From the NCBI GenBank assembly GCA_027079305.1, contig JALWVU010000055.1, positions 248,001 through 312,000 of the forward strand: 64,000 bases of DNA, in the 5' to 3' direction. Position numbers and translations under genes: made by a program. Of the stretch, positions 1 to 64,000 are shown in pieces. The stretch's first letter is position 1, and each line of letters begins with the position of its first letter. Under the pieces are notes generated by a model. The model ran no database searches. It saw nothing but the letters and a program-made list of their open reading frames with translations, and was not told the DNA's origin. The DNA is from Aquificaceae bacterium. Its GTDB lineage: Bacteria; Aquificota; Aquificia; Aquificales; Aquificaceae.

Positions 1-372
1 TATCAGAGAGTAAACGGAGATGTCCATGGCTATCTTGAAGCCCTCCCTCGTGGTGTCTATCACACCCTTCTTGAACTCCTCCTTGGGGGCGAAGGCTATG
101 GAGTGAACTATGATGTCCAGGGATCCCCAGTTCTTTTCAAGAAACTCTTTAAGAGCCTTTATCTCCTCGTCAGAGGAGACGTCACACTTGGTAGTGAGAT
201 CGGAGCCGAACTCCTTGGCTATCTCTTCGACCCTCTTCTTCAGCTTCTCGTTCGCGTAGGTGAAGGCGAGCTGGGCCCCCTCTCTGTGGAAGGACTTGGC
301 TATGCCGTAGGCTATGCTTCTTTCGTTGGCTACGCCGGTTATGAGAGCCTTCTTTCCCTCGAGAAGTCCCAT
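1..372 (-). CDS. fabI: Enoyl-ACP reductase FabI, 5' part (runs off left edge)
   Basis: NAD(P)H-dependent enoyl-[acyl-carrier-protein] reductase, the last reduction in each fatty-acid elongation cycle, cytoplasmic. Only the first 124 codons lie in the window; the C-terminal half with the catalytic Tyr and Lys is outside. The reading begins MGLLEGKKALITGVANERS, the FabI version of the Rossmann nucleotide loop (GVAxxxSIAxGIA), followed by LDIIVHSIAFAPKEE, the FabI strand and loop over the cofactor. The start ATG at 372 has AGGAGG six bases upstream. It is the last visible gene of a minus-strand run with the aldolase and TonB-like genes, 21 nt after the aldolase stop. The family call is secure from the N-terminal pattern alone. 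Confidence 0.93.
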   Translation of the reverse strand, partial: MGLLEGKKALITGVANERSIAYGIAKSFHREGAQLAFTYANEKLKKRVEEIAKEFGSDLTTKCDVSSDEEIKALKEFLEKNWGSLDIIVHSIAFAPKEEFKKGVIDTTREGFKIAMDISVYSLI

Positions 373-393
373 CCGATACCTCCTGTGTTTATC

Positions 394-1194
394 TCAACCG
401 TTTTCTAACACCTCAAGAGCCTCCTCTACGGTTCCGCCCTCGTGAACTATCTTGGCCATCGCCCTGACCATCAGGGCCGGATCCTTTGCCTGGAATATGT
501 TCCTGCCTATGGAGAGGCCCGAGGCCCCCGCCTTTATGGCTCCGTAGACCATCTCCAGAACGTCCCTCTCAGACTTCATCTTGGGACCGCCAGCTATGAC
601 CACGGGTATGGGACAGCCCTCGGTGGCGAGCCTGAAGCTCTCGGGATCACCCGAGTAGGGGACCTTCACTATGTCCGCTCCCAGCTCCGCCCCTATCCTC
701 GCACAGTGGGCCACTACCTTGGGATCATACTGGTTCTCTATCTTGGGTCCCCTTCCGTAGACCATGGCCAGAAGTGGTATCTGCCACTCCTCGCATGCTC
801 TCGAGACTATGCCGAAGTCCCTTAGCATTTCCCTCTCTAAGTCAGCTCCTATGTTAACGTGTATGGAGACAGCGTCCGCCCCCAGCTTTATGGCCTCCTC
901 AACGCTTCCCACCAGGACCTTGTCGTTCTTAGAGGGGGAAAGATCCGTGGAGGCGGAGAGGTGAACTATGAGACCTATGTCCCTTCCTCCTCCCCTGTGG
1001 CCCGCTCTGACCATACCCTTGTGGAGGACAACCGCGTTGGCACCACCTTCCGCCACCCTGTCTATGGCAAGCTTTATGTCCCTTATTCCCTCTATAGGAC
1101 CCGAACTCACACCGTGATCCATGGGGACGATTATGGTCCTCTTGGTGTTCCTGTTCATTATCCTTTCCATCCTGACCGCCTTACCTATTCCCAT
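394..1194 (-). CDS. DhnA-type class I aldolase / 2-amino-3,7-dideoxy-D-threo-hept-6-ulosonate synthase family
   Basis: 266-residue TIM-barrel Schiff-base aldolase of the DhnA/ADH-synthase family. Members are either archaeal-type class I fructose-bisphosphate aldolases or the transaldolase making the alternative 3-dehydroquinate precursor (MJ0400 type). Visible signatures are [13 protein letters not shown] near the N terminus (Asp26), VYGRGP (Tyr146, Arg148), IVKVPYSGD with the probable Schiff-base Lys177, and the phosphate loop IAGGPK near residue 200. Length matches the family (about 265-275). It starts 4 nt after the TonB-like gene and is followed by fabI. Sequence reading alone cannot separate FBP aldolase from ADH synthase; no partner dehydroquinate synthase II gene is in the window. 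Confidence 0.85.
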
Positions 1195-1198
1195 CTTA

Positions 1199-1894
1199 TC
1201 AACCTCCCTGGAAGCTGAAGGTTATCTCTCCCACCTGGACCTCCTGCTCCTGCACCTTCTCGAACCTTATGCCTCTTACAAAATTGAGCAGAGTATTATC
1301 TATATTAACACTTCCGCTCCTCTGAAGGAGGAGAGCCTTCACCACCCTGCCGTCCGGAGATACCCATATCCTTATTCTCACCCCGCTGGGGAACTCCGTG
1401 GATATGAGCTGAGGGAGGGGTGGAGTGTATACTATCCTCCTCGTCCCCCCCTTTATCCTGACCTGTTTACCCGTTACCACCGCGGAGATGCTTCCCACTT
1501 CCTTCTTTACCTTCTTCTCCTTCTTCTTAAGCCTGCTCTCTATCTTTTTCTCAAGCTCTGCGAGGACCGAAATGTCCTCTTCCTTTTGAACTGGAACCTT
1601 CACATCTCCTTTCTTGAAAGCGGAGCTCACCGTAGCTCCGGCCTTTCTTTTACTGGCTGAGCCTTTGCTCTTTTTGGCGACTGTTTTCTTGGCGGTGGCC
1701 TTTGCCTTTACCACAGAGCGGAGTTTTTTGGGCTTTTCCACCTTCAGTTCTCTTATCTCCACCCGGAGAGGGTAAAACTCGGGAACCTCTTGAACTTTAA
1801 CTATGAAGACCGTGGTGAGGAGCGAGAGGAGTATGAGGTTTATTAGAAGGGATATTGCCCAGTAAAGAATCTCTTCCACAGCGCTCTTGAGCAT
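1199..1894 (-). CDS. TonB-like energy-transducing protein
   Basis: 231-residue protein with TonB architecture. It has a short cytoplasmic N terminus, one membrane segment at about residues 11-32 ([16 protein letters not shown]), then a long Lys/Ala/Val-rich periplasmic linker (about 50-130) with little predicted structure. The C-terminal domain (about 155-231) reads [20 protein letters not shown] and ends in VRGIRFE, the beta-alpha-beta pattern of TonB/TolA C-terminal domains. The linker is rich in Lys rather than Pro, as in several thermophiles. It is divergent from gpsA with only 29 nt between starts and is followed 4 nt later by the aldolase. No exbB, exbD or receptor gene is visible, so its partner is unknown. 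Confidence 0.75.
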
Positions 1895-1914
1895 CCTGGT
1901 CCGAATAGTATAAT
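1887..1914 (+). promoter_or_regulatory. Sigma-70-type promoter of gpsA
   Basis: TTGAGC at 1887-1892, a 16-nt spacer and a perfect TATAAT at 1909-1914. The gpsA ATG begins only 9 nt after the -10 box, so transcription would start within a few bases of the start codon (leaderless or nearly so). The promoter lies between the divergent tonB-like and gpsA starts, overlapping the first tonB-like codons. Confidence 0.6.
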
Positions 1915-1923
1915 CCTAACACC

Positions 1924-2901
1924 ATGGAGTTCGGAATCCTTGGAGGAGGCAGATGGGGAACCGCCTTGGGACTTCACCTCTCGAGGCTCGGCCACAGGAT
2001 TCTCATCTACGACATAAACGAGGAAGCTGTCAGGAGCATAAACGAAGGTAGACACCCGTATATGCCCGATATAAACCTCCCTGAAGGCATGAGGGCTACA
2101 ACCGATCTCGCGGAGATGGAAAATTTTGAAAACCTCCTCTGCGCCTTGCCCGTCCAGAGGGTCAGGGAAGTTTTCTCCAGGCTCAAGGTAAGGGACAGGG
2201 TAATAAACGCCTCGAAGGGTATAGAGATAGGGACCTTCAAGAGGGTAAGCGAGATAGTGGCGGAGCTTCATCCGGGGGCGAGGGTCTTTGCCTTGTCCGG
2301 TCCTTCCTTTGCGGAGGAAGTGTCCAAGGGACTTCCCACAGCGGTGGTTCTGGCTTACCGGGGCGATGAGGAAGAGGCAAAAGAGCTTCAGAGGGTCCTC
2401 ATAAACGAGAACTTCAGAGTATACCTTAGCAGGGACCTGGTAGGCGTGGAGCTGGGGGGAGCTTTAAAGAATGTTATAGCTATAGCCTGCGGTATCTCGG
2501 ACGGCCTCGGTTTTGGACACAACGCGAGGGCTGCGTTGATAACCAGAGGCCTTGCGGAGATGACTAGGATAGGGGTTAGACTCGGGGCGAGAAAGGAAAC
2601 CTTCTTCGGCCTGTCGGGAGCGGGTGATCTGATACTTACCGCCACGTCGGATCTTTCGAGAAACAGGACCTTCGGTCTCTTGCTCGGAGAGGGGCATTCC
2701 CCAGAAGAGGCTCTCGAAAAGATAGGCCAGGTTGTAGAGGGAGTTAAGACTGTGGAAGCCCTGAGGGAGCTTACAACCAGGGAGGGTATATACGCACCCA
2801 TAACGGAGGCTGTCTACAGGGTAGTCATTCGGAGGGAGGATCTGAAGAAGGTTCTGAAGGAGATGCTTCTTCGCATTCCGGGGGAGGAGTTTCTTCTATG
2901 A
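1924..2901 (+). CDS. gpsA: Glycerol-3-phosphate dehydrogenase [NAD(P)+]
   Basis: 325-residue GpsA, reducing dihydroxyacetone phosphate to sn-glycerol 3-phosphate for phospholipid synthesis. The N-terminal Rossmann loop is [17 protein letters not shown]. The central part has the typical [11 protein letters not shown] motif. The catalytic region reads [23 protein letters not shown] with the conserved Lys, then [16 protein letters not shown] and [11 protein letters not shown]. Length is normal for the family. The ATG at 1924 follows a TATAAT box by 9 nt with no clear Shine-Dalgarno, so leaderless translation is likely. The last 77 nt overlap, on the other strand, a small possible zinc-ribbon gene. 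Confidence 0.97.
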
Positions 2902-3007
2902 GCTCTCCGTAGTAGTAATACTCACCGCACCTGTCACACCTGAATATGCCCCCGCCACAGCACTCGATTATCTCGAGAACATAACCGCAGGAGGGACAGG
3001 TTTCCAT
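2825..3007 (-). CDS. Possible small zinc-ribbon protein
   Basis: 60-residue reading frame beginning [12 protein letters not shown] and continuing [19 protein letters not shown], a CPxCG...CxxCG zinc-ribbon arrangement. The acidic, Pro/Ser-rich tail lies opposite the 3' end of gpsA. On its own strand a TATAAT stands 11 nt before the ATG, as for several other genes in this window. The cysteine part (codons 1-36) lies entirely in the 127-nt space between gpsA and the next gene, which argues that it is not merely a shadow frame. No function can be assigned; a small metal-binding or DNA-binding protein is the most that can be said. Confidence 0.5.
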
Positions 3008-3028
3008 GCCGAATTAGAATTATAAGCG

Positions 3029-4042
3029 ATGTATGAGGAGCCCAAAAGACTCACCCGGAGGGTTTTAAAGATAACCGGCTTTTACATAGGAGTTCTTTTA
3101 CTATCGAGCTGGATCTTCGCCTACATGGAGAACTGGAGCTTTTTTGAGGCTCTGTATCAGATAGTGATAACAGTTTCCACGGTTGGATTTGCGGAGATAA
3201 GGGAGGTTAGCGATCTGGGGCGGGCATACCTTATGGGTATGATCGTTTTCCAGACAGGCTTCTTCGTATACGTGGCTTCCCAGATAGCCTACCTTGTGGC
3301 GGAGGGAAAGCTCCTGGAAATCCTTAGATATAGGAGGTTGGTGAAGATGCTCGAGAAGATCAGAGGACACACCATAGTTATAGGCCTCGGCAGGACGGGT
3401 GTGGCCATAGCAGAGACCCTCATAAGCTTAGGGGAAAAGGTGGTTGCCATAGATACCGATCCAGAGAGGATAGAGTCCTTCAAAGGCAGGTTTCCCGGAG
3501 TCCCTGTTATAGAAGGAGATGCAAAGGACGAAGGGATTCTCGAACTTGCCAAGATAAGGGAGGCAAAGAGGCTCTTCGTGAACACATCCTCCGACAGCGA
3601 GAACGTCTTTATAGTGGTTACAGCCAGGGGCATGAATCCGGACCTTTTTATATCCTCGAGGGTGGTGGACGTAGAGAACGAACCCAAGCTAAAGCGGGCG
3701 GGGGCGGATCAGACCTTCGTGCCCGAGAGCTTCAGCGGTAGGTCGGTGGCCCTTTCTATACTAAAGCCCGAAGTTTCTCGGTTCCTTACGGAGGTCCTCC
3801 TTTCAGAGGAATCCCCATACACCATAGAGGAGGTCGAGGTGGGGGAGAGTTCACCGATCAGGGGAAGGTCGCTGAGGGACTTTTTCAACGAGGAAGTCTT
3901 CGGAATACTACTCGCTATAGTGAGGGAGGGAAAGTTGATAGTCAGCCCGCAGAGGGATACAAAAGTGGAGGTAGGAGACAAGCTCATAGTCCTCGGTAGT
4001 CTCGAACAGGTAGAGAACCTCATAAGTGCGGTGGAATCTTAA
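3029..4042 (+). CDS. Two-TM potassium channel with cytoplasmic RCK (TrkA-N/TrkA-C) domain
   Basis: 337-residue MthK-like ion channel: TM1 about residues 15-31, pore helix and filter 40-56, TM2 67-92. A Rossmann RCK-N domain begins at HTIVIGLGRTGVAIAETL (about 114-130) and a TrkA-C domain covers about 255-335 (EVEVGESSPIRGRSLRDF, then VGDKLIVLGS). The filter reads TVSTVGFAEI, so the usual TVGYGD is TVGFAE, with Ala in place of the second filter Gly and Glu in place of Asp. There is one probable -10-like TTATAA just before the ATG. The gene ends by sharing four bases (TTAA) with the convergent HDOD gene. The family call is safe; ion selectivity is not proven. Confidence 0.85.
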   Translation: MYEEPKRLTRRVLKITGFYIGVLLLSSWIFAYMENWSFFEALYQIVITVSTVGFAEIREVSDLGRAYLMGMIVFQTGFFVYVASQIAYLVAEGKLLEILRYRRLVKMLEKIRGHTIVIGLGRTGVAIAETLISLGEKVVAIDTDPERIESFKGRFPGVPVIEGDAKDEGILELAKIREAKRLFVNTSSDSENVFIVVTARGMNPDLFISSRVVDVENEPKLKRAGADQTFVPESFSGRSVALSILKPEVSRFLTEVLLSEESPYTIEEVEVGESSPIRGRSLRDFFNEEVFGILLAIVREGKLIVSPQRDTKVEVGDKLIVLGSLEQVENLISAVES

Positions 4043-5205
4043 GAGAGTAGTGTGGAGATGTTCTCCTCCGCATACTTGAGATTCTTTTCCTTAAAGGCTT
4101 CTGGATCTATCCCCAAAGACCTGAGATAGTCTTCAAGCTCATCCGTCTCAAGTAGATCGAGAATCTTAAGGATCCTCTTCAGACTTTCCTCTTCGTAAAG
4201 CTTAACTATCTCCTCGGGGAGCTGGAGAGATTGAAAGAGAACTTGGGGTCTCACACCGAAGGCCTCCGGCATCTTATAGAACAGTCCGAGTAGGAATAGC
4301 TTGTCCTTGGGCACATTGTCCACATACTTGTGAAGACTCTCCAGAAGGAAGGCGTTAAAGAGCATCCTTTTTATGAACTCCAGGAAGGACGGATCCTGAC
4401 CGAAGAACTGGGACATCCAGACCGCTATGAGGAATTTCTTCAAATTCTCGAGTCCCAGGTAGTTTATAGCTGAGGTGATAGACTCTATCTCCTTCCTGTG
4501 AGGGAACAGGGGAGAGTTTACATACTGGAGGAGCTTGGTAACGAGGGCGGGATCACCCTTGATCGTCTCCGCAAGCTCGTCTATGGAGGGATCCTCTGAA
4601 ATCATAGATATAAGCTTGGAGACCGCCGCCTGAGTGTGTCTGAGAGAGTTCACTATAAGAACATCCTCGAACTCTCCCTCGCAGATGAAGTCGTAATCCT
4701 GAGGAGGGAACTCTCCGCAGGCTATCAGTAGCTTTCCGTCCACCCTCGGATAGGACTCATATCCGTAGACGTAGGTTATGAACTCGTCAAACTCCTTAAC
4801 GAAGTCAGGTTCCACACCCAACAGGTCCTCGTGGATTGAGAACAGAAATCCGTTAGAAGTGTAGTAGTCGAACAGCTCCCTTAGCATGCTCCTGTGCTTG
4901 GCTGTCAGGGCTTTTCGTGGAGGTAGCAGGTTAAGTATGAACTTGGTGCCATCGAGTATGTCCAGCAAAGATCGTGACACTATCATGTCCACAGGAACCT
5001 CTATAAGGCCCCTCCTGTTCCCGAGGAGCTGTTTTTCCATTTCAGGAGAGTAGTTGGCGGTAAAGTGAAGTATCAGAGACTCCCTGCTCACAGGTTCCCT
5101 TTCATCCTCCCACCTGTCCACCCATAGACGGAAGAAGGCTATGTCTCCCTCTGAGTTCCTCACGTTCATGCGCTTGAATATGAACGAGCTAAGTTTCATT
5201 CCCAT
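4039..5205 (-). CDS. HDOD-domain signalling protein with degenerate EAL-like N terminus (YuxH-type)
   Basis: 388 residues. The C-terminal half (about 185-360) is an HDOD domain: SLRHTQAAVSKLISMISEDP, KGDPALVTKLLQYVNSP and ITSAINYLGLENLKKFL. The N-terminal half (about 1-180) has the layout of a YuxH-type EAL domain but no intact EAL catalytic motifs, so it is probably non-catalytic and may bind a nucleotide or a partner. HDOD proteins usually act in signalling and secretion/motility control. The first ATG (5205) lies inside the end of rsgA; a second ATG two codons later (5199) is equally possible. It is the last gene of the proA-rpoN-...-rsgA run. Confidence 0.8.
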   Translation of the reverse strand: MGMKLSSFIFKRMNVRNSEGDIAFFRLWVDRWEDEREPVSRESLILHFTANYSPEMEKQLLGNRRGLIEVPVDMIVSRSLLDILDGTKFILNLLPPRKALTAKHRSMLRELFDYYTSNGFLFSIHEDLLGVEPDFVKEFDEFITYVYGYESYPRVDGKLLIACGEFPPQDYDFICEGEFEDVLIVNSLRHTQAAVSKLISMISEDPSIDELAETIKGDPALVTKLLQYVNSPLFPHRKEIESITSAINYLGLENLKKFLIAVWMSQFFGQDPSFLEFIKRMLFNAFLLESLHKYVDNVPKDKLFLLGLFYKMPEAFGVRPQVLFQSLQLPEEIVKLYEEESLKRILKILDLLETDELEDYLRSLGIDPEAFKEKNLKYAEENISTLLS

Positions 5206-6088
5206 CGCACAGCTCCTTCAGATCCGGTATGTATTCCTTAATAGTTTTAAGATAGCTCTTGTATCTTTCGCAACTAATCTCTCCTCTCTTGAGAGCCTCT
5301 CTGACCTCACAGCCCGGTTCGCTGAGGTGCATGCAGTCCGGATACCTGCACTCGTATCTAAGGAACTCCCTGTAGTAGTTCCTTACGTCCCTCTTCCTGA
5401 CGAACTGGAGGGCGTCCACCTTGGAAAAGCCCGGAGTATCCCCGATAAAAGAACCTTCCCCGAAGGGAAGGAGCTTCACACCCGTGGTTGTGTGCCTGCC
5501 CCTCTCGGTCTTTTCGCTCACCTCTCCTACCCTAAGCTCCTCACCAGTGAGTTGTTTCAGGATAGAGCTTTTTCCCACACCTGAGGGCCCAGCGAGTATG
5601 CATATCTCCCCCTTCACCAGATCCTTTACCTTCTCCAGCCCCTCTCCCGTCCTTGCGCTCACGTGAACCACGTCGTAGCCAGCCTCCGCGTATATACCGG
5701 TCCACTTTTTTAGTTCCTTTAGCCCTTCCTCGTCCAGCAGGTCCACCTTGTTGAAGAGGATAACGGGCTCACAGCCAACGTGATCGTAGACCACGAGCAG
5801 GTTGTCGAGAAGGTGGTTGTCGAACTCGGGCTTTTGAATTGTCATAACGCATATGACCCTGTCCACGTTGGCTATGGGGGGCCTTATAAGAACATTCTTC
5901 CTCTCCTCTACCTCCTCTATGGCAAAGGTGCCGGGATCCACCATCTTTCCCCTTACGTAGTCCCCGGCGTGGATCCTCGTCTTCTTCAGAACCTTACCTC
6001 TGGGGATACCCCTCACATACACGTCTTTATCGAACAGATATACCCTTATCAGCTGGGCGACCCTCTCTACTACCAGACCCCTCTCCAT
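5189..6088 (-). CDS. rsgA: Ribosome small subunit-dependent GTPase A
   Basis: 299-residue circularly permuted GTPase that assists late 30S ribosomal subunit maturation. It has an N-terminal OB-fold (about 1-65). The G motifs come in permuted order: NKVD (G4), then the P-loop GPSGVGKSS (G1), then the switch (ERGRHTTTG) and DTPG (G3). The C-terminal zinc site reads CRYPDCMHLSEPGCEV, the C-x4-C-x-H-x5-C pattern of the family. Start and stop touch the neighbours: the start is one base after the peptidase stop, and the last 17 nt overlap the HDOD gene, so translation is coupled. Length is normal. Confidence 0.96.
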   Translation of the reverse strand: MERGLVVERVAQLIRVYLFDKDVYVRGIPRGKVLKKTRIHAGDYVRGKMVDPGTFAIEEVEERKNVLIRPPIANVDRVICVMTIQKPEFDNHLLDNLLVVYDHVGCEPVILFNKVDLLDEEGLKELKKWTGIYAEAGYDVVHVSARTGEGLEKVKDLVKGEICILAGPSGVGKSSILKQLTGEELRVGEVSEKTERGRHTTTGVKLLPFGEGSFIGDTPGFSKVDALQFVRKRDVRNYYREFLRYECRYPDCMHLSEPGCEVREALKRGEISCERYKSYLKTIKEYIPDLKELCDGNET

Positions 6089-6089
6089 A

Positions 6090-7154
6090 TCAGATGCTCA
6101 CCAGATCGAGACTTACGGAGGAGAGGGGCTCCCCCACGCCGTTCACTACCGCCACTATGTTTTCGAGCCTCACCCCGAACTTCCCCGGAAGGTATATGCC
6201 CGGCTCTATGGTAAAGACCATGCCCTCTTCTATCACCACGTCCGCGTCCTCCCCTTTATAGTAAACCCTGGGATACTCGTGGATTTCAACACCCACACCG
6301 TGGCCCGTGGTGTGGACGAAGAACTTCCCGTAGCGCTTTCTCTTTATGTAATCCCTCGCGGCCTTGTCCACATCTCCCAACCTGTTCCCCACCTTCACCT
6401 TTTCGAGAGCAAAGAGGTGCGCGTCCCGAACTATGTTGTAGACTTTGATGAACTCCTTATCGGGCCTTCCCATGTAGAATGTTCTCGTGAAGTCCGTGCA
6501 GTATCCCTTCCACACAAGACCCATGTCCACGAGGACGGGAGAGTTATGCTCTATCTTTCTCTCCGAGGTCTCCCAGTGGGGGATCGCGCTTCCTTCTCCG
6601 GAGGCCACTATGGCGGGGAAGCTCTCTCCGCTCCCTCCCTGCTCGAATATCCTGCTCACTATAAAGCCCCTGACCTCCAGCTCGGTCATGCCGGGTCTAA
6701 CGAAGCTGAGAAGCTCCCTGTATATGGAGTCGCTCTTCTTTACCCCTTCCCTCATGATCTCTATCTCTTCCTTGGTCTTTATGGCCCTTATCTCCTTAAG
6801 GAAGTTGGAGTATCCCCTCCACTTTATCTTCGTGCTTCTGAGATGTTTTCTGAGCTCACAGCTCACCCTGTCGCTCTCGAAGCCAACCCTTATGAGGCCC
6901 TTTTCTCTTAGGAACCTCTTGAGGAAGCGGATAGCCCTCCCCTTTATGAGGACCACCTCCCAGTCTTTGAGCTGGCTTTTTGCCCTCTCGTAGTATCTGC
7001 CGTCGGTGAGGAGGTATTTGGAGTCGGGGGTTATTACCGCGTAGGCGTGGGTGGAGCTAAAGCCCGAGAGGTAGAATACATTGGCCCTCGAGCTGAAGAG
7101 GAAGGCATCGAGACCTTCTTTCTCTATGAGCTTCTGGACTTCCCTTAGCTTCAT
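6090..7154 (-). CDS. Xaa-Pro dipeptidase/aminopeptidase (M24B)
   Basis: 354-residue pita-bread metallopeptidase cleaving X-Pro bonds. It has an N-terminal creatinase-like domain (1-125) and a catalytic domain with the M24 metal ligands: LVDMGLVWKGYCTDFTRTF (two Asp), HTTGHGVGVEIHEYP (His), FTIEPGIYLPG (Glu) and VRLENIV (Glu). All five ligands are present, so it should be active, probably with Mn or Co. Length fits PepQ/YpdF rather than the longer E. coli PepP. Upstream are two tiny ORFs and rpoN; downstream the stop and the rsgA start are one base apart. Confidence 0.93.
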   Translation of the reverse strand: MKLREVQKLIEKEGLDAFLFSSRANVFYLSGFSSTHAYAVITPDSKYLLTDGRYYERAKSQLKDWEVVLIKGRAIRFLKRFLREKGLIRVGFESDRVSCELRKHLRSTKIKWRGYSNFLKEIRAIKTKEEIEIMREGVKKSDSIYRELLSFVRPGMTELEVRGFIVSRIFEQGGSGESFPAIVASGEGSAIPHWETSERKIEHNSPVLVDMGLVWKGYCTDFTRTFYMGRPDKEFIKVYNIVRDAHLFALEKVKVGNRLGDVDKAARDYIKRKRYGKFFVHTTGHGVGVEIHEYPRVYYKGEDADVVIEEGMVFTIEPGIYLPGKFGVRLENIVAVVNGVGEPLSSVSLDLVSI

Positions 7155-7160
7155 AGCCCC

Positions 7161-7268
7161 TTACTTGATAGCTTCTTTCCTGTGGGCTGGTCTGGTAAAG
7201 AGGACCACAAATAGGCCCATAATAAGTAGCACCACGATTACCGAAAGAACGCCCACTTCAGGACTCAT
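7161..7268 (-). CDS. Small single-pass membrane peptide (35 aa), unknown
   Basis: A 35-codon frame starting MSPEVGVLSVIVVLLIMGLF and ending with basic residues (RPAHRKEAIK). It has one hydrophobic stretch of about 20 residues followed by positive charges, so it is probably an inner-membrane peptide with its C terminus inside. The ATG at 7268 has a strong GGAGG five bases upstream. It overlaps the preceding tiny ORF by 11 nt and stops 6 nt before the peptidase start, and so fills the rpoN-to-peptidase gap. I do not recognise the family. A strong ribosome site plus good membrane topology argue that it is expressed. Confidence 0.55.
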   Translation of the reverse strand: MSPEVGVLSVIVVLLIMGLFVVLFTRPAHRKEAIK

Positions 7269-7332
7269 CATCACCTCCAGCGTTTAAAAAGTAAACTCCT
7301 AAGGCGAAGAAGACAATGGCTGAAAGCCTCAT
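7258..7332 (-). CDS. Tiny hydrophobic ORF (24 aa) overlapping rpoN stop, unknown
   Basis: A 24-codon frame, MRLSAIVFFALGVYFLNAGG followed by DDES. Its ATG overlaps the rpoN stop (ATGA arrangement) and its end overlaps the next tiny ORF. The first 18 residues are hydrophobic, either a membrane anchor or a signal-like segment. Its last codons form the GGAGGTGATG that serves as ribosome site for the next ORF, so it may simply be a coupling leader peptide. No family is recognised; being real rests on the overlap geometry only. Confidence 0.35.
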   Translation of the reverse strand: MRLSAIVFFALGVYFLNAGGDDES

Positions 7333-8525
7333 CTCACCCTCCTCTCCCTCGAGGATGGTATGCCCAGCATCTCCCTGTATTTTGCCACGGTCCTCCTTGC
7401 CACGCTGTATCCCCTGCTCTGGAGGATTCTGGCTATCTCCTCGTCGCTGAGGGGTTTCATCTTGTCCTCCTCCTCTACGATCTTCCTAATCTCCCTCATG
7501 AGCTCCTCCTGGGATATGCCTCCCACCGTCTCCCTCACGAAGAAGAACCTGAAGGGGTAGGTCCCCTGGGGAGTCTTTACGTATTTGGAGTTTATGAGCC
7601 TGCTTACGGTGGACTCGCTTATGCCGAGCCTCTCCGCCACATCCTTAACCATCAGGCTCTTCAGGTTCCCCTCCCCCTTCAGGAAATCCTCCTGAGTCTC
7701 TATTATCAGATCCAGGATCTTTCTCAGGTTCTCCCTCCTTATGGAGAGTATCTTCTTGAAGTTCTCCAGCCTCTCTAAGTATTCTTTCAGAAACTCCCTC
7801 GCCTCCCCCTTCGCCCTGCGGACCATCTCCATGTATCTTAGGTTCGGTCTTATGTCTATGAGCTCCTCGTATATGTAGCCCACCAGCTCCCCGTCGTCGA
7901 GCTCTATCACCGCGTCCACCTTCGAAACCCTCGGAGCGCTGACGGGCTCCTCGATCGGAGATCGCCTCAGGTGGGAGAGCCTTTTCCTGGCTTCATCGCT
8001 AATTCTCTCTCCCCTGATGGCCTTCTCAAGCTCCTCAAGAAGATTTGGTTCCTCCGGGTAAAGTTCCTTCAGCTGGATCTTCGCAAACTCGAAAAAGTCT
8101 TTTGAACACACACCCACGGGTTCAAGGCCCATCACGAACTCCCTTATGTCCTCCACGTATTCGGGAGAAACACCGAACTTGTCCGCAATCCTGAGTATAT
8201 CCCCTCTGAAGAAACCTCTCCCGTCCACGTTCGAGAGGAGCTCTAAGGCTATCTCAAGGTCGAGACCCTCCAGTTCCGCTTTAAGGTTCCTCTCCAAAAC
8301 CTCTAAGGGGTGTGCCTTGTAAACCGGTTCGGGGAGTCTTCTCTCCTCGAACAGCTCTACCGCCTTTCTTGAAACGCATATCTCCTCTATGAAGGGGTTG
8401 GACTCCTTCTCTTCCTTGAGAACCTGCTCCAGTTCCTGAACCGGATAGAGGAGGACCTCTACCTGGTTTTTAAGGAGGAGGTTTAGGTTTACCTTCAGCC
8501 TGAGCTGGAGCTCGTTCCTCAGCAT
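7329..8525 (-). CDS. rpoN: RNA polymerase sigma-54 factor
   Basis: 398-residue sigma-54, which directs RNA polymerase to GG/GC (-24/-12) promoters and needs an AAA+ activator. Region I is at the N terminus (LRLKVNLNLLLKNQVEVLLYPVQELEQVL). The core-binding domain covers about 60-200. The C-terminal DNA-binding part carries the HTH (MVKDVAERLGISESTVSRLIN) and the RpoN box ARRTVAKYREMLGIPSS, which reads the -24 element. It is a little shorter than the enterobacterial protein (about 477), mostly through a reduced acidic region II. Its ATG overlaps the proA stop (TAATG). A matching sigma-54 promoter and activator lie at 19903 and 21106. Confidence 0.96.
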   Translation of the reverse strand: MLRNELQLRLKVNLNLLLKNQVEVLLYPVQELEQVLKEEKESNPFIEEICVSRKAVELFEERRLPEPVYKAHPLEVLERNLKAELEGLDLEIALELLSNVDGRGFFRGDILRIADKFGVSPEYVEDIREFVMGLEPVGVCSKDFFEFAKIQLKELYPEEPNLLEELEKAIRGERISDEARKRLSHLRRSPIEEPVSAPRVSKVDAVIELDDGELVGYIYEELIDIRPNLRYMEMVRRAKGEAREFLKEYLERLENFKKILSIRRENLRKILDLIIETQEDFLKGEGNLKSLMVKDVAERLGISESTVSRLINSKYVKTPQGTYPFRFFFVRETVGGISQEELMREIRKIVEEEDKMKPLSDEEIARILQSRGYSVARRTVAKYREMLGIPSSRERRVR

Positions 8526-9850
8526 TACTTTTTAAACTCTTCCGGAACGCCGAAGTTGTCTCTGATCTGCCCTTCCCCGAGGATTATGAACTTGGGGATG
8601 GTGAGCTCCTCAAGGGCCATGGGGCCTCTGGCGTGGATCTTGTCGGTGGATATGCCCATCTCTGCCCCAAGGCCGAACTCGTTCCCGTCGGTGAACCTGG
8701 TGGAGGCGTTCACGTATACCGCCGCGGAGTCCACCTCCCTGAGGAACTTCATGGCCCTGCTGTAGTCCTCGGTGATTATGGCATCCGAGTGTCTGGAGCC
8801 GTATTTCTCTATGAAGGCTATGGCCTCCTCCACGTCCTCCACAACCTTAACCGCAAGGATGAGGTCTAAAAACTCCTCGTAGTAGTCCTCCTCCCTTGCG
8901 GGGGCCGCCTTAACGAAGGAGAGCTTTGGATCGCTCTTGATTACCTCGAGGCTCTCCTCGTCGCATCTGAGCTCCACCCCAGCCTTGCCCAGGTAGTAGG
9001 CCATTCTGGGCAGGAACTCTTTCAGGATCTTCCTGTTAACTATCAGGTTTTCCACCGCGTTGCATACGGAAGGCCTCTGAACTTTGGCGTTGAAAACGAT
9101 GTCGTAGGCCTTCTCAAGATCCGCCTTCTCATCCACGTATATGTTGCACACTCCCTTGTAGTGCTTTATCACGGGAACCTTCGCGTGCTCCGCCACTGCC
9201 CTTATAAGGCTCTCACCTCCCCTGGGGATGGCCACGTCAATCCTCCCCTCCATCTTCAGGAACTCCCAGACCAGCTCCCTCTCGGTCCTGTCCACGAACT
9301 GGATGGCCTCTTCGGGAAAACCCTCCTCGCGTGAGGCCTCCTTCAGAAGCTCCACGAGAACCCTGTTGGAGTTGACCGCCTCCTTACCGCCTCTGAGGAT
9401 AACCGCGTTCGAGGATTTCATGCAGAGGGAAGCAGCCTCCACGGTGACGTTGGGCCTCGACTCGTAAACGATAAACACAACTCCGAGGGGAACCCTCATC
9501 CTCCCCACCCTGAGACCGTTGGGGAGGCTCCACATCCTTATCACCTCCCCCACCGGATCGGAGAGGGAGGCCACATCCCTGAGAACCTTTATCATCCCGT
9601 CTATACGCCTGTCGCTGAGGACGAGCCTGTCCACGACAGCGGGCTTGAGGCCCGCGCTCTTTGCAAACTCCACGTCCTTCCGGTTCTCCTCCTTTATAAG
9701 ATCCCTCTTTGCGTCCAGAAGCTCCGCAGCCCTGAGCAGTGTCCTGTTCTTGACCTCAGTCCTTAGAGAGGCAAGCTCTCTCAAAACACCTCTCGCCCTC
9801 TCCACTACCTCTTCCGCGTAAGACTTCAACTCCTCAGAAACTGTGGACAT
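8525..9850 (-). CDS. proA: Gamma-glutamyl phosphate reductase
   Basis: 441-residue ProA, reducing L-glutamate 5-phosphate to glutamate semialdehyde with NADPH in proline biosynthesis. It has the aldehyde-dehydrogenase fold with the catalytic Cys in QRPSVCNAVENLIV. Other ProA signatures are VFIVYESRPNVTVEAASLC, VILRGGKEAVNSN, VIKHYKGVCNIYVD and, near the C terminus, FTDGNEFGLGAEMGIST. Length is slightly above the usual 415-420 because of N-terminal residues; I kept the ATG at 9850. It leads the overlapped minus-strand run into rpoN. proB is not in the window. Confidence 0.97.
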   Translation of the reverse strand: MSTVSEELKSYAEEVVERARGVLRELASLRTEVKNRTLLRAAELLDAKRDLIKEENRKDVEFAKSAGLKPAVVDRLVLSDRRIDGMIKVLRDVASLSDPVGEVIRMWSLPNGLRVGRMRVPLGVVFIVYESRPNVTVEAASLCMKSSNAVILRGGKEAVNSNRVLVELLKEASREEGFPEEAIQFVDRTERELVWEFLKMEGRIDVAIPRGGESLIRAVAEHAKVPVIKHYKGVCNIYVDEKADLEKAYDIVFNAKVQRPSVCNAVENLIVNRKILKEFLPRMAYYLGKAGVELRCDEESLEVIKSDPKLSFVKAAPAREEDYYEEFLDLILAVKVVEDVEEAIAFIEKYGSRHSDAIITEDYSRAMKFLREVDSAAVYVNASTRFTDGNEFGLGAEMGISTDKIHARGPMALEELTIPKFIILGEGQIRDNFGVPEEFKK

Positions 9851-9861
9851 TACCTTTCCTC

Positions 9862-10395
9862 CTACCAGAGCTTATCAACCTTCACCTTAAGCGTGCAATC
9901 TTTTATTTTAAGCTCAAGCTCTCCTCCGTCCGAGTCGAAGAACTTCCTGTATCTGCTTCTGACAATCCTGAAGGCCCTTACCTTTCTGAGATCTGGATAT
10001 ACCAGAACATAGGTCCTCACCCCTTCCCTTTCGTATAGCTCGAACTTGAGCTTCTCGTCCTTCTGAGCTGTGCCGGGAGAGACCACCTCCACTACAAGCT
10101 CGGGGGTTTCCCTCAGATACTCCTCCACCTCCTTGCAGACCACCATTATGTCGGGCCTCACAACCGTGTCCTCACTCACTATCCAGTCCAGCTCGGGATA
10201 GACGAAGCACCTTTCGGGGCAGTGCTCGAGCTGTTCCCTCAGCTGATATACGAGCTCACCGGCCACCCTCTGATGCTTTCCAAAAGGTGAAGGGGCCATA
10301 GCGTAGGGAACTCCCTCTATAAGCTCCCAGTCTCCTTCCCAGAGCCTGTAGTCCTCATACGTGTAGCGGGGGAGGTATTTTTTAGCGAGGTTCAT
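9862..10395 (-). CDS. Uma2-family (DUF820) restriction-endonuclease-like protein, copy 1
   Basis: About 177 residues with the PD-(D/E)xK-like Uma2 fold: YTYEDYRLWEGDWELIEGVPYAMAPSP near the N terminus, then VRPDIMVV, LVVEVVSPGTAQKDEKLKFELYEREGV and YVLVYPD. The Asp (RPD), Glu (VVEV) and Lys (EKLKF) that would form the nuclease site are present. A GTG at 10422 would add nine residues, but the ATG at 10395 has a better ribosome site (AAGGTGG). Uma2 proteins are common in cyanobacteria and thermophiles, and their biological role is unclear. A second copy lies at 56009-56569. Confidence 0.8.
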   Translation of the reverse strand: MNLAKKYLPRYTYEDYRLWEGDWELIEGVPYAMAPSPFGKHQRVAGELVYQLREQLEHCPERCFVYPELDWIVSEDTVVRPDIMVVCKEVEEYLRETPELVVEVVSPGTAQKDEKLKFELYEREGVRTYVLVYPDLRKVRAFRIVRSRYRKFFDSDGGELELKIKDCTLKVKVDKLW

Positions 10396-10480
10396 GACCA
10401 CCTTACCTTTTTCCTTATGCACTCGGACATAGTCTTAAGATACCCCCCGGAAGGTAAAGAAGTCAACTTGGGCGCTGGGA

Positions 10481-10486
10481 TATAAT
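10481..10486 (+). promoter_or_regulatory. TATAAT -10 box before split leuS
   Basis: Perfect TATAAT, 9 nt before the ATG at 10496, with no convincing -35 at 16-18 nt and no Shine-Dalgarno. This is the spacing expected for a leaderless transcript and is repeated at other genes in the window. Confidence 0.5.
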
Positions 10487-10495
10487 TTTATCCCC

Positions 10496-11368
10496 ATGAA
10501 GATCAAGGACTTTCTGAGAGAAAATCAACTTTCAGTAGGAGACAATATGATCCTGCTCCTGGAAAAGCTCGGAATTAAGAACGAAGAGCTTGTGAAGAAG
10601 CTCGAGTCGGAGATAGGTGAGAACGCCAAGATGTCCAAGTCAAAGGGAAACGTGGTGGATCCGGAGGAGGCTATAGAAAAATACGGAGCGGATACCGTCA
10701 GGCTATACATACTCTTCGCAGCGCCCCCGGAACAGGACTTCGAATGGACGGAGGAGGGAATACAGGGAGCCTACAGATTTTTGAACAGGCTCTGGAACTT
10801 TGTGGTGGAGAGGGAAGGACTGCTGAGAGAGGTCCGGTATACGAGGGAGGAGCTGAAGTCCGCAGAGGGTAAGGCGAAGGATCTCAGAAGACTCGTTCAC
10901 CAAACCATAAGAGACTACCAAACGGACATGGAGAAGAGATTCCAGCTCAACACCGCCATCGCAAAGCTCATGAAACTGTTTAACGAGATCAGCTCCTTCG
11001 AGATAAGAAACGAGATGGACAGAAAGGTCCTGAAAGAGGCTGTGGAGGTTCTGCTACTTCTCCTCTCCCCGATAGCTCCCCACATATGTGAGGAACTCTG
11101 GCACAGAATAGGTAAGGAAACCCTTATAGTAAGGGAGAACTTCCCGGAGGTGGATGAAGAAGCTTTAAAGGCTGAAGAGGTAGAGATACCTGTCCAGATA
11201 AACGGAAAGCTCAGAGCCAAGGTGAGGATACCCTTCGGGGCGGAGGAAGATGTGGTTAAAAGCGCGGTCCTTGATAACGAGAAGGTAAAGAATTACATAG
11301 ACGGAAAGCGGATAAGGAAGTTCATATACGTTAAGAACAAGCTCGTTAACATAGTCTTAGGAGGTTAG
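10496..11368 (+). CDS. leuS: Leucyl-tRNA synthetase, beta subunit (C-terminal half of a split LeuRS)
   Basis: 290 residues corresponding only to the C-terminal part of leucyl-tRNA synthetase. It carries the KMSKS loop (AKMSKSKGNVVDPEEAI, residues 44-60), the RYGADTVRLY-like segment EKYGADTVRLYILFAAPPEQDFEW, the anticodon-binding helical domain, and the C-terminal domain (VEIPVQINGKLRAKVRIP). HIGH, the editing domain and the first half of the catalytic core are absent. Aquifex LeuRS is known to be made as two polypeptides (alpha about 634, beta about 289 residues), and this length matches beta. The alpha gene is not in the window. A TATAAT box 9 nt upstream suggests independent transcription; gspG follows after 2 nt. 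Confidence 0.95.
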   Translation: MKIKDFLRENQLSVGDNMILLLEKLGIKNEELVKKLESEIGENAKMSKSKGNVVDPEEAIEKYGADTVRLYILFAAPPEQDFEWTEEGIQGAYRFLNRLWNFVVEREGLLREVRYTREELKSAEGKAKDLRRLVHQTIRDYQTDMEKRFQLNTAIAKLMKLFNEISSFEIRNEMDRKVLKEAVEVLLLLLSPIAPHICEELWHRIGKETLIVRENFPEVDEEALKAEEVEIPVQINGKLRAKVRIPFGAEEDVVKSAVLDNEKVKNYIDGKRIRKFIYVKNKLVNIVLGG

Positions 11369-11370
11369 GA

Positions 11371-11937
11371 ATGGAGCAGGATGTCAGCCTCTGGATGTGG
11401 GTGATGTGGTTTCTGAAAGTCCTCATACTCGCATTCCTGATAGGGATTCCCTTCCTCGTGGTGGTGGTCCTCGTATCTCAGGGGGTCTACAACAGATTCC
11501 TCAAGAGGGTGGAAAAGAAACTGGAGGAGAAGTATCAGAACAAAGGGTTTACCTTGATAGAGGTTCTCGTGGTTCTCATAATACTCGGCCTGATCGCGGC
11601 GATAATAGTTCCGAGGATCACGGGAAGGGTGGACGAGGCTAAGGTGGAAACCACCAAGATACAGCTCAGGGCCATAAAGGATGCCTTGGAGCAGTACAAG
11701 CTCGACAACGGGACTTACCCCACCACCGAGCAGGGCCTCAAAGCCCTCGTGGAAAAACCTACCACCCCTCCGGAACCCCCCAGGTGGAGACCTTATCTGG
11801 AGAAGGTTCCCAAAGATGGATGGGGCAGGGACTTCATATACATATCCCCAGGTGTAAACCGTCCCTACGAGCTGAGGTCCAAGGGCCCGGATGGAGAAGA
11901 GGGGACGGAGGACGATATAGATGTATGGAGTCTCTGA
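11371..11937 (+). CDS. gspG: Type II secretion major pseudopilin GspG with long membrane-spanning N-terminal extension
   Basis: 188 residues. The prepilin signature KGFTLIEVLVVLIILGLIAAI starts at residue 58, so cleavage by prepilin peptidase would be after Gly59. The mature part has the GspG features: VPRITGRVDEAK, DNGTYPTTEQGLKALV and an Asp/Gly-rich C-terminal loop (KGPDGEEGTEDDID) like the calcium site of GspG. Oddly, the first 46 residues form an extra hydrophobic segment (about 7-37). The ATG at 11371 has a strong AGGAGG 6 nt upstream, so the extension is probably translated; a GTG at 11509 would give a normal short leader but has a poorly spaced ribosome site. It overlaps the next pseudopilin gene by 17 nt. 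Confidence 0.9.
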   Translation: MEQDVSLWMWVMWFLKVLILAFLIGIPFLVVVVLVSQGVYNRFLKRVEKKLEEKYQNKGFTLIEVLVVLIILGLIAAIIVPRITGRVDEAKVETTKIQLRAIKDALEQYKLDNGTYPTTEQGLKALVEKPTTPPEPPRWRPYLEKVPKDGWGRDFIYISPGVNRPYELRSKGPDGEEGTEDDIDVWSL

Positions 11938-12214
11938 GAGAGGGTTCACACTGCTCGAAGTCGTGGTAGCACTGATGATAATCTCCGTCGCTTTTACGGT
12001 GCTCCTTGAGTTTCTCTCCGATTCCGCAAGAAGACTTGAGGAGGCGGAAAGAACCTTCGAGGGAATTCTTTTACTTGATTCGAAGTTAAAACGAAATGAT
12101 CATGAAGGTGTTGAGGTTAAAAGGAGGACCCTTCCCGACTTCCCCAATATAAGAGAAGCGGTCTACTCCTGGAAAAGCATCTTCTTCGTGCGATACGAGG
12201 CTAATCTGAAATGA
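11921..12214 (+). CDS. Minor pseudopilin, GspI/GspH-like
   Basis: 97-residue type IV pilin-like protein: MYGVSERGFTLLEVVVALMI, with cleavage expected after Gly8 and Phe9 and Glu13 as the conserved first and fifth mature residues. A hydrophobic helix to about residue 31 is followed by a short soluble domain. The LEVVVALMI pattern and the short length are closest to GspI. It overlaps gspG by 17 nt and its stop overlaps the next ATG (ATGA), so it is translationally coupled on both sides. Exact minor-pilin identity (I versus H) is not settled by sequence reading. Confidence 0.82.
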   Translation: MYGVSERGFTLLEVVVALMIISVAFTVLLEFLSDSARRLEEAERTFEGILLLDSKLKRNDHEGVEVKRRTLPDFPNIREAVYSWKSIFFVRYEANLK

Positions 12215-15200
12215 AACTGGCTGTATGTCCCCACGATGCCAAACAGGGATTGGAACCCTGGAAAGGCTTCATAAGAACTCTCGAGGACAAACTAAAAGAA
12301 AGTGTAGAGCTTATAAGTTTCGAAAGTTTCGAGGAGGAGAAGAAAAGGGTTGAAGAAGAAATCTTTGATCTATACTACGCGAGTCCGGATACAGCCCTGA
12401 GCCTCTGGAAAAAAGGCTATAAACCTGTAGGAAAGTTTGCGGGACAGAGGGATACATTCCTGCTCGTGGGCAGGAAGGGATCGGATAGCGGAGAAGTAAG
12501 GAGTCTTGCCCTCGTTGATTTGAAGGCGGTTCTCTTTTCCTTCCTCAAGCTCAAGTCCCTCGACATAGACAGGATAAGGCTCCATTACACCGAGCATCAC
12601 TCCCAGACCATAGAGGAGGTTCTGAAGGGGAATGTGGACGCCGGCCTCGTTTATGAGGACTTCTACTATCACGAAAGGCCGGAAGGCCTCGAGATTTTAG
12701 AGAGGATCTCAATGGAGGTCAGCCACCTCTTTATGGCGGGTCCGGAGGCGCCCTCGGATCTTAAAGATGCTCTCCTTTCCATGGAAGGTGTGGAACCGGC
12801 CTCTGAGAAAGACATAGATACCATAAGAAAACTGGATGAGGAACTTGAGAGAATGCTCAGGTCCTGGGAGGAGCACACCATAGCCAAGGCCATTTCAGAA
12901 ATGCCCCACCTGGGGGTGGTAATCTACAGAGACAAGGTGGAGTATGCGGATAAAACAGCTCTGGATCTGCTCGGCTACACACCGGAAGAGATAAGACAGC
13001 TCAGCGTGGAGGAACTCGTTCCCGAAGAGATCAGACCTCTCATAAGGAGGATAAAGGAAAGCAGGCTTAGGGGTGAGGCAGTTTACACAAACTTCAGGGA
13101 AATAGAGGCCCTCACCAAGGACGGCAGAAGGCTTCCTATACTCTCAGCCTCCTATCCTATACTCTACAGGGGGCACTATGCAGGCTTTGTCGTTTTCATA
13201 GATATCTCTAAGAAGAAACGTCTTGAGAGACTTTACTCCCTTTTAAGGGAAGTAAACAGCATCATAACGGGTGCGGAGCTTGAAGAGGAGCTGTTCGAGA
13301 GGCTCTGCGAGTCTCTGGTGGAAAGGTTCCAGCTCAAACTCGTTTGGGTCGGTCATATGAAAGACGGGAAAGTAGATGTGATTTCGTGGAGGGGAAGGGA
13401 CGAGGGGCTTCTCAGGATAGTGGAGGAGAAGGTGTGCCCTTCCTGCGCGGATATGATAGCCTCCGCGATCCGGAAAGACAGGATACACATAATAGAGGAT
13501 GCTGAGGGATCGGATATAGGTAAGGAGTGCAGGGACATATTAACCAGCAGAGGGTTCCTCTCAGTAGCCTTTATCCCCGTAAAGGTGAAGGATGCGGATC
13601 CTTACGTTCTTTCCCTTTACGCTGGGGAGAGAGGCTATTTCGAGGAGGAGAATGCGGAAGTTCTGATGGAGATAAAGAGAGACGTGGAGTTCGCCCTCAG
13701 GAGGCTCAGGGCTACGAGGATGAGCACGGTGGTCTTCAGGGCTTTGGAGGCCTCCCACGACTGGGTCCTGATCACCGATGGTGACGGGAGGATAGTTTAC
13801 GTGAACGACAGGGTCTGCGAGCTGAGCGGTTATAGTCGGGAGGAGATAATAGGCAGGAAGCCAAATATATTCAAGTCCGGTATACATCCGAAGGAGTTCT
13901 ACGAAGAGCTCTGGAACACCATACTCTCTGGAAGGACCTTTTACGCGGTCATAACCAACAGGGCCAAGGACGGGAGGCTCTTTACTCTTGAGTCCACCAT
14001 AATGCCCGTGGAACTCCCCGGTGGGAAGAGGATGTTCGTGGGCATAGGCAGGGACATAACCCACGAGCTGGAGCTTTCAAAAGAGCTGGACAGGCTGATG
14101 TTCTACGATCCCTTAACGGGCCTACCTAACCTACAGACCTTCGTCTTCAGGGTATCGGAGATACTAACTCAGAAGGGGGACACTAAAGGGGCGCTTATTC
14201 TCATGGATCTGAGCAACTTTGCCTTCATAAACAGGACCTACGGCTTCAGGAAGGGAGATAAGGTTCTGAAGATAGTAGCCCAGAGGCTCAGGGAAGCCTT
14301 CAGAACTACGGATCTGATCTCAAGGACGCAGGGGGACGAGTTCGCCCTCTTCGTTCATCCAATAAAGAGGAGGGAAGACGTCTTCTCCGTGGTGGAAAAA
14401 CTCAGGAATGTGGTGGGCGAGAGGATACAGCTCAACGGGGATCAGGTTAAGCTGAGCATGAACGCAGGTGTGGCCATCTATCCCGAGGACGGGACGGAAT
14501 TCTTTGAGCTGTATGAAAAGGCGAGACTTGCCCTCAGCGAGGCGAGGGAACGTGGTGAGGAAGAGGTGGTCTTCTACAACAGGGAACTGGAGATCAAGGC
14601 AGAGGGCTTCCTGAAGGCTAAAAACATAATAGAAAAGGCTTTAGAAAGGAACCTTTTCGTATACGAGTTTCAGCCCTACTTCAGGGTGGATGATCTTAGG
14701 GTCGCCGGCCTTGAAGCCCTGATAAGAATAAGGAACAACCGCAGGGTATACCTTCCCTCCGAGTTTATAGACTACCTCGAAAGATCCCCTTATCTGAGGG
14801 AGTTCCACAGAGTGTCTCTCAGAGAGCTTGAAAGGCTTGCGGGAAGGTGGGAAGTTCCCATCTCGGTTAACCTCTCCGGAAGGAGCTTTCAGGATAAGGA
14901 GTACATGGAGAGCCTGAAGAGTATCTCCCAGAGACATCCCGGGAAGCTTATAGTGGAGATAACCGAGAGGATTCTTGTGGAGAACATGGATAGGGCGGTA
15001 AAGATCCTCGAGAGTTTGAGGGAGCATACAAAGGTGGTGGTGGATGACTTCGGGACGGGATACTCCTCCCTCTCTTACCTGAGGGATCTTCCCGTAGACA
15101 TGGTGAAGATAGATATGAGCTTTACAAAAGCCATGATAAAAGATCCTAAGAGCAGGGCACTTGTGGAGACCATAGTGGACTTCTGCAACAAGATAGGCCT

Positions 15201-15336
15201 GGAGAGTCTGGCGGAGGGTGTGGAGACCGAGGAACAGCTAAGGGCTGTGAAGGAGATAGGTTGCACCTACGCTCAGGGCTTCTATCTTGCAAGACCCATG
15301 CCTGAAGAGAAGGTAGATGAACTTCTCAAAGGATAG
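12211..15336 (+). CDS. Multidomain cyclic-di-GMP protein: PBP-like, PAS, GAF, PAS, GGDEF, EAL
   Basis: 1041 residues, no signal peptide. Residues 1-205 resemble a PhnD-type periplasmic binding fold (KLAVCPHDAKQGLEPW...), but cytoplasmic. PAS-1 is about 225-335, GAF-like about 345-490 and PAS-2 about 500-615 (SGYSREEIIGRKPNIFKSG). The GGDEF domain (about 625-785) reads RTQGDEFAL, missing the first Gly and so probably inactive as a cyclase. The EAL domain (about 790-1041) keeps LEALIRI, SVNLSGRSF, VEITER, VVDDFGTGYSS, VKIDMSF and AEGVET, so phosphodiesterase activity is plausible. It overlaps the upstream pseudopilin by 4 nt and the downstream one by 20 nt, placing it inside the secretion operon and suggesting control of that machine. 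Confidence 0.88.
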   Translation: MKLAVCPHDAKQGLEPWKGFIRTLEDKLKESVELISFESFEEEKKRVEEEIFDLYYASPDTALSLWKKGYKPVGKFAGQRDTFLLVGRKGSDSGEVRSLALVDLKAVLFSFLKLKSLDIDRIRLHYTEHHSQTIEEVLKGNVDAGLVYEDFYYHERPEGLEILERISMEVSHLFMAGPEAPSDLKDALLSMEGVEPASEKDIDTIRKLDEELERMLRSWEEHTIAKAISEMPHLGVVIYRDKVEYADKTALDLLGYTPEEIRQLSVEELVPEEIRPLIRRIKESRLRGEAVYTNFREIEALTKDGRRLPILSASYPILYRGHYAGFVVFIDISKKKRLERLYSLLREVNSIITGAELEEELFERLCESLVERFQLKLVWVGHMKDGKVDVISWRGRDEGLLRIVEEKVCPSCADMIASAIRKDRIHIIEDAEGSDIGKECRDILTSRGFLSVAFIPVKVKDADPYVLSLYAGERGYFEEENAEVLMEIKRDVEFALRRLRATRMSTVVFRALEASHDWVLITDGDGRIVYVNDRVCELSGYSREEIIGRKPNIFKSGIHPKEFYEELWNTILSGRTFYAVITNRAKDGRLFTLESTIMPVELPGGKRMFVGIGRDITHELELSKELDRLMFYDPLTGLPNLQTFVFRVSEILTQKGDTKGALILMDLSNFAFINRTYGFRKGDKVLKIVAQRLREAFRTTDLISRTQGDEFALFVHPIKRREDVFSVVEKLRNVVGERIQLNGDQVKLSMNAGVAIYPEDGTEFFELYEKARLALSEARERGEEEVVFYNRELEIKAEGFLKAKNIIEKALERNLFVYEFQPYFRVDDLRVAGLEALIRIRNNRRVYLPSEFIDYLERSPYLREFHRVSLRELERLAGRWEVPISVNLSGRSFQDKEYMESLKSISQRHPGKLIVEITERILVENMDRAVKILESLREHTKVVVDDFGTGYSSLSYLRDLPVDMVKIDMSFTKAMIKDPKSRALVETIVDFCNKIGLESLAEGVETEEQLRAVKEIGCTYAQGFYLARPMPEEKVDELLKG

Positions 15337-15817
15337 AGCCTTTACCCTTGTAGAGGTTCTTGTAGTTCTTACATTGATAGGTCTGACCTTCTCGGTGCTC
15401 CTCTTCGTCTTTTCAAGGGGGGTAGACTCGAGCCTTAACCTGACCGGCAGGGCGGAAAGGCTCAAGCTGGAAGCCCGCCTCTTCTGGGACCTTCAGAGGA
15501 AGATCCTTGGAGCAAAAAGACTCAAAGTAGAAAATAACAACCTCTACCTGATCACCTCCGCAGGAGATTTCTACCCGGGAGTGGTCAAGTGTGCATACCT
15601 ATACAGGGACGGAGAGCTTTACTACTACGAGTTCCCGTATCCTTACGGTGCGATAGACGAGGTTGAAGAGGGTAGACTCTACCTGCTCGGGAAGGTGGAG
15701 AACTTCGAGGTCATAGCTGTGGTTGGAAACAGGGAGGAAAATACTTACGAGGGCTTACCCCTATTCGTAAAGGTTAAACTGAACGGAAGGGAATTCCTGC
15801 TGGAGACCATACGGTAA
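15317..15817 (+). CDS. Minor pseudopilin, GspJ-like
   Basis: 166 residues starting MNFSKDRAFTLVEVLVVLTL. It is a type IV pilin signature in which the residue before the cleavage site is Ala8 instead of the usual Gly; Phe9 and Glu13 are normal. After the hydrophobic helix comes a domain with FWDLQRKILGAKRLKVEN and repeated tyrosines (YLYRDGELYYYEFPYPYG), reminiscent of GspJ. It starts within the last 20 nt of the GGDEF/EAL gene. It ends one base before the stop of the convergent propeller-like gene. GspJ is the best guess from size and order. Confidence 0.75.
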   Translation: MNFSKDRAFTLVEVLVVLTLIGLTFSVLLFVFSRGVDSSLNLTGRAERLKLEARLFWDLQRKILGAKRLKVENNNLYLITSAGDFYPGVVKCAYLYRDGELYYYEFPYPYGAIDEVEEGRLYLLGKVENFEVIAVVGNREENTYEGLPLFVKVKLNGREFLLETIR

Positions 15818-15818
15818 G

Positions 15819-17396
15819 TTAGTGAAAGATACTGGTGAGAGAGTGTAAGTTCATGGACCTGGGAGGCCCCGAGGGGTGGAAAACAGGAAACTCACTATCC
15901 TCCGCTGTATCGGTTATTCTTCGGAGACCGCCGGGCATACCGAGATCAACATAGAAGACATCCGACTGTTTACCATCGAAACCGTGCAGGAGCATACGAT
16001 CCCCTATCCCGAAGCCGAGGATGCTTAAGCCCGAGGGGACTAGCCCGAGTCTGGTCCTGCTGGAGATATTTGCGGGATCCACCGCGTAGAGGATACCTCC
16101 GATAGCCCTACCTTCAGAATCGTAGGAGACTTCTTCCACTTTCAGGAGCCTGTATATCTGAACGGTAAATCCGCCCGAGATGTCGATAGCTCCATCTCTT
16201 ACCAGGCTGAAGCCTGCCCAGTAGGCATTCGGAGTGCACGTGGGATTGGAGTCCTCCTCCCTCCAGAGGCAGGCATACTTTACACCTGAAGCATCGGATC
16301 TGGTGTATACGAAGGAGCTCGACGTTGCCCATCCGTAGGTGTAGCGACCGTCTACAATGAACTGTGAGACACCGTCCTTCTTAACCGCCCACAGACCTTT
16401 GGCGGTTGAAATTATTACGTAATTCCGCGTCAAACCCTCTATAAATCTTGCATTTCCTTCATCGTAAATGGTCTCCCAGGAGCTTCCCCCGTAGGGCAGT
16501 CTGAGGAGTTTCCCCGAGGATACAGCGTATATGGCCCTGTCGTCATACCACGTGTTCCGGACAGAGCCACAGGAAACATTAATGTGGTTTAGATCCGCCC
16601 CGTCGAAGACGTAGAGCCTTCCATCCGCGCATAAATAGATACTTTCCCCCACAGGATCTACCGCGAGCTTCTTGGCTTTTTTGATACCACCGAGCAGGGG
16701 CGGGCTACAGCCCTTCAGATTCGTATCGCATCTCCGAATATTTCCGCTGTCGAGGACCAGAAATCCGGTAATACCTACAGCCTCTATAGGTGCGATGATG
16801 TTTCTGTTTTTCATGTCTACCGGCGTGTCCGCTCTCGTCATACCGCTGTGGACGAATACCTTCCCGTCATCTGGGGTGTAGCAATTTTTATCTCCTCCCG
16901 CGGTGCGAACGACCATGAACTTCCTCTTGTTTATGGGATCGTTACCAGCCCAGGAGATGTAGCAGGCATCCTTTACCCTGCTGACCTGCTCGGGGAGGGG
17001 TGTTCCGGGAGCTTTATCCGTAAGGAGCTTCATCACGGGACCGCCGTTTAAGTTCGCTGTATCGCCGTCCGCCTCCTCTATCCAGAATACGGAGTGTATG
17101 TGCAGATCCGAGTAATCCTTTGTTCTGTGATCGAATGAACTCACAGCTGTAAGGAACCAGTAAGCGTCGAGGACGGGACCGTCCGATATCCGAACCGGAG
17201 ATGTAGGATCGTTCGGATCGACAAGATGCAAGCTCGCTTTCTGAGCGTTGAGGTAAGCAAGGTAGGTATACGTAGACCCGGTCTTATCTTTCTTATCAAC
17301 TTGACTCCCTACATAGACAGCTATAGAAACGACCACAGCAAGAAGCAAGGAAAAAGATAACCCGCCTATGAGCACTTCCCTCTTCATATATTTCAC
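15819..17396 (-). CDS. Secreted or membrane-anchored propeller-like protein, unknown
   Basis: 525 residues. An N-terminal signal anchor (about 8-29, LIGGLSFSLLLAVVVSIAVYV after a basic start) is followed by an exported domain rich in Gly, Asp, Tyr and aromatic residues with recurring beta-strand units (for example KLAVDPVGESIYLCADGRLYV, then RAIYAVSSGKLLRLPYG), as in beta-propellers. At least eight Cys occur in the exported part, so disulfides are possible. I recognise no family. It follows maf with 2 nt between the maf stop and its start region and converges on the pseudopilin operon, so an extracytoplasmic role near the secretion system is possible but unproven. Confidence 0.7.
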   Translation of the reverse strand: MKYMKREVLIGGLSFSLLLAVVVSIAVYVGSQVDKKDKTGSTYTYLAYLNAQKASLHLVDPNDPTSPVRISDGPVLDAYWFLTAVSSFDHRTKDYSDLHIHSVFWIEEADGDTANLNGGPVMKLLTDKAPGTPLPEQVSRVKDACYISWAGNDPINKRKFMVVRTAGGDKNCYTPDDGKVFVHSGMTRADTPVDMKNRNIIAPIEAVGITGFLVLDSGNIRRCDTNLKGCSPPLLGGIKKAKKLAVDPVGESIYLCADGRLYVFDGADLNHINVSCGSVRNTWYDDRAIYAVSSGKLLRLPYGGSSWETIYDEGNARFIEGLTRNYVIISTAKGLWAVKKDGVSQFIVDGRYTYGWATSSSFVYTRSDASGVKYACLWREEDSNPTCTPNAYWAGFSLVRDGAIDISGGFTVQIYRLLKVEEVSYDSEGRAIGGILYAVDPANISSRTRLGLVPSGLSILGFGIGDRMLLHGFDGKQSDVFYVDLGMPGGLRRITDTAEDSEFPVFHPSGPPRSMNLHSLTSIFH

Positions 17397-17398
17397 CT

Positions 17399-17998
17399 TT
17401 ATTTTGCTGAAGGGTGGCCCGAGCTGTAGGATGGTAAGGTGGCTGTGAAGGACAGATCCCTCAAAACCTCGTAAACCTTCACTATGGGAAGGCCCATCAC
17501 GGTGTAGAAGTTGCCCTCGATCCTTTCAACTACGGTGGCTCCGAAGCCCTGAACCCCGTAAGCTCCCGCCTTGTCCATAGGCTCTCCGCTCCGCACGTAA
17601 TCCTCTATCTCATTTCTCGTAAGGCTCCTGAACTTAACTCTGGCTATATCGTGAACCGTTCTTCGCACACCCAGCCCGACAAAGGAGACTGCGGTCACCA
17701 CCCTGTGCCACCTGCCCGACAGGAAGCTGAGTATCCTAACCGCATCTTCCTCATCTTTAGGTTTTCCTATTATCTTGCTATCTATAAAGACGAGGGTGTC
17801 CGCCCCTATAACAAGGGATTCCCTGTTTCTCTTCCAGACGTCCAGAGCCTTCTCGCGGGAGAGCCTCCTCGCGGTTCTTATTGGATCTCCGTAGCTTCTC
17901 TCCTCTACTTCGGAAGGTATTACCTCGAACTTTATACCTAAGAGCGAAAGGATCTCCCTCCTCCTCGGCGAGGCTGAAGCGAGGATCAGTCTTTTCAC
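17399..17998 (-). CDS. maf: Maf-family nucleotide pyrophosphatase
   Basis: 199-residue Maf/YhdE-type nucleoside triphosphate pyrophosphatase, thought to remove non-canonical or dTTP/UTP-type nucleotides. N terminus KRLILASASPRRREILSLLG carries the SxSPRR motif; further motifs are SREKALDVW, VIGADTLVFIDSKIIGKPKDEEDA and EPMDKAGAYGVQGFGATVVERIEG. Size is typical. The start is a GTG at 17998, four bases from the start of the divergent nadA promoter. A short tail after the conserved fold ends near the start of the propeller-like gene, suggesting co-transcription. Confidence 0.93.
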   Translation of the reverse strand: MKRLILASASPRRREILSLLGIKFEVIPSEVEERSYGDPIRTARRLSREKALDVWKRNRESLVIGADTLVFIDSKIIGKPKDEEDAVRILSFLSGRWHRVVTAVSFVGLGVRRTVHDIARVKFRSLTRNEIEDYVRSGEPMDKAGAYGVQGFGATVVERIEGNFYTVMGLPIVKVYEVLRDLSFTATLPSYSSGHPSAK

Positions 17999-18001
17999 TG
18001 C

Positions 18002-18030
18002 TTGAACCCCCGAATTGAGGCGTTTAAATT
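18002..18030 (+). promoter_or_regulatory. Probable nadA promoter
   Basis: TTGAAC at 18002-18007, a 17-nt spacer and TAAATT at 18025-18030, directly upstream of the nadA ribosome site. An overlapping alternative -10 (TATACA at 18030-18035) is also possible. It lies in the 61 nt between the divergent maf and nadA starts. Confidence 0.45.
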
Positions 18031-18059
18031 ATACACTTACCAAATTCAGGAGGAAGGCG

Positions 18060-19028
18060 ATGAGCGTAGGTTTTGACATACAGGAGAGAGAGCTTACCAC
18101 CGAGGAGATAAGAGAACTGCAAAGAGAGGTCAGGAGACTCGCTCAGGAGAAGAACGCGGTTATACTCGCCCACTACTACCAGAGGCCCGAGGTTCAGGAC
18201 ATAGCGGACTTTGTGGGGGACTCTTTAGAGCTTTCGAGGAAGGCGGCCAATACGGACGCGGACATCATCGTCTTCTGCGGTGTCAGGTTCATGTGTGAGA
18301 CCGCCAAGATCCTCAGCCCACAGAAGAAGGTCCTCCATCCAAATCCTGAGTCCGGATGCCCCATGGCGGACATGGTCACCGCCCAGCAGGTCAGAAAGCT
18401 GAGGGAGGAACATCCCGATGCGGAGTTCGTCGCCTACATAAACACCACCGCGGACGTGAAGGCGGAAGTGGACATATGTGTTACATCCGCCAACGCACCC
18501 AGAATTATAAAGAAGCTCCCCTCAAAGAAGATAGTTTTCCTACCCGATCAGGCCCTCGGCCAGTGGGTTGCAAAGCAGGTTCCAGAAAAGGAGTTCGTTA
18601 TATGGAAGGGTTTCTGCCCTCCCCACTTCGAGTTCACCGCAAGGGAGGTTATGAAGCTAAAGGAGAAGTATCCGGACGCCAAAGTGGCGGTCCATCCCGA
18701 ATGCCACCCTAAGGTTATAGAGCTCGCGGACTTCGTAGGGTCCACCTCCCAGATCATCAAATACGCTACGAGTGTGGAGGCGAAGAGGGTCATCGTGATA
18801 ACGGAGGTGGGACTCAAATACACCCTCCAGAAGAAGAACCCCAGCAAAGAATACATATTCCCCGAGTCCATGAACTACTGCGGGACCGTATACTGTTGCA
18901 CCATGAAGGGTATTACGCTCCCCAAGGTTTACGAGACCCTCAAGAACGAGATAAACGAGGTTCTTCTGCCCAAAGAGATAATAGAGAGGGCAAGAAGACC
19001 CATCGAGAGGATGCTTGAACTCAGCTGA
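18060..19028 (+). CDS. nadA: Quinolinate synthase
   Basis: 322-residue NadA, the [4Fe-4S] enzyme condensing iminoaspartate with dihydroxyacetone phosphate to quinolinate for NAD synthesis. Motifs: VILAHYYQRPEVQDIADFVGDSL, VFCGVRFMCETAKIL, the cluster Cys in these and in VHPECHPKV and MNYCGTVYCCTMKG, and ESGCPMADM. The ATG at 18060 is preferred because AGGAGGAAGG stands just before it; an in-frame TTG at 18015 would lie inside the promoter. mazG follows after 15 nt on the same strand, so both are probably co-transcribed. nadB is not in the window. Confidence 0.97.
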   Translation: MSVGFDIQERELTTEEIRELQREVRRLAQEKNAVILAHYYQRPEVQDIADFVGDSLELSRKAANTDADIIVFCGVRFMCETAKILSPQKKVLHPNPESGCPMADMVTAQQVRKLREEHPDAEFVAYINTTADVKAEVDICVTSANAPRIIKKLPSKKIVFLPDQALGQWVAKQVPEKEFVIWKGFCPPHFEFTAREVMKLKEKYPDAKVAVHPECHPKVIELADFVGSTSQIIKYATSVEAKRVIVITEVGLKYTLQKKNPSKEYIFPESMNYCGTVYCCTMKGITLPKVYETLKNEINEVLLPKEIIERARRPIERMLELS

Positions 19029-19043
19029 AAAGGTTCTGCGGTC

Positions 19044-19811
19044 ATGGAAAAGGATAAATACAGCTTTGAGGATCTCGTAAAGGTAATGGAAAGGCTCAGG
19101 AGGGAATGCCCCTGGGACAGGGAACAGACCCACGAGAGTTTAAAGAAGTATCTCATAGAAGAAGCCTACGAGGTTCTGGACGCCATAGATTCAAAGGATG
19201 ATGAGAAGCTCAAGGAGGAGCTCGGGGACCTTCTGCTCCAGCCGGTCTTTCACGCCCAGATAGCTAAGGAGAGAGGTGCCTTCGACATAAACGACGTCAT
19301 AGACACCCTGGTAAGAAAGCTCATAGAGAGGCACCCTCACGTTTTCGGGGATGCCAACCCGGAGGAGGTTCTCAAGAACTGGGAGAGGAAAAAGATAGAA
19401 AAAAGGGAGAGTGTCCTCGATGGTATTCCAAAACATTTGCCTGCCCTCATGCGGTCCCAGAAGCTTCAGGACAGGGCCTCGAGGGTAGGCTTTGATTTTA
19501 CCCACATATCCCAGGTATTTGACAAGATACAGGAGGAGATAGAGGAGCTGAAGGAGTCAATCGAAAAGGAGGACCGGGAGAACATAAAGCATGAGATAGG
19601 GGACATACTGACAGCGGTGGTAGAGCTGGCCCGGTTCGTGGGCGTGGACGCGGAAGAGGCCCTTCAGGAAGCGAACGATAGGTTCATAAGAAGGTTCCGA
19701 TACATAGAAGAGAGAGCTAAAGAGATGGGAAAAAGCCTGGAGGAAATGACCTTAGAAGAGATGGACAAACTCTGGGAGGAGGGAAAGAGAAAGATAGAAA
19801 ATGCAACCTGA
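19044..19811 (+). CDS. mazG: Nucleoside triphosphate pyrophosphohydrolase MazG
   Basis: 255-residue tandem MazG protein hydrolysing NTPs to NMP and pyrophosphate. The first domain has the signature CPWDREQTHESLKKYLIEEA, then EELGDLLLQPVFHAQIAKE with the metal-binding ExxE/D residues. The second half repeats the pattern (IQEEIEELKESIEKED, then HEIGDILTAVVELARF). Length is typical of the E. coli-type protein. It lies downstream of nadA. Its stop is followed at once by GCAAC repeats, a hairpin and the sigma-54 promoter of the next module. Confidence 0.95.
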   Translation: MEKDKYSFEDLVKVMERLRRECPWDREQTHESLKKYLIEEAYEVLDAIDSKDDEKLKEELGDLLLQPVFHAQIAKERGAFDINDVIDTLVRKLIERHPHVFGDANPEEVLKNWERKKIEKRESVLDGIPKHLPALMRSQKLQDRASRVGFDFTHISQVFDKIQEEIEELKESIEKEDRENIKHEIGDILTAVVELARFVGVDAEEALQEANDRFIRRFRYIEERAKEMGKSLEEMTLEEMDKLWEEGKRKIENAT

Positions 19812-19836
19812 TGCAACGCTGTTGCAACAAAGCAAC
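19803..19836 (+). promoter_or_regulatory. Candidate activator-binding site (UAS): palindrome plus GCAAC repeats
   Basis: Four copies of GCAAC occur at 19803, 19813, 19824 and 19832, about one helical turn apart. Around the second is a perfect 6-bp inverted repeat TGCAAC-GCT-GTTGCA (19812-19826). The cluster sits 70-100 bp upstream of the -24 element at 19903, the usual distance for enhancer sites of sigma-54 activators. The activator is probably the product of the gene at 21106, but that is inference. Confidence 0.5.
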
Positions 19837-19861
19837 ACTCCGATAACATACAGATTTCGCT

Positions 19862-19889
19862 AAAGTCTTTGTCCTATCAAAGACTTTTT
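19862..19889 (+). terminator. Hairpin with T-run after mazG
   Basis: A perfect 10-bp inverted repeat, AAAGTCTTTG (19862-19871) and CAAAGACTTT (19878-19887), with a 6-nt loop and trailing T residues. It probably terminates nadA-mazG transcription. It also lies between the UAS candidate and the sigma-54 promoter, so a regulatory role for the palindrome is an alternative. Confidence 0.6.
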
Positions 19890-19902
19890 ATAAAACCATT
19901 TT

Positions 19903-19919
19903 TGGCACACATCTTGCAT
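19903..19919 (+). promoter_or_regulatory. Sigma-54 (-24/-12) promoter
   Basis: TGGCACA-CATC-TTGCAT matches the sigma-54 consensus (TGGCACG-N4-TTGCW) except at the last base of the first block; the invariant GG (19904-19905) and GC (19916-19917) have the right spacing. Transcription would start near 19929, giving a leader of about 28 nt with GGAGG before the first DUF2173-like gene. Confidence 0.9.
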
Positions 19920-19956
19920 ATTGACAAAATGAAAACTTATTGAAGGAGGTGGAGAG

Positions 19957-20298
19957 ATGGCTACTCTGAGCAAACTCAAGGAGCTTATGTCCATACCGGG
20001 TGCGGTTGCGGCAGGGGAGTTTTCGGATGACGGTAAACTGCTGGCTTACTACGGGGATATAGACGAGAAGTCCGCGGAGATAGCGGCGATGATGTGTGCA
20101 GCCAACAAGATGATGGGCAACATGCAAGCCAAGGGTTGGAGCGCCTATACAGGTCAGGGTGGCTTCTATCCCGTCTATGGCTTTGCGGTTGCGGGCGGTA
20201 AATACGCAGCCTGCATAATGGGGAACGTGGGCGTATTCGTAGAACTGGACAAGGCTGACTTTGATAAAACTTTCGAAATTCTCTCTAAGTATATCTGA
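19957..20298 (+). CDS. DUF2173-like (roadblock/profilin-like) small protein A
   Basis: 113-residue soluble protein resembling the DUF2173 family, which looks like a roadblock/LC7-type fold. It is a clear paralogue of the next gene; both share AAGEFSDDGKL, a GDI, MCAAN (Cys47 here) and a C-terminal GN(V/I)GVFV strand preceded by Cys86. No catalytic motif is visible. The ribosome site GGAGG lies 7 nt before the ATG, and a sigma-54 promoter 38 nt upstream of the ATG drives it. The function of the family is unknown to me; two conserved Cys suggest metal, thiol or sulfur chemistry, which is a guess. The family recall is moderate. Confidence 0.8.
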   Translation: MATLSKLKELMSIPGAVAAGEFSDDGKLLAYYGDIDEKSAEIAAMMCAANKMMGNMQAKGWSAYTGQGGFYPVYGFAVAGGKYAACIMGNVGVFVELDKADFDKTFEILSKYI

Positions 20299-20313
20299 AA
20301 GGAGGTGTATGTG

Positions 20314-20649
20314 ATGGCAAACCTTGACAGACTCATGCAGATCAAGGGAGTTTGGGCGGCAGGAGAGTTTTCCGACGACGGCAAGCTGGTTGCCTACAAG
20401 GGCGATATATCCGAAGAGCACGCTGCTATGGCGGCGGAAATGTGCGCGGCGAACAACGCTATGGCGAGGATGCAGTGTGATGGATATACCGCCTTTTCCG
20501 GACAGGAGTGGACACCCCTTATAGGATGGGCACTGACCGGTCCCAAGTATTCCGTATGCGTGGTAGGGAACATAGGTGTGTTCGTGAACAACGACGAAGT
20601 TTCTTTCAACGAGGTGTTTAAGATCCTGAGGGAAGAGGCAGGTTGTTAA
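20314..20649 (+). CDS. DUF2173-like small protein B (paralogue of A)
   Basis: 111 residues, paralogous to protein A across its whole length: AAGEFSDDGKLVAYKGDI, MCAANNAM (Cys44) and CVVGNIGVFV (Cys82), plus an extra Cys55 and a C-terminal Cys111. The ATG at 20314 stands 8 nt after GGAGG; the earlier in-frame ATG at 20308 is too close to that ribosome site. It is 15 nt downstream of gene A and clearly in the same transcript. The last codons form one arm of a strong terminator-like hairpin, so the sigma-54 transcript probably ends largely here. Function unknown. Confidence 0.8.
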   Translation: MANLDRLMQIKGVWAAGEFSDDGKLVAYKGDISEEHAAMAAEMCAANNAMARMQCDGYTAFSGQEWTPLIGWALTGPKYSVCVVGNIGVFVNNDEVSFNEVFKILREEAGC

Positions 20650-20693
20650 GTCCCCTCCCCGCTTTTCCTGCCTTTCCCTTTTTTTCTTTTTTT
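20631..20693 (+). terminator. Intrinsic terminator after the DUF2173-like pair
   Basis: A stem of about 12 bp with one mismatch and one G-U pair forms between 20631-20642 (ending AGGCAGG) and 20667-20678 (starting CCTGCCT). A pyrimidine tract containing TTTTTTTCTTTTTTT (20679-20693) follows. The left arm is inside the last codons of the second DUF2173-like gene. The SCP2-like gene begins 16 nt further on, so it may be expressed by read-through or from its own promoter. Confidence 0.65.
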
Positions 20694-20708
20694 AATTGGG
20701 AGGTTCAA

Positions 20709-21095
20709 ATGTATAAGTTTCTATCGGAAGAGTGGATAAAGGCTTACGCGGAAGAATGGAATAGGAACGAGAAGTTAAAATCGGATTTAAGGAACTTCAG
20801 TGCATCTATAAAGTATTTCGTGGAGGGAGAAAAGGACGGAGCTGTGGAGATAGTAGTGGATAAAGGGGAGGTTGTGTCAGCGGGAAAAGCTGATCCCAGC
20901 AAAAAGTATGATTTTGAGCTGTGGGCGAGTCCGGAGAATTGGAAGAAGCTTGCGAGCGGTGAGATGGGTCCCCGTGCTGCCATGCTCACCAAAAGATTGA
21001 AGTTCAAAGGTTCTATGATAACCGCTATGAAGTATATGTCCGCCTTTGAAGAGTCCCTGAGGATGATGGGAAAGATACCCACATCTTGGGGCTAA
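20709..21095 (+). CDS. SCP2 sterol-carrier-like domain protein
   Basis: 128-residue protein resembling the SCP2/sterol-carrier fold: an N-terminal helix (EEWIKAYAEEWNRNEKL), then a five-stranded core with IKYFVEGEKDGAVEIVVDKG and YDFELWASPENWKKLASGE, ending in a hydrophobic helix region (MLTKRLKFKGSMITAMKYMSAFEESLR). That order (strand with WASPENWKKL then LKFKGSM) is typical of small bacterial SCP2-domain proteins, which bind a hydrophobic ligand. The ATG at 20709 has GGGAGG five bases upstream. It lies between the DUF2173-like pair and the sigma-54 activator, 10 nt before the latter. The ligand is unknown. Confidence 0.72.
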   Translation: MYKFLSEEWIKAYAEEWNRNEKLKSDLRNFSASIKYFVEGEKDGAVEIVVDKGEVVSAGKADPSKKYDFELWASPENWKKLASGEMGPRAAMLTKRLKFKGSMITAMKYMSAFEESLRMMGKIPTSWG

Positions 21096-21105
21096 TTTAT
21101 TAAGG

Positions 21106-22677
21106 ATGGAGTTTGAGAACTTCCAGAACCTCTTTGACTGCGTGCTGGTGATAGATAAGGACAGGAGAATAATATTCTCAAACGAGAGAGCAAAGAAACT
21201 TCTCGGTGAAAGGGCAGGTGAAGGGAACTCATGCAGGGGATTATTTTCCATATGTGACTCATGTCCCATGGAACTTGTAGAGGACACAGAGGAAGGTGTC
21301 CAGGTTTACGATGTCAGAACATTCGATGATAATCACGTATGTCTCAGTATGACTCCTTATTACGAAGGTGGAGAGTTTAAAGGTGTTATAGAAATTTTTA
21401 GGGACGTCAGCAGGGTCATACATTATATGGAAGAAGTGAAGAGACAGAAGGAGTTCGTCCAGGTAATACTTGACTCCATAGTAGAAGCGGTCCTGATATC
21501 GGACGGTCAGGGATATGTAGTAGAACACAACTCCATAGCGAGGAGGATCCTCTGCAGAGAGCTGGGTGATCTGAAAGGTAAACATATAAGCGAGCTTATA
21601 AACCTTTCCTTTGAGGAACTCCCCCCAGAAGGTGAGAGGGGGGACGTTTACATAGAAACTCCGTGTGGTAAGCAGAAAGCTTCTGTCCTCGTTTCGAGGC
21701 TTAAGGTGGGAGATGGATACGTAATATCTTTCTACATAATTCCCGAGCTATTCTCACCCGAGGATGAAAGCGTCAAGATAATTACAAAAAGCCCAAAATT
21801 CCTTAAGGTGGTGGACAGAATAAAGTCTGTAGCGGACATGAATGTCAATCTGCTTATAACCGGTGAAACGGGAACTGGAAAGAGTCTTATAGCTAAATAC
21901 ATACACATACTTTCCTCAAGAAGGGATAAACCCTTCGTTAAGATAAACTGCGGTGCAATACCTGAGAACCTTCTTGAGGCGGAACTGTTCGGCTACGTAA
22001 AGGGTGCCTTCACCGGTGCTATAAGGGATAAGATCGGGAAAGTTGAACTTGCGGACGGAGGCACACTATTCTTGGACGAGATAGGAGAGTTGCCTCCCCA
22101 CCTCCAGGTCAAGCTATTGAACCTCATACAGGAAAAGGAATTCGAAAGGATAGGAGATCTGAGACCGAGGAAGGTGGATGTAAGAATTATAGCGGCGACC
22201 AACAGAGACATTAAGGAGATGGTAGAGAAGGGGGAGTTCAGGGAGGATCTGTATTACAGGTTGAACGTGGTTTCCATACACCTACCTCCTTTGAGGGAGA
22301 GGAGAGAAGATATGCCTCATCTTGTCAATTTCTTCCTCGAAAAGTTTTCCAAACTCCACAAAAGAAGTATAAAAGGTTTTTCACCCGGAGCTATGAAGCT
22401 ACTTTTGGAGTATGACTATCCGGGGAACGTGAGGGAACTTGAAAATATAGTGGAGAGTGCTGTGATTGTGGCGAGAGGCTCAATAGTTAGGGAGGAAGAT
22501 CTTCCCGAAGAGGTTAGGTTTAAAAGATCCCTGAAGAAAAGAGAACACCTAAGTGAGAAAGAACGGATAAAGGAGGCACTTATCAGAGCGGGAGGGAATA
22601 AAACCCTTGCAGCTAAGCTTTTAGGAATGCACAGAACCACCCTCTGGAGAAAGCTAAAGGAGCTTGGGATCGAGTAG
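21106..22677 (+). CDS. Sigma-54-dependent activator with two PAS-like sensor domains
   Basis: 523-residue enhancer-binding protein. The first PAS-like domain (about 5-100) carries a Cys cluster (Cys43, Cys50, Cys53; SCRGLF then CDSCPME) and a second covers about 112-210. The AAA+ domain (about 225-465) has Walker A GETGTGKS (253-260), the sigma-54 contact loop GAFTGA (300-305), Walker B GTLFLDEIGE and the arginine-finger region. A Fis-type HTH at the C terminus reads NKTLAAKLLGMHRTTLWRKL. It should activate sigma-54 promoters, most plausibly the one at 19903. The Cys-containing PAS suggests a redox, metal or gas signal. The last 24 nt overlap queH on the other strand. Confidence 0.94.
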   Translation: MEFENFQNLFDCVLVIDKDRRIIFSNERAKKLLGERAGEGNSCRGLFSICDSCPMELVEDTEEGVQVYDVRTFDDNHVCLSMTPYYEGGEFKGVIEIFRDVSRVIHYMEEVKRQKEFVQVILDSIVEAVLISDGQGYVVEHNSIARRILCRELGDLKGKHISELINLSFEELPPEGERGDVYIETPCGKQKASVLVSRLKVGDGYVISFYIIPELFSPEDESVKIITKSPKFLKVVDRIKSVADMNVNLLITGETGTGKSLIAKYIHILSSRRDKPFVKINCGAIPENLLEAELFGYVKGAFTGAIRDKIGKVELADGGTLFLDEIGELPPHLQVKLLNLIQEKEFERIGDLRPRKVDVRIIAATNRDIKEMVEKGEFREDLYYRLNVVSIHLPPLRERREDMPHLVNFFLEKFSKLHKRSIKGFSPGAMKLLLEYDYPGNVRELENIVESAVIVARGSIVREEDLPEEVRFKRSLKKREHLSEKERIKEALIRAGGNKTLAAKLLGMHRTTLWRKLKELGIE

Positions 22678-23919
22678 AGCTGTTCCGTAGTCCAGCGTGT
22701 ATTCGAGACTTCTTCCTAATATCTCCTCGAACACCCTCTGCCCCACCCTACCGATGGAGTGTGCACCCAGCAGAACCAGGGAGATATAACCGTCCTTTAT
22801 GAGTTCAATGTTCCTCTCCATGAACGCCTTTACGTCATCGGAAGCAAAGCCCCTTCCGTCCTGGAGGGTGTCCGCGGGGATTCCCACAAACTCTCTGGCT
22901 TCATAAGTTCCGATTATAAGAAGGCTCGATGTAGAGTTCACAAACTCAGCTCTCAACCTCGCGTCTATCCTGTTCTGGAGGAGAGTTTCTCTATAATCCT
23001 GTGGCACTAAGAAGGTAGGATAGGTAGCTATTTCAGGTTCCTTTAGGGGAAGGTCCCTGAACTCTTCCAGAAGGATTATCCTCACAAACTGCTTGTTCAG
23101 GTATAGGGTGTTTCCGACTATCCTCTCCACGTCCGCCCTAACCTTACCCCTTATGGACTGGGAGTAGGGCCTTATGAAGGAAGGAACTGGCTCACCCTTT
23201 ACCCAGAGTCCACCCTCCAAGGGGATCCATCCGAGGAAGGGAAACTCGATCTCCTTCGTCGGTAGCTCGAGAAGCTCCGCGTGGGTCCTGACCTCCTTTA
23301 TGAAGAGCCTCTCCTCCTTGGAGCCGGGCCTTCTCCCAAAGGTGGACACGAGGTCGAAAAGGGACCTTTCCTCCTTCTGCTGGAAGAGACCGTATATACA
23401 TCCGCAGTAGTCCTGTTGGTAGATTTCCTTCTCCTTGGTGAGCCTGAACATCTCCTGAGTCCCACCGCCCTTCCTGTAATCCACAGCTATGAACTCTATT
23501 CCATACTTTGATGCGACCTTCTCACCGCTCTCCTTGAGCTGGGAGAACTTCTTCTTGGGACTCATCAGAAGGGTGGTGGTGAAGGCTGTGCAACCGAGAT
23601 CCCTGGCGAGCTTTGCGGAACGCTCCAACCTGAAGTCAAAACATACGGAGCATCTCTCACCCCTTTCAGGTTCATATTCGAGCCCCTTCACGCTCCTCAA
23701 CCACTCTTCAACGTCGTATTCTCCCTCTATAAGCTCTATACCGAGCTCCCTGCAGGTCCTTTCCGTTTCCTGGTATCTGAGTTTGTATTCCTCGTAGGGG
23801 TGTATGTTGGGATCGTAAAAGAAGCCCACGAGCTCCGAATCGGGGTTCTCCTCTCTGAAACGCTTGAGAAAGTAAAAGGCGTCCGGAGCACAGCAGATGT
23901 GGACCAGAACCTTACGCAT
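22654..23919 (-). CDS. queH: Epoxyqueuosine reductase QueH with long C-terminal extension
   Basis: 421 residues. Residues 1-200 are QueH (DUF208), the non-cobalamin epoxyqueuosine reductase of tRNA queuosine synthesis. It has HICCAPDAFY with the paired Cys, PNIHPYEEYKLR, RCSVCFDFRLERSA, TTTLLMSPKKK and QQDYCGCIYG; the Cys expected for metal sites are present. QueH proteins are often only about 180-220 residues. The extra 220 residues here (from about KEVRTHAEL) contain GWIPLEGGLWVKGE and a Rossmann-like stretch near the end (ISLVLLGAHSIGRVG), with no function I recognise. It lies 10 nt downstream of hspR on the same strand. Confidence 0.9.
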   Translation of the reverse strand: MRKVLVHICCAPDAFYFLKRFREENPDSELVGFFYDPNIHPYEEYKLRYQETERTCRELGIELIEGEYDVEEWLRSVKGLEYEPERGERCSVCFDFRLERSAKLARDLGCTAFTTTLLMSPKKKFSQLKESGEKVASKYGIEFIAVDYRKGGGTQEMFRLTKEKEIYQQDYCGCIYGLFQQKEERSLFDLVSTFGRRPGSKEERLFIKEVRTHAELLELPTKEIEFPFLGWIPLEGGLWVKGEPVPSFIRPYSQSIRGKVRADVERIVGNTLYLNKQFVRIILLEEFRDLPLKEPEIATYPTFLVPQDYRETLLQNRIDARLRAEFVNSTSSLLIIGTYEAREFVGIPADTLQDGRGFASDDVKAFMERNIELIKDGYISLVLLGAHSIGRVGQRVFEEILGRSLEYTLDYGTALLDPKLL

Positions 23920-23929
23920 GGAGAAGAGT

Positions 23930-24331
23930 TTAAGCTTCAGACTTCTTAGAAGGTATGATATCCTCCAGCTTTATCACCTTCCTCTTGGGAACGCTGACGA
24001 TGGCCTTTCTGAGCTCTTCACCTTCGTATATCTTGGAAAGCTCGTTCTGTATAAACTCTATCAGCTGGTCTATCTGCCTCTGGAGCTCCTCCATCTGCTC
24101 CTTCATGTTTAGGATTATGTCTACACCTGCAAGGTTCACGCCAAGCTCCCTCGTCAGGAAGAGGATAAACTCGAGTCTTTCGAGATCCTCGTCCGAGTAT
24201 AGGCGCGTGTTGCCCTCCGTCCTCGAGGGTTTGAGAAGTCCTTCTCTCTCATAAAGCCTGAGGGTCTGGGGGTGTATGTCGTACATCCTCGCAACCACAC
24301 CTATGGTGTAAAGACCCTTCTTCCTCCTCAT
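23930..24331 (-). CDS. hspR: Heat-shock repressor HspR (MerR family)
   Basis: 133-residue MerR-type regulator: YTIGVVARMYDIHPQTLRLYEREGLLKPSRTEGNTR is the winged-helix N terminus, with LYSDEDLERLEFILFLTRELG following. A coiled-coil dimerisation segment (about 75-105) and a basic tail come after. In actinobacteria and Aquificales, HspR represses chaperone operons by binding HAIR inverted repeats. It sits immediately downstream of dnaJ (5 nt), and a HAIR-like sequence overlaps the dnaJ promoter, so autoregulation of the dnaJ-hspR unit is the natural reading. Confidence 0.9.
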   Translation of the reverse strand: MRRKKGLYTIGVVARMYDIHPQTLRLYEREGLLKPSRTEGNTRLYSDEDLERLEFILFLTRELGVNLAGVDIILNMKEQMEELQRQIDQLIEFIQNELSKIYEGEELRKAIVSVPKRKVIKLEDIIPSKKSEA

Positions 24332-24336
24332 GGCTC

Positions 24337-25488
24337 CTACCTCTCCTTGATCCTCTCAGGCTCAGGGAGCAACTCCTGAAGCTCTTTGAGAAGCCTTTCC
24401 AGCTTCTTCCCGTCCTTGAAGACTTTGTCGAGCATACCTATTTTGGGAACGTCCACGTTGACCCTGACATACAGGTCTCCCCTTCCGCTACCTCTCAGCC
24501 TCGGCATACCCTTACCTTCCACCCTGATAAGATCTCCGTGCTTCGTTCCAGGTGGGATTTTGACCTTAACCTTCTCGCCGGACAGGGTCGGGACCTCTAT
24601 CTGGGTTCCCAGGACCGCCTCTGGGTAGGTTACGTTCACGTCCACGTAAAGGTCGTCTCCCTTTCTATCGAATATCCTGTGGGGTTTCACCCTGACCTGT
24701 ATGTAGAGGTTCCCCGGAGGTCCTCCGAACCTACCCGCGTGGCCTTTCCCCTCCACCACGAGCTTGGAACCTGTATCGACGCCCGGTGGTATCCTGACCT
24801 TTATCCTGTCCCTATCTCTTACAACTCCCCTACCTCCGCACTCCCTGCAGGGTTCGTATACGGTCCCCTCACCCCTACACGTGGGGCAGGTCTGGGCTAT
24901 GGTCATGAAGAACTGCCTCTGGACAACCTGACCAGTCCCACCGCAGGTCGGACAGGTCCTGACTCCCTTGCTCTGGTCGTATCCTGTTCCTCCACAGGCC
25001 CTGCACTCCACCTCTCTGTCCACATCCACCTCTACGGTTGTTCCTCTGTATGCGTCTTCGAGGGAGATCTCTACGGTCTTGTATATATCCTCTCCCCTTT
25101 GGGGTCTTCTCCCTGTTCTGCGTCTCCCCCTTGCGGCCCTTTCGAATATGGTGTCGAAGACCGATCCGAACCCTCCTCCGAAGAACTCGTTTATTTCGTT
25201 CAGGATCTCCTCGAGATCCGGTATCTGGGTGGTGTAGGTCTGCCCCTGTGCTCCCTGACCTTCGAAGGCGGCGTGACCATACATGTCGTATAGTTTCCTC
25301 TTCTCCGGATCTGAGAGGATCTGATAGGCTTCGTTTATCTCCTTGAACTTTTCCTGAGCTTCGGGATCCTTGTTTATATCAGGATGATACTTCCTGGCGA
25401 GCCTCCTGAAGGCCTTCTTTATCTCCTCCTGACTCGCGTTCCTCGGAACACCGAGTATCTCGTAGTAATCCTTCTTGGTGGAGGGCAT
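24337..25488 (-). CDS. dnaJ: Chaperone DnaJ
   Basis: 383-residue class I DnaJ co-chaperone of DnaK. The J domain (1-70) has HPD in [13 protein letters not shown] Gly/Phe linker ([11 protein letters not shown]) follows, and then four CxxCxGxG zinc repeats: [24 protein letters not shown] and CRECGGRG. The two C-terminal peptide-binding barrels include [17 protein letters not shown]. Length is normal. The ATG at 25488 has an AGGAGGT ribosome site. Transcription probably starts from the TTGACA/TATCTT promoter at 25524-25552, which overlaps a HAIR-like operator; hspR follows in the same unit. dnaK and grpE are not in the window. Confidence 0.97.
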
Positions 25489-25523
25489 TACATACCTCCT
25501 ATCAACTTTTCTACCCTGGTATT

Positions 25524-25553
25524 AAGATAAAATTTGAGCCTTTTAATGTCAAG
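25524..25553 (-). promoter_or_regulatory. dnaJ-hspR promoter with overlapping HAIR-like HspR operator
   Basis: On the minus strand: TTGACA (25552-25547), 17-nt spacer, TATCTT (25529-25524). Overlapping it at 25533-25553 (plus strand) is TTTGAGC-N7-TGTCAAG, which matches the HspR HAIR consensus CTTGAGT-N7-ACTCAAG at 10 of 14 arm positions with the correct 7-nt spacing. HspR bound there would cover the -35. The right end touches the truB stop. Confidence 0.7.
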
Positions 25554-26424
25554 ATTGGAGAAGTCCTTCGGGGATGAGGAGTCTCTCGGGTTTTAAAACA
25601 CCGCTCCTATGGACGCCAACGCCCACAAAAGTCTCGTCGATGTAAATTCTAACATAGCCTTCCTGAAGATCGCCCTCCACGAGAACGGGGTTCCCGTTCA
25701 GGACCTTCCTTCCTTTGAAGAAATCTAGACTTACCTTGGGAAGAAAGCTGAGAGACCTGTCTATCGGTATCACAAACCTCCAAGGATCTTCCGAGTCCAG
25801 AAACTCCTCAAGTGGAACCGCTTCCCGCAGGGTAAAAGGACCCACCCTCTCCCTTGTGAGATCCTTAACCACAGCCCCGCTCGAAAGCTCTTTTCCTATA
25901 TCGTTTACGAGGCTCCTGACGTAGGTCCCGGAGGAGACCTCCGTGTAGATCTCGAACTCCGGTATTCTGCACCAGCTCAGTTCTATCCGGTAGATCTTAA
26001 CCCTGACCGGCTTTAGCTGTGGTTTTACACCTTTTCTCGCGAGCCTGTAGGCCCTCTTGCCCCCCACCTTCTTTGCGGAGTAGGGGGGAGGGACCTGCTC
26101 TATCTCTCCGCAGAACCTCTTCAGGACTCCTTCCAGATCTTCACAGCTCACTCTGACCTCCCTCTTTTCCAACACCTCGCCCTCAAGATCGTATGTATCT
26201 GTGATCAGACCAAGGACACCGTGAACCCTGTAGCCCTTCTCAAGCCCTGTGAATATCCAGGAAAACCGCGTGGCTCTCCCTACGGTTAAGAGGAGTATGC
26301 CGGTAGCTATGGGATCGAGGGTTCCCGTGTGTCCTACCTTGGCCTTCAGCTTTCTGCGGACCTTCTCGACCACCCTTGTAGAGGTGATCCCCTTGGGTTT
26401 ATCGATTATCAGAACCCCGTCCAT
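25549..26424 (-). CDS. truB: tRNA pseudouridine-55 synthase
   Basis: 291-residue TruB, converting U55 in the T loop of tRNAs to pseudouridine. It has the start GVLIIDKPKGITSTRVVEKV and the catalytic-Asp motif VGHTGTLDPIATGILL. YRVHGVLGLITDTYDLEG, PPPYSAKKVGGKRAYRLARKG and SGTYVRSLVNDIG follow, with a C-terminal PUA-like tail. Length is typical. It lies 3 nt after the upstream sigma-factor stop, so it is co-transcribed with that gene. Its last codons overlap the HAIR-like operator of dnaJ. Confidence 0.96.
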   Translation of the reverse strand: MDGVLIIDKPKGITSTRVVEKVRRKLKAKVGHTGTLDPIATGILLLTVGRATRFSWIFTGLEKGYRVHGVLGLITDTYDLEGEVLEKREVRVSCEDLEGVLKRFCGEIEQVPPPYSAKKVGGKRAYRLARKGVKPQLKPVRVKIYRIELSWCRIPEFEIYTEVSSGTYVRSLVNDIGKELSSGAVVKDLTRERVGPFTLREAVPLEEFLDSEDPWRFVIPIDRSLSFLPKVSLDFFKGRKVLNGNPVLVEGDLQEGYVRIYIDETFVGVGVHRSGVLKPERLLIPEGLLQS

Positions 26425-26427
26425 CGG

Positions 26428-27357
26428 TCAGCTCAGGAAGTCCTTCAGGTGCCTCTTCATGGCCAGGCTCCTGAGCTTTCTGAGGGCCCTCGTCTCCAGC
26501 TGACGGACCCTCTCCCTCGACACGCCGAGGATGTCCCCTATCTCTCTAAGGGTTTTGGGTTCGTTCCCCCTGAGACCGAACCTGAGCTCTATGACCTTCC
26601 TCTCCTTCTCGGGAAGCTTGTCCAGAAGGTCGTATATCTCCTTTTCGAGAACCTCCTGAACCACGTGTTCCTCCACCTCCGCGGTCCCGTGCTTGCTTAG
26701 GAAGTCCACGAAGAAGGTATCCTCATTCTCACCGACGGGAGCATCCAGAGAAAGAGGTATCCTGCAGACCTGAAGGTATCTCTCCACCTCTTCGGGAGAT
26801 ATCTTGTAGCCTTCTTTCTTGAATTTCTCCTCTACCTCCTCCTCTGTCGGAGGTCTTCCGAGTTCTTTCTCCAGTTCTTTAGCGATCATCTCCTTGGATA
26901 GGTGCTCAGCAACCTCTTCGGGTGTGGGTTCTCTCTCGAGCTCCTTGGCAAGCTCAGCGTATATGGTCCCTATCTTGCTTATGAGGTGGGACTGCTTGAG
27001 GGGGATCCTAACCGCCCCGGTTTGCTGGGAGAGCGCCTGCATTATGGCCTGCCTTATCCACCAGACCGCGTAGGAGATGAACTTCACGCCCCTGTCCGGG
27101 TCGAAGCGCTTGGCAGCTTCCAGAAGGCCAAGGTTCCCCGCCGCTATGAGCTCGGAGAAGGGAAGACCGTATCCGATATACTGCTTTGCCACACTTACCA
27201 CGAACCTGAGGTTGGACTCCACCAGCTTCTTGAGGGCTTCCTCGTCACCCTCCTTTGCCCTTTTTGCAAGCTCCTTCTCCTCCTCAGGGGTCAGAAGCGG
27301 TATCTTGGATATTCTCTTAAGATACTGATTTATCAGTTCCTGCTCGGTGTCCGGCAT
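26428..27357 (-). CDS. Group 2 sigma-70 family factor (RpoS/SigA-like) with duplicated region-3 segment
   Basis: 309 residues. Region 1.2 is DTEQELINQYLKRISKIPLLTPEEE. Region 2 is NLRFVVSVAKQY...DLI-like FSELIAAGNLGLLEAAKRFDPDRGVKFISYAVWWIRQAI. Region 4 holds the HTH TLREIGDILGVSRERVRQLE. There is no region 1.1 and it is too short for the primary sigma (about 575 residues in Aquifex), so it is an alternative group 2 factor. In region 3 the segment LAKELEREPTPEEVAEHLSK (136-155) is followed by a near-copy, LEKELGRPPTEEEVEEKFKK (162-181), identical at 12 of those 20 positions. It precedes truB and follows the HtrA gene by 4 nt. Confidence 0.92.
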   Translation of the reverse strand: MPDTEQELINQYLKRISKIPLLTPEEEKELAKRAKEGDEEALKKLVESNLRFVVSVAKQYIGYGLPFSELIAAGNLGLLEAAKRFDPDRGVKFISYAVWWIRQAIMQALSQQTGAVRIPLKQSHLISKIGTIYAELAKELEREPTPEEVAEHLSKEMIAKELEKELGRPPTEEEVEEKFKKEGYKISPEEVERYLQVCRIPLSLDAPVGENEDTFFVDFLSKHGTAEVEEHVVQEVLEKEIYDLLDKLPEKERKVIELRFGLRGNEPKTLREIGDILGVSRERVRQLETRALRKLRSLAMKRHLKDFLS

Positions 27358-27361
27358 CGGT

Positions 27362-28756
27362 TCACCTCAGGGGAAGGACTAAGTAGATATTGCTACCTTC
27401 CCTCCTGACGAGAAGGAGGGCTTTCGCCTTTCCCATCTTCTTCAGGTTCTCTATGAGCCTGTAAAACTCCCTCACCGTAGATACCTTCTTGTAGTTGACC
27501 CTCATTATAACATCCCCGGGTCTTAGGCCACTTTCGTAGGCGGGGCTTCCCGGAGCTACGCCGACCACCAGCACACCCTCCACACCGAGTCTCGCCTTCT
27601 CCTTCTGAGTAAGATCCCTGAGAGATAAACCTAAGTCGCCTCCTTCATAAGATTTAGGCTTTCCGGGTATTCTCTCTGGAAGCTCTCCCACCTTTACCTT
27701 AATTTCCTTCTCTTTACCCTCCCTTATTATGGTCAAGGTCACCTCCGTCCCGGGTTTGGTCTTCATTATGGAGAGCTGAAGATCCCTCACACCCTCCAGC
27801 TTCCTGCCGTTGAGGGCCACTATTATGTCTCCCACCTTCAGACCCGCCTTGTCCGCGGGGCTACCTTTAAGAACCTGGGCGACGAGTATGCCTTCCTTAA
27901 CTCCTATGGCCTCCGCTATGTCCGGAGTGATCTCCTGTATAACCACACCGAGCCAGCCCCTTACCACCTTGCCGTGCTCAAGGATCTGTTCCATCACCCA
28001 CTTGGCGAGGTTTATGGGGATGGCGAACCCGAGGCCCTGACCGGAAGCTACTATAGCTGTGTTTATCCCGATAACTTCCCCGTGTATGTTTATGAGAGGC
28101 CCTCCCGAGTTCCCCGGATTTATAGCCGCGTCCGTTTGAATGTAGTTCTCATACTGGGTTATGCCTATGCTCCTCTTTATGGCGGATACCACACCTACGG
28201 TTACGGTCCTTTCAAGGCCGTAGGGATTTCCTATGGCTATTACAAGCTGGCCTACCCTCACCTTATCCGAATCTCCCAGCTTTGCTACCCTCTTCTCAAC
28301 ATCCTTTATACCTTCCGCGTCCACCTCTATGACCGCTATGTCCGTCTTGGGATCGGTTCCAACTATCCTGGCCTTCTTTTCCGTATGCTTGTCGAACCTG
28401 ACGGTTATCCTCTTGGCGTCCTCCACCACGTGGTTGTTGGTAAGTATGTATACCTTTCCGTCCTCATACTTTACTATCACACCGGATCCCAGAGACCTCT
28501 TCTCCTGCCTGAAGGGCTCTATGGGGATGCGGAAAGGAAGATCAAAGCCCTCGAAGGGATTGAACTCTACCTCCTGAACCGCGAAGATGGTCACCACGGA
28601 GGGAGATACCCTGTCCACCACTCTCGTGAGTTCACTCTCGAACTTTTCCAAAATTCCTCCGTTGTTTATCCGCTCCTCTTCCTCCCCGACGGCCTGAGCC
28701 TTGCACCCTATTGCGATAGACAGCGTAAGCAGGAAGAGTAAAGCGAGAGCTCTCAT
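27362..28756 (-). CDS. HtrA/DegP-type periplasmic serine protease (Do family)
   Basis: 464 residues from the preferred ATG at 28756, which has AGGAGGAAG just upstream; an ATG at 28771 overlapping the bioC stop would add five residues. An N-terminal signal (ALALLFLLTLSIAIGCKA) ends in Cys and may be a lipoprotein signal, although the lipobox is imperfect. The trypsin-like domain has the triad: His in LTNNHVVEDAK, Asp in TDIAVIEVD and Ser in NPGNSGGPLIN. Two PDZ domains follow (about 265-355 and 375-460, LRPGDVIMRVNYKKV). It degrades or holds misfolded envelope proteins. Its unit runs bioH-bioC-htrA-sigma-truB. Confidence 0.94.
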   Translation of the reverse strand: MRALALLFLLTLSIAIGCKAQAVGEEEERINNGGILEKFESELTRVVDRVSPSVVTIFAVQEVEFNPFEGFDLPFRIPIEPFRQEKRSLGSGVIVKYEDGKVYILTNNHVVEDAKRITVRFDKHTEKKARIVGTDPKTDIAVIEVDAEGIKDVEKRVAKLGDSDKVRVGQLVIAIGNPYGLERTVTVGVVSAIKRSIGITQYENYIQTDAAINPGNSGGPLINIHGEVIGINTAIVASGQGLGFAIPINLAKWVMEQILEHGKVVRGWLGVVIQEITPDIAEAIGVKEGILVAQVLKGSPADKAGLKVGDIIVALNGRKLEGVRDLQLSIMKTKPGTEVTLTIIREGKEKEIKVKVGELPERIPGKPKSYEGGDLGLSLRDLTQKEKARLGVEGVLVVGVAPGSPAYESGLRPGDVIMRVNYKKVSTVREFYRLIENLKKMGKAKALLLVRREGSNIYLVLPLR

Positions 28757-28767
28757 GATCTTCCTCC

Positions 28768-29424
28768 TCATCCCAGCCTCGCATACAAAAATAGCATACG
28801 GAAGGTAGGTCTCTCTATCGAGTTTATCAGATTCTCCACGCTTCTTCTACTGAGAATCTTTTTCCTTTTAGGATTCAGCGAACTCCCCGTGTGGTGGAAG
28901 AACCTGACCAGATCCCATCCGGAGAAGGGTATCTGGATCTCCTTCACATAGCTCTTTACAAGGGAACCTTCAAATCGATCGAGGATCTCCTCTTCCCGTG
29001 GAAAGGGGAAGTCAAGGCCCTTAAGGCTCCCGTATACGGGAAGGGATACGCCCACACCTCTCCTCGCCACTCTAAGAACTTCGGATATACTCCTGCTGAG
29101 ATCCGTCCAGTGGAGTGAGAAGTTGCTCAGGATATAGTCAAAGCTCCTGTCTTTAAAGGGCAGGCTCTCCGCGTCCCCCAGGATCGCCCCCTCGAATCGC
29201 AGGGAATATACACGGAGCATTCCCTCGGATATATCCAAGCCAAAGGGCCGACAGTCCTCGGAAAGAAAGGAGGAGACGAAGCCTGTTCCACACCCGAGAT
29301 CCAGAACAAGGCCTTCCGGTTTTACAAGGTTCACAAGCTCGAGGGCGGACTCCCTCTGGGGAACTGCCCACTTCTCATAGGTGTCAGCTGACCTTGAGAA
29401 GCGCAGAGAGTAGGCTCCTTTCAT
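28768..29424 (-). CDS. bioC: Malonyl-ACP O-methyltransferase BioC
   Basis: 218-residue SAM-dependent methyltransferase that starts pimelate synthesis for biotin by methylating malonyl-ACP. It begins RFSRSADTYEKWAVPQRESA (typical BioC start, FxxAAxxYdxxA), followed by motif I LVLDLGCGTGFVSSFL, then FGLDISEGML, AESLPFKDRSFDYILSNFSLHW and SISEVLRVARRG. It is somewhat short for BioC (about 250). Identification is helped by the neighbouring BioH-like hydrolase that overlaps its first codons by 41 nt, the usual bioC-bioH pairing. Its stop overlaps an ATG of the htrA frame. Confidence 0.88.
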   Translation of the reverse strand: MKGAYSLRFSRSADTYEKWAVPQRESALELVNLVKPEGLVLDLGCGTGFVSSFLSEDCRPFGLDISEGMLRVYSLRFEGAILGDAESLPFKDRSFDYILSNFSLHWTDLSRSISEVLRVARRGVGVSLPVYGSLKGLDFPFPREEEILDRFEGSLVKSYVKEIQIPFSGWDLVRFFHHTGSSLNPKRKKILSRRSVENLINSIERPTFRMLFLYARLG

Positions 29425-30010
29425 CCTCAGCAGGGAAGTGACCTCCGGGGAGGATTATAAGTTTACTCCCTTTTATGAGATTGTGTAGCTTGAAGGCCTC
29501 ATAAACCGGGACTATACGATCTTCTTTTCCGTGGAGTATGGTGACCTCCTTCTTAAGGAAAGGAAGTCTGTCTCTCAGGTCCAGTCTGACGTAATCCTCG
29601 AGCATCCTGAAGGCCTCCTTTTCCAAGGTGTCCTCAAAGGGTTTTGGATAGGCCATTTTTCTAAAGACATTTATGCCCTCCTTTTTTATCCTGAGCTTCA
29701 GGGCCCTTACGTTCTTCTCAGGCCAGGCACCTCCGAAGAAGGGGGAGGCCCCGATCAGGAAGAGTCTTCTTACCTTTGCAGGGAACCTCAGGGCCAGCAT
29801 GAGGGCTATTGATCCCCCGAGGGACCATCCCACCACGTCATGCTTCCCGGGAAGGGACAGAGCTATGCTCTCCACAGCCCTTTCAAGGTTTTCATAGGGT
29901 CCGCAGTTTGAACCGTGGCCGGGGAGATCCACCTTTATACCTTGGAGACCGCGGAAAACCTTGGAGGAGAAAGCCCATCCGTGGATGAAGAGGGGATGGT
30001 AAAGTCCCAT
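29384..30010 (-). CDS. bioH: Pimeloyl-ACP methyl ester esterase-like hydrolase, BioH-type
   Basis: 208-residue alpha/beta-hydrolase beginning MGLYHPLFIHGWAFSSKVF. Catalytic triad candidates: Ser in VVGWSLGGSIALML, Asp in LHGKEDRIVPV, His in LPGGHFPAEDE. The oxyanion HGW matches BioH. The overlap with bioC (41 nt) supports a role in releasing pimeloyl-ACP from its methyl ester for biotin synthesis. I chose the ATG at 30010: upstream codons to 30121 run into the divergent gene and read as low-complexity sequence, and a -10-like TATTATATT stands just before this ATG. Confidence 0.85.
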   Translation of the reverse strand: MGLYHPLFIHGWAFSSKVFRGLQGIKVDLPGHGSNCGPYENLERAVESIALSLPGKHDVVGWSLGGSIALMLALRFPAKVRRLFLIGASPFFGGAWPEKNVRALKLRIKKEGINVFRKMAYPKPFEDTLEKEAFRMLEDYVRLDLRDRLPFLKKEVTILHGKEDRIVPVYEAFKLHNLIKGSKLIILPGGHFPAEDERSLLSALLKVS

Positions 30011-30015
30011 GGGAA

Positions 30016-30021
30016 TATAAT
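30016..30021 (+). promoter_or_regulatory. TATAAT between divergent bioH and the plus-strand lptB unit
   Basis: Perfect TATAAT on the plus strand, 30 nt before the ATG at 30051, which has its own GGAGG. The complementary strand of the same AT-rich stretch gives a -10-like element immediately before the bioH ATG, so both directions may start here. Confidence 0.45.
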
Positions 30022-30050
30022 AAAGGTTGAAAGTTCCGAAGGAGGGTATC

Positions 30051-30380
30051 ATGGAAACTCTCAAGGAGTGGAATCTGAAGCTCGAGGTGGTCAGAACCAA
30101 AAAGGGAGTCCTTCTCCACAAGATAACCCTCAGCGAGGATCACTTCTTCCTTGAGCAGAACCCACTTAAAGACAGCAAATACGGATTCGCCTACAGGAAG
30201 ATAAAGGAGAGGTATCCGGAATTCTACATGTTCTGGGAGATAAAGAACAACAGGTATACTGGAAGACTGATAGCGGGTGCCATCCTCGACAAGGAAGAGA
30301 TCGACCTATTCATAACGGACGTCCTGAAGAGTGAGGAGTTCAAGGGCTACGAGGACGTTAAAGAAGATCTGGAGGGCTGA
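30051..30380 (+). CDS. Hypothetical protein upstream of lptB
   Basis: 109 residues, soluble and charged, starting METLKEWNLKLEVVRTKKGV and containing YGFAYRKIKERYPEFYMFWE and GAILDKEEIDLFITDVLKS. No signal peptide, membrane segment or known motif. The ATG at 30051 has GGAGG five bases upstream; an earlier in-frame ATG lacks one. The stop overlaps the lptB start (TGATG), so the two are co-translated. The family is not recognised; position suggests a conserved companion of LptB in this lineage. Confidence 0.7.
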   Translation: METLKEWNLKLEVVRTKKGVLLHKITLSEDHFFLEQNPLKDSKYGFAYRKIKERYPEFYMFWEIKNNRYTGRLIAGAILDKEEIDLFITDVLKSEEFKGYEDVKEDLEG

Positions 30381-31096
30381 TGCTTGTTGCAAGGAACTTA
30401 AAGAAGAGCTTCAAGGGAAAGGAAGTTATAAAGGACGTAAGTCTTTATGTAAATAAGGGAGAGATAGTGGGACTCTTGGGCCCTAACGGAGCGGGGAAGA
30501 CGACACTCTTTAACTCTCTCGTGGGCTTCGTTAAAGTGGACGGAGGAAGGATAGAGATGGAAGGTGAGGACATAACGCACCTTCCTCCCCACGAGAGGGC
30601 CAAAAGGGGAATGGCCTTCCTGCCTCAGGAACACACTCTCTTCGAGGATCTTACGGTTATGGAAAACCTGCTGATATTTTTGGAATTCTTTACCGAAAGC
30701 AAGGAGGAAGCCATCGCCAAGGCGGAAGCCCTTTTAGAGGACTTCGGTCTTTTGACTCTCAGGAATCAGAAGGCCTTTACCTTGTCCGGAGGACAGAAGA
30801 GGAGGCTCGAGATAGCGAGAAGCCTCATAACTAAGCCCAAATACCTATTCCTCGATGAGCCTTTCGCGGGCCTTGATCCCATAATAGTGAGCGACATAAG
30901 GAAGATGGTCCGGGAACTGAAGAACCAGGACATGGGGATACTGATAACGGATCACAACGTAAGGGAGACCATAAGCATGGTGGACAGGGTTTACATAATA
31001 TCGGAGGGGAGGATAATAGCCCAGGGGGAGCCCGTGAACGTGGTGGAGCTGAGGGAAGTAAAGAAGACCTACCTTGGAGAGGACTTCAGGCTATAG
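30380..31096 (+). CDS. lptB: LPS-export ABC transporter ATPase LptB
   Basis: 238-residue ABC ATPase that powers lipopolysaccharide extraction by LptF/LptG. Walker A is GLLGPNGAGKTT, the signature is FTLSGGQKRRLEIAR, Walker B is YLFLDEPFAGLDPI, and the switch is ITDHNVRETI. Family-specific LptB features are MAFLPQEHTLFEDLTVMENL and the C-terminal YLGEDFRL. It is translationally coupled to the small protein before it. The last 11 nt overlap the end of the convergent GGDEF/EAL gene. lptC, lptF and lptG are not present here. Confidence 0.94.
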   Translation: MLVARNLKKSFKGKEVIKDVSLYVNKGEIVGLLGPNGAGKTTLFNSLVGFVKVDGGRIEMEGEDITHLPPHERAKRGMAFLPQEHTLFEDLTVMENLLIFLEFFTESKEEAIAKAEALLEDFGLLTLRNQKAFTLSGGQKRRLEIARSLITKPKYLFLDEPFAGLDPIIVSDIRKMVRELKNQDMGILITDHNVRETISMVDRVYIISEGRIIAQGEPVNVVELREVKKTYLGEDFRL

Positions 31097-33677
31097 CCTT
31101 TATGTCCGCCTTCCCGAAGTAAAAGCCCTGACCGAACCTTATACCCATGCTCCTGACCGTCTCCAGATCCTCGTAGGTCTCTATGTATTCCGCCACCAGA
31201 TCTATTGAGAACCTGTCAGCCATCGCCTTTATGCTCTCGAGTATGGCCCTGTTGTAGGGATCTCTCCTGATGTCCTTGATGAAGGAGCCGTCCACCTTTA
31301 TTAGGTCGAGGAACTTTATGAAGCTCCTCATGGAGGAGAGCGTGGAGAAACCGCTCCCGAAGTCGTCCATCACCACCTTGTAGCCAAGGTTCTTAAGCTC
31401 CTCCATGTATCTGAGGGCCTCCTTAGCGTTCAGAAAGGTTTCCCTTTCGGTTATCTCCAGGTATATCCTCGACCTCTGGTGCCTGGGCAGTTTGGATAGT
31501 TCCGAGAAGAGCTTGCCCCTCTCCAGACTTCTGGGGGAGACGTTTATGAAGAAGGTGTATCTGTAAAGCTCGTCCTGCTTGAGTAGCTCTATGACGTGCC
31601 TGAGTGTTATCAGATCTATCTTCTCCAGAAGGCTCACGTCGTCCACCTTGTCTATGAAGCTTCCCATCGGCAGTTCCTTACCGTCTTTGATAACCCTGAA
31701 CAGAAGCTCGTATCCGAAGACGTAGTCCCTCTGAATGTCATATATGGGCTGTAGGTGGTGGGTGTAGGACCCCGAGTGGATAAGCTCCGCCAGCTCCCTC
31801 TCGCTCCTGAACCTCTCCAGATACTCCTCCCTCTCCCTGCTTCCCAAGAAGGCCACCGTCTTGTCCTTGCCCTCGCTCTTGGCCCTGTATAGGCTCAGAT
31901 CAGCGACGGTCAGAAGGTCCTCCGGCTCCTCCGCGTCCTCAGGAAAGCTGGCTACACCAAGGCTAACGGTTATGTAGATACGCCTTCCACCACCTATCTC
32001 TATACCCGTGCCCTTTATCCTCTCTCTTATCTTCTCAGAAAGCTCGTAGGCTCCCTTCTTGTCCGTCTCGGGACAGAGGATCGCAAACTCCTCCCCTCCG
32101 TATCTGTATACCCTGTCCGTATCCCTTATGCTCTCTTTTATTAAGCTCGCTATCCTCTTGAGAACCTCGTCTCCCACCGCGTGGCCGTATGTATCGTTCA
32201 CTCCCTTAAAGTTGTCTATGTCCAGCATTACGAGACTCAAATGCTTGTCATACCTCTTTGCGAGTCTTCCAAAGTTCTTCATGTCTATCTCCAGCATACG
32301 TCTGTTTGGTATCCCCGTAAGCGGGTCCGTGGAGGCCAGGTGGCTGAGCTTTATGGTTCCCACTATGTGCTGGCAGAGGATCTTGAGGTAACTCTCGTTT
32401 ACCTTGTCCATATCCTCCTTGAAGCTGAAAACAAAACCTCCTTCGGTTCCCTCGTCCAGTCTGAAGAGAACTATGCTCCTACAACCCCTCCTACCTACCT
32501 CCTTGAAGCATACGGGTTCCACCGTGTCCGAGCTTACCGCATCCTTCGCTTTCTTATAAAATTCCATCAGGCTCGACGCCTGCTCTTCGGAGGTTCTACC
32601 CGAGGGGATCTTCATCAGGACCCTTCCCCTCTCTTCTACAACGAAGAGGGAAGCCCTTGTGCCGAATATCTCATCTATCCTGCTGAGGAGGTTTCTTATA
32701 AATACCGGGACCTCCTCCGGAGAGCTCACCGAACTCAGAGCGGTCTCCATTATAAGCTCGAGTTTCTCGAACCTTTGCTTGGTCTCCCGGGCATAGTCTC
32801 TCAGGAGCCTGCCCATAAAACCGAACTCGTCCTTTGCGCTCGCTATATCCGAAAGATCCATATCGTAGTTTCCGGACTCGAGGGCTTCGAGGGCCTCCCT
32901 GAGCTTCATAACGGGATAGTTTATGAGCCTTGCCCAGAGCAGGTAGGAAACTCCGAGGAAGAGCAGGAGTATGAGGTAGGTTCTCATGTAGAGTATCACC
33001 CTGTCCTTCACAAGGGTCTGGAGTATGTTCCCGGAGGGGACCACGACGAACATGCTCGCGTTTGAAAAACCGCTCTCGTAAACTACAAGAACGTCTCCCT
33101 CCTCAACCTTAGGTTTCTTACCGAAGTAGAATTCAGCCCCGTATTTGGATATGGCCCCGAGTCTCTTTGAGAGGATGTTCTGGAGGTAGGAAACCCTGTG
33201 GCAGAAGGCGTAGGTGCTACCATCTCTCCTTATGACCGCCACGCCCAACCAGAAATCGGGAAGAAGGTAAAAGTAAAAGGATCTTTCTCCGGACCTGTGC
33301 AGGGCCTCCTCCAAGATGTTCCTTTTTACGTTTCCCAGTAGGTTCTCCCCGTCGTAAGCGCAGGTGATGTAAGATTCCAAGAAAGGCTCCACGGAGCCTA
33401 TGCCTTCGCTTCTGATGAGATTTACGAGGGCGGTATCTCCCTGAAAGAGGCTCAGAACCACATTCCTTATGGCGGTAGTTCTAAATAGCGCTGCCCTTTC
33501 GCTGGCTACCTTTATCTCCTCCTTTACCTCCTTGTAGGAGATCAGAACGTCCACGCTGAAGGTTAGGAACATGGATATGAAAACTATCAGGGCGAAAAGG
33601 GAGACCACCTTTACGGGATAGGACTTTATCCCGATCTTCTCCTCGACGAAGGTATTGATACGAGAGAACAGGTCCAT
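31086..33677 (-). CDS. Membrane-bound GGDEF-EAL cyclic-di-GMP protein
   Basis: 863 residues. TM1 about 20-44 and TM2 about 235-255 flank a periplasmic sensor domain of about 190 residues with four Cys. A HAMP-like segment (MKLREALEALESGNYDMDLS) and a GAF-like region (about 310-450) follow. The GGDEF domain (about 455-615) has YRYGGEEFAI, an intact catalytic motif. The EAL domain (about 620-860) has YELLFRV, FINVSPRSL, YLEITERE, VMDDFGSGFS, IKVDGSF and AEYIET, so most catalytic residues are kept. The protein could make or break cyclic-di-GMP in response to an outside signal. It overlaps the convergent lptB end by 11 nt. Confidence 0.92.
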   Translation of the reverse strand: MDLFSRINTFVEEKIGIKSYPVKVVSLFALIVFISMFLTFSVDVLISYKEVKEEIKVASERAALFRTTAIRNVVLSLFQGDTALVNLIRSEGIGSVEPFLESYITCAYDGENLLGNVKRNILEEALHRSGERSFYFYLLPDFWLGVAVIRRDGSTYAFCHRVSYLQNILSKRLGAISKYGAEFYFGKKPKVEEGDVLVVYESGFSNASMFVVVPSGNILQTLVKDRVILYMRTYLILLLFLGVSYLLWARLINYPVMKLREALEALESGNYDMDLSDIASAKDEFGFMGRLLRDYARETKQRFEKLELIMETALSSVSSPEEVPVFIRNLLSRIDEIFGTRASLFVVEERGRVLMKIPSGRTSEEQASSLMEFYKKAKDAVSSDTVEPVCFKEVGRRGCRSIVLFRLDEGTEGGFVFSFKEDMDKVNESYLKILCQHIVGTIKLSHLASTDPLTGIPNRRMLEIDMKNFGRLAKRYDKHLSLVMLDIDNFKGVNDTYGHAVGDEVLKRIASLIKESIRDTDRVYRYGGEEFAILCPETDKKGAYELSEKIRERIKGTGIEIGGGRRIYITVSLGVASFPEDAEEPEDLLTVADLSLYRAKSEGKDKTVAFLGSREREEYLERFRSERELAELIHSGSYTHHLQPIYDIQRDYVFGYELLFRVIKDGKELPMGSFIDKVDDVSLLEKIDLITLRHVIELLKQDELYRYTFFINVSPRSLERGKLFSELSKLPRHQRSRIYLEITERETFLNAKEALRYMEELKNLGYKVVMDDFGSGFSTLSSMRSFIKFLDLIKVDGSFIKDIRRDPYNRAILESIKAMADRFSIDLVAEYIETYEDLETVRSMGIRFGQGFYFGKADIKAIA

Positions 33678-33694
33678 GCATAATTAAAATATTA

Positions 33695-34624
33695 TCAGGA
33701 AGAGTAGGTGAGGTCTCTATACAGGGAGAGTAGAGCCTTGGCACCCTCTCCCGCGGCGGTTATTATCTGCTTGGCGAAGATGCTGGTGCAGTCCCCGGCC
33801 GCGTAGACACCCCTTTCTGAGGTTCTGTTGTTGCAATCTACAATTATCTCGTTCCTTTCGTTGAGCAGAACTCCCAGCTGGCGGGCCAGCTCTGTGCGGG
33901 GGACGAGCCCTATCTCCACAAAGACCCCGTCCACGGGAAGCTCGTATACCTCAGAGCTGGAGAGGTCCTCCAACACTACACCCGTTACCCTGGATCCGTC
34001 CCCCTTTATTTCCTTAACCGCGTGCCTGAGGAGAACCTTCACCTTGGGTGAGGGGAGGACCTTTTCTTTGAGGATCTCGTCCGCCCTCAGCTCCTCTCCT
34101 ATCTCCGCGATGTAGATCTCTCTGGCGTAGTTTATGAGCTGCTGGGCTGCCTCGAGGCCCGAGTTGCCCCCTCCCACCACGAGAACCTTGGAGTCCCTGA
34201 AGAAGGGAGCGTCGCAGGTGTAGCAGTAGGAGACTCCCCTTCCCGTATACTCCTCCTCCCCGGGGACGTTGAGCTTCCTGTGATCCGAGCCCGTGCACAG
34301 AAGGAGAGTTCTCGACCTTATCTCCTTCCCCGAGGCGGTCCTGCTGAGGAATATCTCCCCTTCCCTCCTCACCTCCACCACCCTGTCCATGAAGGGCTCT
34401 ATCCTTAGGTGGTTCATATGCTCCATCATCTTCTCTACCAGCTGGACGCCGTCTATCTCCGAGTATCCCAGAAAGTTCTCTATCTCCCCCGAGGTGAGGA
34501 CCTGGCCCCCCACCGTTTCTGTGATCAGTAGGAAGTTTATTTTCTTTCTAACCGCATAAATGGAGGCGGAAATCCCCGCGGGACCTCCGCCCACTATTAC
34601 CAGGTCATAGATACCTTCCCTCAT
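33695..34624 (-). CDS. trxB: Thioredoxin reductase (TrxB family)
   Basis: 309-residue FAD/NADPH disulfide reductase: FAD loop LVIVGGGPAGISASIYAVR, redox pair in SYCYTCDAPFF (CYTC where CATC is usual), NADPH loop VLVVGGGNSGLEAAQQL, and the C-terminal GVYAAGDCTSIFAKQIITAAGEG. The ATG at 34624 is chosen because GGAGG precedes it; an upstream in-frame start at 34687 would add 21 residues lying inside the amidohydrolase gene. The true start still overlaps that gene by 20 nt. No thioredoxin gene is adjacent. Confidence 0.93.
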   Translation of the reverse strand: MREGIYDLVIVGGGPAGISASIYAVRKKINFLLITETVGGQVLTSGEIENFLGYSEIDGVQLVEKMMEHMNHLRIEPFMDRVVEVRREGEIFLSRTASGKEIRSRTLLLCTGSDHRKLNVPGEEEYTGRGVSYCYTCDAPFFRDSKVLVVGGGNSGLEAAQQLINYAREIYIAEIGEELRADEILKEKVLPSPKVKVLLRHAVKEIKGDGSRVTGVVLEDLSSSEVYELPVDGVFVEIGLVPRTELARQLGVLLNERNEIIVDCNNRTSERGVYAAGDCTSIFAKQIITAAGEGAKALLSLYRDLTYSS

Positions 34625-35711
34625 CCCTCCAGCCTCCGTAGTAGTATTTTGCCTTCCTCTCTCCGAGCAGAGCTTTCGCGTAGTCAAAGCCGAACCAGGG
34701 ATCGAAGGGCATCATGTCCGATCCGAATATCATATCCACACCGAGCTCGTCGAGCATGACTATGGGGTTTATCCTTTTAAACCTTTTCTTCCCCAAGGCC
34801 TTTATGTAGGTCTCCTTAAAGAAAGGGGTGAAGTTGGGCTGAAGGCAGAGGAGAAGCTGAAGCTCCTTGGCTCTGAGGGCCTGCTCCCTCGTTATGAGCT
34901 CCGCGTGCTCTATCCTGTGGTAGGGGAGCTTCGGTCTTGCTGTCTCGAAGGCCTTGAGACACTCCTCCACAGCGCCGTCCCCTATGGCGTGGAGGGAGAT
35001 CCTGAGGCCCTCGGACTCGAGCCTCTCGATTATTGAGGCTATCTCCCTGTGGCTTTTGAGGAGGACGCCCCTGCCGTCCGTGTCCTCGTAAGGCTCCTTC
35101 AGGTATGCGGTCCTCGCACCTATGGAGCCGTCCACGAAGACCTTCACCCAGCCGAGCTGAAATTTCTTCAATCCCCTCACCACCTCTACTACCCTCTCGT
35201 AGTCCTCGTAGTAGGGCATAAGGATCACCCGCACGGGAAGCTCCTCAAGACCTGCGTATATCTCCGCGAGCTCTCCGTCCACGAAGTCGTGGACCTCTAC
35301 TATGCCCATGGAGGAGGCGTCCCTCAGACCTTTGGTAAGGACATGGGCCATCTCCCTCCCTCTGGGCTTGAGGGTGGAGGCCACCTTCCAGAGCTCCTCC
35401 TCGTAGAGGTATCCCCTTTCGGGATCGAACCTCTCGCTCTCCTCGAGCCCGAGCATCTCTATAAGCCTTCCGTTCACCACGCCCACGTGGGCGTCCATTC
35501 TCAGGAGCAGAACTGCCTTGGGGATGTCCTCCAAGTGCTTCCTCTCGAGGGGCTCTCCCAGAGTCTCCTCCCTCCATCCCCAGCTGAGGACCACATCCCT
35601 CGGAGAGCTGAGGATCATCCTCTTTAGCTCCTCAACGCTTCCTGCCCTGTCCGCTGGGACTTGCCTGAAGGCCAGGAGCTCCATGTGAGTGTGGGCGTCC
35701 ACGAACCTCAT
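34605..35711 (-). CDS. Amidohydrolase (metal-dependent, TIM-barrel)
   Basis: 368 residues of the amidohydrolase superfamily: HxH in FVDAHTHMEL, a likely carboxylated Lys in LGWVKVFVDGS, His in ISLHAIGDGAVEE and HRIEHAELI, and the last Asp in MIFGSDMMPFDPWFG. It resembles the YtcJ-like amidohydrolase group, but lacks the first 60-100 residues that normally form the beta-sandwich, so it starts directly with the HxH strand. Substrate unknown. It is read together with trxB, whose start it overlaps, and is divergent from the GGDEF gene at 35732. Confidence 0.85.
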   Translation of the reverse strand: MRFVDAHTHMELLAFRQVPADRAGSVEELKRMILSSPRDVVLSWGWREETLGEPLERKHLEDIPKAVLLLRMDAHVGVVNGRLIEMLGLEESERFDPERGYLYEEELWKVASTLKPRGREMAHVLTKGLRDASSMGIVEVHDFVDGELAEIYAGLEELPVRVILMPYYEDYERVVEVVRGLKKFQLGWVKVFVDGSIGARTAYLKEPYEDTDGRGVLLKSHREIASIIERLESEGLRISLHAIGDGAVEECLKAFETARPKLPYHRIEHAELITREQALRAKELQLLLCLQPNFTPFFKETYIKALGKKRFKRINPIVMLDELGVDMIFGSDMMPFDPWFGFDYAKALLGERKAKYYYGGWRDEGRYL

Positions 35712-35731
35712 AGGTTAAAATTTTTGCCGTT

Positions 35732-36769
35732 ATGGCAAAGAAGGTAGAGTGCAGGCTTTACGACAAGATAGTTAGGGGGGAGACCCTAAGCGAGGAGGAC
35801 TACAGGGAGCTGAGCGAGATAGTAAAGGAGGCCCTCAAGTTCATGGCTTCCGAGAAGATAATACCCTCTCCCCAGAACTACGAGAGGTGGTTCCTGATAT
35901 TCTGCTACATCAAAGAGAAGGGCCTATCTCTTTCCAAAAGCCAGCTGGTGGATCTGTATCTGGACCTATACCAGGTGAAGCTGGACAAGGAGGTGGAGGA
36001 GTCTGCGAACCTGGTAGAGAGGGTGGCGGAGGAGCTCTTCGAGGAGATCCAGAAGCTCCTGAAGAACGTGAACGAGCACAACAGGGGGATTTCTGAAGGA
36101 GGAAAGCGTCTCGAGGAGATGGCGGAGGAGGGACTTGAGGAGAACATAAAGAGCGTTCTGGAGAGGATAATGGGGGAGGTCAGGGAGCTCAAGGAGGTGA
36201 ACAAGAAGTTCATAAGCAGGCTCGAGGAGCAGAAGGAGGAGATAAGGAAGCTGAGGGAGGAACTGAGAAAGGTAAAGGAGGAGGCCAACATAGATCCCCT
36301 CACCGGCCTCAGGAACAGGAGATCTTTTGAGAGGACTCTGACCGAGTTCTTCAGGGACTTCAAGAAGTTCGGATATCCATTCTCCCTCATAATGTTCGAC
36401 CTCGACAACTTCAAGGAGATAAACGATACCTACGGACACCTTGCTGGGGACAAGGTTCTTAAAGAAGTGGGGAACATACTCAGGAACTATCTCAGGGCCA
36501 AAGATGTGGCCGCGAGGACGGGAGGCGAGGAGTTTGCAGTGATCCTCCCCGGAATAACCAAGGATGAAGCTCTCCTTGTAGCTGAAAGGCTCAGGAAGGT
36601 TATATCTAACCACACGGTGGAGTACGACGGGAAGAAGATAGACTTTACCGCGAGCTTCGGCGTTGCGGAGATGAGGGAGGGTGTGGAGAGGCCGGAAGAC
36701 TTGATAAGGGAAGCGGACGAGAAGCTCTATACAGCCAAGAGGACCGGGAAGGACAAGGTCGTAGGCTAA
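35732..36769 (+). CDS. Cytoplasmic diguanylate cyclase (GGDEF)
   Basis: 345 residues, no membrane segment. The N-terminal domain (about 1-95) includes [20 protein letters not shown], the pattern found before many bacterial GGDEF domains. A long coiled coil follows (about 95-185, rich in E/K/L). The GGDEF domain (about 187-345) has [38 protein letters not shown] and the end [12 protein letters not shown]. All catalytic residues are intact, so it should make cyclic-di-GMP; the coil probably controls dimerisation. A TAAAAT stands 10 nt before the ATG. Its stop shares four bases with the convergent uvrA stop. Confidence 0.93.
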
Positions 36770-39549
36770 GCCACTTTCTCACTACCTTTCAGGTATTTCT
36801 TCAGGAACATGCCCGTGTAAGAACTGGAATTCTGGGCTACCTCCTCCGGAGTTCCCTCCGCCACGATTTTTCCTCCCCTGTCCCCTCCTTCGGGACCGAG
36901 GTCTATTATCCAGTCCGCGCACTTTATAACGTCCAGGTTGTGCTCTATGACCACCACCGTGTTCCCCCTGTCCACGAGTCTCTGAAGGACGTCGATCAGC
37001 TTCTTTATGTCGTCCATGTGGAGTCCGGTCGTGGGTTCGTCCAGGAGGTAGAGGGTTCTCCCTTTCTCCCTTTTGGAGAGCTCCCTCGCCAGCTTTATCC
37101 TCTGGGCTTCACCTCCCGATAGGGTAGGGGCGGGCTGTCCGAGCTTGATGTATCCCAGGCCCACGTCCCTCAGGAGCTGGAGCTTCCTCCTCAGAGAGGG
37201 GACGTTCTCGAAGAACTCGTAGGCCTCGTCCACGGTCATGTCGAGGACCTCGGAGATGTTCTTCCCCTTGTAGAGTATGTCGAGGGTCTCCCTGTTGTAT
37301 CTCCTACCCTTGCAGACGTCGCAGGTAACGTATACGGGGGGCAGGAAGTGCATCTCTACCTTTATAACCCCTTCCCCCTGACAGGCCTCGCACCTTCCCC
37401 CCTTCACGTTAAAGGAGAACCTTCCAGGCTTGTATCCCCTCGCCCTGGCCTCGGGAGTGCTGGCGAAGAGATCCCTTATCTGGTCAAAAACTTTTGTGTA
37501 GGTGGCTGGGTTGCTCCTCGGGGTCCTCCCTATCGGGGACTGATCCACGTTGATGACCCTCTCAAAGTGCTCGAGCCCCTCGATCCTCTCCACCTTTCCG
37601 GGGATCTCCTTGGAGCCGTAGAACTCCGCCTTGGCGTATTTGTAGAGGACATCGTAGATCAGGGTGGACTTCCCGCTCCCCGAAACTCCCGTTATGCAGA
37701 CGAAGAGTCCCACGGGGATCTCCACGTTTATGTTTTTCAGGTTGTGCTCTTTAGCTCCCACTATTCTGATAAACTTCCCCTTGGGCTTCCTCCTCTTTGT
37801 GGGGACGGGTATCTCCATCCTGCCCGAGAGGTAGGCTCCCGTGAGGGACTTTGGATGCTTCTTTATCTCCTCCACAGTCCCCGTGGCCACCACCTCCCCT
37901 CCGTTCTTTCCCGCCCCCGGCCCCAGCTCCACTATCCAGTCCGCGGACTCTATGGTCTCGGGATCGTGCTCCACCACTATGACGGTGTTGCCTATGTTTC
38001 TGAGTTCTTTAAGAGTGTTTATCAGTCTGTTTGTGTCCCTCGGGTGCAGGCCTATGGAGGGCTCGTCGAGGACGTAGAGAACACCCGTGAGCTTTGAGCC
38101 CACCTGGGTGGCGAGCCTTATCCTCTGCATCTCCCCTCCCGAGAGGGTGGTGGCGCTCCTCGAGAGGGAGAGGTATTCGAGACCCACGCTGACCAGGAAG
38201 CCGAGCCTCTCCGAGATCTCCTTTATCAATCTTTCCCCTATTATCAGGTCCTTCTCACCGAGCCTGGAGGGGAGGGTATCTACCCACTCCTTGGCCTTGG
38301 AGACGGGCATGTCCACCACGTCCCATATGCTCTTTCCCTCTATCAGGACCGCCAGGGCCTCCTCCCTCAGCCTCGATCCACCGCAGGCCGGGCAGGGCTT
38401 CTCCACTATGTACTCCTCTATCCCCTCCCTTACCCTCTCCGACTCCTCCTCTAAGAAGCGCCTCTCTAAGTGCTTCACTATCCCCTCGAACTCGAACTCC
38501 TGATCCGTCCCGTAGAGGAGTATGTTCTTGGCCCTCTTGGGAAGGTCCTTGAACCTGGTCCTCGGGTTTATCCCCAGCTTCCTGAGGACGTTGGCCACGG
38601 GGAACTTTATGTAGCTGAAGAGGGAGGACTCCGCTATCCTGAAGGCGTATATGGCGGGCTCCTCCTCGTCCACCAGAAGCCCCACGTCTATCTCCCACTT
38701 GACCCCCAAGCCCTTGCAGGAGGGACAGGCCCCGTAGGGGGAGTTGAAGGAGAAGAGCCTGGGGGAGAGCTCTGGTATGGAGAAGCCGTGATCTGGGCAG
38801 ACGAGCTTCTCGCTGAAGAGCTCTTCTTTACCAGTCTCCACATCCTCTATCTTCACGAGGCCGTTTGTGAGCTCGAGGGCCTTCTCTATGTCCGTCAGGA
38901 GGCGTGCCCGTTCCTCCTCATCCAGCGTCAATCTGTCTATTACTATGTCTATGTCGTGCTTCCTGTTCTTCTCGAGAGGGGGGACCTCTATAACTCTCCT
39001 CAGCTCCCCGTCCACCTTCACCCTTCTGTAGCCCATCCTGTCTATGTTCCTCATCAGATCCCTGAACTCTCCCTTCCTCCCCCTCACCACCGGAGCCAGA
39101 ACCATAATCCTCTTGCCCGAATACTTCTCCGCTATCTTTTCCAGGATCTCGTGGGCGGAAAGCCCTTCCAAAAGACGACCGCAGACGGGGCAGTGGGGCT
39201 TCCCTATGTTCGCCCAGAGGACCCTCATATAGTCGTAGATCTCGGTGACCGTTCCCACGGTGGACCTGGGGTTCTTTGAGGTGGTCTTCTGGTCTATGGC
39301 TATCGCGGGGGAGAGCCCCTCTATAAGGTCCACATCGGGCTTCTCCATGACACCGAGAAACTGGCGGGCGTAGGAGGAGAGGGACTCCACGTATCTCCTC
39401 TGGCCCTCCGCGTATATGGTGTCGAAGGCGAGGGAGGACTTTCCCGAACCCGAAGGACCCGTTATAACGACGAGCCTGTTCTTGGGTATCTCCAGATCTA
39501 TGTTCTTTAGGTTGTGCTGGCGGGCACCCCTTATTACTATCCTGTCCAT
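36766..39549 (-). CDS. uvrA: Excinuclease ABC subunit A
   Basis: 927-residue UvrA, the damage-sensing ATPase of nucleotide excision repair. It has two ABC modules. The first Walker A is [15 protein letters not shown], with zinc Cys pairs at CPVCGR and CPSCKG and the signature [12 protein letters not shown]. The second Walker A is [15 protein letters not shown], with the zinc finger CEACQGEG...CDVCKG, the signature [12 protein letters not shown] and [11 protein letters not shown]. Full length. It is read just before the GAF-GGDEF gene on the same strand is finished (one base between stop and start), so the lipoprotein, GGDEF protein and UvrA genes are one unit. Confidence 0.98.
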
Positions 39550-39550
39550 C

Positions 39551-40573
39551 TCAGCCTATACCTTCGTGGGAGAACACGACGGTCCTGTTCTTGCCCTCCT
39601 TTTTTGCCATGTAGAGGGCCTTGTCAGCCTTCGAGAGCAGATCCTCCAAGTTGCAGTCTTCGGGAAGGTCGCAGGAAGCCACACCTGCGCTCACCGTGAG
39701 TCTGAAGACCTCCATACCTGCTCTGAAGGCAACTCCTGCGAAGTTCTTTCTTATCCTTTCAGCTACTTTGATAGCTTCCTCCGCATGTGTGTGGGGAAGT
39801 AAAACCAAGAACTCTTCACCCCCATATCTCACGGGCATGTCCGTCTTCCTCACGCTCTTTTTGAGGACCTCAGCGAACTTGATCAGAACCTCGTCCCCCT
39901 TCTGGTGCCCGAACCTATCGTTTATCTGCTTGAAGTTGTCCAGATCGAGGATTATAAGGGAGAGAGGATAACCGTATCTCTTGGCCCTCTCGAGCTCCCT
40001 TCTGCCCTCCTCCTCGAAGTAGAACCTGTTGTAGAGCTTGGTCAGGTGATCCTTTATAGCCCTCTCCAGAAGTTTCCTTTTCTCAATATCTTCCTTTATT
40101 ATGAAGGAGAATATGAATGCTAAACTCTTGAGAATCTTCCCGTCCTCCTCTGAGAAAGGTTTTCCTTCTCTGAACCTGCCTATAGCGAGACTTCCGAAAA
40201 CATTTCTATCTCCAAAAGGAGCGACGATCACAGATTTCAAGCCCAACCTCCTCCACTCCTCTACAGCTTTGCCATAGCTCTGATAGTCGTTCACAATTAT
40301 GTATCCCCTTTTTATAGCCTCACCGAGGGCACTCCTCCACAGGGGGACTTTGAATTTATCGGGGTCATAATACTCGAAACGGTCCGCATAGGAAGACAGC
40401 TTGGTATACAGGACGTATCCTTCTCTGTTCTCCCCTATGGCGGCTACATCCGCTTCGAAAAGCTCCGCCACGCTGTCGAGTATCCCCCTCCAGTTGTCCC
40501 TTTCGTATTCCCCGTTTGCGACCCTTTCTATTATGTTCAGTAGCTTTTCTATCTTCTCCTCGCACTCCATCAC
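39551..40573 (-). CDS. GAF-GGDEF diguanylate cyclase
   Basis: 340 residues, cytoplasmic. Residues 1-170 form a GAF-like sensor ([17 protein letters not shown], then [20 protein letters not shown] and [18 protein letters not shown]). Residues 180-340 form the GGDEF domain: [50 protein letters not shown] and [20 protein letters not shown]. The catalytic motif is intact. The start overlaps the stop of the upstream lipoprotein gene by 4 nt (ATGA), and uvrA follows one base later. It may be the closest intact relative of the decayed GGDEF fragment at 41795-41968. Confidence 0.92.
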
Positions 40574-41013
40574 GGAACCTCCGTGCTGAGGACTATTTTA
40601 ACTCCCTTCTCCCCCGCCTTAGCGGAGGCGCTTCCTACTATGTCTCCCTTCTGAACCTCCGCCATCGGTGATTTGCTCACCCTCGCGCTCAGGATCAGAT
40701 CGCCCTCTATAAGCTTGTCCTGCCTTATCTTATGCTTTCCGGAGATCCTGAACCTGTAGGGGAACTCGGGATTCTTCACCCTGAGGACCGCTATGGGCTG
40801 GGGATCCTCCGGATTTTTGACCGCTATGATGAGAAAGTAGTCTCCTTTGGGAAGTTTGTCCTCGAGCTTTTCATCCAAGAGAACCACACCCTCTACGAAC
40901 TGCTTTCTATACTTTTCGAGCTTTTTTCTCCCTTCCTCTCCCCTGTATTCCTTGGGAAGATCCTGACAGGCTAACAGCAAAAAGCTTATGAAAAGGAGTA
41001 TAATTGCCCTCAG
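40570..41013 (-). CDS. Small lipoprotein, probable CTG start
   Basis: About 147 residues. Reading back from the soluble part ([15 protein letters not shown]...) gives a continuous signal [16 protein letters not shown] with a good lipobox (LLAC) just before Gln-Asp. No ATG, GTG or TTG stands at the start of that signal; a CTG at 41013 does, with GGAGG seven bases upstream, and it overlaps the rph stop as CTGA. A TTG at 40980 would delete the signal. The mature part ([27 protein letters not shown], then [13 protein letters not shown]) resembles cytochrome c biogenesis CcmI/CycH-type C-terminal 'NrfG-like' beta domains, but I make no firm call. Confidence 0.65.
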
Positions 41014-41777
41014 AACCGGACCTCCTTAACGGACTTCCTCTTCCAGTAGCCCACGCTCCTGCTCACCTCGTAGAGAGTCTTCTGAAGCTCTATAAGCTCC
41101 GATATACCCTTTAGGGCAAGGTCGAGCAGGTTATCCAGATCTTCTCTGGAAAAGGTGTGTTCTTCACCCATAGCCTGGACTTCCGAAAACTTTCCGCTTC
41201 CGGTTCCCACCACGTTCATGTCCACCTGGGCTACGGAGTCCTCCTCGAAGTTAAGATCGAGCAGAGGTCTACCCTCCACTATGCCCACGCTCACAGCGGC
41301 TACGAAGTCCTTTATGGGAACGTTTGTCAGAACTCCATCCTCGTAGAGTCTTATCAGAGCATCTGCCACAGCCACGAAGGCCCCGGTTATGGAGGCGGTT
41401 CTCGTCCCTCCGTCCGCCTGTATCACGTCGCAGTCCACCCAGATGGTTCTCTCGCCGAGCTTTGTCAGATCCACCGCTGTCCTCATGGCTCTACCTATCA
41501 TCCTCTGTATCTCGTGGGTCCTACCGCTTATCTTCCCCTGAACGGACTCCCTTATGTTCCTCGTATGGGTAGCCCTCGGTAGCATGGCGTATTCCGCGGT
41601 TATCCAGCCCTGGCCCTTTCCCTTTAGGAAGGGTGGAACCGTGTCCGTTACGGAGGCTGCACATATAACCTTGGTGTTTCCAAACTCTATGAGACAGGAC
41701 CCTTCTGGGTGAGTCAGGAAGTCCCTGACTATCCTTACGGGTCTCAGTTCATCCTCTTTCCTTCCATCCTTGCGCAT
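41010..41777 (-). CDS. rph: Ribonuclease PH
   Basis: 255-residue phosphorolytic 3' exonuclease trimming tRNA precursors. Motifs: [15 protein letters not shown] at the N terminus, [73 protein letters not shown] and the C-terminal [15 protein letters not shown] with [13 protein letters not shown]. Length is normal. A TAAAAT stands 9 nt before the ATG on the minus strand. Its stop overlaps the putative CTG start of the lipoprotein gene. Confidence 0.97.
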
Positions 41778-41794
41778 AGCTGAACTATTTTAAA

Positions 41795-41968
41795 TCAACA
41801 GCGATCGAAGCTAACGATCCTGTTCTTGCCTCTCTTTAAAGAGCCTTTAAGGATAAATCTCTGGGTATCGTCCTCCTTGTCCAGCTCCGCCAGCCCAAAA
41901 CTTGAGGTTACCATGATGCCGTTCCCAAATCTGTAGGCCTGCACCCTTTTCCGTATATAAAAAAGCTC
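41795..41968 (-). pseudogene. Remnant of a GGDEF domain (C-terminal piece)
   Basis: A 57-codon open stretch on the minus strand reading ELFYIRKRVQAYRFGNGIMV, then TSSFGLAELDKEDDTQRFIL and GSLKRGKNRIVSFDRC before a TGA. It matches the end of a GGDEF domain (AERIRK...VTVSFGVAEL...KRxGKNRVVxFD), but lacks the ADKALY helix and everything upstream of the last third. A TAG immediately precedes it. It fills the gap between rph and the plus-strand gene at 41983, and the promoter of that gene lies on its upstream edge. It is best read as a decayed diguanylate cyclase. Confidence 0.75.
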
Positions 41969-41969
41969 C

Positions 41970-41975
41970 TATAAT
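41970..41975 (+). promoter_or_regulatory. TATAAT -10 box, probable leaderless start
   Basis: Perfect TATAAT, 7 nt before the ATG at 41983; no ribosome site fits between them and no clear -35 is seen. Confidence 0.5.
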
Positions 41976-41982
41976 TTAAAGT

Positions 41983-42249
41983 ATGACCGGCAAGAAAAAG
42001 GAGGATATTAAGGTAGAGAGCCTCGAAGAAGAGGTAGAAGAGCTGAAGAGAAGTGTTTTCGGTCTATTTGAAAAGCTCCTGCCTCCAAGAGAGGTTCGGG
42101 AAGAGGTGATAAAGAACGTATACACCATAGAGCTGTCCCTCCTTAAAATAGCAAAGGCACTCCTCGACTACCAGGTAGAGAGCCTGGAAAGAAAATTAGA
42201 GGAGAAACCTAAAAAGAAAAGGGCCCAAAGGATAGAGGTGGAAGGTTAA
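41983..42249 (+). CDS. Small coiled-coil protein, unknown
   Basis: 88 residues, very rich in E, K and L with heptad-like spacing (about 8-35 and 55-75), interrupted by FGLFEKLLPPREVREEV. No signal, membrane segment or Cys. The composition and the PP break suggest a small all-helical oligomeriser or regulator. The ATG follows a TATAAT by 7 nt. The stop shares TTAA with the convergent amrS gene. No family is recognised; it might be a lineage-specific protein. Confidence 0.65.
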   Translation: MTGKKKEDIKVESLEEEVEELKRSVFGLFEKLLPPREVREEVIKNVYTIELSLLKIAKALLDYQVESLERKLEEKPKKKRAQRIEVEG

Positions 42250-43265
42250 AAGACACCCTTTATCTCGTATCCGCACCTACCGCATAGATTCCCTTCAAGA
42301 TCCACTTTGGTTATAAGATACCCGTGTCTGCCTATCACCTCGTTTCCACACTTCGGACAGAAGGTGCTCTCGTGCTTATTCCCTACGAGGTTTCCCACGT
42401 AAACGTAGAGAAGTCCAGCCTCTTTACCTATCCTGTAAGCTTTCTCCAGATCATCTACAGGTGTGGGAGGCAGGTCAGTTGCCTTATAGTAGGGAAAGAA
42501 TCTGGACAGATGCCATGGGACCCACGTTGCCAGCTCCTCAGCTATCCACTCCGCTATGCCCCTTATCTGCTTCTCGTCCAGATAGCGGGGAACTATCAGG
42601 GTAGTCAACTCCACCCACTTGCCCTTTCCGAATACGAACTTTATGGTGTCCAAAACAGGCTGGAGCCTGCCCTTTGAGTATCTCCTGTAAGACTCGTCCG
42701 AGAAGAATTTGATATCTATGCTGTATGCGTCCATGAACCTGTCTATCTCCTCAAGAGGTTCGGGATTTATGTATCCCGCGGTGACCATTATGTTCTTCAG
42801 ACCTTTCTCTTTGGCGAGCTTAGCCACGTCAATCATGTATTCCGCAAAGATGGTGGGATCGGAGTATGAGTAAGATATACTTTCACACCCTTCTTCAAGG
42901 GCCTTCTCCACTATAAGCTCCGGAGGGACCATCGTCTCCTCGTAGAACCTGTTCTTGAATACCTCTCCCTTGGGAACCTGGGATATCTCCCAGTTCTGAC
43001 ATCCTTTGCAGTGAAGATTGCATCCGGGCGTAGCTATGGTAAGCGTTTTATGTCCCGGATAAAAGTGAAAGAGGGGCTTCTTCTCAACCGGATCTATAGC
43101 TGCGGATATAAGTGAGCCGTAGGTGTATGTGTATAGTTTTCCCCCGTGGTTTACTCTAACACCGCAGGATCCCACCTGTCCTTCTTTCAGTTCACACCCA
43201 ACAGGACAGAGGTAGCACTCCACCTTCCCGTTTACAGGTTTCCAGAACTTGGCTACGGTCTTCAT
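42246..43265 (-). CDS. amrS: AmmeMemoRadiSam-system radical SAM enzyme
   Basis: 339-residue radical SAM protein of the AmrS (PflA-like) group. The cluster motif is ATPGCNLHCKGCQNWEIS (CxxxCxxC). N-terminal Cys pairs (CYLCPVGCELKEGQVGSCGVR) are typical of this family, and CPKCG and CGRCG near the C terminus form an extra zinc ribbon. SYSYSDPTIFAEYMIDVAKLAKEKG and AYSIDIKFFSDESYRRYSKG fit the barrel. The family is named for genomic association with AMMECR1 and Memo proteins, neither of which is here. Its physiological reaction is unknown to me. Confidence 0.92.
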   Translation of the reverse strand: MKTVAKFWKPVNGKVECYLCPVGCELKEGQVGSCGVRVNHGGKLYTYTYGSLISAAIDPVEKKPLFHFYPGHKTLTIATPGCNLHCKGCQNWEISQVPKGEVFKNRFYEETMVPPELIVEKALEEGCESISYSYSDPTIFAEYMIDVAKLAKEKGLKNIMVTAGYINPEPLEEIDRFMDAYSIDIKFFSDESYRRYSKGRLQPVLDTIKFVFGKGKWVELTTLIVPRYLDEKQIRGIAEWIAEELATWVPWHLSRFFPYYKATDLPPTPVDDLEKAYRIGKEAGLLYVYVGNLVGNKHESTFCPKCGNEVIGRHGYLITKVDLEGNLCGRCGYEIKGVF

Positions 43266-43596
43266 TTACTGTTCAATTTAAATCGGGAATGTCGTGGATG
43301 GTAGACGCTCAGAGAATTGCTGTGCTATAATTTCGAAGACCAAAGCAGGACGGAAGGGCCTGCAGGTTCCTTGGCAAGTGAATAGGGGGAAAGTTGTTTA
43401 AGATGCATCAAAATGTCTTGATGCTTTGATGTCTTGATGACGCACTTGTGAACATATTGGGACGCAAGAGTCTAAGGCATGCGATTTTTAAAGCCATTTG
43501 CGGAACTAACGCTTTCCGGAAATTAACTTAATTTGGCGAGTCATGGTATTGCACAAGCTATTGATGTGGCTTATATTATTAAACGGCCCGTTTGGG
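43266..43596. other. Gene-free stretch before the CRISPR array: possible promoter, structured RNA or leader
   Basis: No convincing reading frame on either strand. On the plus strand there is a perfect TATAAT at 43326-43331 with a weak TAGACG 18 nt before it. A nested hairpin follows (CCAA 43340-43343 with TTGG 43371-43374; GCAGG 43345-43349 with CCTGC 43359-43363). A 7-bp hairpin GCATCAA/TTGATGC lies at 43405-43424 and CGGAA/TTCCG at 43501-43518. It could encode a small RNA, or serve as the CRISPR leader. I could not match it to a known RNA class. Confidence 0.45.
43414..43439 (+). repeat. Direct repeat TGTCTTGATG (two copies, 16 nt apart)
   Basis: TGTCTTGATG occurs at 43414-43423 and again at 43430-43439; the first copy is also part of the hairpin at 43405-43424. 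The 16-nt phasing is about one and a half helical turns. It could be a protein-binding pair in the CRISPR leader. Confidence 0.5.
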
Positions 43597-43759
43597 GTTC
43601 CTAATCTGCCGTGTGGAGTTGAAAGATTTTGTCAGTTTTATCAAAGACTTGCGAATTGCGTTTGTTCCTAATCTGCCGTGTGGAGTTGAAAGGACTCTTA
43701 GCTTTCCGCTTCGTTCCGCCCTCTTGATATGTTCCTAATGTGCCGTGTGGATCTCAAGG
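43597..43759 (+). CRISPR. Minimal CRISPR array: three 29-nt repeats, two 38-nt spacers
   Basis: Repeats at 43597-43625, 43664-43692 and 43731-43759 begin GTTCCTAATC(G)TGCCGTGTGG; the first two are identical and end GAGTTGAAAG. The third differs at several bases (TAATGTGCC and an end ATCTCAAGG), as expected of the trailer-end repeat. Spacers are 43626-43663 and 43693-43730, both exactly 38 nt. The GTTGAAAG end is the usual 3' end (crRNA tag), so the leader should be on the left. No cas gene is in the window. The repeat resembles those I recall from other Aquificales. Confidence 0.88.
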
Positions 43760-43845
43760 AGCGTAAAACCCAGTAAACCTGAGTGAAGACACTCCGGAGA
43801 GTTGGACTAACTTTAGTTTCCACAATCCCCTCGGCCCCTTCTGTC

Positions 43846-43851
43846 TATAAT
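43846..43851 (+). promoter_or_regulatory. TATAAT -10 box before glyQ
   Basis: Perfect TATAAT ending 7 nt before the glyQ ATG; no ribosome site between and no good -35. It should drive the long glyQ-to-secretin run. Confidence 0.5.
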
Positions 43852-43858
43852 GTAAAGC

Positions 43859-44701
43859 ATGAACTTCCAGGAGATAATAATGACCCTTCACCGCTTCTGG
43901 GCGGACAAGGGCTGTCTGATCTGGCAACCTTACGACATAGAGGTTGGCGCAGGCACCATGAACCCTGCTACCTTTTTAAAGGTCCTCGGTCCTCAGCCAT
44001 GGAACGTGGCCTATGTAGAACCTTCAAGAAGACCTCAGGACGGCAGATACGGAGAGAACCCTAACAGACTCCAGCACTACTATCAGTTCCAGGTGATACT
44101 AAAGCCTGCTCCGGAGGATCCTCAGGGTATATACCTCGAAAGTCTCGAAGCTCTCGGCATAAACGTGAAGGATCACGACATAAGGTTCGTGGAGGACGAC
44201 TGGGAGAGCCCTACCCTCGGCGCGTGGGGCCTCGGATGGGAAGTATGGCTCGATGGGATGGAGATAACACAGTTCACCTACTTCCAGCAGTCGGGAGGGC
44301 TCGATCTTGATGAGATCTCTGTAGAGATAACCTACGGCCTTGAAAGGATAGCCATGTATATACAGGAAGTGGACAACGTATTTGATATAGAGTGGAAGGA
44401 TGGAATAACTTACGGGGACATCTTCAAAAGGGCAGAGTGGGAGTGGAGCACCTACAACTTTGAGAAGGCTGACGTGGATATGCTCTTTAAACTCTTCGAG
44501 ATGTTCGAATCCGAGTCCAAGAGACTCGTTCAGGAAAGGCTCGTCCTCCCCGCTTACGATTACCTCCTCAAATGCTCCCACACCTTCAATCTTCTCGACG
44601 CAAGGGGAGCCATATCGGTTCAGGAGAGGGCCAGGTATATAAGAAGGATGAGCGGTCTGGCGAGAGAGATAGCCCAGCTATATCTGGACCTGCTCGGTTA
44701 A
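43859..44701 (+). CDS. glyQ: Glycyl-tRNA synthetase alpha subunit
   Basis: 280-residue alpha chain of the bacterial alpha2beta2 GlyRS, holding the catalytic core for glycine activation. Motifs: [94 protein letters not shown] and [13 protein letters not shown]. Length is about 10 residues below the E. coli subunit. The ATG follows a TATAAT by 7 nt, so translation probably starts on a leaderless mRNA. glyS follows after 13 nt. Confidence 0.98.
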
Positions 44702-44714
44702 TATATTCATAGCC

Positions 44715-46721
44715 ATGAAGGACCTCCTCATAGAGATAGGGACCGAAGAGCTACCCCCTTCCGTTATAGAGCCCGCTCTGGAGTTCATAAGGGAAAGGCT
44801 GAGCGAGATACTCAAAAGGGAAGACATAAAAACCTACGGAACCCCCCGCAGGCTCGCCTTCTACGTAGAAAAGTTTGAAGACAAGAAAGAGATAAGCGAA
44901 GAGATAGTTGTAGGCCCTCCCTGGAAGGTGGCCTTTGACGAGGAAGGAAAGCCCACCAAAGCTTTGGAAGGATTTCTGAAAAAGCAAGGAGCAAGCCTGG
45001 AAGAGGTGTTCAAGCACTCAAAGGGCAAGGGTGAATACGTTGCCATAAAGAAGGTTCAGGAAGGCAAGAGTTATCTCGACAATCTCAGGGAGAGCTTTGA
45101 GGATATTCTCCTGTCCGTTCCATTCCCCAAAAGAATGAGGTGGACCTCCTCCAAGAAAATTTCTTTTTCCCGGCCTGTTAGATGGTTGGTTGCTCTATAC
45201 GGGGAGGAGGTTCTGGATCTCAGCTTTGGAGATCTTAAGGCGGGAAGGAAGACCCTCGGGCACCGTTTCCTCTCCAAAGGATGGATAGAACTGAATGATG
45301 CATCCGAGTATCTCAAAGTTTTGGAAGAGAACTTCGTTATTCCAGATATAGATAGAAGGAAGCGTATGATCCTTGAGAGCATAGAACAGATGGCCCACTC
45401 CGAGGGGGGGAAACCCGAGTATCCCGAAGGCCTCGTGGAGGAGGTTACCAACCTGGTCGAGTATCCCTTTCCGGTTCTCGGCAGGTTTGACGAGAAATTT
45501 TTGGAACTTCCCGATAAGGTGATAATAACCGTGTCCGCTCACCACCAGAGGTTTTTCTGCGTATCTAAAAACGGAAAGCTCACAAATCTGTTCATCGGCA
45601 TAAGCAACAACGAGCCCAAGACAGATCTGATAAGAAGAGGCTATGAGAAGGTCCTGAGAGCCCGCCTGGAAGACGCCCTCTTCTTCTACAAAGAGGACCT
45701 TAAGAAAAAACTTGAAGATCTTGTTCCAAAGCTCTCGGGTGTTCTGATACATCCAAAGATAGGGACGGTTCTGGATAAGGTGGAGAGGCTGAAAAAGCTT
45801 GCGGAAAGACTTTGTGACCTTTTCGGTTGCGATGAGGATCAGAAAAGGAAAGTGCTCAGGGCGGTTCACCTCTCGAAGGCGGACCTGCTCACCGAGATGG
45901 TGAAAGAGCTGGACGAGCTTCAGGGCTACATGGGATACGTTTACGCTTTCAAGCAGGGTGAAGAGGAAGAGGTGGCCTTAGCCATTTACGAACAATACAA
46001 ACCCAGGGGGCCAGAAGACGAACTCCCGAAGACTTTCACGGGGGCCCTGCTCTCGGTAGCGGACAAGGCTGATGACCTCATATCCTTCTTCTCCGCAGGT
46101 GAGATACCGAGGGGAAGTTCAGATCCTTACGGACTCAGAAGATCCGCCTTTGGTATCTTCAGGATAATCGAAGACAGGGGCTGGGATCTGGATCTGAGAG
46201 AGTTATTCCCTGTATACGGCAAGGTGGACAATCAAGAGGAGCTTGAAAGGTTTCTATCCCAGAGACTCGAGTCCTATTTGGAAGATTACGGATACGATCT
46301 TGTCAGGGCGGTTCTGGCAGTTCACAGTCCCCTCAGACCCTTAGAGATCATAGAGAGGGTAAAGGAGCTTGATAAGTTCAGGAATACGAAGGAGTTTTCG
46401 GACGTGTGCGAAGCCTACAGGAGGGTTGTTAAAATATTACCCAAAGGGTGGGAGAGCGTCGAGGTGAAGGAAAAGCTCTTCAGAGAGAAAGAAGAGTTTG
46501 CTCTCTGGGAGGCGGTGAGGGAACTGGAAGACAAAGAAAACCTCTCCATAAAAGATCTCGCTGGGCTGAAAGAACCTATAGACGACCTCTTTGACAAGGT
46601 CCTAATAATGGACAAGAACGAAGAGATGAAAAACAACAGGCTTTCCCTTTTAAACAGGACAAAGCTTCTGTTCAACCGGGTTGCGGACTTCAGTAAGGTC
46701 CTTTTTAAGGAGGTCTCCTGA
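44715..46721 (+). CDS. glyS: Glycyl-tRNA synthetase beta subunit
   Basis: 668-residue beta chain supplying tRNA binding for GlyRS. It has the diagnostic start LLIEIGTEELPPSVIEPAL and the motifs PRRLAFYVEKFED, VGPPWKVAFDEEGKPTKALEGF, FPKRMRWTSSKKISFSRPVRWLVALYG and GHRFLS. An HD-like domain shows KADLLTEMVKELDELQGYMGYVYA, and a C-terminal ALRAVL-like helical region (YDLVRAVLAVH) carries anticodon contacts. Normal length. The stop overlaps the ppsA start (TGATG). Confidence 0.98.
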   Translation: MKDLLIEIGTEELPPSVIEPALEFIRERLSEILKREDIKTYGTPRRLAFYVEKFEDKKEISEEIVVGPPWKVAFDEEGKPTKALEGFLKKQGASLEEVFKHSKGKGEYVAIKKVQEGKSYLDNLRESFEDILLSVPFPKRMRWTSSKKISFSRPVRWLVALYGEEVLDLSFGDLKAGRKTLGHRFLSKGWIELNDASEYLKVLEENFVIPDIDRRKRMILESIEQMAHSEGGKPEYPEGLVEEVTNLVEYPFPVLGRFDEKFLELPDKVIITVSAHHQRFFCVSKNGKLTNLFIGISNNEPKTDLIRRGYEKVLRARLEDALFFYKEDLKKKLEDLVPKLSGVLIHPKIGTVLDKVERLKKLAERLCDLFGCDEDQKRKVLRAVHLSKADLLTEMVKELDELQGYMGYVYAFKQGEEEEVALAIYEQYKPRGPEDELPKTFTGALLSVADKADDLISFFSAGEIPRGSSDPYGLRRSAFGIFRIIEDRGWDLDLRELFPVYGKVDNQEELERFLSQRLESYLEDYGYDLVRAVLAVHSPLRPLEIIERVKELDKFRNTKEFSDVCEAYRRVVKILPKGWESVEVKEKLFREKEEFALWEAVRELEDKENLSIKDLAGLKEPIDDLFDKVLIMDKNEEMKNNRLSLLNRTKLLFNRVADFSKVLFKEVS

Positions 46722-49282
46722 TGAAGAAAGACGCCTACGTTCTCTGGCTGGACGAGCTTACCATCGAGGACATTCCCGTTGCGGGAGGAAAGAACGCTTC
46801 TCTGGGCGAGATGATAAAGAACCTCAGTCCCTTGGGCATAAACATACCCTACGGCTTTGTGGTAACCTCCACCGCCTACTACAGGTTCCTTGAATACAAC
46901 GATCTCCGGGACAAGATAAAAGAAACCCTCCAGGGACTCGACGTGAACGATGTGGCGGATCTCTCGAGGAGAGGATACAGAGTAAGGGAGCTCATAAAGG
47001 GAGGAGAGTTCCCTCCGGAGATAGAGGAGCTCATAAAGGAATACTACGACAAGCTTTCTGAGAAGTATAAGACCCACGCAGTAGACGTAGCGGTCAGATC
47101 TTCCGCGACAGCGGAGGACCTCCCAGACGCTTCCTTTGCGGGCCAGCAGGAGACCTACCTGAACGTGGTGGGAGCGGAAAACGTCCTCACCGCCATAAAG
47201 AACTGCTTTGCCTCCCTTTTCACCGACAGGGCAATATCCTACAGAGAGTCTTTTGGCTTTGACCACTTCAACGTAGGTATAGCGGTGGGCGTCCAGAAGA
47301 TGGTGCGCTCCGATCTCGGAGCCTCAGGTGTCATGTTCACTCTCGATACGGAAACCGGTTTCAAAGACGTGGTGGTCATAAACGCCATATACGGCCTCGG
47401 GGAGCTTATAGTCCAGGGAATGGTAACTCCAGATGAGTACATGGTCTTTAAGCCTACCTTCCAGCAGGGATACTCTGCTATAATTGAGAAAAAACTGGGG
47501 AGGAAGGATAGGAAGATGATATACGGGGCTGGGGAGGAGAGGACCAAGGTAGTAAACGTTCCCGTTGCGGATCAGAAGAAGTTTGCCCTCGAAGACGAAG
47601 AGATACTCAAGCTCGCGGAGTGGGCCATCCTTATAGAGAAGCACTACTCGGAAAAGAAGGGCAAGTGGACACCCATGGACATAGAGTGGGCCAAGGACGG
47701 CCTGCTGAACCAGCTCTTCATAGTCCAGGCAAGACCAGAAACCGTCCACTCCAGAAAGGCGGACAACGTAATAAAGGTTTACAAAATACTCGAGCCTGAG
47801 CACGAAAGAGCAAACAAGAGGCTGATCCAGGGCATAGCGGTCGGGGATAAAATCGCCACGGGAAAGGTCAGGGTCCTCTTCGACCTCAAGGATGCGGAGA
47901 GCTTCCAAGAAGGTGAGATTCTCGTAACGGACATAACCGACCCCGACTGGGAACCCATAATGAAGAAGGCTTCTGCTATCGTTACCAACAGGGGAGGAAG
48001 GACCGCCCACGCTGCGATAGTGGCAAGGGAGCTGGGTATTCCCGCGGTTGTGGGAACCGGCAAGGCCACCGAGGTTCTTCAGAACGGTATGGAGGTTACC
48101 GTATCCTGCGCGGAGGGAGAGACCGGATACGTTTACGAAGGCTATCTCAAGTATGAAGTGGAGGAGGTAAACGTAGAAGATCTGCCGAGGCCTAAAACCA
48201 AGATAATGATGAACGTTGGAAACCCCGAGTCCGCCTTTAGGCATGCCTCCATTCCCAACGATGGGGTGGGGCTCGCCAGGGAAGAGTTCATAATAGCCAA
48301 CTACATAAAGATCCATCCCCTCGCCCTCATCCACTACGAGGACATAAAGGAGCTCTATCAAAAGCTCCAGGAGGCAGGTCTCGTAGACGACAGGGGCTTT
48401 GTGACCTTCAGAGCCATATATGCCCACGCCAACGGCAGGCTGAAGGAAAAGCTCGCCAAAGGAAAGGAGAAGAGGAATGTAAACCTCAAGAGACTTATAG
48501 AAGATATAGACAGACACACCTTCGGATACGACGACAAGAAAACCTACTTTGTGAAGAAACTCTCCTACGGGATAGCCAAGATATCCGCCGCCTTCTACCC
48601 CAACCCTGTAATAGTCAGGTTCTCGGACTTCAAGTCCAACGAGTACGCCAACCTGATAGGAGGACAGCTCTTCGAGCCGGAAGAGGAAAATCCCATGCTT
48701 GGATGGAGAGGGGCATCCAGATACTACTCTCCCGTATTCAAGGAAGCCTTTGGTATGGAGTGCCAGGCCATACTAAGGGTCAGAAACAAGATGGGTCTGA
48801 CCAACACTAAGGTGATGATACCCTTCTGCAGAACTCCTGAAGAGGGAGAGAAGGTTCTTGAGGTCATGGAGGAGTTCGGTCTCAAGAAAGGGGAGAACGG
48901 CCTCGAGGTTTACGTTATGGCTGAGCTTCCCAGCAACGTGGTTCTCGCCGACGTCTTTGCGGAAGTGTTCGACGGCTTCTCGATAGGCTCTAACGATCTT
49001 ACTCAGCTTACCCTCGGACTGGACAGGGACTCAGAGCTTGTAGCCCACCTTTACGATGAAAGGAACGAAGCGGTGAAGAGGCTGGTAGCCAAGCTCATAT
49101 CCACCGCCAAGGAGAAGGGTAAGAAAGTAGGGATATGCGGACAGGCTCCCTCCGACTTCCCCGACTTTGCCCAATTCCTTGTGGAACAGGGAATAGACAG
49201 CATATCCTTGAACCCAGATTCAGTCCTTAAAACTTTGCTCGTTGTTGCCGAAATGGAAAAGAAAATGGGGGTAGGGAAATGA
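46721..49282 (+). CDS. ppsA: Phosphoenolpyruvate synthase (PPDK-like)
   Basis: 853-residue PEP synthase, pyruvate + ATP + water to PEP + AMP + phosphate, feeding gluconeogenesis in an autotroph. The ATP-grasp N-terminal domain starts VAGGKNASLGEMI and includes VAVRSSATAEDLPDASFAGQQETYLNV. The swivelling His domain is TNRGGRTAHAAIVARELGIPAVVG. The PEP/pyruvate barrel contains MIPFCRTPEEGEKV and VGICGQAPSDFPDFAQFL with the catalytic Cys. Length is a bit above E. coli (792). It is translationally coupled to glyS and, by an ATGA overlap, to pilM. PPDK was considered, but the motif set (CRTPEE, CGQAPSD) fits PpsA. Confidence 0.95.
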   Translation: MKKDAYVLWLDELTIEDIPVAGGKNASLGEMIKNLSPLGINIPYGFVVTSTAYYRFLEYNDLRDKIKETLQGLDVNDVADLSRRGYRVRELIKGGEFPPEIEELIKEYYDKLSEKYKTHAVDVAVRSSATAEDLPDASFAGQQETYLNVVGAENVLTAIKNCFASLFTDRAISYRESFGFDHFNVGIAVGVQKMVRSDLGASGVMFTLDTETGFKDVVVINAIYGLGELIVQGMVTPDEYMVFKPTFQQGYSAIIEKKLGRKDRKMIYGAGEERTKVVNVPVADQKKFALEDEEILKLAEWAILIEKHYSEKKGKWTPMDIEWAKDGLLNQLFIVQARPETVHSRKADNVIKVYKILEPEHERANKRLIQGIAVGDKIATGKVRVLFDLKDAESFQEGEILVTDITDPDWEPIMKKASAIVTNRGGRTAHAAIVARELGIPAVVGTGKATEVLQNGMEVTVSCAEGETGYVYEGYLKYEVEEVNVEDLPRPKTKIMMNVGNPESAFRHASIPNDGVGLAREEFIIANYIKIHPLALIHYEDIKELYQKLQEAGLVDDRGFVTFRAIYAHANGRLKEKLAKGKEKRNVNLKRLIEDIDRHTFGYDDKKTYFVKKLSYGIAKISAAFYPNPVIVRFSDFKSNEYANLIGGQLFEPEEENPMLGWRGASRYYSPVFKEAFGMECQAILRVRNKMGLTNTKVMIPFCRTPEEGEKVLEVMEEFGLKKGENGLEVYVMAELPSNVVLADVFAEVFDGFSIGSNDLTQLTLGLDRDSELVAHLYDERNEAVKRLVAKLISTAKEKGKKVGICGQAPSDFPDFAQFLVEQGIDSISLNPDSVLKTLLVVAEMEKKMGVGK

Positions 49283-50160
49283 AAATAGCTGTTCAGATGC
49301 CAAGTTTGGGGAGGATATTCAGCAGAGCGAAGACAGGCCTCTCCGTATACTTGACCGATAAGCTCTTGCGTGTTCTCGAACTCGATAAGGACAAAAAACC
49401 TGTCTTCGAGCCAGTAGAGGTATTCTGGGAGCACGAGTCTGAAGAGGAAAAGAGGAAAAGGCTTTCACAGATAGTCGAGACCAACAAACTCAAGGGTAAA
49501 GAAGTAGTCTCCTGTATAACCGCGGACGAGGGTATCCTTAAGTTTCAGAAGTTTCCCGTAGCGATGTCCAAAAAGGATCTTACAGACGCAATAGACTGGT
49601 ATATAAAGTCGGAGACGCAACAGATAAGGGAAGAAACCATCTTCGATTACTACTTCCTGGAAAAGGAACCCGACGATAAGTATATACGTGTGGTAATAAC
49701 CATAGCGAGGAAAAATTCTGTGGACAGGCTGTTGAACACACTAAAGTCTGTGGGTCTGAATCCGAAGATAATAGACTACGAGATAGTTGCGATAATAAAC
49801 TACGGAATTAACAACAACTTACCTCCTCCTTTTTCTATACTCTACATAGACTATCACGAAAGCATACTTACCTATTATGCGAAGAATGCTATCTCTTACA
49901 ACAAAATAGACTTCAACTACAAGTACTATAAAGACACCAAGGAAGCGTCCCTGCTCGATACTTTCCTAATAGAGGTCAGGAACCTGCTCGTCATAAACGA
50001 AATTTCCAACGTATATCTTGCAGGTCCGATAATAGGTGATGAGCTTACCTTAGAGAACATAATGATGAACTTACCCGTCCTTGGTATATTGGATCTTGAA
50101 TATGCTCCGCCGGCTTTCTTCATACCTTACGTCCTATCTATAAGGGGGTTGGAGGAATAG
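49279..50160 (+). CDS. pilM: PilM-like inner-membrane assembly protein
   Basis: 293-residue actin-like protein of the PilM/GspL-cytoplasmic family, anchoring the inner-membrane platform of type IV pili or type II secretion. It begins with the PilM-type segment SRAKTGLSVYLTDKLLRVLELD; further on are EETIFDYYFLEKEP and SILYIDYHESILTYYAKNAI. There is no membrane segment and no PilN-type helix, which is encoded separately by the next gene. The ATG overlaps the ppsA stop (ATGA). Base composition begins to turn AT-rich in the second half. Confidence 0.8.
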   Translation: MKIAVQMPSLGRIFSRAKTGLSVYLTDKLLRVLELDKDKKPVFEPVEVFWEHESEEEKRKRLSQIVETNKLKGKEVVSCITADEGILKFQKFPVAMSKKDLTDAIDWYIKSETQQIREETIFDYYFLEKEPDDKYIRVVITIARKNSVDRLLNTLKSVGLNPKIIDYEIVAIINYGINNNLPPPFSILYIDYHESILTYYAKNAISYNKIDFNYKYYKDTKEASLLDTFLIEVRNLLVINEISNVYLAGPIIGDELTLENIMMNLPVLGILDLEYAPPAFFIPYVLSIRGLEE

Positions 50161-50162
50161 AG

Positions 50163-50801
50163 ATGATAAGGATAAACCTTCTTAAGAAGGAGAAGAAAAA
50201 GTTTACTCTGCCGGATTTATCTAAGCTCAGAAAAATAGAATATAAGGATCTGCTTAAAGAAAAAGCACTTTACGTAATTCCAGTTGTGGGCCTTGTTTTT
50301 GTAGGTGTAGAGGTTTACTATGCATATCAACTCAAACAAGAGATAAACGCACTCAAAATGGAAGTGGATAGTCTTACTCTCCAGAGGAACAAATTAAAGA
50401 AAAAAGCCACAGCCATTCAAGCTCAGCGTAAGGCTTTGCAGTCTGAAATAAGTAAGCTAAAAGCCAGAATAAAATACCTGGAAATGAGTAAGGATATAAT
50501 CCTTGTGCTTAAAGGGTATTATGAACCTTTTAATGGTTCACTTAACTACTTTTACACTATAGCCCCTTCAACAGTGTGGTTTGATGGATTTTCTCAAAGT
50601 ATGGACTTTGAAAAGGTTAATGTAGAGCTTAATTTTGGATCATACACAATCGAGTCAATAAAAGACTTCTATTCCATAGTTAAGAAAGAATTTCCCTTGC
50701 TCTTGCCAGGGGTAATAACTAAGAAGGAAAATAAGAACGGTATAATTTATTACGTTTCATCCGTTAAAGTTAAAAAGAATCTAACAGGTGGGGGAGAGTG
50801 A
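50163..50801 (+). CDS. pilN: PilN-like inner-membrane assembly protein
   Basis: 212 residues. It begins MIRINLLKKEKKKF, the conserved PilN N terminus (INLLP/K) that contacts PilM. One membrane helix follows at about 38-58 (LYVIPVVGLVFVGVEVYYAY), then a long coiled coil (about 58-110) and a small periplasmic ferredoxin-like domain (about 120-210). It sits 2 nt after pilM and overlaps the pilO start by 1 nt. Codons are markedly AT-rich (for example 22 of 60 G/C in 50341-50400). Confidence 0.82.
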   Translation: MIRINLLKKEKKKFTLPDLSKLRKIEYKDLLKEKALYVIPVVGLVFVGVEVYYAYQLKQEINALKMEVDSLTLQRNKLKKKATAIQAQRKALQSEISKLKARIKYLEMSKDIILVLKGYYEPFNGSLNYFYTIAPSTVWFDGFSQSMDFEKVNVELNFGSYTIESIKDFYSIVKKEFPLLLPGVITKKENKNGIIYYVSSVKVKKNLTGGGE

Positions 50802-51481
50802 TGGCAAACTTTAAGGAACAGTGGGAAGCTGCACCCTTGTGGCAGAGAGCTATAGTTGTTCTTATATTTCCTATAGTTATTGTAGGTGCGATATGGTTTT
50901 ACGTTATAAAGCCAGATATGGAAAGAAGAGACAAGCTTATTAGTGAGAGGAATCAGCTCAGACAAGAAATAGAGAAATACAGAAGGCTTATCAGGCCTCA
51001 AATAATTGAAAATTTGAAAAAGCAACTTGATGAATTAAAGAAGGAAGAAGAGCAGAAAAGGAAAGAACTTGAACAGGTGGTTGGTAAAATTCCTACTCAG
51101 GAAGAGATAGAAAAGGTATTCGGTGAGATAAATTCAATAGCATTATCTAAGAATCTCGTGATAACAAAAATAGCTGTTTCCAGACCACAAGTTAGACGTT
51201 TTCAACTCGTAGACAGAGGCGGTAGGAAGATAGTCAAACTTGTTAATGCCAATCCTCAGCAAAGAGGCAAAAAACCTCGGGCCCAAACCGCAGGTGTGCC
51301 AGTTACAACAGTAGAAGTAGCTATGTCCATCGAAGGCACTACGGATAATGTCTACGGCTTCCTGAAGAAGATTTACGAGAAGGGCCTCGTTTCTTATCCT
51401 AAATCTATAAGAATAAAGCCTCTCGCAAACAAAGGTATGATAAACGCGGATGTAGTTATAGACGTTATACTCCAAAGGTGA
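50801..51481 (+). CDS. pilO: PilO-like inner-membrane assembly protein
   Basis: 226 residues from the ATG at 50801 (the preceding GTG at 50798 overlaps the pilN stop and is less likely). One membrane helix lies at about 17-37 (AIVVLIFPIVIVGAIWFYVI). A coiled coil (about 42-95) is followed by the periplasmic domain with GFLKKIYEKGLVSYPKSIRI. This is the layout of PilO, which pairs with PilN. AT-rich like its neighbours. Its stop overlaps the alternative GTG start of the next gene. Confidence 0.78.
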   Translation: MANFKEQWEAAPLWQRAIVVLIFPIVIVGAIWFYVIKPDMERRDKLISERNQLRQEIEKYRRLIRPQIIENLKKQLDELKKEEEQKRKELEQVVGKIPTQEEIEKVFGEINSIALSKNLVITKIAVSRPQVRRFQLVDRGGRKIVKLVNANPQQRGKKPRAQTAGVPVTTVEVAMSIEGTTDNVYGFLKKIYEKGLVSYPKSIRIKPLANKGMINADVVIDVILQR

Positions 51482-51492
51482 GGTGGTGTGCC

Positions 51493-51711
51493 ATGGGTGT
51501 ACTGATAGTATTGTTAACCGTTATTTCCTTTGTGTCCTTTAGTAAGGATCCTTTTGTAAATAGGGAGGATGCTGTAGGATACATAATAGTTGATGAGGGT
51601 GGAAAGACATTCAAGTATATAGTTCTTGAGAGCAAAGATGGCAAGGTAAAACTTATGAAGACTAAGTATGAACCCGCAAAAGTTCTTAAAAAGGGAGGGA
51701 AGACAAAATGA
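51493..51711 (+). CDS. Small exported PilP-like protein
   Basis: 72 residues from the ATG at 51493, which has GAGGTGG upstream; a GTG at 51478 would add five. The N-terminal segment MGVLIVLLTVISFVSFS is a signal peptide or anchor. The rest (DAVGYIIVDEGGKTFKYIVL...) is a short basic domain. It occupies the PilP position between PilO and the secretin but is much shorter than classical PilP (about 175), and has no lipobox. It could be a minimal secretin-linking subunit. It ends overlapping the secretin ATG (ATGA). Confidence 0.6.
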   Translation: MGVLIVLLTVISFVSFSKDPFVNREDAVGYIIVDEGGKTFKYIVLESKDGKVKLMKTKYEPAKVLKKGGKTK

Positions 51712-53420
51712 AGAGGATAGTGCTGTCGTTCCTGTTCTTGATGTTCGTATTCTCCTTTACACATGCTCAAAACATCAAAGAGATGAAGTTTGAAAACGTT
51801 AAGCTTGAAACCGTCGTAAAGGCTCTTGCTAAAGCTGTAGGTAAGAATATCATGATAGATCCGGATGTAAAGGGCACCCTAGACAAAACTGCAAACATCT
51901 ATATTCAAAGGCCGATAAGCATTAATGAGGCCTTCAATATAATACTTAAAGAATATGGTCTCATAGCTGTCCCTGTAGATAAAGATATTTATAAGATCAC
52001 AGGTGCAGGAGAATTGGAAATAAGCATAAAGGATTTAGACGATAAAGATATAGAAAAGGTGGTTAACATACTGAAAAGAAGGGTAAGCTCATCCGCGGAG
52101 ATAGTTATAGATAAAACTCTTAAAACTATATACATTAGAGATGAGGCTAAAAATGTAAAAAGGCTTGAAAAGCAATTAAAAGAATACATAGATAAGCTCA
52201 TTGCAGAAAAAAGACTTGGTGTGGAGGAAAGACCGGAGACTATTATCACAAGAGTTTTTTATATAAAAACTATAAGCTTGGAAGATGCCAGACAATTGCT
52301 TGCACCTTATATATCTAAGGACACTATAATAACAGAGGCTCCCACCTTCAAAGCCCTTGTGATCACGGATAAATTTGAAAAGATGAAGAAATACGAAGAG
52401 GTATTAAAAGATTTTCTCCTTAAGTCTCCTGCAGCAAGGAAGCCGGTAACAGAGATTTTCTACCTCAAATATATAAGCCCATCGGAGTTTATAAAAATGA
52501 TAGAACCTATAAGATCTGAAGCAGGTCTTATACTAACAGGTGGGGCGGTTAAAACAGAAAAAACCGGTGATAAGAAAGGAGAAAGAGTAACACCTATACT
52601 TAAAGAATTCAACGCGGTCATGATAACAGATTATCCAGAGGTTATAGAGAAGATAAAAGAACAGTTCAGTGAATATATAAGTGACGTTCCACCTCAAGTA
52701 AAAATAGAAGCCAAGATTCTTGAAGTTAGAAAAGAGGTCCTTAGAGAGCTAGGAATAAACTGGAGTGCTTTGCTATCGAATGTGAAAGTGCCTCAAAGTT
52801 GGAGTGGTGGCGTTGGTGTGAATTTAGGTGTTGGGCAAACAGGACCAAATACACCCGGTCTAAGTGCTACACCTGGAGGTATACTTACATTCACATACTC
52901 CAAAGGTGTGCTTAACGCGCTGAATTTGAGACTTTCCGCTTTTGAAAGGATCGGAAAGATTAAGGCGCTCGCAAAACCAACAGTAGTTACTATAAACGGT
53001 CAAAAAGCAATTATAAAACAAGGACAAGAGATCCCCTATCAAACCGCAGTGATAGCGGGGGGGAGTCCAGTAGCAAACATACAATTTAAGGAAGCTGTTT
53101 TGAAACTTGAGGTTCTCCCTATAATATCTCCGGATGGAAGGATACTTCTTGATATAAGCCTTACACAAGATACGCCTGGTGTTCAAACACCGGTTGGGCC
53201 TGCAATTAACAAAAAAGAAGTAAATACCAAGGTTATAGTTAATAATGGGGATACTATCGTAATAGGAGGGATTATAGATTCATTGAATAATAATACGACT
53301 GAGGGTGTGGCTGGTTTAGTAAGGATCCCTATTCTTAAATGGCTCTTTGGTCAAGAGACTAAGCAGATACAGGATGTGGAACTGCTTATATTCATAACGC
53401 CCACAGTAATAACTGAATGA
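51708..53420 (+). CDS. Secretin (PilQ/GspD family)
   Basis: 570-residue outer-membrane secretin. A signal peptide (IVLSFLFLMFVFSFTHA) is followed by an N0 domain (MKFENVKLETVVKALAKAVG) and N1/N2-type repeats (YIKTISLEDARQLLAPYIS; FYLKYISPSEFIKMIEPI). The secretin core runs from about 330, with TVVTINGQKAIIKQGQEIPYQT, VLPIISPDGRILLDISL and the end VNNGDTIVIGGIIDS and ELLIFITPTVI. It lacks the AMIN domains of large PilQ proteins. It is the last gene of the pilM-N-O-P unit. A hairpin at 53520 probably ends the transcript. AT-rich (21 of 60 G/C in 52081-52140). Confidence 0.92.
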   Translation: MKRIVLSFLFLMFVFSFTHAQNIKEMKFENVKLETVVKALAKAVGKNIMIDPDVKGTLDKTANIYIQRPISINEAFNIILKEYGLIAVPVDKDIYKITGAGELEISIKDLDDKDIEKVVNILKRRVSSSAEIVIDKTLKTIYIRDEAKNVKRLEKQLKEYIDKLIAEKRLGVEERPETIITRVFYIKTISLEDARQLLAPYISKDTIITEAPTFKALVITDKFEKMKKYEEVLKDFLLKSPAARKPVTEIFYLKYISPSEFIKMIEPIRSEAGLILTGGAVKTEKTGDKKGERVTPILKEFNAVMITDYPEVIEKIKEQFSEYISDVPPQVKIEAKILEVRKEVLRELGINWSALLSNVKVPQSWSGGVGVNLGVGQTGPNTPGLSATPGGILTFTYSKGVLNALNLRLSAFERIGKIKALAKPTVVTINGQKAIIKQGQEIPYQTAVIAGGSPVANIQFKEAVLKLEVLPIISPDGRILLDISLTQDTPGVQTPVGPAINKKEVNTKVIVNNGDTIVIGGIIDSLNNNTTEGVAGLVRIPILKWLFGQETKQIQDVELLIFITPTVITE

Positions 53421-53519
53421 AATGAGGATATTACTTCTGACAATTATGAAGATAAACAGGTAAGAAGTCTCCGCGAGCGGTTCTTGTGGATGCTGAGTTT
53501 GAAACCATTTCAGTTTCTC

Positions 53520-53545
53520 CAGAGCTTTCATATTTCAAAGCTCTG
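53520..53545 (+). terminator. Hairpin after the secretin gene
   Basis: Perfect 9-bp stem: CAGAGCTTT (53520-53528) and AAAGCTCTG (53537-53545) with an 8-nt loop, followed by ATTCTT. The T-run is short, so termination may be partial. It stands 100 nt after the secretin stop and 24 nt before the feoA promoter. The intervening 53421-53519 holds nothing I recognise. Confidence 0.55.
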
Positions 53546-53568
53546 ATTCTTACAAGCTCTTGTTGAAC

Positions 53569-53599
53569 TTGACAAAACAATTTTGAGATTGTATCTTAA
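53569..53599 (+). promoter_or_regulatory. feoA promoter with overlapping inverted-repeat operator
   Basis: TTGACA at 53569-53574, 17-nt spacer, TATCTT at 53592-53597. An inverted repeat TTGAGA-ttgta-TCTTAA (53583-53599) covers the spacer and -10, the usual place for a repressor. Nearly the same element recurs before feoB (53848). A metal-sensing repressor (Fur- or DtxR-type) is the expected binder, by analogy with other feo loci. Confidence 0.65.
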
Positions 53600-53625
53600 T
53601 ATCAGATTCTAAGGAGGTAACGGAT

Positions 53626-53841
53626 ATGAACATCGATGCGGTCTCGCTCGGCCAGGAGTTCACCATAAAGGCCATAAAGGATAAGGGCAATCCCATAGTT
53701 AGAAAGCTCTACGCCATGGGTCTTAAGGAAGGTAAAAGGAGCAAACTCCTTCTCAAAAACGGAAGAGTTTATCTTATACGTCTGAATAACTCAAGGCTGA
53801 TAATAGACAGGGATATAGCCAAGTTTATAGAGGTTGCCTGA
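53626..53841 (+). CDS. feoA: Ferrous iron transport protein A
   Basis: 71-residue SH3-like FeoA: MNIDAVSLGQEFTIKAIKDKG, then VRKLYAMGLKEGKRSKLLLKNGRVYLIRL and SRLIIDRDIAKFIEV. It is cytoplasmic and is thought to regulate FeoB. A strong AAGGAGGT ribosome site lies 8 nt before the ATG. Transcription should start at the TTGACA/TATCTT promoter above. feoB follows after 67 nt, with a second copy of the operator in between. Confidence 0.93.
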   Translation: MNIDAVSLGQEFTIKAIKDKGNPIVRKLYAMGLKEGKRSKLLLKNGRVYLIRLNNSRLIIDRDIAKFIEVA

Positions 53842-53847
53842 TATATT

Positions 53848-53864
53848 TTGAGATTTTGTCTCAA
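53848..53864 (+). promoter_or_regulatory. Second feo operator copy, between feoA and feoB
   Basis: Perfect inverted repeat TTGAGA-ttttg-TCTCAA, followed by TATC, nearly identical to the element at 53583-53599 (TTGAGA-ttgta-TCTTAA). No clear promoter goes with it. 14 nt further on, a second palindrome GATCTC-gata-GAGATC (53879-53894) precedes the feoB ATG. Confidence 0.6.
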
Positions 53865-53908
53865 TATCTTTGGATTCGGATCTCGATAGAGATCTCCGGA
53901 AGACAAAT

Positions 53909-55999
53909 ATGCAAAAGAGGATAATAAAGGTCGCCATAGCGGGAAATCCAAACGTAGGTAAGACCACCATACTTAACCGCTTGGCGGGAACATCCCTTAA
54001 GATTGGAAACTGGCCCGGTGTAACCGTCGAGAAAAAGGAGGCGGTTCTCAAGTTCGGGGACTACGAGATACACCTTGTAGATCTTCCAGGTATATACACT
54101 CTTGAACCCATTTCAGAAGATGAAAGGATAGCGGTCCACTTCCTCGAGGAGGAAAAACCGGACGTAATCCTAAACATAATCGAGACTCCAAACCTGGAGA
54201 GGAACCTACTCCTCACAACTGAACTTTTGGAGTTCAGCACTCCGACTGTCCTCGTTTTGAACATGATAGACGAGGCCAACAAGCTGGGCATGGAGGTGGA
54301 TGCGGGGCGTATGGAAGAACTTCTCGGCGTTAAGGTGATCAAAACCATAGGTAGAACGGGGGTGGGAGTCAAAGATATACTGCCCGCGATTGTAGAGACC
54401 TACGAGAAGAACATTGTCCCCAAACCGGTAATATACGGGGAGGAACTGGAAGAAGCTCTGAGGAAGGTCTACGACAAGCTTGAAAGAAAGGATGTTAATA
54501 AACACGATCTTATAAAGATCCTCTCGGAGGACGAGGGGTTTGCGGATATAAGAAAGGAACTTGAAGGGAAACTCGGTAAAGGCATTCATGACATACTGAG
54601 CGATGAAAGATACGCCTTCGCCCACGGCCTTTATGCAGAGGTGGTTAAGAAAAAGGGAATCTCCGCAAGGGATTTGACCGACATCGTGGACAGGATCGTC
54701 CTGCATCCATACCTGGGATTTCTGGTCTTTGTGGGGATAATATACCTTGTCTTCAAGCTCTCCTTCGACTTCTCCTCACCCTTCGTGGACTGGGTGGACG
54801 GGTTCATAAACGACTTCCTGGCCCCGATGGCTTACTTGGCTCTGAACGTGCTCGGCCTCCCCGAGTGGTTTCTAAGGTTCTTCTCCGAGGCGGTTGTGGG
54901 AGGTGTGGGCTTTGTCCTTACATTCGTTCCCCTCATAGCGAGCCTCTACTTTTTCATAACCTTCTTTGAGATGTCGGGATACATCCCCCGGGTAGCCTTT
55001 CTGATGGACAGGTTCATGCACAAGCTGGGCCTTCACGGCAAGAGCGTTATACCTCTGATTCTGGGCTTCGGATGCAACGTCCCCGCCATAGTGGCCACGA
55101 GGACGATGGAATCCACGAGGGACAAGCTCCTGGTGATAATGATGATACCTTTCATGAGCTGTCCTGCGAGGCTCGTGGTCTACGCCTTCTTCGTTTCCAT
55201 ATTCTTCAGGAATCATCCTGCACTCGTCATAACCTTCCTCTACCTGCTGGGAATTTTTGTGGCGCTCCTGACGGGGTTTTTGCTCAGAAAGACCGCCTAC
55301 AGGGGATCCATGCTCCACTTCGTTATGGAGCTTCCCCCATACAGATTACCTTCTCTTGCGAGTGTTCTCACCATAGTCTGGGTCCACGTCAAAGACTTCC
55401 TCTACAGGGCCGGGACTCTCATATTCGGAGCCTCCATATTTATATGGCTCCTCCTGAACCTGCCCCCAGGAGTTAAGAACCCTGCGGACAGCCTTGCCGG
55501 AAGCGTGGGAAAGGTTCTCGTCCCCGTATTCGAGCCTATAGGCATAGACAACTGGAAGGCGACCACCTCCCTGATCCCCGCCTTCCTCGCCAGGGAGATA
55601 GTCATAAGCTCGATGGGAACCATATACACCTCTGCGGAAGGCATAGAGCCGGAGGAAGAGGAGTTCGATCTCGCAGAGTCCTTCAGGGAGCAGATAATTG
55701 GCCTCGGTCTCGCCTTCAGGGACGCCCTTGGCTCCCTTCTGACTCTCAGCATAACCTCTCTCCAGGTGGAGGAAGAGGAGGGAGAGGACACCTTGAGAGA
55801 GCTTATAAGGAGGGACTTCTCCCCTGCAAGCGCCATGTCCTTCATGGTCTTCATACTCATATACACCTCCTGCCTCGGGACCTACGCGGTTATGGCGAGG
55901 GAGATAGGAAAGCTGAGGGCTACCTTATTCCTGGGCTACAGCTTCCTTATGGCGTGGACCTTCAGCTTCATCGTTTACAACCTGGTGAGCCTGCTCTAA
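53909..55999 (+). CDS. feoB: Ferrous iron transport protein B
   Basis: 696-residue Fe(II) transporter. The N-terminal G domain has GNPNVGKTTILNRLAG, GVTVEKKEA, VDLPGIYTL and NMIDEANK. The membrane part has many hydrophobic helices, with the NFeoB/Gate repeats such as GFGCNVPAIVATRTMESTRDKLL and MSCPARLVVYAFF. The end region has FLAREIVISSMGTIYT. I chose the ATG at 53909, which gives the typical start MQKRIIKVAIAGNPN and has GGAAG upstream; a TTG at 53870 would add 13 residues overlapping the palindrome. Full length. Confidence 0.95.
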   Translation: MQKRIIKVAIAGNPNVGKTTILNRLAGTSLKIGNWPGVTVEKKEAVLKFGDYEIHLVDLPGIYTLEPISEDERIAVHFLEEEKPDVILNIIETPNLERNLLLTTELLEFSTPTVLVLNMIDEANKLGMEVDAGRMEELLGVKVIKTIGRTGVGVKDILPAIVETYEKNIVPKPVIYGEELEEALRKVYDKLERKDVNKHDLIKILSEDEGFADIRKELEGKLGKGIHDILSDERYAFAHGLYAEVVKKKGISARDLTDIVDRIVLHPYLGFLVFVGIIYLVFKLSFDFSSPFVDWVDGFINDFLAPMAYLALNVLGLPEWFLRFFSEAVVGGVGFVLTFVPLIASLYFFITFFEMSGYIPRVAFLMDRFMHKLGLHGKSVIPLILGFGCNVPAIVATRTMESTRDKLLVIMMIPFMSCPARLVVYAFFVSIFFRNHPALVITFLYLLGIFVALLTGFLLRKTAYRGSMLHFVMELPPYRLPSLASVLTIVWVHVKDFLYRAGTLIFGASIFIWLLLNLPPGVKNPADSLAGSVGKVLVPVFEPIGIDNWKATTSLIPAFLAREIVISSMGTIYTSAEGIEPEEEEFDLAESFREQIIGLGLAFRDALGSLLTLSITSLQVEEEEGEDTLRELIRRDFSPASAMSFMVFILIYTSCLGTYAVMAREIGKLRATLFLGYSFLMAWTFSFIVYNLVSLL

Positions 56000-56008
56000 A
56001 TTAGTTCT

Positions 56009-56569
56009 ATGCCCGTAAAGGAAAAGCTCTGGACCTACGAGGACTACCTAAAGCTCGAGGACGACAAGAGATACGAGATCATAGAGGGGGAGCTTCTGAT
56101 GGCGCCCGCACCCGTTCCTTACCACCAGGCGGTCTCCAGAAACATAGAGTTCGCCATGTGGAGCTACGTTAGAAAGAAGAAGCTCGGCGTTGTTTACGAT
56201 GCACCCATAGACGTGGTCCTCGACGAGCACAACGTCCTCCAGCCTGATATAGTGTTCGTATCGAAGGAGAGGAAGGGCATAGTAGGTAAGAAGGCCATAG
56301 AGGGTGCTCCCGACCTTGTGGTGGAGATAGTCTCACCCTCCTCCCTCGGGAGGGACACGGTCCTGAAGAAGAGCTTATACGAGAGGTTCGGCGTAAAGGA
56401 GTTCTGGCTCGTCTACCCCGAGATGAAGTGCGTGGAGGTTCTCGTCCTCGAGGAGGGAAGGTATAAGATCCACGAGGAGGGCTGTCTGGAGGAGGGGAAG
56501 GGATCGGTGTCTTCCAAGGTTCTGAAGGGCTTCAAGCTCGATCTGAGGGAGGTCTTCGAACTCGGTTAA
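56009..56569 (+). CDS. Uma2-family (DUF820) protein, copy 2
   Basis: 186 residues: LWTYEDYLKLEDDKRYEIIEGELLMAPAP, then LQPDIVFVSKERK, LVVEIVSPSSLGRD and YERFGVKEFWLVYPEMK. It is a PD-(D/E)xK-like fold with the Asp, Glu and Lys present, and is related to the protein at 9862 (same TYEDY, EIIEG/ELIEG, MAP and VVEIVSP/VVEVVSP motifs). It starts 9 nt after feoB and ends 9 nt before dnaB, so it is likely co-transcribed with feoB. Role unknown. Confidence 0.8.
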   Translation: MPVKEKLWTYEDYLKLEDDKRYEIIEGELLMAPAPVPYHQAVSRNIEFAMWSYVRKKKLGVVYDAPIDVVLDEHNVLQPDIVFVSKERKGIVGKKAIEGAPDLVVEIVSPSSLGRDTVLKKSLYERFGVKEFWLVYPEMKCVEVLVLEEGRYKIHEEGCLEEGKGSVSSKVLKGFKLDLREVFELG

Positions 56570-56578
56570 TCTATTAGT

Positions 56579-57982
56579 ATGCTCTCCCTCAACGTGAAGC
56601 CTCCCTACGACGAGTCCGCGGAGAGATCGGTCCTCGGAACCATGCTGGCGGATCCCGACAACATACCCACCGTACTGGAGTACCTCTCCGAAGAAGACTT
56701 CTACCTGGAGGAGCACAGGCTCCTGTTTTCGGTGATAGTCAAGCTCTGGCAGGAGCACGGAACAAACTGGGACGAGGTGGTTTTAAGAGACTACATAAGG
56801 AAGGAAGGGCTCGAAGATAGGCTTCCCTTCGACTGGATACTGGGAATATACGAGGAGGCAGCACCCCTGAGCACCCTCGAGACCGCCTGCAGGATAGTAA
56901 AGGAGAAGGCGGGCCTTAGAGCGGTCCTCGAGATGGCCATGGAGCTGATAAGGGACGTTAAGGAGGTTCAGGACTTCAACACCATAATAGAGCTGGCCCA
57001 GTCCAAGATCTTCGAGATCTCCGAAAAGACCACCGTAACCCACTACTACCACATAAAGGACATAGCCCGCCAGGTGATAGAGATGATAGACAGGTTCAGG
57101 AAGACCGAGAGGCTCGTCACGGGACTGTCCACCGGTTTTACAGAGCTGGACATGATGACCACGGGATTTCATCCTTCCGACCTCATAGTCCTCGCGGCAC
57201 GCCCGGGGATGGGTAAGACCTCCTTCATGCTCACCCTTGTGCACCACGTAGCCTTCAACGAGGAAAAGCCTGTGGCGATCTTTTCCTTAGAGATGAGCAA
57301 GGAACAGCTGGTGATGAGGCTTTTATCCAGCCTTGCGGAGGTTCCCCTCCAAAAGCTCAGATCGGGCTTCGTTACCGATGAGGAGAGGGAAAAACTCCTC
57401 TCCGCAGCTTTAGATCTCTCCAAGTCCGAGATCTACATAGACGACTCTCCCTCCCTGACCACCACCGAACTCAGGGTCAAGGCGAGGAAACTTAAAAAAG
57501 AAAAGGGAATAGAGTTCGTGGCGGTGGACTACCTTCAGATGCTCCGCTCGCCCACGAGGAAGTCCTCCCGTCAGGAGGAGGTAGCGGAGATCTCGAGAAA
57601 TCTGAAGGCCCTTGCGAAGGAGCTTTCCATTCCTGTCCTCGCCCTGGCCCAGCTCTCGAGACAGGTGGAGCATAGAAGCGACAAGAGGCCCCAGCTGGCG
57701 GACCTGAGGGAGTCCGGACAGATCGAGCAGGACGCGGATCTCATCATCTTCCTCCACAGGCCTGAATACTACAAGAAGAACCCCTCCCCCGAAGAAAAGG
57801 GGATAGCGGAGATAATTGTGGCCAAGCAGAGGCAGGGCCCCACGGGGATAGTCAAGGTGGCTTTCATAAAAGAGTTTGCCAAGTTTGCCTCACTGGCCAC
57901 GCCGGTTCCCGAAGTAGAGGAAGAGGAGATCTTTGAGGAGCAGGAGGAGTTCTCGGAGGAAGACTACGACCTTGATTTTTAA
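56579..57982 (+). CDS. dnaB: Replicative DNA helicase DnaB
   Basis: 467-residue hexameric replication helicase. N-terminal domain: PPYDESAERSVLGTMLADPD. RecA-like domain: GLSTGFTELDMMTTGFHPSDLIVLAARPGMGKTSFML (Walker A). Then IFSLEMSKEQLVMRLL, VAVDYLQML (Walker B), LAQLSRQVEHRSDKRPQLADLRESGQIEQDADLI and QRQGPTGIVKVAF. No intein. The C-terminal acidic tail (EEEIFEEQEEFSEEDYDLDF) is typical. tRNA-Asn follows after 30 nt with its own TAAAAT box. Confidence 0.97.
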   Translation: MLSLNVKPPYDESAERSVLGTMLADPDNIPTVLEYLSEEDFYLEEHRLLFSVIVKLWQEHGTNWDEVVLRDYIRKEGLEDRLPFDWILGIYEEAAPLSTLETACRIVKEKAGLRAVLEMAMELIRDVKEVQDFNTIIELAQSKIFEISEKTTVTHYYHIKDIARQVIEMIDRFRKTERLVTGLSTGFTELDMMTTGFHPSDLIVLAARPGMGKTSFMLTLVHHVAFNEEKPVAIFSLEMSKEQLVMRLLSSLAEVPLQKLRSGFVTDEEREKLLSAALDLSKSEIYIDDSPSLTTTELRVKARKLKKEKGIEFVAVDYLQMLRSPTRKSSRQEEVAEISRNLKALAKELSIPVLALAQLSRQVEHRSDKRPQLADLRESGQIEQDADLIIFLHRPEYYKKNPSPEEKGIAEIIVAKQRQGPTGIVKVAFIKEFAKFASLATPVPEVEEEEIFEEQEEFSEEDYDLDF

Positions 57983-58012
57983 AGGCCAGAGGGATAAAAT
58001 TTAATCTCTGCA

Positions 58013-58088
58013 TCCGGGGTAGCTCAGCTGGCAGAGCGGGTGGCTGTTAACCACCTGGTCGGGGGTTCGAATCCCTCCCCCGGAGCCA
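58013..58088 (+). tRNA. tRNA-Asn (GTT), CCA encoded
   Basis: 76-nt cloverleaf. Acceptor stem TCCGGGG (58013-58019) pairs with CCCCGGA (58078-58084); discriminator G and encoded CCA at 58085-58088. D arm GCTC...GAGC; anticodon stem GGTGG/CCACC with loop CTGTTAA and anticodon GTT at 58046-58048; T arm with GTTCGAATC. No intron. A TAAAAT at 57995-58000 could be its -10. Confidence 0.97.
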
Positions 58089-58092
58089 AAGA

Positions 58093-58779
58093 TCATACAC
58101 TTGCCTTCAAGGCGCGAACGTCGTCCGTAGCTATACCGTCTACGCCTCTGTTCCAGAGTTCCTTGGCCTTTTCGGAGTCGTTAACGGTCCAGGCCACCAC
58201 GAGGAGCTTGAGCCTGTGGGCGAAATCGACCGCCTTTTGGGTGGCGAGCATGTATTTGGGAAGCACTATCTTACACCCCGCTTTTTTGGCCTGAGGGATC
58301 ATCCCCGGCGGTTTCCAGTAGACGAGTCCGGTTGTGAGCCTGCCTTCGAGCTCCTCCACCACCTCCAGATGGAAGCTGATCACAGCTACCCGGTCCTTCA
58401 CACCCTTTTCCTCTATCAGCCTGAGGACGTCAGAAGTATCTTCGGAATGCTTTATCTCGACGAACATACCCGCTTCCCCGTCTACAACCTCAAAGGCCTC
58501 TTCGAGCCTCGCGAGATAGTATCCGTTTTTTCTAATATCCTTCAACTCACTCCAGCTCACCTCTCTTACATTCACATCCACGCCAAAGGTTCTCTTGAGG
58601 TTTTCATCGTGGCTGAGGACGAGAACGCCGTCGCGAGTTTTCTGAACGTCCACCTCGACTATATCCGCTCCAAGTTGGATGGCCTTTTCTATGGAAGGGA
58701 TAGTGTTCTCAAGCTCGAGGGCGGGTATGCCCCTGTGGCCTATTACCGCCTTCTCAGAGAGAAGTTCGAGAACCAGCAT
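58093..58779 (-). CDS. Glycerophosphodiester phosphodiesterase
   Basis: 228-residue GDPD-family enzyme: AVIGHRGIPALELENTIPSI (His-Arg and Glu), GADIVEVDVQKTRDGVLVLSHDENLKRTFG (Glu-x-Asp and the second His), MFVEIKH, then LLVVAWTVNDSEKAKELWNRGVDGIATDD. No signal peptide, so cytoplasmic. Length matches small UgpQ-type enzymes. The start ATG at 58779 is only 18 nt from the divergent rnhC start, with a TACAAT 6 nt before it. Its stop lies 4 nt after the tRNA on the opposite strand. Confidence 0.92.
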   Translation of the reverse strand: MLVLELLSEKAVIGHRGIPALELENTIPSIEKAIQLGADIVEVDVQKTRDGVLVLSHDENLKRTFGVDVNVREVSWSELKDIRKNGYYLARLEEAFEVVDGEAGMFVEIKHSEDTSDVLRLIEEKGVKDRVAVISFHLEVVEELEGRLTTGLVYWKPPGMIPQAKKAGCKIVLPKYMLATQKAVDFAHRLKLLVVAWTVNDSEKAKELWNRGVDGIATDDVRALKASV

Positions 58780-58797
58780 GATTTAATTGTAATCTTC
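58780..58797. promoter_or_regulatory. 18-bp shared divergent promoter region (GDPD / rnhC)
   Basis: Only 18 bp separate the two start codons. The minus strand has TACAAT 6 nt before the GDPD ATG; the plus strand has TGTAAT 5 nt before the rnhC ATG. Both transcripts must be leaderless and their -35 regions would lie inside the opposite gene. Confidence 0.5.
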
Positions 58798-59595
58798 ATG
58801 AGAGCCCTAAGAATTCCCGAAGATCAGGTGGAAAAGATAAGAGCTTTCCTTGAAGGGCAGGGCTTTAGGAAAAGACAGCTAAAAAATGCTACGTGGAGCT
58901 ACGAGGGGAAGGATGTCTACTTAAACATGTATCCGTCAGGAACGCTTCTCGTTCAGGGAAAAGGGGCGGAAAGGTGGACGGAGGCAGTTCTGTCGCAAAT
59001 AGAGGTTCCGGAAGGTCCTATTGTGGGCTGTGATGAAGTGGGGAAGGGAGACATATTCGGCCCATTGGTCCTCTGCTGTGCGGTCGTTCCGCCAGAGAGT
59101 TTCAAGGAAGTTCTCAAACTGAATCCCAAGGATTCCAAACTGATGGACGATCGGCATATTCTAAAGAAGGCCAAAATGCTAAAGAACCTTGTGAAGCGAA
59201 GGTGTATAGTCCTCATGCCAGAGAGGTTTAACGAGCTCTACGAGGAGTATAAAAACATAAACAGACTCATGGACGACGCCTACACCAAAATCCTGCGTAG
59301 GATTATGGAGGAGTTCGAGCCCACGAAGGTGGTGGTGGACGGGTATTCTTCGAGGAACCCTTTTCAGAGTCTTGGTGTGGAGTTTGTAGAGAAGGGAGAG
59401 AAGGACATAGCGGTGAGCGTGGCAAGCATGATCGCAAGGGAGAAGTTTCTTAAAAAGATAAAGGAGCTTGAAAAAAGCTACGGTGTAAAAATTCCCAAGG
59501 GAGCCTCCGGGGAAGCTAAGCACGAGGCCCAAAAAATACTCAGCAAAGATCCAGAGCTTGCACGTAAGCTCGTTAAGCTGAGCTTCCTGGATTGA
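58798..59595 (+). CDS. rnhC: Ribonuclease HIII
   Basis: 265 residues from the ATG at 58798; the open frame extends further left, but only as a shadow of the GDPD gene. Residues about 1-75 form the TBP-like N domain characteristic of RNase HIII. The catalytic part starts VGCDEVGKGDIFGPLVLCC (DE motif) and goes on with DSKLMDDRHILKKAKML, VVVDGYSSRNPF and EKGEKDIAVSVASMIAREKFL. It degrades RNA in RNA-DNA hybrids. RNase HIII is known in Aquifex, in agreement with the taxonomic guess. Confidence 0.93.
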   Translation: MRALRIPEDQVEKIRAFLEGQGFRKRQLKNATWSYEGKDVYLNMYPSGTLLVQGKGAERWTEAVLSQIEVPEGPIVGCDEVGKGDIFGPLVLCCAVVPPESFKEVLKLNPKDSKLMDDRHILKKAKMLKNLVKRRCIVLMPERFNELYEEYKNINRLMDDAYTKILRRIMEEFEPTKVVVDGYSSRNPFQSLGVEFVEKGEKDIAVSVASMIAREKFLKKIKELEKSYGVKIPKGASGEAKHEAQKILSKDPELARKLVKLSFLD

Positions 59596-59634
59596 AAAAA
59601 GCCAAGCACAGGGTAAGTCCGTAGGTAGCCGGGT

Positions 59635-59640
59635 TATAAT
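59635..59640 (+). promoter_or_regulatory. TATAAT -10 box before thrC
   Basis: Perfect TATAAT ending 12 nt before the thrC ATG (59653), with no ribosome site of normal strength between. It repeats the short-leader pattern seen at gpsA, leuS and glyQ. Confidence 0.5.
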
Positions 59641-59652
59641 TAAGAGCGTGTT

Positions 59653-60711
59653 ATGAGTTCCTGGCAGGGAATTATAAACCGCTACAGGGAATTCCTTCCT
59701 ATAACTGATAAAACGCCGGTCATAACCCTGCTCGAAGGAAACACACCGCTCATAGAGGCTCCCAACCTCGCAAAAGCCATCGGCTTTAAGGGAAAGATAT
59801 TCCTGAAATACGAGGGTCTGAACCCCACCGGCTCCTTCAAGGACAGAGGTATGACGGTAGCTATCTCCAAGGCGGTGGAAGCCGGAAAGGAAGCGGTCAT
59901 ATGCGCCTCCACGGGAAACACATCCGCTTCTGCGGCGGCCTACGCGGCGAGGGCGGGGCTGAGGGCATACGTTCTCCTGCCCAAGGGGGCGGTTGCCATA
60001 GGAAAGCTCTCTCAGGCGATGATATACGGCGCCAAGGTTCTGGCGGTTAGGGGAACCTTTGACGATGCCCTTCACATAGTCAGGAAGATAGGAGAGAGGT
60101 ATCCGGTGGAGATAGTGAACTCGGTAAACCCCTTCAGGATAGAGGGACAGAAGACAGCCGCTTACGAGATCTGCGACGTTCTCGGGGACGGACCGGACTA
60201 CCACTTCATACCCGTTGGGAACGCGGGAAACATAACCGCCTACTGGAAAGGATACAAGGACTACAAGAAGGCGGGGAAGATTAAGAAACTTCCCAGGATG
60301 ATGGGCTGGCAGGCGGAAGGAGCAGCTCCCATAGTGAAAGGATATCCGATAAAGAACCCCCAGACGGTTGCCACCGCTATAAAGATAGGGAACCCATACA
60401 GCTGGAAGAGTGCCCTAAAGGCGGCAGAGGAATCGGGGGGAAAGATAGACATGGTGAGCGACGGGGAGATTCTGAACGCTTATAAGACCGTTGCCTCCAC
60501 GGAAGGTATATTCTGCGAACCCGCCTCGGCGGCGAGCGTGGCGGGTCTGATCAAGCTCACGAGGGAAGGTTTCTTCAGAGGTGGTGAGGTTGTGGTCTGC
60601 ACCCTAACTGGAAACGGTCTCAAGGACCCCGACACCGCCATAAAGGTCTGTGAAGAGCCCGTAACTGTCCCGCCCGAGATAGAGGCAGTGGTGAGAGAAC
60701 TGGGCTTCTGA
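59653..60711 (+). CDS. thrC: Threonine synthase
   Basis: 352-residue PLP enzyme converting O-phosphohomoserine to threonine. Motifs: TLLEGNTPLIEAPNLAKAIG, LNPTGSFKDRGMTVA with the PLP Lys63, CASTGNTSASAAAYAARAG, HFIPVGNAGNITAYWKGY and the C-terminal CTLTGNGLKDPD. Length corresponds to the shorter (class II, about 350) form. The stop overlaps the next ATG (TGATG), coupling it to the class II aldolase-like gene. Confidence 0.96.
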   Translation: MSSWQGIINRYREFLPITDKTPVITLLEGNTPLIEAPNLAKAIGFKGKIFLKYEGLNPTGSFKDRGMTVAISKAVEAGKEAVICASTGNTSASAAAYAARAGLRAYVLLPKGAVAIGKLSQAMIYGAKVLAVRGTFDDALHIVRKIGERYPVEIVNSVNPFRIEGQKTAAYEICDVLGDGPDYHFIPVGNAGNITAYWKGYKDYKKAGKIKKLPRMMGWQAEGAAPIVKGYPIKNPQTVATAIKIGNPYSWKSALKAAEESGGKIDMVSDGEILNAYKTVASTEGIFCEPASAASVAGLIKLTREGFFRGGEVVVCTLTGNGLKDPDTAIKVCEEPVTVPPEIEAVVRELGF

Positions 60712-61262
60712 TGAGGTTTGTCTGCAGGGATATAATTCGCGTGGGAAATCTTCTGTTCAGAGAGGGGCTCGTCAGCGCCCGTGCGGGGAACATAAGCAGA
60801 GCCTTCGGCGAATGGATATACATAACGAGAACTGGAGCAAACGTGGGTGATCTGACGGAGGAGGACATAATCAGGCTCCCTTTGAAGGAAAGACATATTC
60901 TCGACGAAAGAGCTTCAGTAGAGCTTCCGGTTCACAGGAGGATAATTCTTGAAACGGGAAAGCCCGCAGTGGTTCACGCCCATCCCGTTTATACCGTGGC
61001 GATCTCATACGGGAAGGAGGTCATAACTCCCGCGGACTCTGAGGGAAAGGAGATACTGGGAGAGATCCCTGTCCTCGACCTTGAGAGGCCTTCCGCTTCG
61101 GAGGAGCTTGCGAGGGAGGCTTCAAGGGTTTTAAAAAGTTTTCCCGTTGTTGTGATCAGGGGGCACGGGGCCTTCTCCTGCGGGGAAGATCTCCACAGGG
61201 CTTACAGCCTCCTCTCAACCTTAGAGCATTCCTGTAAAATACTTTTTCTGAGAGGTTCGTAA
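60711..61262 (+). CDS. Class II aldolase/adducin-family protein
   Basis: 183-residue zinc-dependent aldolase-fold protein. Start FVCRDIIRVGNLLFREGLVSARAGNIS; ITRTGANVGDLTEEDIIRL; metal ligands His-x-His in AVVHAHPVYTVAIS, with acidic residue DERASVELPVHR upstream, and a third His in VVIRGHGAFSCGEDLHRAY. Family members include L-fuculose-1-phosphate aldolase and methylthioribulose-1-phosphate dehydratase; which one is meant cannot be decided from the sequence. It is coupled to thrC by overlap; the LbpA/GcvH-like gene follows after 16 nt. Confidence 0.85.
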   Translation: MRFVCRDIIRVGNLLFREGLVSARAGNISRAFGEWIYITRTGANVGDLTEEDIIRLPLKERHILDERASVELPVHRRIILETGKPAVVHAHPVYTVAISYGKEVITPADSEGKEILGEIPVLDLERPSASEELAREASRVLKSFPVVVIRGHGAFSCGEDLHRAYSLLSTLEHSCKILFLRGS

Positions 61263-61278
61263 AATCAGGAGGTAGGAG

Positions 61279-61761
61279 ATGGCGGAAGAGGTGGTATACA
61301 GAGGATGCAAGCTCCCCCCCGATCTTTACTACGACATAGAGAATCAGGTCTGGTTCAGAATAAACGAGGACGGGACCGTTACCGTGGGAGCGACCGATAT
61401 AGGCCAGGCGAGGGCGGGGAAGATCATAAACATAAGGATAAAGAAGCCCGGAAGACACGTTCCCAAAGGTAAACCTTACGCCTCCCTCGAAAGCGGGAAG
61501 TGGACCGGACCAATACCCGCGGACATAGAGGGAGAGGTTATAGAGAGGAACGAGGAGCTCTTCGACAAACCCGATCTGATAAACGAGGATCCTTACGGAA
61601 AAGGATGGATAGTTAGGGTAAAGCCCACCAACCTTGAGAGGGACCTGAAGGACCTGGTCACGGGCGAGGAGGCAATCCAGAAACAGAAGGAATACATAGA
61701 CAGGGAAGACGTCAACTGCGGAGAGGAGCTGGCCCAGATAAGCAAGAAGTTCTATTCGTAG
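61279..61761 (+). CDS. GcvH-like lipoate-binding protein (LbpA type)
   Basis: 160 residues: H-protein fold with DLYYDIENQVWFRINEDGTVTVGATDIGQ and the lipoyl site SLESGKWTGPIP, with Lys74 as the attachment residue. Classical GcvH has ESVKA; the ESGKW(T/V)GP form is what I associate with the LbpA proteins of the sulfur-oxidising sHdr pathway, known in Aquificales. A C-terminal extension (about 30 residues, DREDVNCGEELAQISKKFYS) goes beyond normal H protein. No glycine-cleavage or hdr genes are in the window, so the assignment rests on the motif. It overlaps the convergent lpxK end by 10 nt. Confidence 0.82.
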   Translation: MAEEVVYRGCKLPPDLYYDIENQVWFRINEDGTVTVGATDIGQARAGKIINIRIKKPGRHVPKGKPYASLESGKWTGPIPADIEGEVIERNEELFDKPDLINEDPYGKGWIVRVKPTNLERDLKDLVTGEEAIQKQKEYIDREDVNCGEELAQISKKFYS

Positions 61762-62693
61762 AGTTTGGCTTTTACAAAGTCCAGTAGCCCTTCCACCTCG
61801 ATCTCAAAATCGAGGGCGAAGAGGTTCTCCGAAGGGGGGAACTTGATCATGTCCTTAGGTGTGGTGATGTAGACCTCTCCCTCTTCAAGTTTGAAATCCT
61901 CGTAATGGTGGTGGTCGGGAAAGCTCAGCCTCTTCTTCACCTTTATTCCGAGCCTCTGGAGAACCTCAAAAAACTGCTCGTTGCTCCCAAGTCCCGCGAA
62001 GGCAATCACTTCTCTATCCTTCAGAGTATCCAGAGGGATCCTCTCGAATTTGGTGTTCAGAAGATGGGTAAAGCGTCTGAACATCTTAAAAATCGGCTTG
62101 TCTCCGAACTTAAAATCGAAGGGCTCTATCTCCTGATAGGAGAGGACTATGGCTTCTGCCCGGGACAGACTGCTTACGGGTTCTCTCAGAAGTCCCGCCG
62201 GTAGGAGCTTGTCTTTAATATCCCTTTTCCTCAGGAGAACTATATCCAAATCCCTGCACAGCCCTCTGTGCTGAAATCCGTCGTCGAGGATTATCAGCTC
62301 CGCTTTCAGCTCTTCTACCGCGAGCATACCACCCTCGAACCTGCTTTCCGAAACCACTACGGAAGCCTGCGGGAGCATTCTGGCGAGGAGGAATGCCTCG
62401 TCCCCAGATCTCGGAAGATCCACCTTTAGCTCACCCCACTGGGAAACAACGAGGCTTCCCCTGCTCTTCCTCTTATAGCCTCTGAGGAGAACCGCTACTT
62501 TGAACTCATCTCCAAGCTTTTCAGTTAAGTGTCTCACGAGGGAGGTCTTCCCGGTCCCTCCCACCGAGAGGTTGCCCACGGAGATGACCGGGACCGGGAG
62601 CTTCTTGCACTTGAGGACTTCCCTATCGTATAGTGTGTTCCTGAGAGCAACCGCCCCGCGATAGATCAGGCTGAAGGGATGGAGCAAAAACAC
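61752..62693 (-). CDS. lpxK: Tetraacyldisaccharide 4'-kinase
   Basis: 313-residue LpxK, phosphorylating the lipid A disaccharide at the inner membrane. N-terminal hydrophobic stretch (LLHPFSLIYRGAVALRNTLY) and P-loop VISVGNLSVGGTGKTSLV. Further motifs are LLRGYKRKSRG, GDEAFLLARMLP and IILDDGFQHRGLCRDLDIVLL. Then FAGLGSNEQFFEVLQ and FPDHHHYED. The Aquifex LpxK structure is known, and the length fits. The start is a GTG at 62693, divergent from pyrE with 17 nt between. Its end overlaps the LbpA-like gene. Confidence 0.96.
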   Translation of the reverse strand: MFLLHPFSLIYRGAVALRNTLYDREVLKCKKLPVPVISVGNLSVGGTGKTSLVRHLTEKLGDEFKVAVLLRGYKRKSRGSLVVSQWGELKVDLPRSGDEAFLLARMLPQASVVVSESRFEGGMLAVEELKAELIILDDGFQHRGLCRDLDIVLLRKRDIKDKLLPAGLLREPVSSLSRAEAIVLSYQEIEPFDFKFGDKPIFKMFRRFTHLLNTKFERIPLDTLKDREVIAFAGLGSNEQFFEVLQRLGIKVKKRLSFPDHHHYEDFKLEEGEVYITTPKDMIKFPPSENLFALDFEIEVEGLLDFVKAKLYE

Positions 62694-62710
62694 CTTAAAA
62701 TATTAGCACC

Positions 62711-63253
62711 GTGGAGAGAGAGAAACTTAAGGAGCTTATACTGGAGAGATCTCTTAAGGTGGCGGAGGAAGCGATCTTCAAGCTTTCTTCGGGGAAGATG
62801 AGCAGATACTACGTGGATCTGAAGCAGATAACCTTTGATCCCGAGGGTGCTTACCTGGTGGGAAAGCTGATGTATGATCTTGTAAAGGACTTTAATCCTG
62901 ACGGTGTAGGAGGTTTGACCCTCGGAGCGGATCCCATAGCCTACGCGGTCTCCTTCGTCTCTTACTCTGAAGGGAACCCCATAAAGCCTTTCGTGGTCAG
63001 GAAGGAACCTAAAGGCCACGGTATGGGGAGGCAGATAGAAGGACTTTTGGCGGAAGGTAGTAGGGTGGCGGTTGTGGAAGATGTGGTAACGACCGCAGGA
63101 TCTTCCCTAAAAGCGGTCCGGGCTTGCAGGGAGGCGGGTTTTGAGGTTCTCGGTGTCTTCACCATAGTGGACAGGGAGGAGGGCGGAAAGGAGAACGTGG
63201 AAAGGGAAGGACTGAAGCTTTACTCGCTTTTTAAGCTCTCAGAGCTTCTTTAA
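62711..63253 (+). CDS. pyrE: Orotate phosphoribosyltransferase
   Basis: 180 residues, GTG start at 62711. PyrE joins orotate and PRPP to orotidine monophosphate in pyrimidine synthesis. Motifs: FKLSSGKMSRYYVDLKQITFDP, VGGLTLGADPIAYAV, PFVVRKEPKGHGMGRQIEG and the PRPP loop VAVVEDVVTTAGSSLKAVRA. Length is a little short of E. coli (213), as in many thermophiles. It is divergent from lpxK with 17 nt between start codons. The stop overlaps the transporter start (TAATG). Confidence 0.95.
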   Translation: MEREKLKELILERSLKVAEEAIFKLSSGKMSRYYVDLKQITFDPEGAYLVGKLMYDLVKDFNPDGVGGLTLGADPIAYAVSFVSYSEGNPIKPFVVRKEPKGHGMGRQIEGLLAEGSRVAVVEDVVTTAGSSLKAVRACREAGFEVLGVFTIVDREEGGKENVEREGLKLYSLFKLSELL

Positions 63254-64000
63254 TGCATGGCATTCTCTTCGCCCTACTATCCGCCTTCTTCTGGGCAACC
63301 AACGACATCTTCAATAAAAAGAGCCTCCTCAAGGGGTATGAAGAGAACTTCGTCCTCTGGATCAGGTTTCCCATAGGCGCTTTTCTGATGCTTCCCCTCG
63401 GCCTCTACTTCTGGGACTTCAACTTTACGGTCTTCTGGACGACCTTCCTATGGCTTCCGGTGGAGATAGTTGCCTCAATCCTCTTCATAAAGGGGATAAA
63501 ACACGCTCCCCTTTCCCTCGGGATGCCCTTCTTCGCCTTCATGCCCCTGTTTTCAGTTCTCTTCGGATTCATCCTCCTCGGAGAGGAGATAAGCTCTAAG
63601 GGGTTTGCGGGTATAGTTCTGATACTCCTCGGTTCCGTGATCGTAACGGGAGGGTCTTTCAGGGCTTTCTTTAAAGCCAACAGGGGAAGCCTCTATATGC
63701 TTCTTTCTGCCCTTCTCTTTGGTTTCAGCGTTGTGGTGGGGAAGCTCGTGATAGTGGAAAGCAATCCCTTTTTCTTCTCATGGTATTACTGCCTTGTGAT
63801 GAGCTTTGGACTCCTACCCTTTGTCGGAATGAAAGAGCTTCTTAATGTGAGGAACTACGCAAATCCACTGAACATTCCCATAGGGATTCTCTTCACCTTG
63901 GGGATGTTAACCTACTCTCTCGCCCTCCTTCACACACTCACCTCTTACGTAGTCTCCATAGAAAGGCTTGCGATTATCCTCGATGTTTTATACGGGAGGA
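63253..64000 (+). CDS. EamA/DMT-superfamily transporter, runs off right edge
   Basis: At least 249 codons, no stop before the window end. Starts MHGILFALLSAFFWATNDIF and continues as a series of hydrophobic helices in two similar halves, each an EamA domain: SLGMPFFAFMPLFSVLFGFILLGE with the family's E in the first, then GSLYMLLSALLFGFSVVVGKLV at the start of the second. DMT transporters export metabolites or amino acids; the substrate is unknown. The ATG overlaps the pyrE stop (TAATG), so they are co-translated. Confidence 0.88.
   Translation, partial: MHGILFALLSAFFWATNDIFNKKSLLKGYEENFVLWIRFPIGAFLMLPLGLYFWDFNFTVFWTTFLWLPVEIVASILFIKGIKHAPLSLGMPFFAFMPLFSVLFGFILLGEEISSKGFAGIVLILLGSVIVTGGSFRAFFKANRGSLYMLLSALLFGFSVVVGKLVIVESNPFFFSWYYCLVMSFGLLPFVGMKELLNVRNYANPLNIPIGILFTLGMLTYSLALLHTLTSYVVSIERLAIILDVLYGR

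Follow-up and report, generated by a model that had tools for sequence, protein, structure and literature searches.

Features of the feoAB locus

The window, i.e., the whole 64-kb stretch of DNA that was analysed (G000:C55:248001-312000), belongs to a 2.0-Mb Aquificaceae assembly (75 contigs), and hence to the Aquificota, a phylum that branches deeply and most members of which are thermophiles oxidising hydrogen and sulfur. It contained feoA and feoB (Table 1), the identities of which, as given in an earlier note on this DNA, were confirmed by Pfam and NCBIfam; for feoB, a longer open reading frame runs from TTG at position 53870. A Uma2-family gene (PF05685; 56009-56569) was located directly after feoB, and a tRNA-Asn (gtt) was found at 58013-58088.

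Table 1. Features of the feoAB locus, numbered from the first nucleotide of the window
Feature	Position	Strand	Remarks
-35 hexamer TTGACA of the feoA promoter	53569-53574	+	10/12 matches together with the -10 hexamer
Operator 1 (predicted Fur box), TTGAGATTGTATCTTAA	53583-53599	.	Conserved core 53580-53603
-10 hexamer TATCTT of the feoA promoter	53592-53597	+	Falls within the right half-site of operator 1
Shine-Dalgarno sequence of feoA, AAGGAGGT	53611-53618	+	Read from the sequence
feoA	53626-53841	+	71 amino acids; FeoA domain (Pfam PF04023, E 3e-12)
Operator 2 (predicted Fur box), TTGAGATTTTGTCTCAA	53848-53864	.	feoA-feoB gap; repeat 53845-53868
GATCTC-gata-GAGATC	53879-53894	+	Putative RNA hairpin, feoB leader
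feoB	53909-55999	+	696 amino acids from ATG; TIGR00437 (E 3e-174); Pfam FeoB domains

The palindromes that the earlier note had reported before feoA and between feoA and feoB, here called operators 1 and 2, were present at these places. Both lie in a 24-nt direct repeat, the two copies of which are 88% identical and 265 bp apart. Pattern matches without mismatches, of which 0.03 are expected by chance in the 64-kb window, were observed at these two operators only. Similarly, when all window positions were scored with a matrix derived from feo sites, the operators ranked first and second (22.4 and 22.2, versus 13.2 for the next position, a gap of nine bits), and they still did so with a matrix from Hydrogenothermaceae only (19.6 and 17.6, versus 10.3). 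They look like operators of one regulator, as had been proposed. The Aquificota box is a 7-1-7 palindrome, TGAGATT-n-AATCTCA (phylum-specific half-site spelling TTGAGATT-n-AATCTCAA), with the geometry of a Fur box, and the window sites are close variants of it; several Hydrogenothermaceae feo sites are perfect 7-1-7 inverted repeats with TGA and TCA ends.

The promoter before feoA was likewise borne out, its hexamers being separated by a 17-nt spacer and operator 1 covering this spacer and the -10 hexamer. The same arrangement occurs in relatives, nearly all of which display a promoter with 10-11/12 matches at this place. As for the third palindrome (GATCTC-gata-GAGATC), its location before feoB was as claimed, but it is no instance of the operator motif: it was not a matrix hit in the window, and its sequence is not conserved in relatives. 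The feoB leader in which it lies folds better than shuffled sequences (z -2.6). A rigid DNA loop joining operators 1 and 2 is disfavoured, since the operator-to-operator spacings across loci (265, 291, 294, 258, 260, 256, and 268 bp) share no helical phase.

Conservation and specificity of the box

Nearly every feo locus read in the Aquificaceae and Hydrogenothermaceae possessed the box 30-49 bp upstream of the FeoA start. A matrix score of at least 16 was reached in 51 of 56 feo loci (a few of which had been fetched twice) and in 18/20 feo loci retrieved subsequent to matrix construction. Several Hydrogenothermaceae contained the perfect palindrome TTGAGATTTAATCTCAA (TGAGATT-T-AATCTCA) at feo. 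A degraded box, e.g., TTGGGATTGTATATTAA, occupied the same place in G026, G033, and L058, despite the presence of Fur in G026 and G033. Outside the Aquificota, Sulfurovum loci carried a classical-type Fur box, and another bacterium (L074) carried a deltaproteobacterial-type box upstream of feoB.

Genome-wide scans were performed as pattern searches, with the reversed pattern as control. The loose pattern, with two mismatches, gave numerous matches genome-wide, modestly above the reversed-pattern control, and is therefore not specific. In four genomes (G006, G010, G015, and G023), the tighter pattern with zero mismatches retrieved nothing but feo sites, and when 298 kb from other loci were scored with the feo matrix, no off-feo position exceeded 16.0. 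Most other pattern matches in the own genome fall within genes; an isolated two-mismatch match (L088) was located between DsrE-like and GcvH-like genes. Furthermore, CTGAGATTTAATCTCAT was found within a pheT-looking gene (L087; G000:C73:137717), and the same 17-mer is present in G006 and G010, perhaps through coding conservation only.

The second recurring target was the gene of an exported protein of ~420 amino acids, located outside the window (C55:79015-80277 of the own genome; L012:130-1395) and preceded by two predicted boxes. No family match was obtained for this protein in Pfam and NCBIfam, and its homologue in G060 (L217) scored just below the Porin_O_P cut-off; it is likely an outer-membrane porin. 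The porin genes were outside the matrix training set, and the feo-only matrix found a site upstream of the orthologues in 24/24 genomes with readable upstream DNA (L236 and L250, being contig-edge artefacts without upstream DNA, are left out of this count). Each of the 24 genomes had p <= 0.017 versus Markov shuffles, and as the genomes are related, a combined p over them is no true probability. Several genomes, e.g., the own genome, G002, G001, G006, and G010, contained two porin-upstream sites. Predicted boxes also occurred on contig G060:C14 (L217 and L223) near a porin-like gene plus two exported- or ApbE-looking genes, which, read by eye, we take to encode an FMN-binding exported protein and ApbE. 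Random scatter across the genome was not what was found, since the motif occurs at feo and recurs at the predicted porin, whose presumed link with iron is drawn from published Fur-box porins (PMC545781).

The feoA-feoB junction

At the feoA-feoB junction, neither the window nor almost any of the relatives showed a promoter-like pair above shuffles, which argues against the separate control of feoA and feoB that the earlier note had put forward. Moreover, in several relatives, the end of the operator 2 equivalent and the start of feoB are only a few bases apart. Most porin-less relatives keep the half-sites NTGAGA/TCTCAA of operator 2, while its five central bases vary, a pattern as would be expected of a protein-binding site.

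A gene of ~240 amino acids lies between feoA and feoB in G006, G010, and G013. The AlphaFold model of its product (three sequences, mean pLDDT 72) is a beta-barrel that matches channels of the outer membrane (e.g., FapF and the COG4313 channel). The start-codon region of this gene aligns with operator 2 (ATGAGACTGAGTTTCAT, coding for M R L S F, in G010, TTGAGATTTTATCTCAA in G006, and TTGAGATTTTGTCTCAA in the window), and G030 contains a decayed copy of the barrel-gene start. Most likely, operator 2 was left behind when such a porin gene was lost. The predicted barrel gene (L024, L025, L026, L055, L056, and L057) is present in some relatives and lost or decayed elsewhere, the window included. 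G019 and G035 have an OprB-like gene between feoA and feoB; the internal site of this gene follows the conserved peptide GLILNLN and may be a coding chance. If the history of porin loss is true, operator 2 would be a small example of a regulatory site that has survived the loss of its gene.

The candidate regulator

Two FUR-family genes were present in the own genome, one coding for Fur and one for PerR. The candidate Fur (L050; G000:C55:386372-386734, outside the window) contained the FUR domain (PF01475, E 1e-35), had Fur proteins as its best PDB and NCBIfam matches, although below the NCBIfam equivalog cut-offs, and was nearest to the Fur proteins of Campylobacter and Helicobacter. At the position of PerR Asp104, which we take to tell Fur-type from PerR-type proteins, it possesses Glu, whereas the second paralogue (L051; G000:C55:394497) possesses Asp; the domain, the nearest relatives, and the Glu residue all agree with the Fur type. 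The nearest solved relative of L051 is B. subtilis PerR (PDB 2FE3). A Tyr-Arg pair occurs in the recognition helix of both paralogues, so that, judged from sequence alone, PerR could be the binder as well. A DtxR-type regulator, which the earlier note had named beside Fur for binding assays, is unlikely, since a search for Fe_dep_repr_C across the genome gave no match. The location of a Fur-type gene 5-6 kb from feoB in G006 and G016 offers weak support for Fur.

Many fur genes are autoregulated. No convincing box was found at either fur or perR in the own genome, which counts against Fur as the binder, and autoregulation of fur was therefore rejected. Similarly, a search of rubrerythrin promoters for a PerR box revealed no clear shared palindrome. 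Because of the 7-1-7 geometry, the likeness to the closest published box, the presence of one Fur, and the lack of a DtxR-type match, the box is probably a diverged Aquificota Fur box that is read by Fur.

Proposed mechanism and alternative explanations

On balance, it is quite probable that both palindromes are Fur boxes in an Aquificota spelling, that Fur represses a single feoA-feoB unit at operator 1 and also controls the porin, and that operator 2 is an operator kept from a lost porin gene. When Fe2+ is ample, a Fur dimer would sit on operator 1, cover the spacer and the -10 hexamer of the only clear promoter, and thereby block transcription of the single feoA-feoB unit; when iron drops, Fur would leave and feoAB would be expressed. 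The same Fur would control the predicted outer-membrane porin with its tandem boxes. Operator 2, located in the transcribed gap, would be, if anything, a second point of Fur binding, acting as a roadblock or providing extra occupancy, and would not work through its own promoter. The sequences directly show the sites, the promoter pattern, the conservation, the co-occurrence with the porin, and the two FUR-family genes; that Fur binds, that iron represses, and what operator 2 does are what we infer from them.

Operator 2 lends itself to several explanations. It may, as an inheritance from the lost porin, function as a Fur site in the middle of the operon and set the feoB:feoA ratio by blocking the elongating polymerase at high iron, which we put forward as tentative and rather doubtful; intragenic FUR-family sites and a roadblock have been discussed in the literature for B. 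subtilis Zur. That it is a mere relic of the porin start or a leader RNA hairpin, without any Fur bound, seems unlikely: its alignment with the start-codon region in G006, G010, and G013, the decayed copy in G030, and the leader folding (z -2.6 versus shuffles) would fit, whereas half-sites that stay NTGAGA/TCTCAA around five freely changing bases would not, nor would the occurrence of the same sequence at operator 1 and, as variants, at porin genes. Alternatively, feoB might have its own promoter at the junction, with operator 2 regulating it apart from feoA. This is quite improbable, for although operator 2 equals operator 1 in strength and keeps its half-sites in many relatives while its centre varies, the best pair at the junction is at shuffle level here and in almost every relative, compared with 10-11/12 matches for the feoA promoter, and in several relatives the few bases between site and feoB leave no space for a promoter with a leader.

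The identity of the binder can be questioned too, as the place of Fur might be taken by the PerR paralogue (G000:C55:394497) or by a regulator outside the FUR family. PerR keeps the Tyr-Arg pair, and the probable start codon of its gene is immediately preceded by a weak site, TTGAAAAGTAATCTTAA (score 11.5). The targets, however, are iron import and a porin instead of peroxide genes, the rubrerythrin promoter of the own genome has no box (2.9), and the published relatives of the box belong to Fur, making this explanation very unlikely.

Comparison with known Fur boxes

The window sites have the geometry and the outer TGA and TCA in common with the classical Fur box (GATAATGATNATCATTATC; 7-1-7 form TGATAATnATTATCA). 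As had been noted before, they are otherwise unlike the classical 19-mer: its GATAAT consensus is not matched, as only 8 and 9 of the 14 positions agree, and agreement at 9/14 positions or more occurs 154 times in the window. A classical Fur scan would miss both sites. This mismatch is not decisive, because the published Fur sites of deltaproteobacteria and Magnetospirillum deviate from the consensus as well. The suggestion that the regulator may recognise a new site was overstated, as the box is a 7-1-7 Fur-family palindrome near that of the deltaproteobacteria. No Fur box for Aquificota was found described in the literature searched; the present one allows the regulation of feoAB and the porin to be read where a classical scan fails, and shows to what extent a Fur box may drift while its targets, feoAB plus a porin, stay alike.

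In the complex of Magnetospirillum Fur with feoAB1 (4raz, 4rb1, and 4rb3), the operator is a TTGCAA-N5-TTGCAA palindrome, and Arg57 reads the G in its TTG (PMC4506495). The half-site geometry before feoAB is the same, and Tyr56 and Arg57 are kept in the candidate Fur, whereas the operator letters differ (TTGCAA versus TTGAGA in Aquificota). For the second paralogue, which is nearest to B. subtilis PerR (2FE3), binding to the feo sites is a conjecture.

The closest published box is the 17-bp WTGAAAATNATTTTCAW, which in deltaproteobacteria precedes feoAB and fur as well as porin genes of two types (Rodionov et al. 2004; PMC545781). Like the Aquificota box, it is 17 bp long with one central base and is located before feoAB and at porins, but half-site positions 4 and 6 differ (TGAAAAT versus TGAGATT), and it occurs at fur too, for which the own genome has no convincing box. 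One of its porins, psp, is weakly like phosphate-selective porins, is preceded by tandem boxes, and has reported homologues in Aquifex aeolicus; the other is of the OprB type and adjoins feoAB (PMC545781). The exported protein of ~420 amino acids is possibly this psp porin, and the Aquificota gene set, in which a porin-like gene carries tandem sites and feoA and feoB have OprB-like or other barrel genes as neighbours, closely matches the deltaproteobacterial one.
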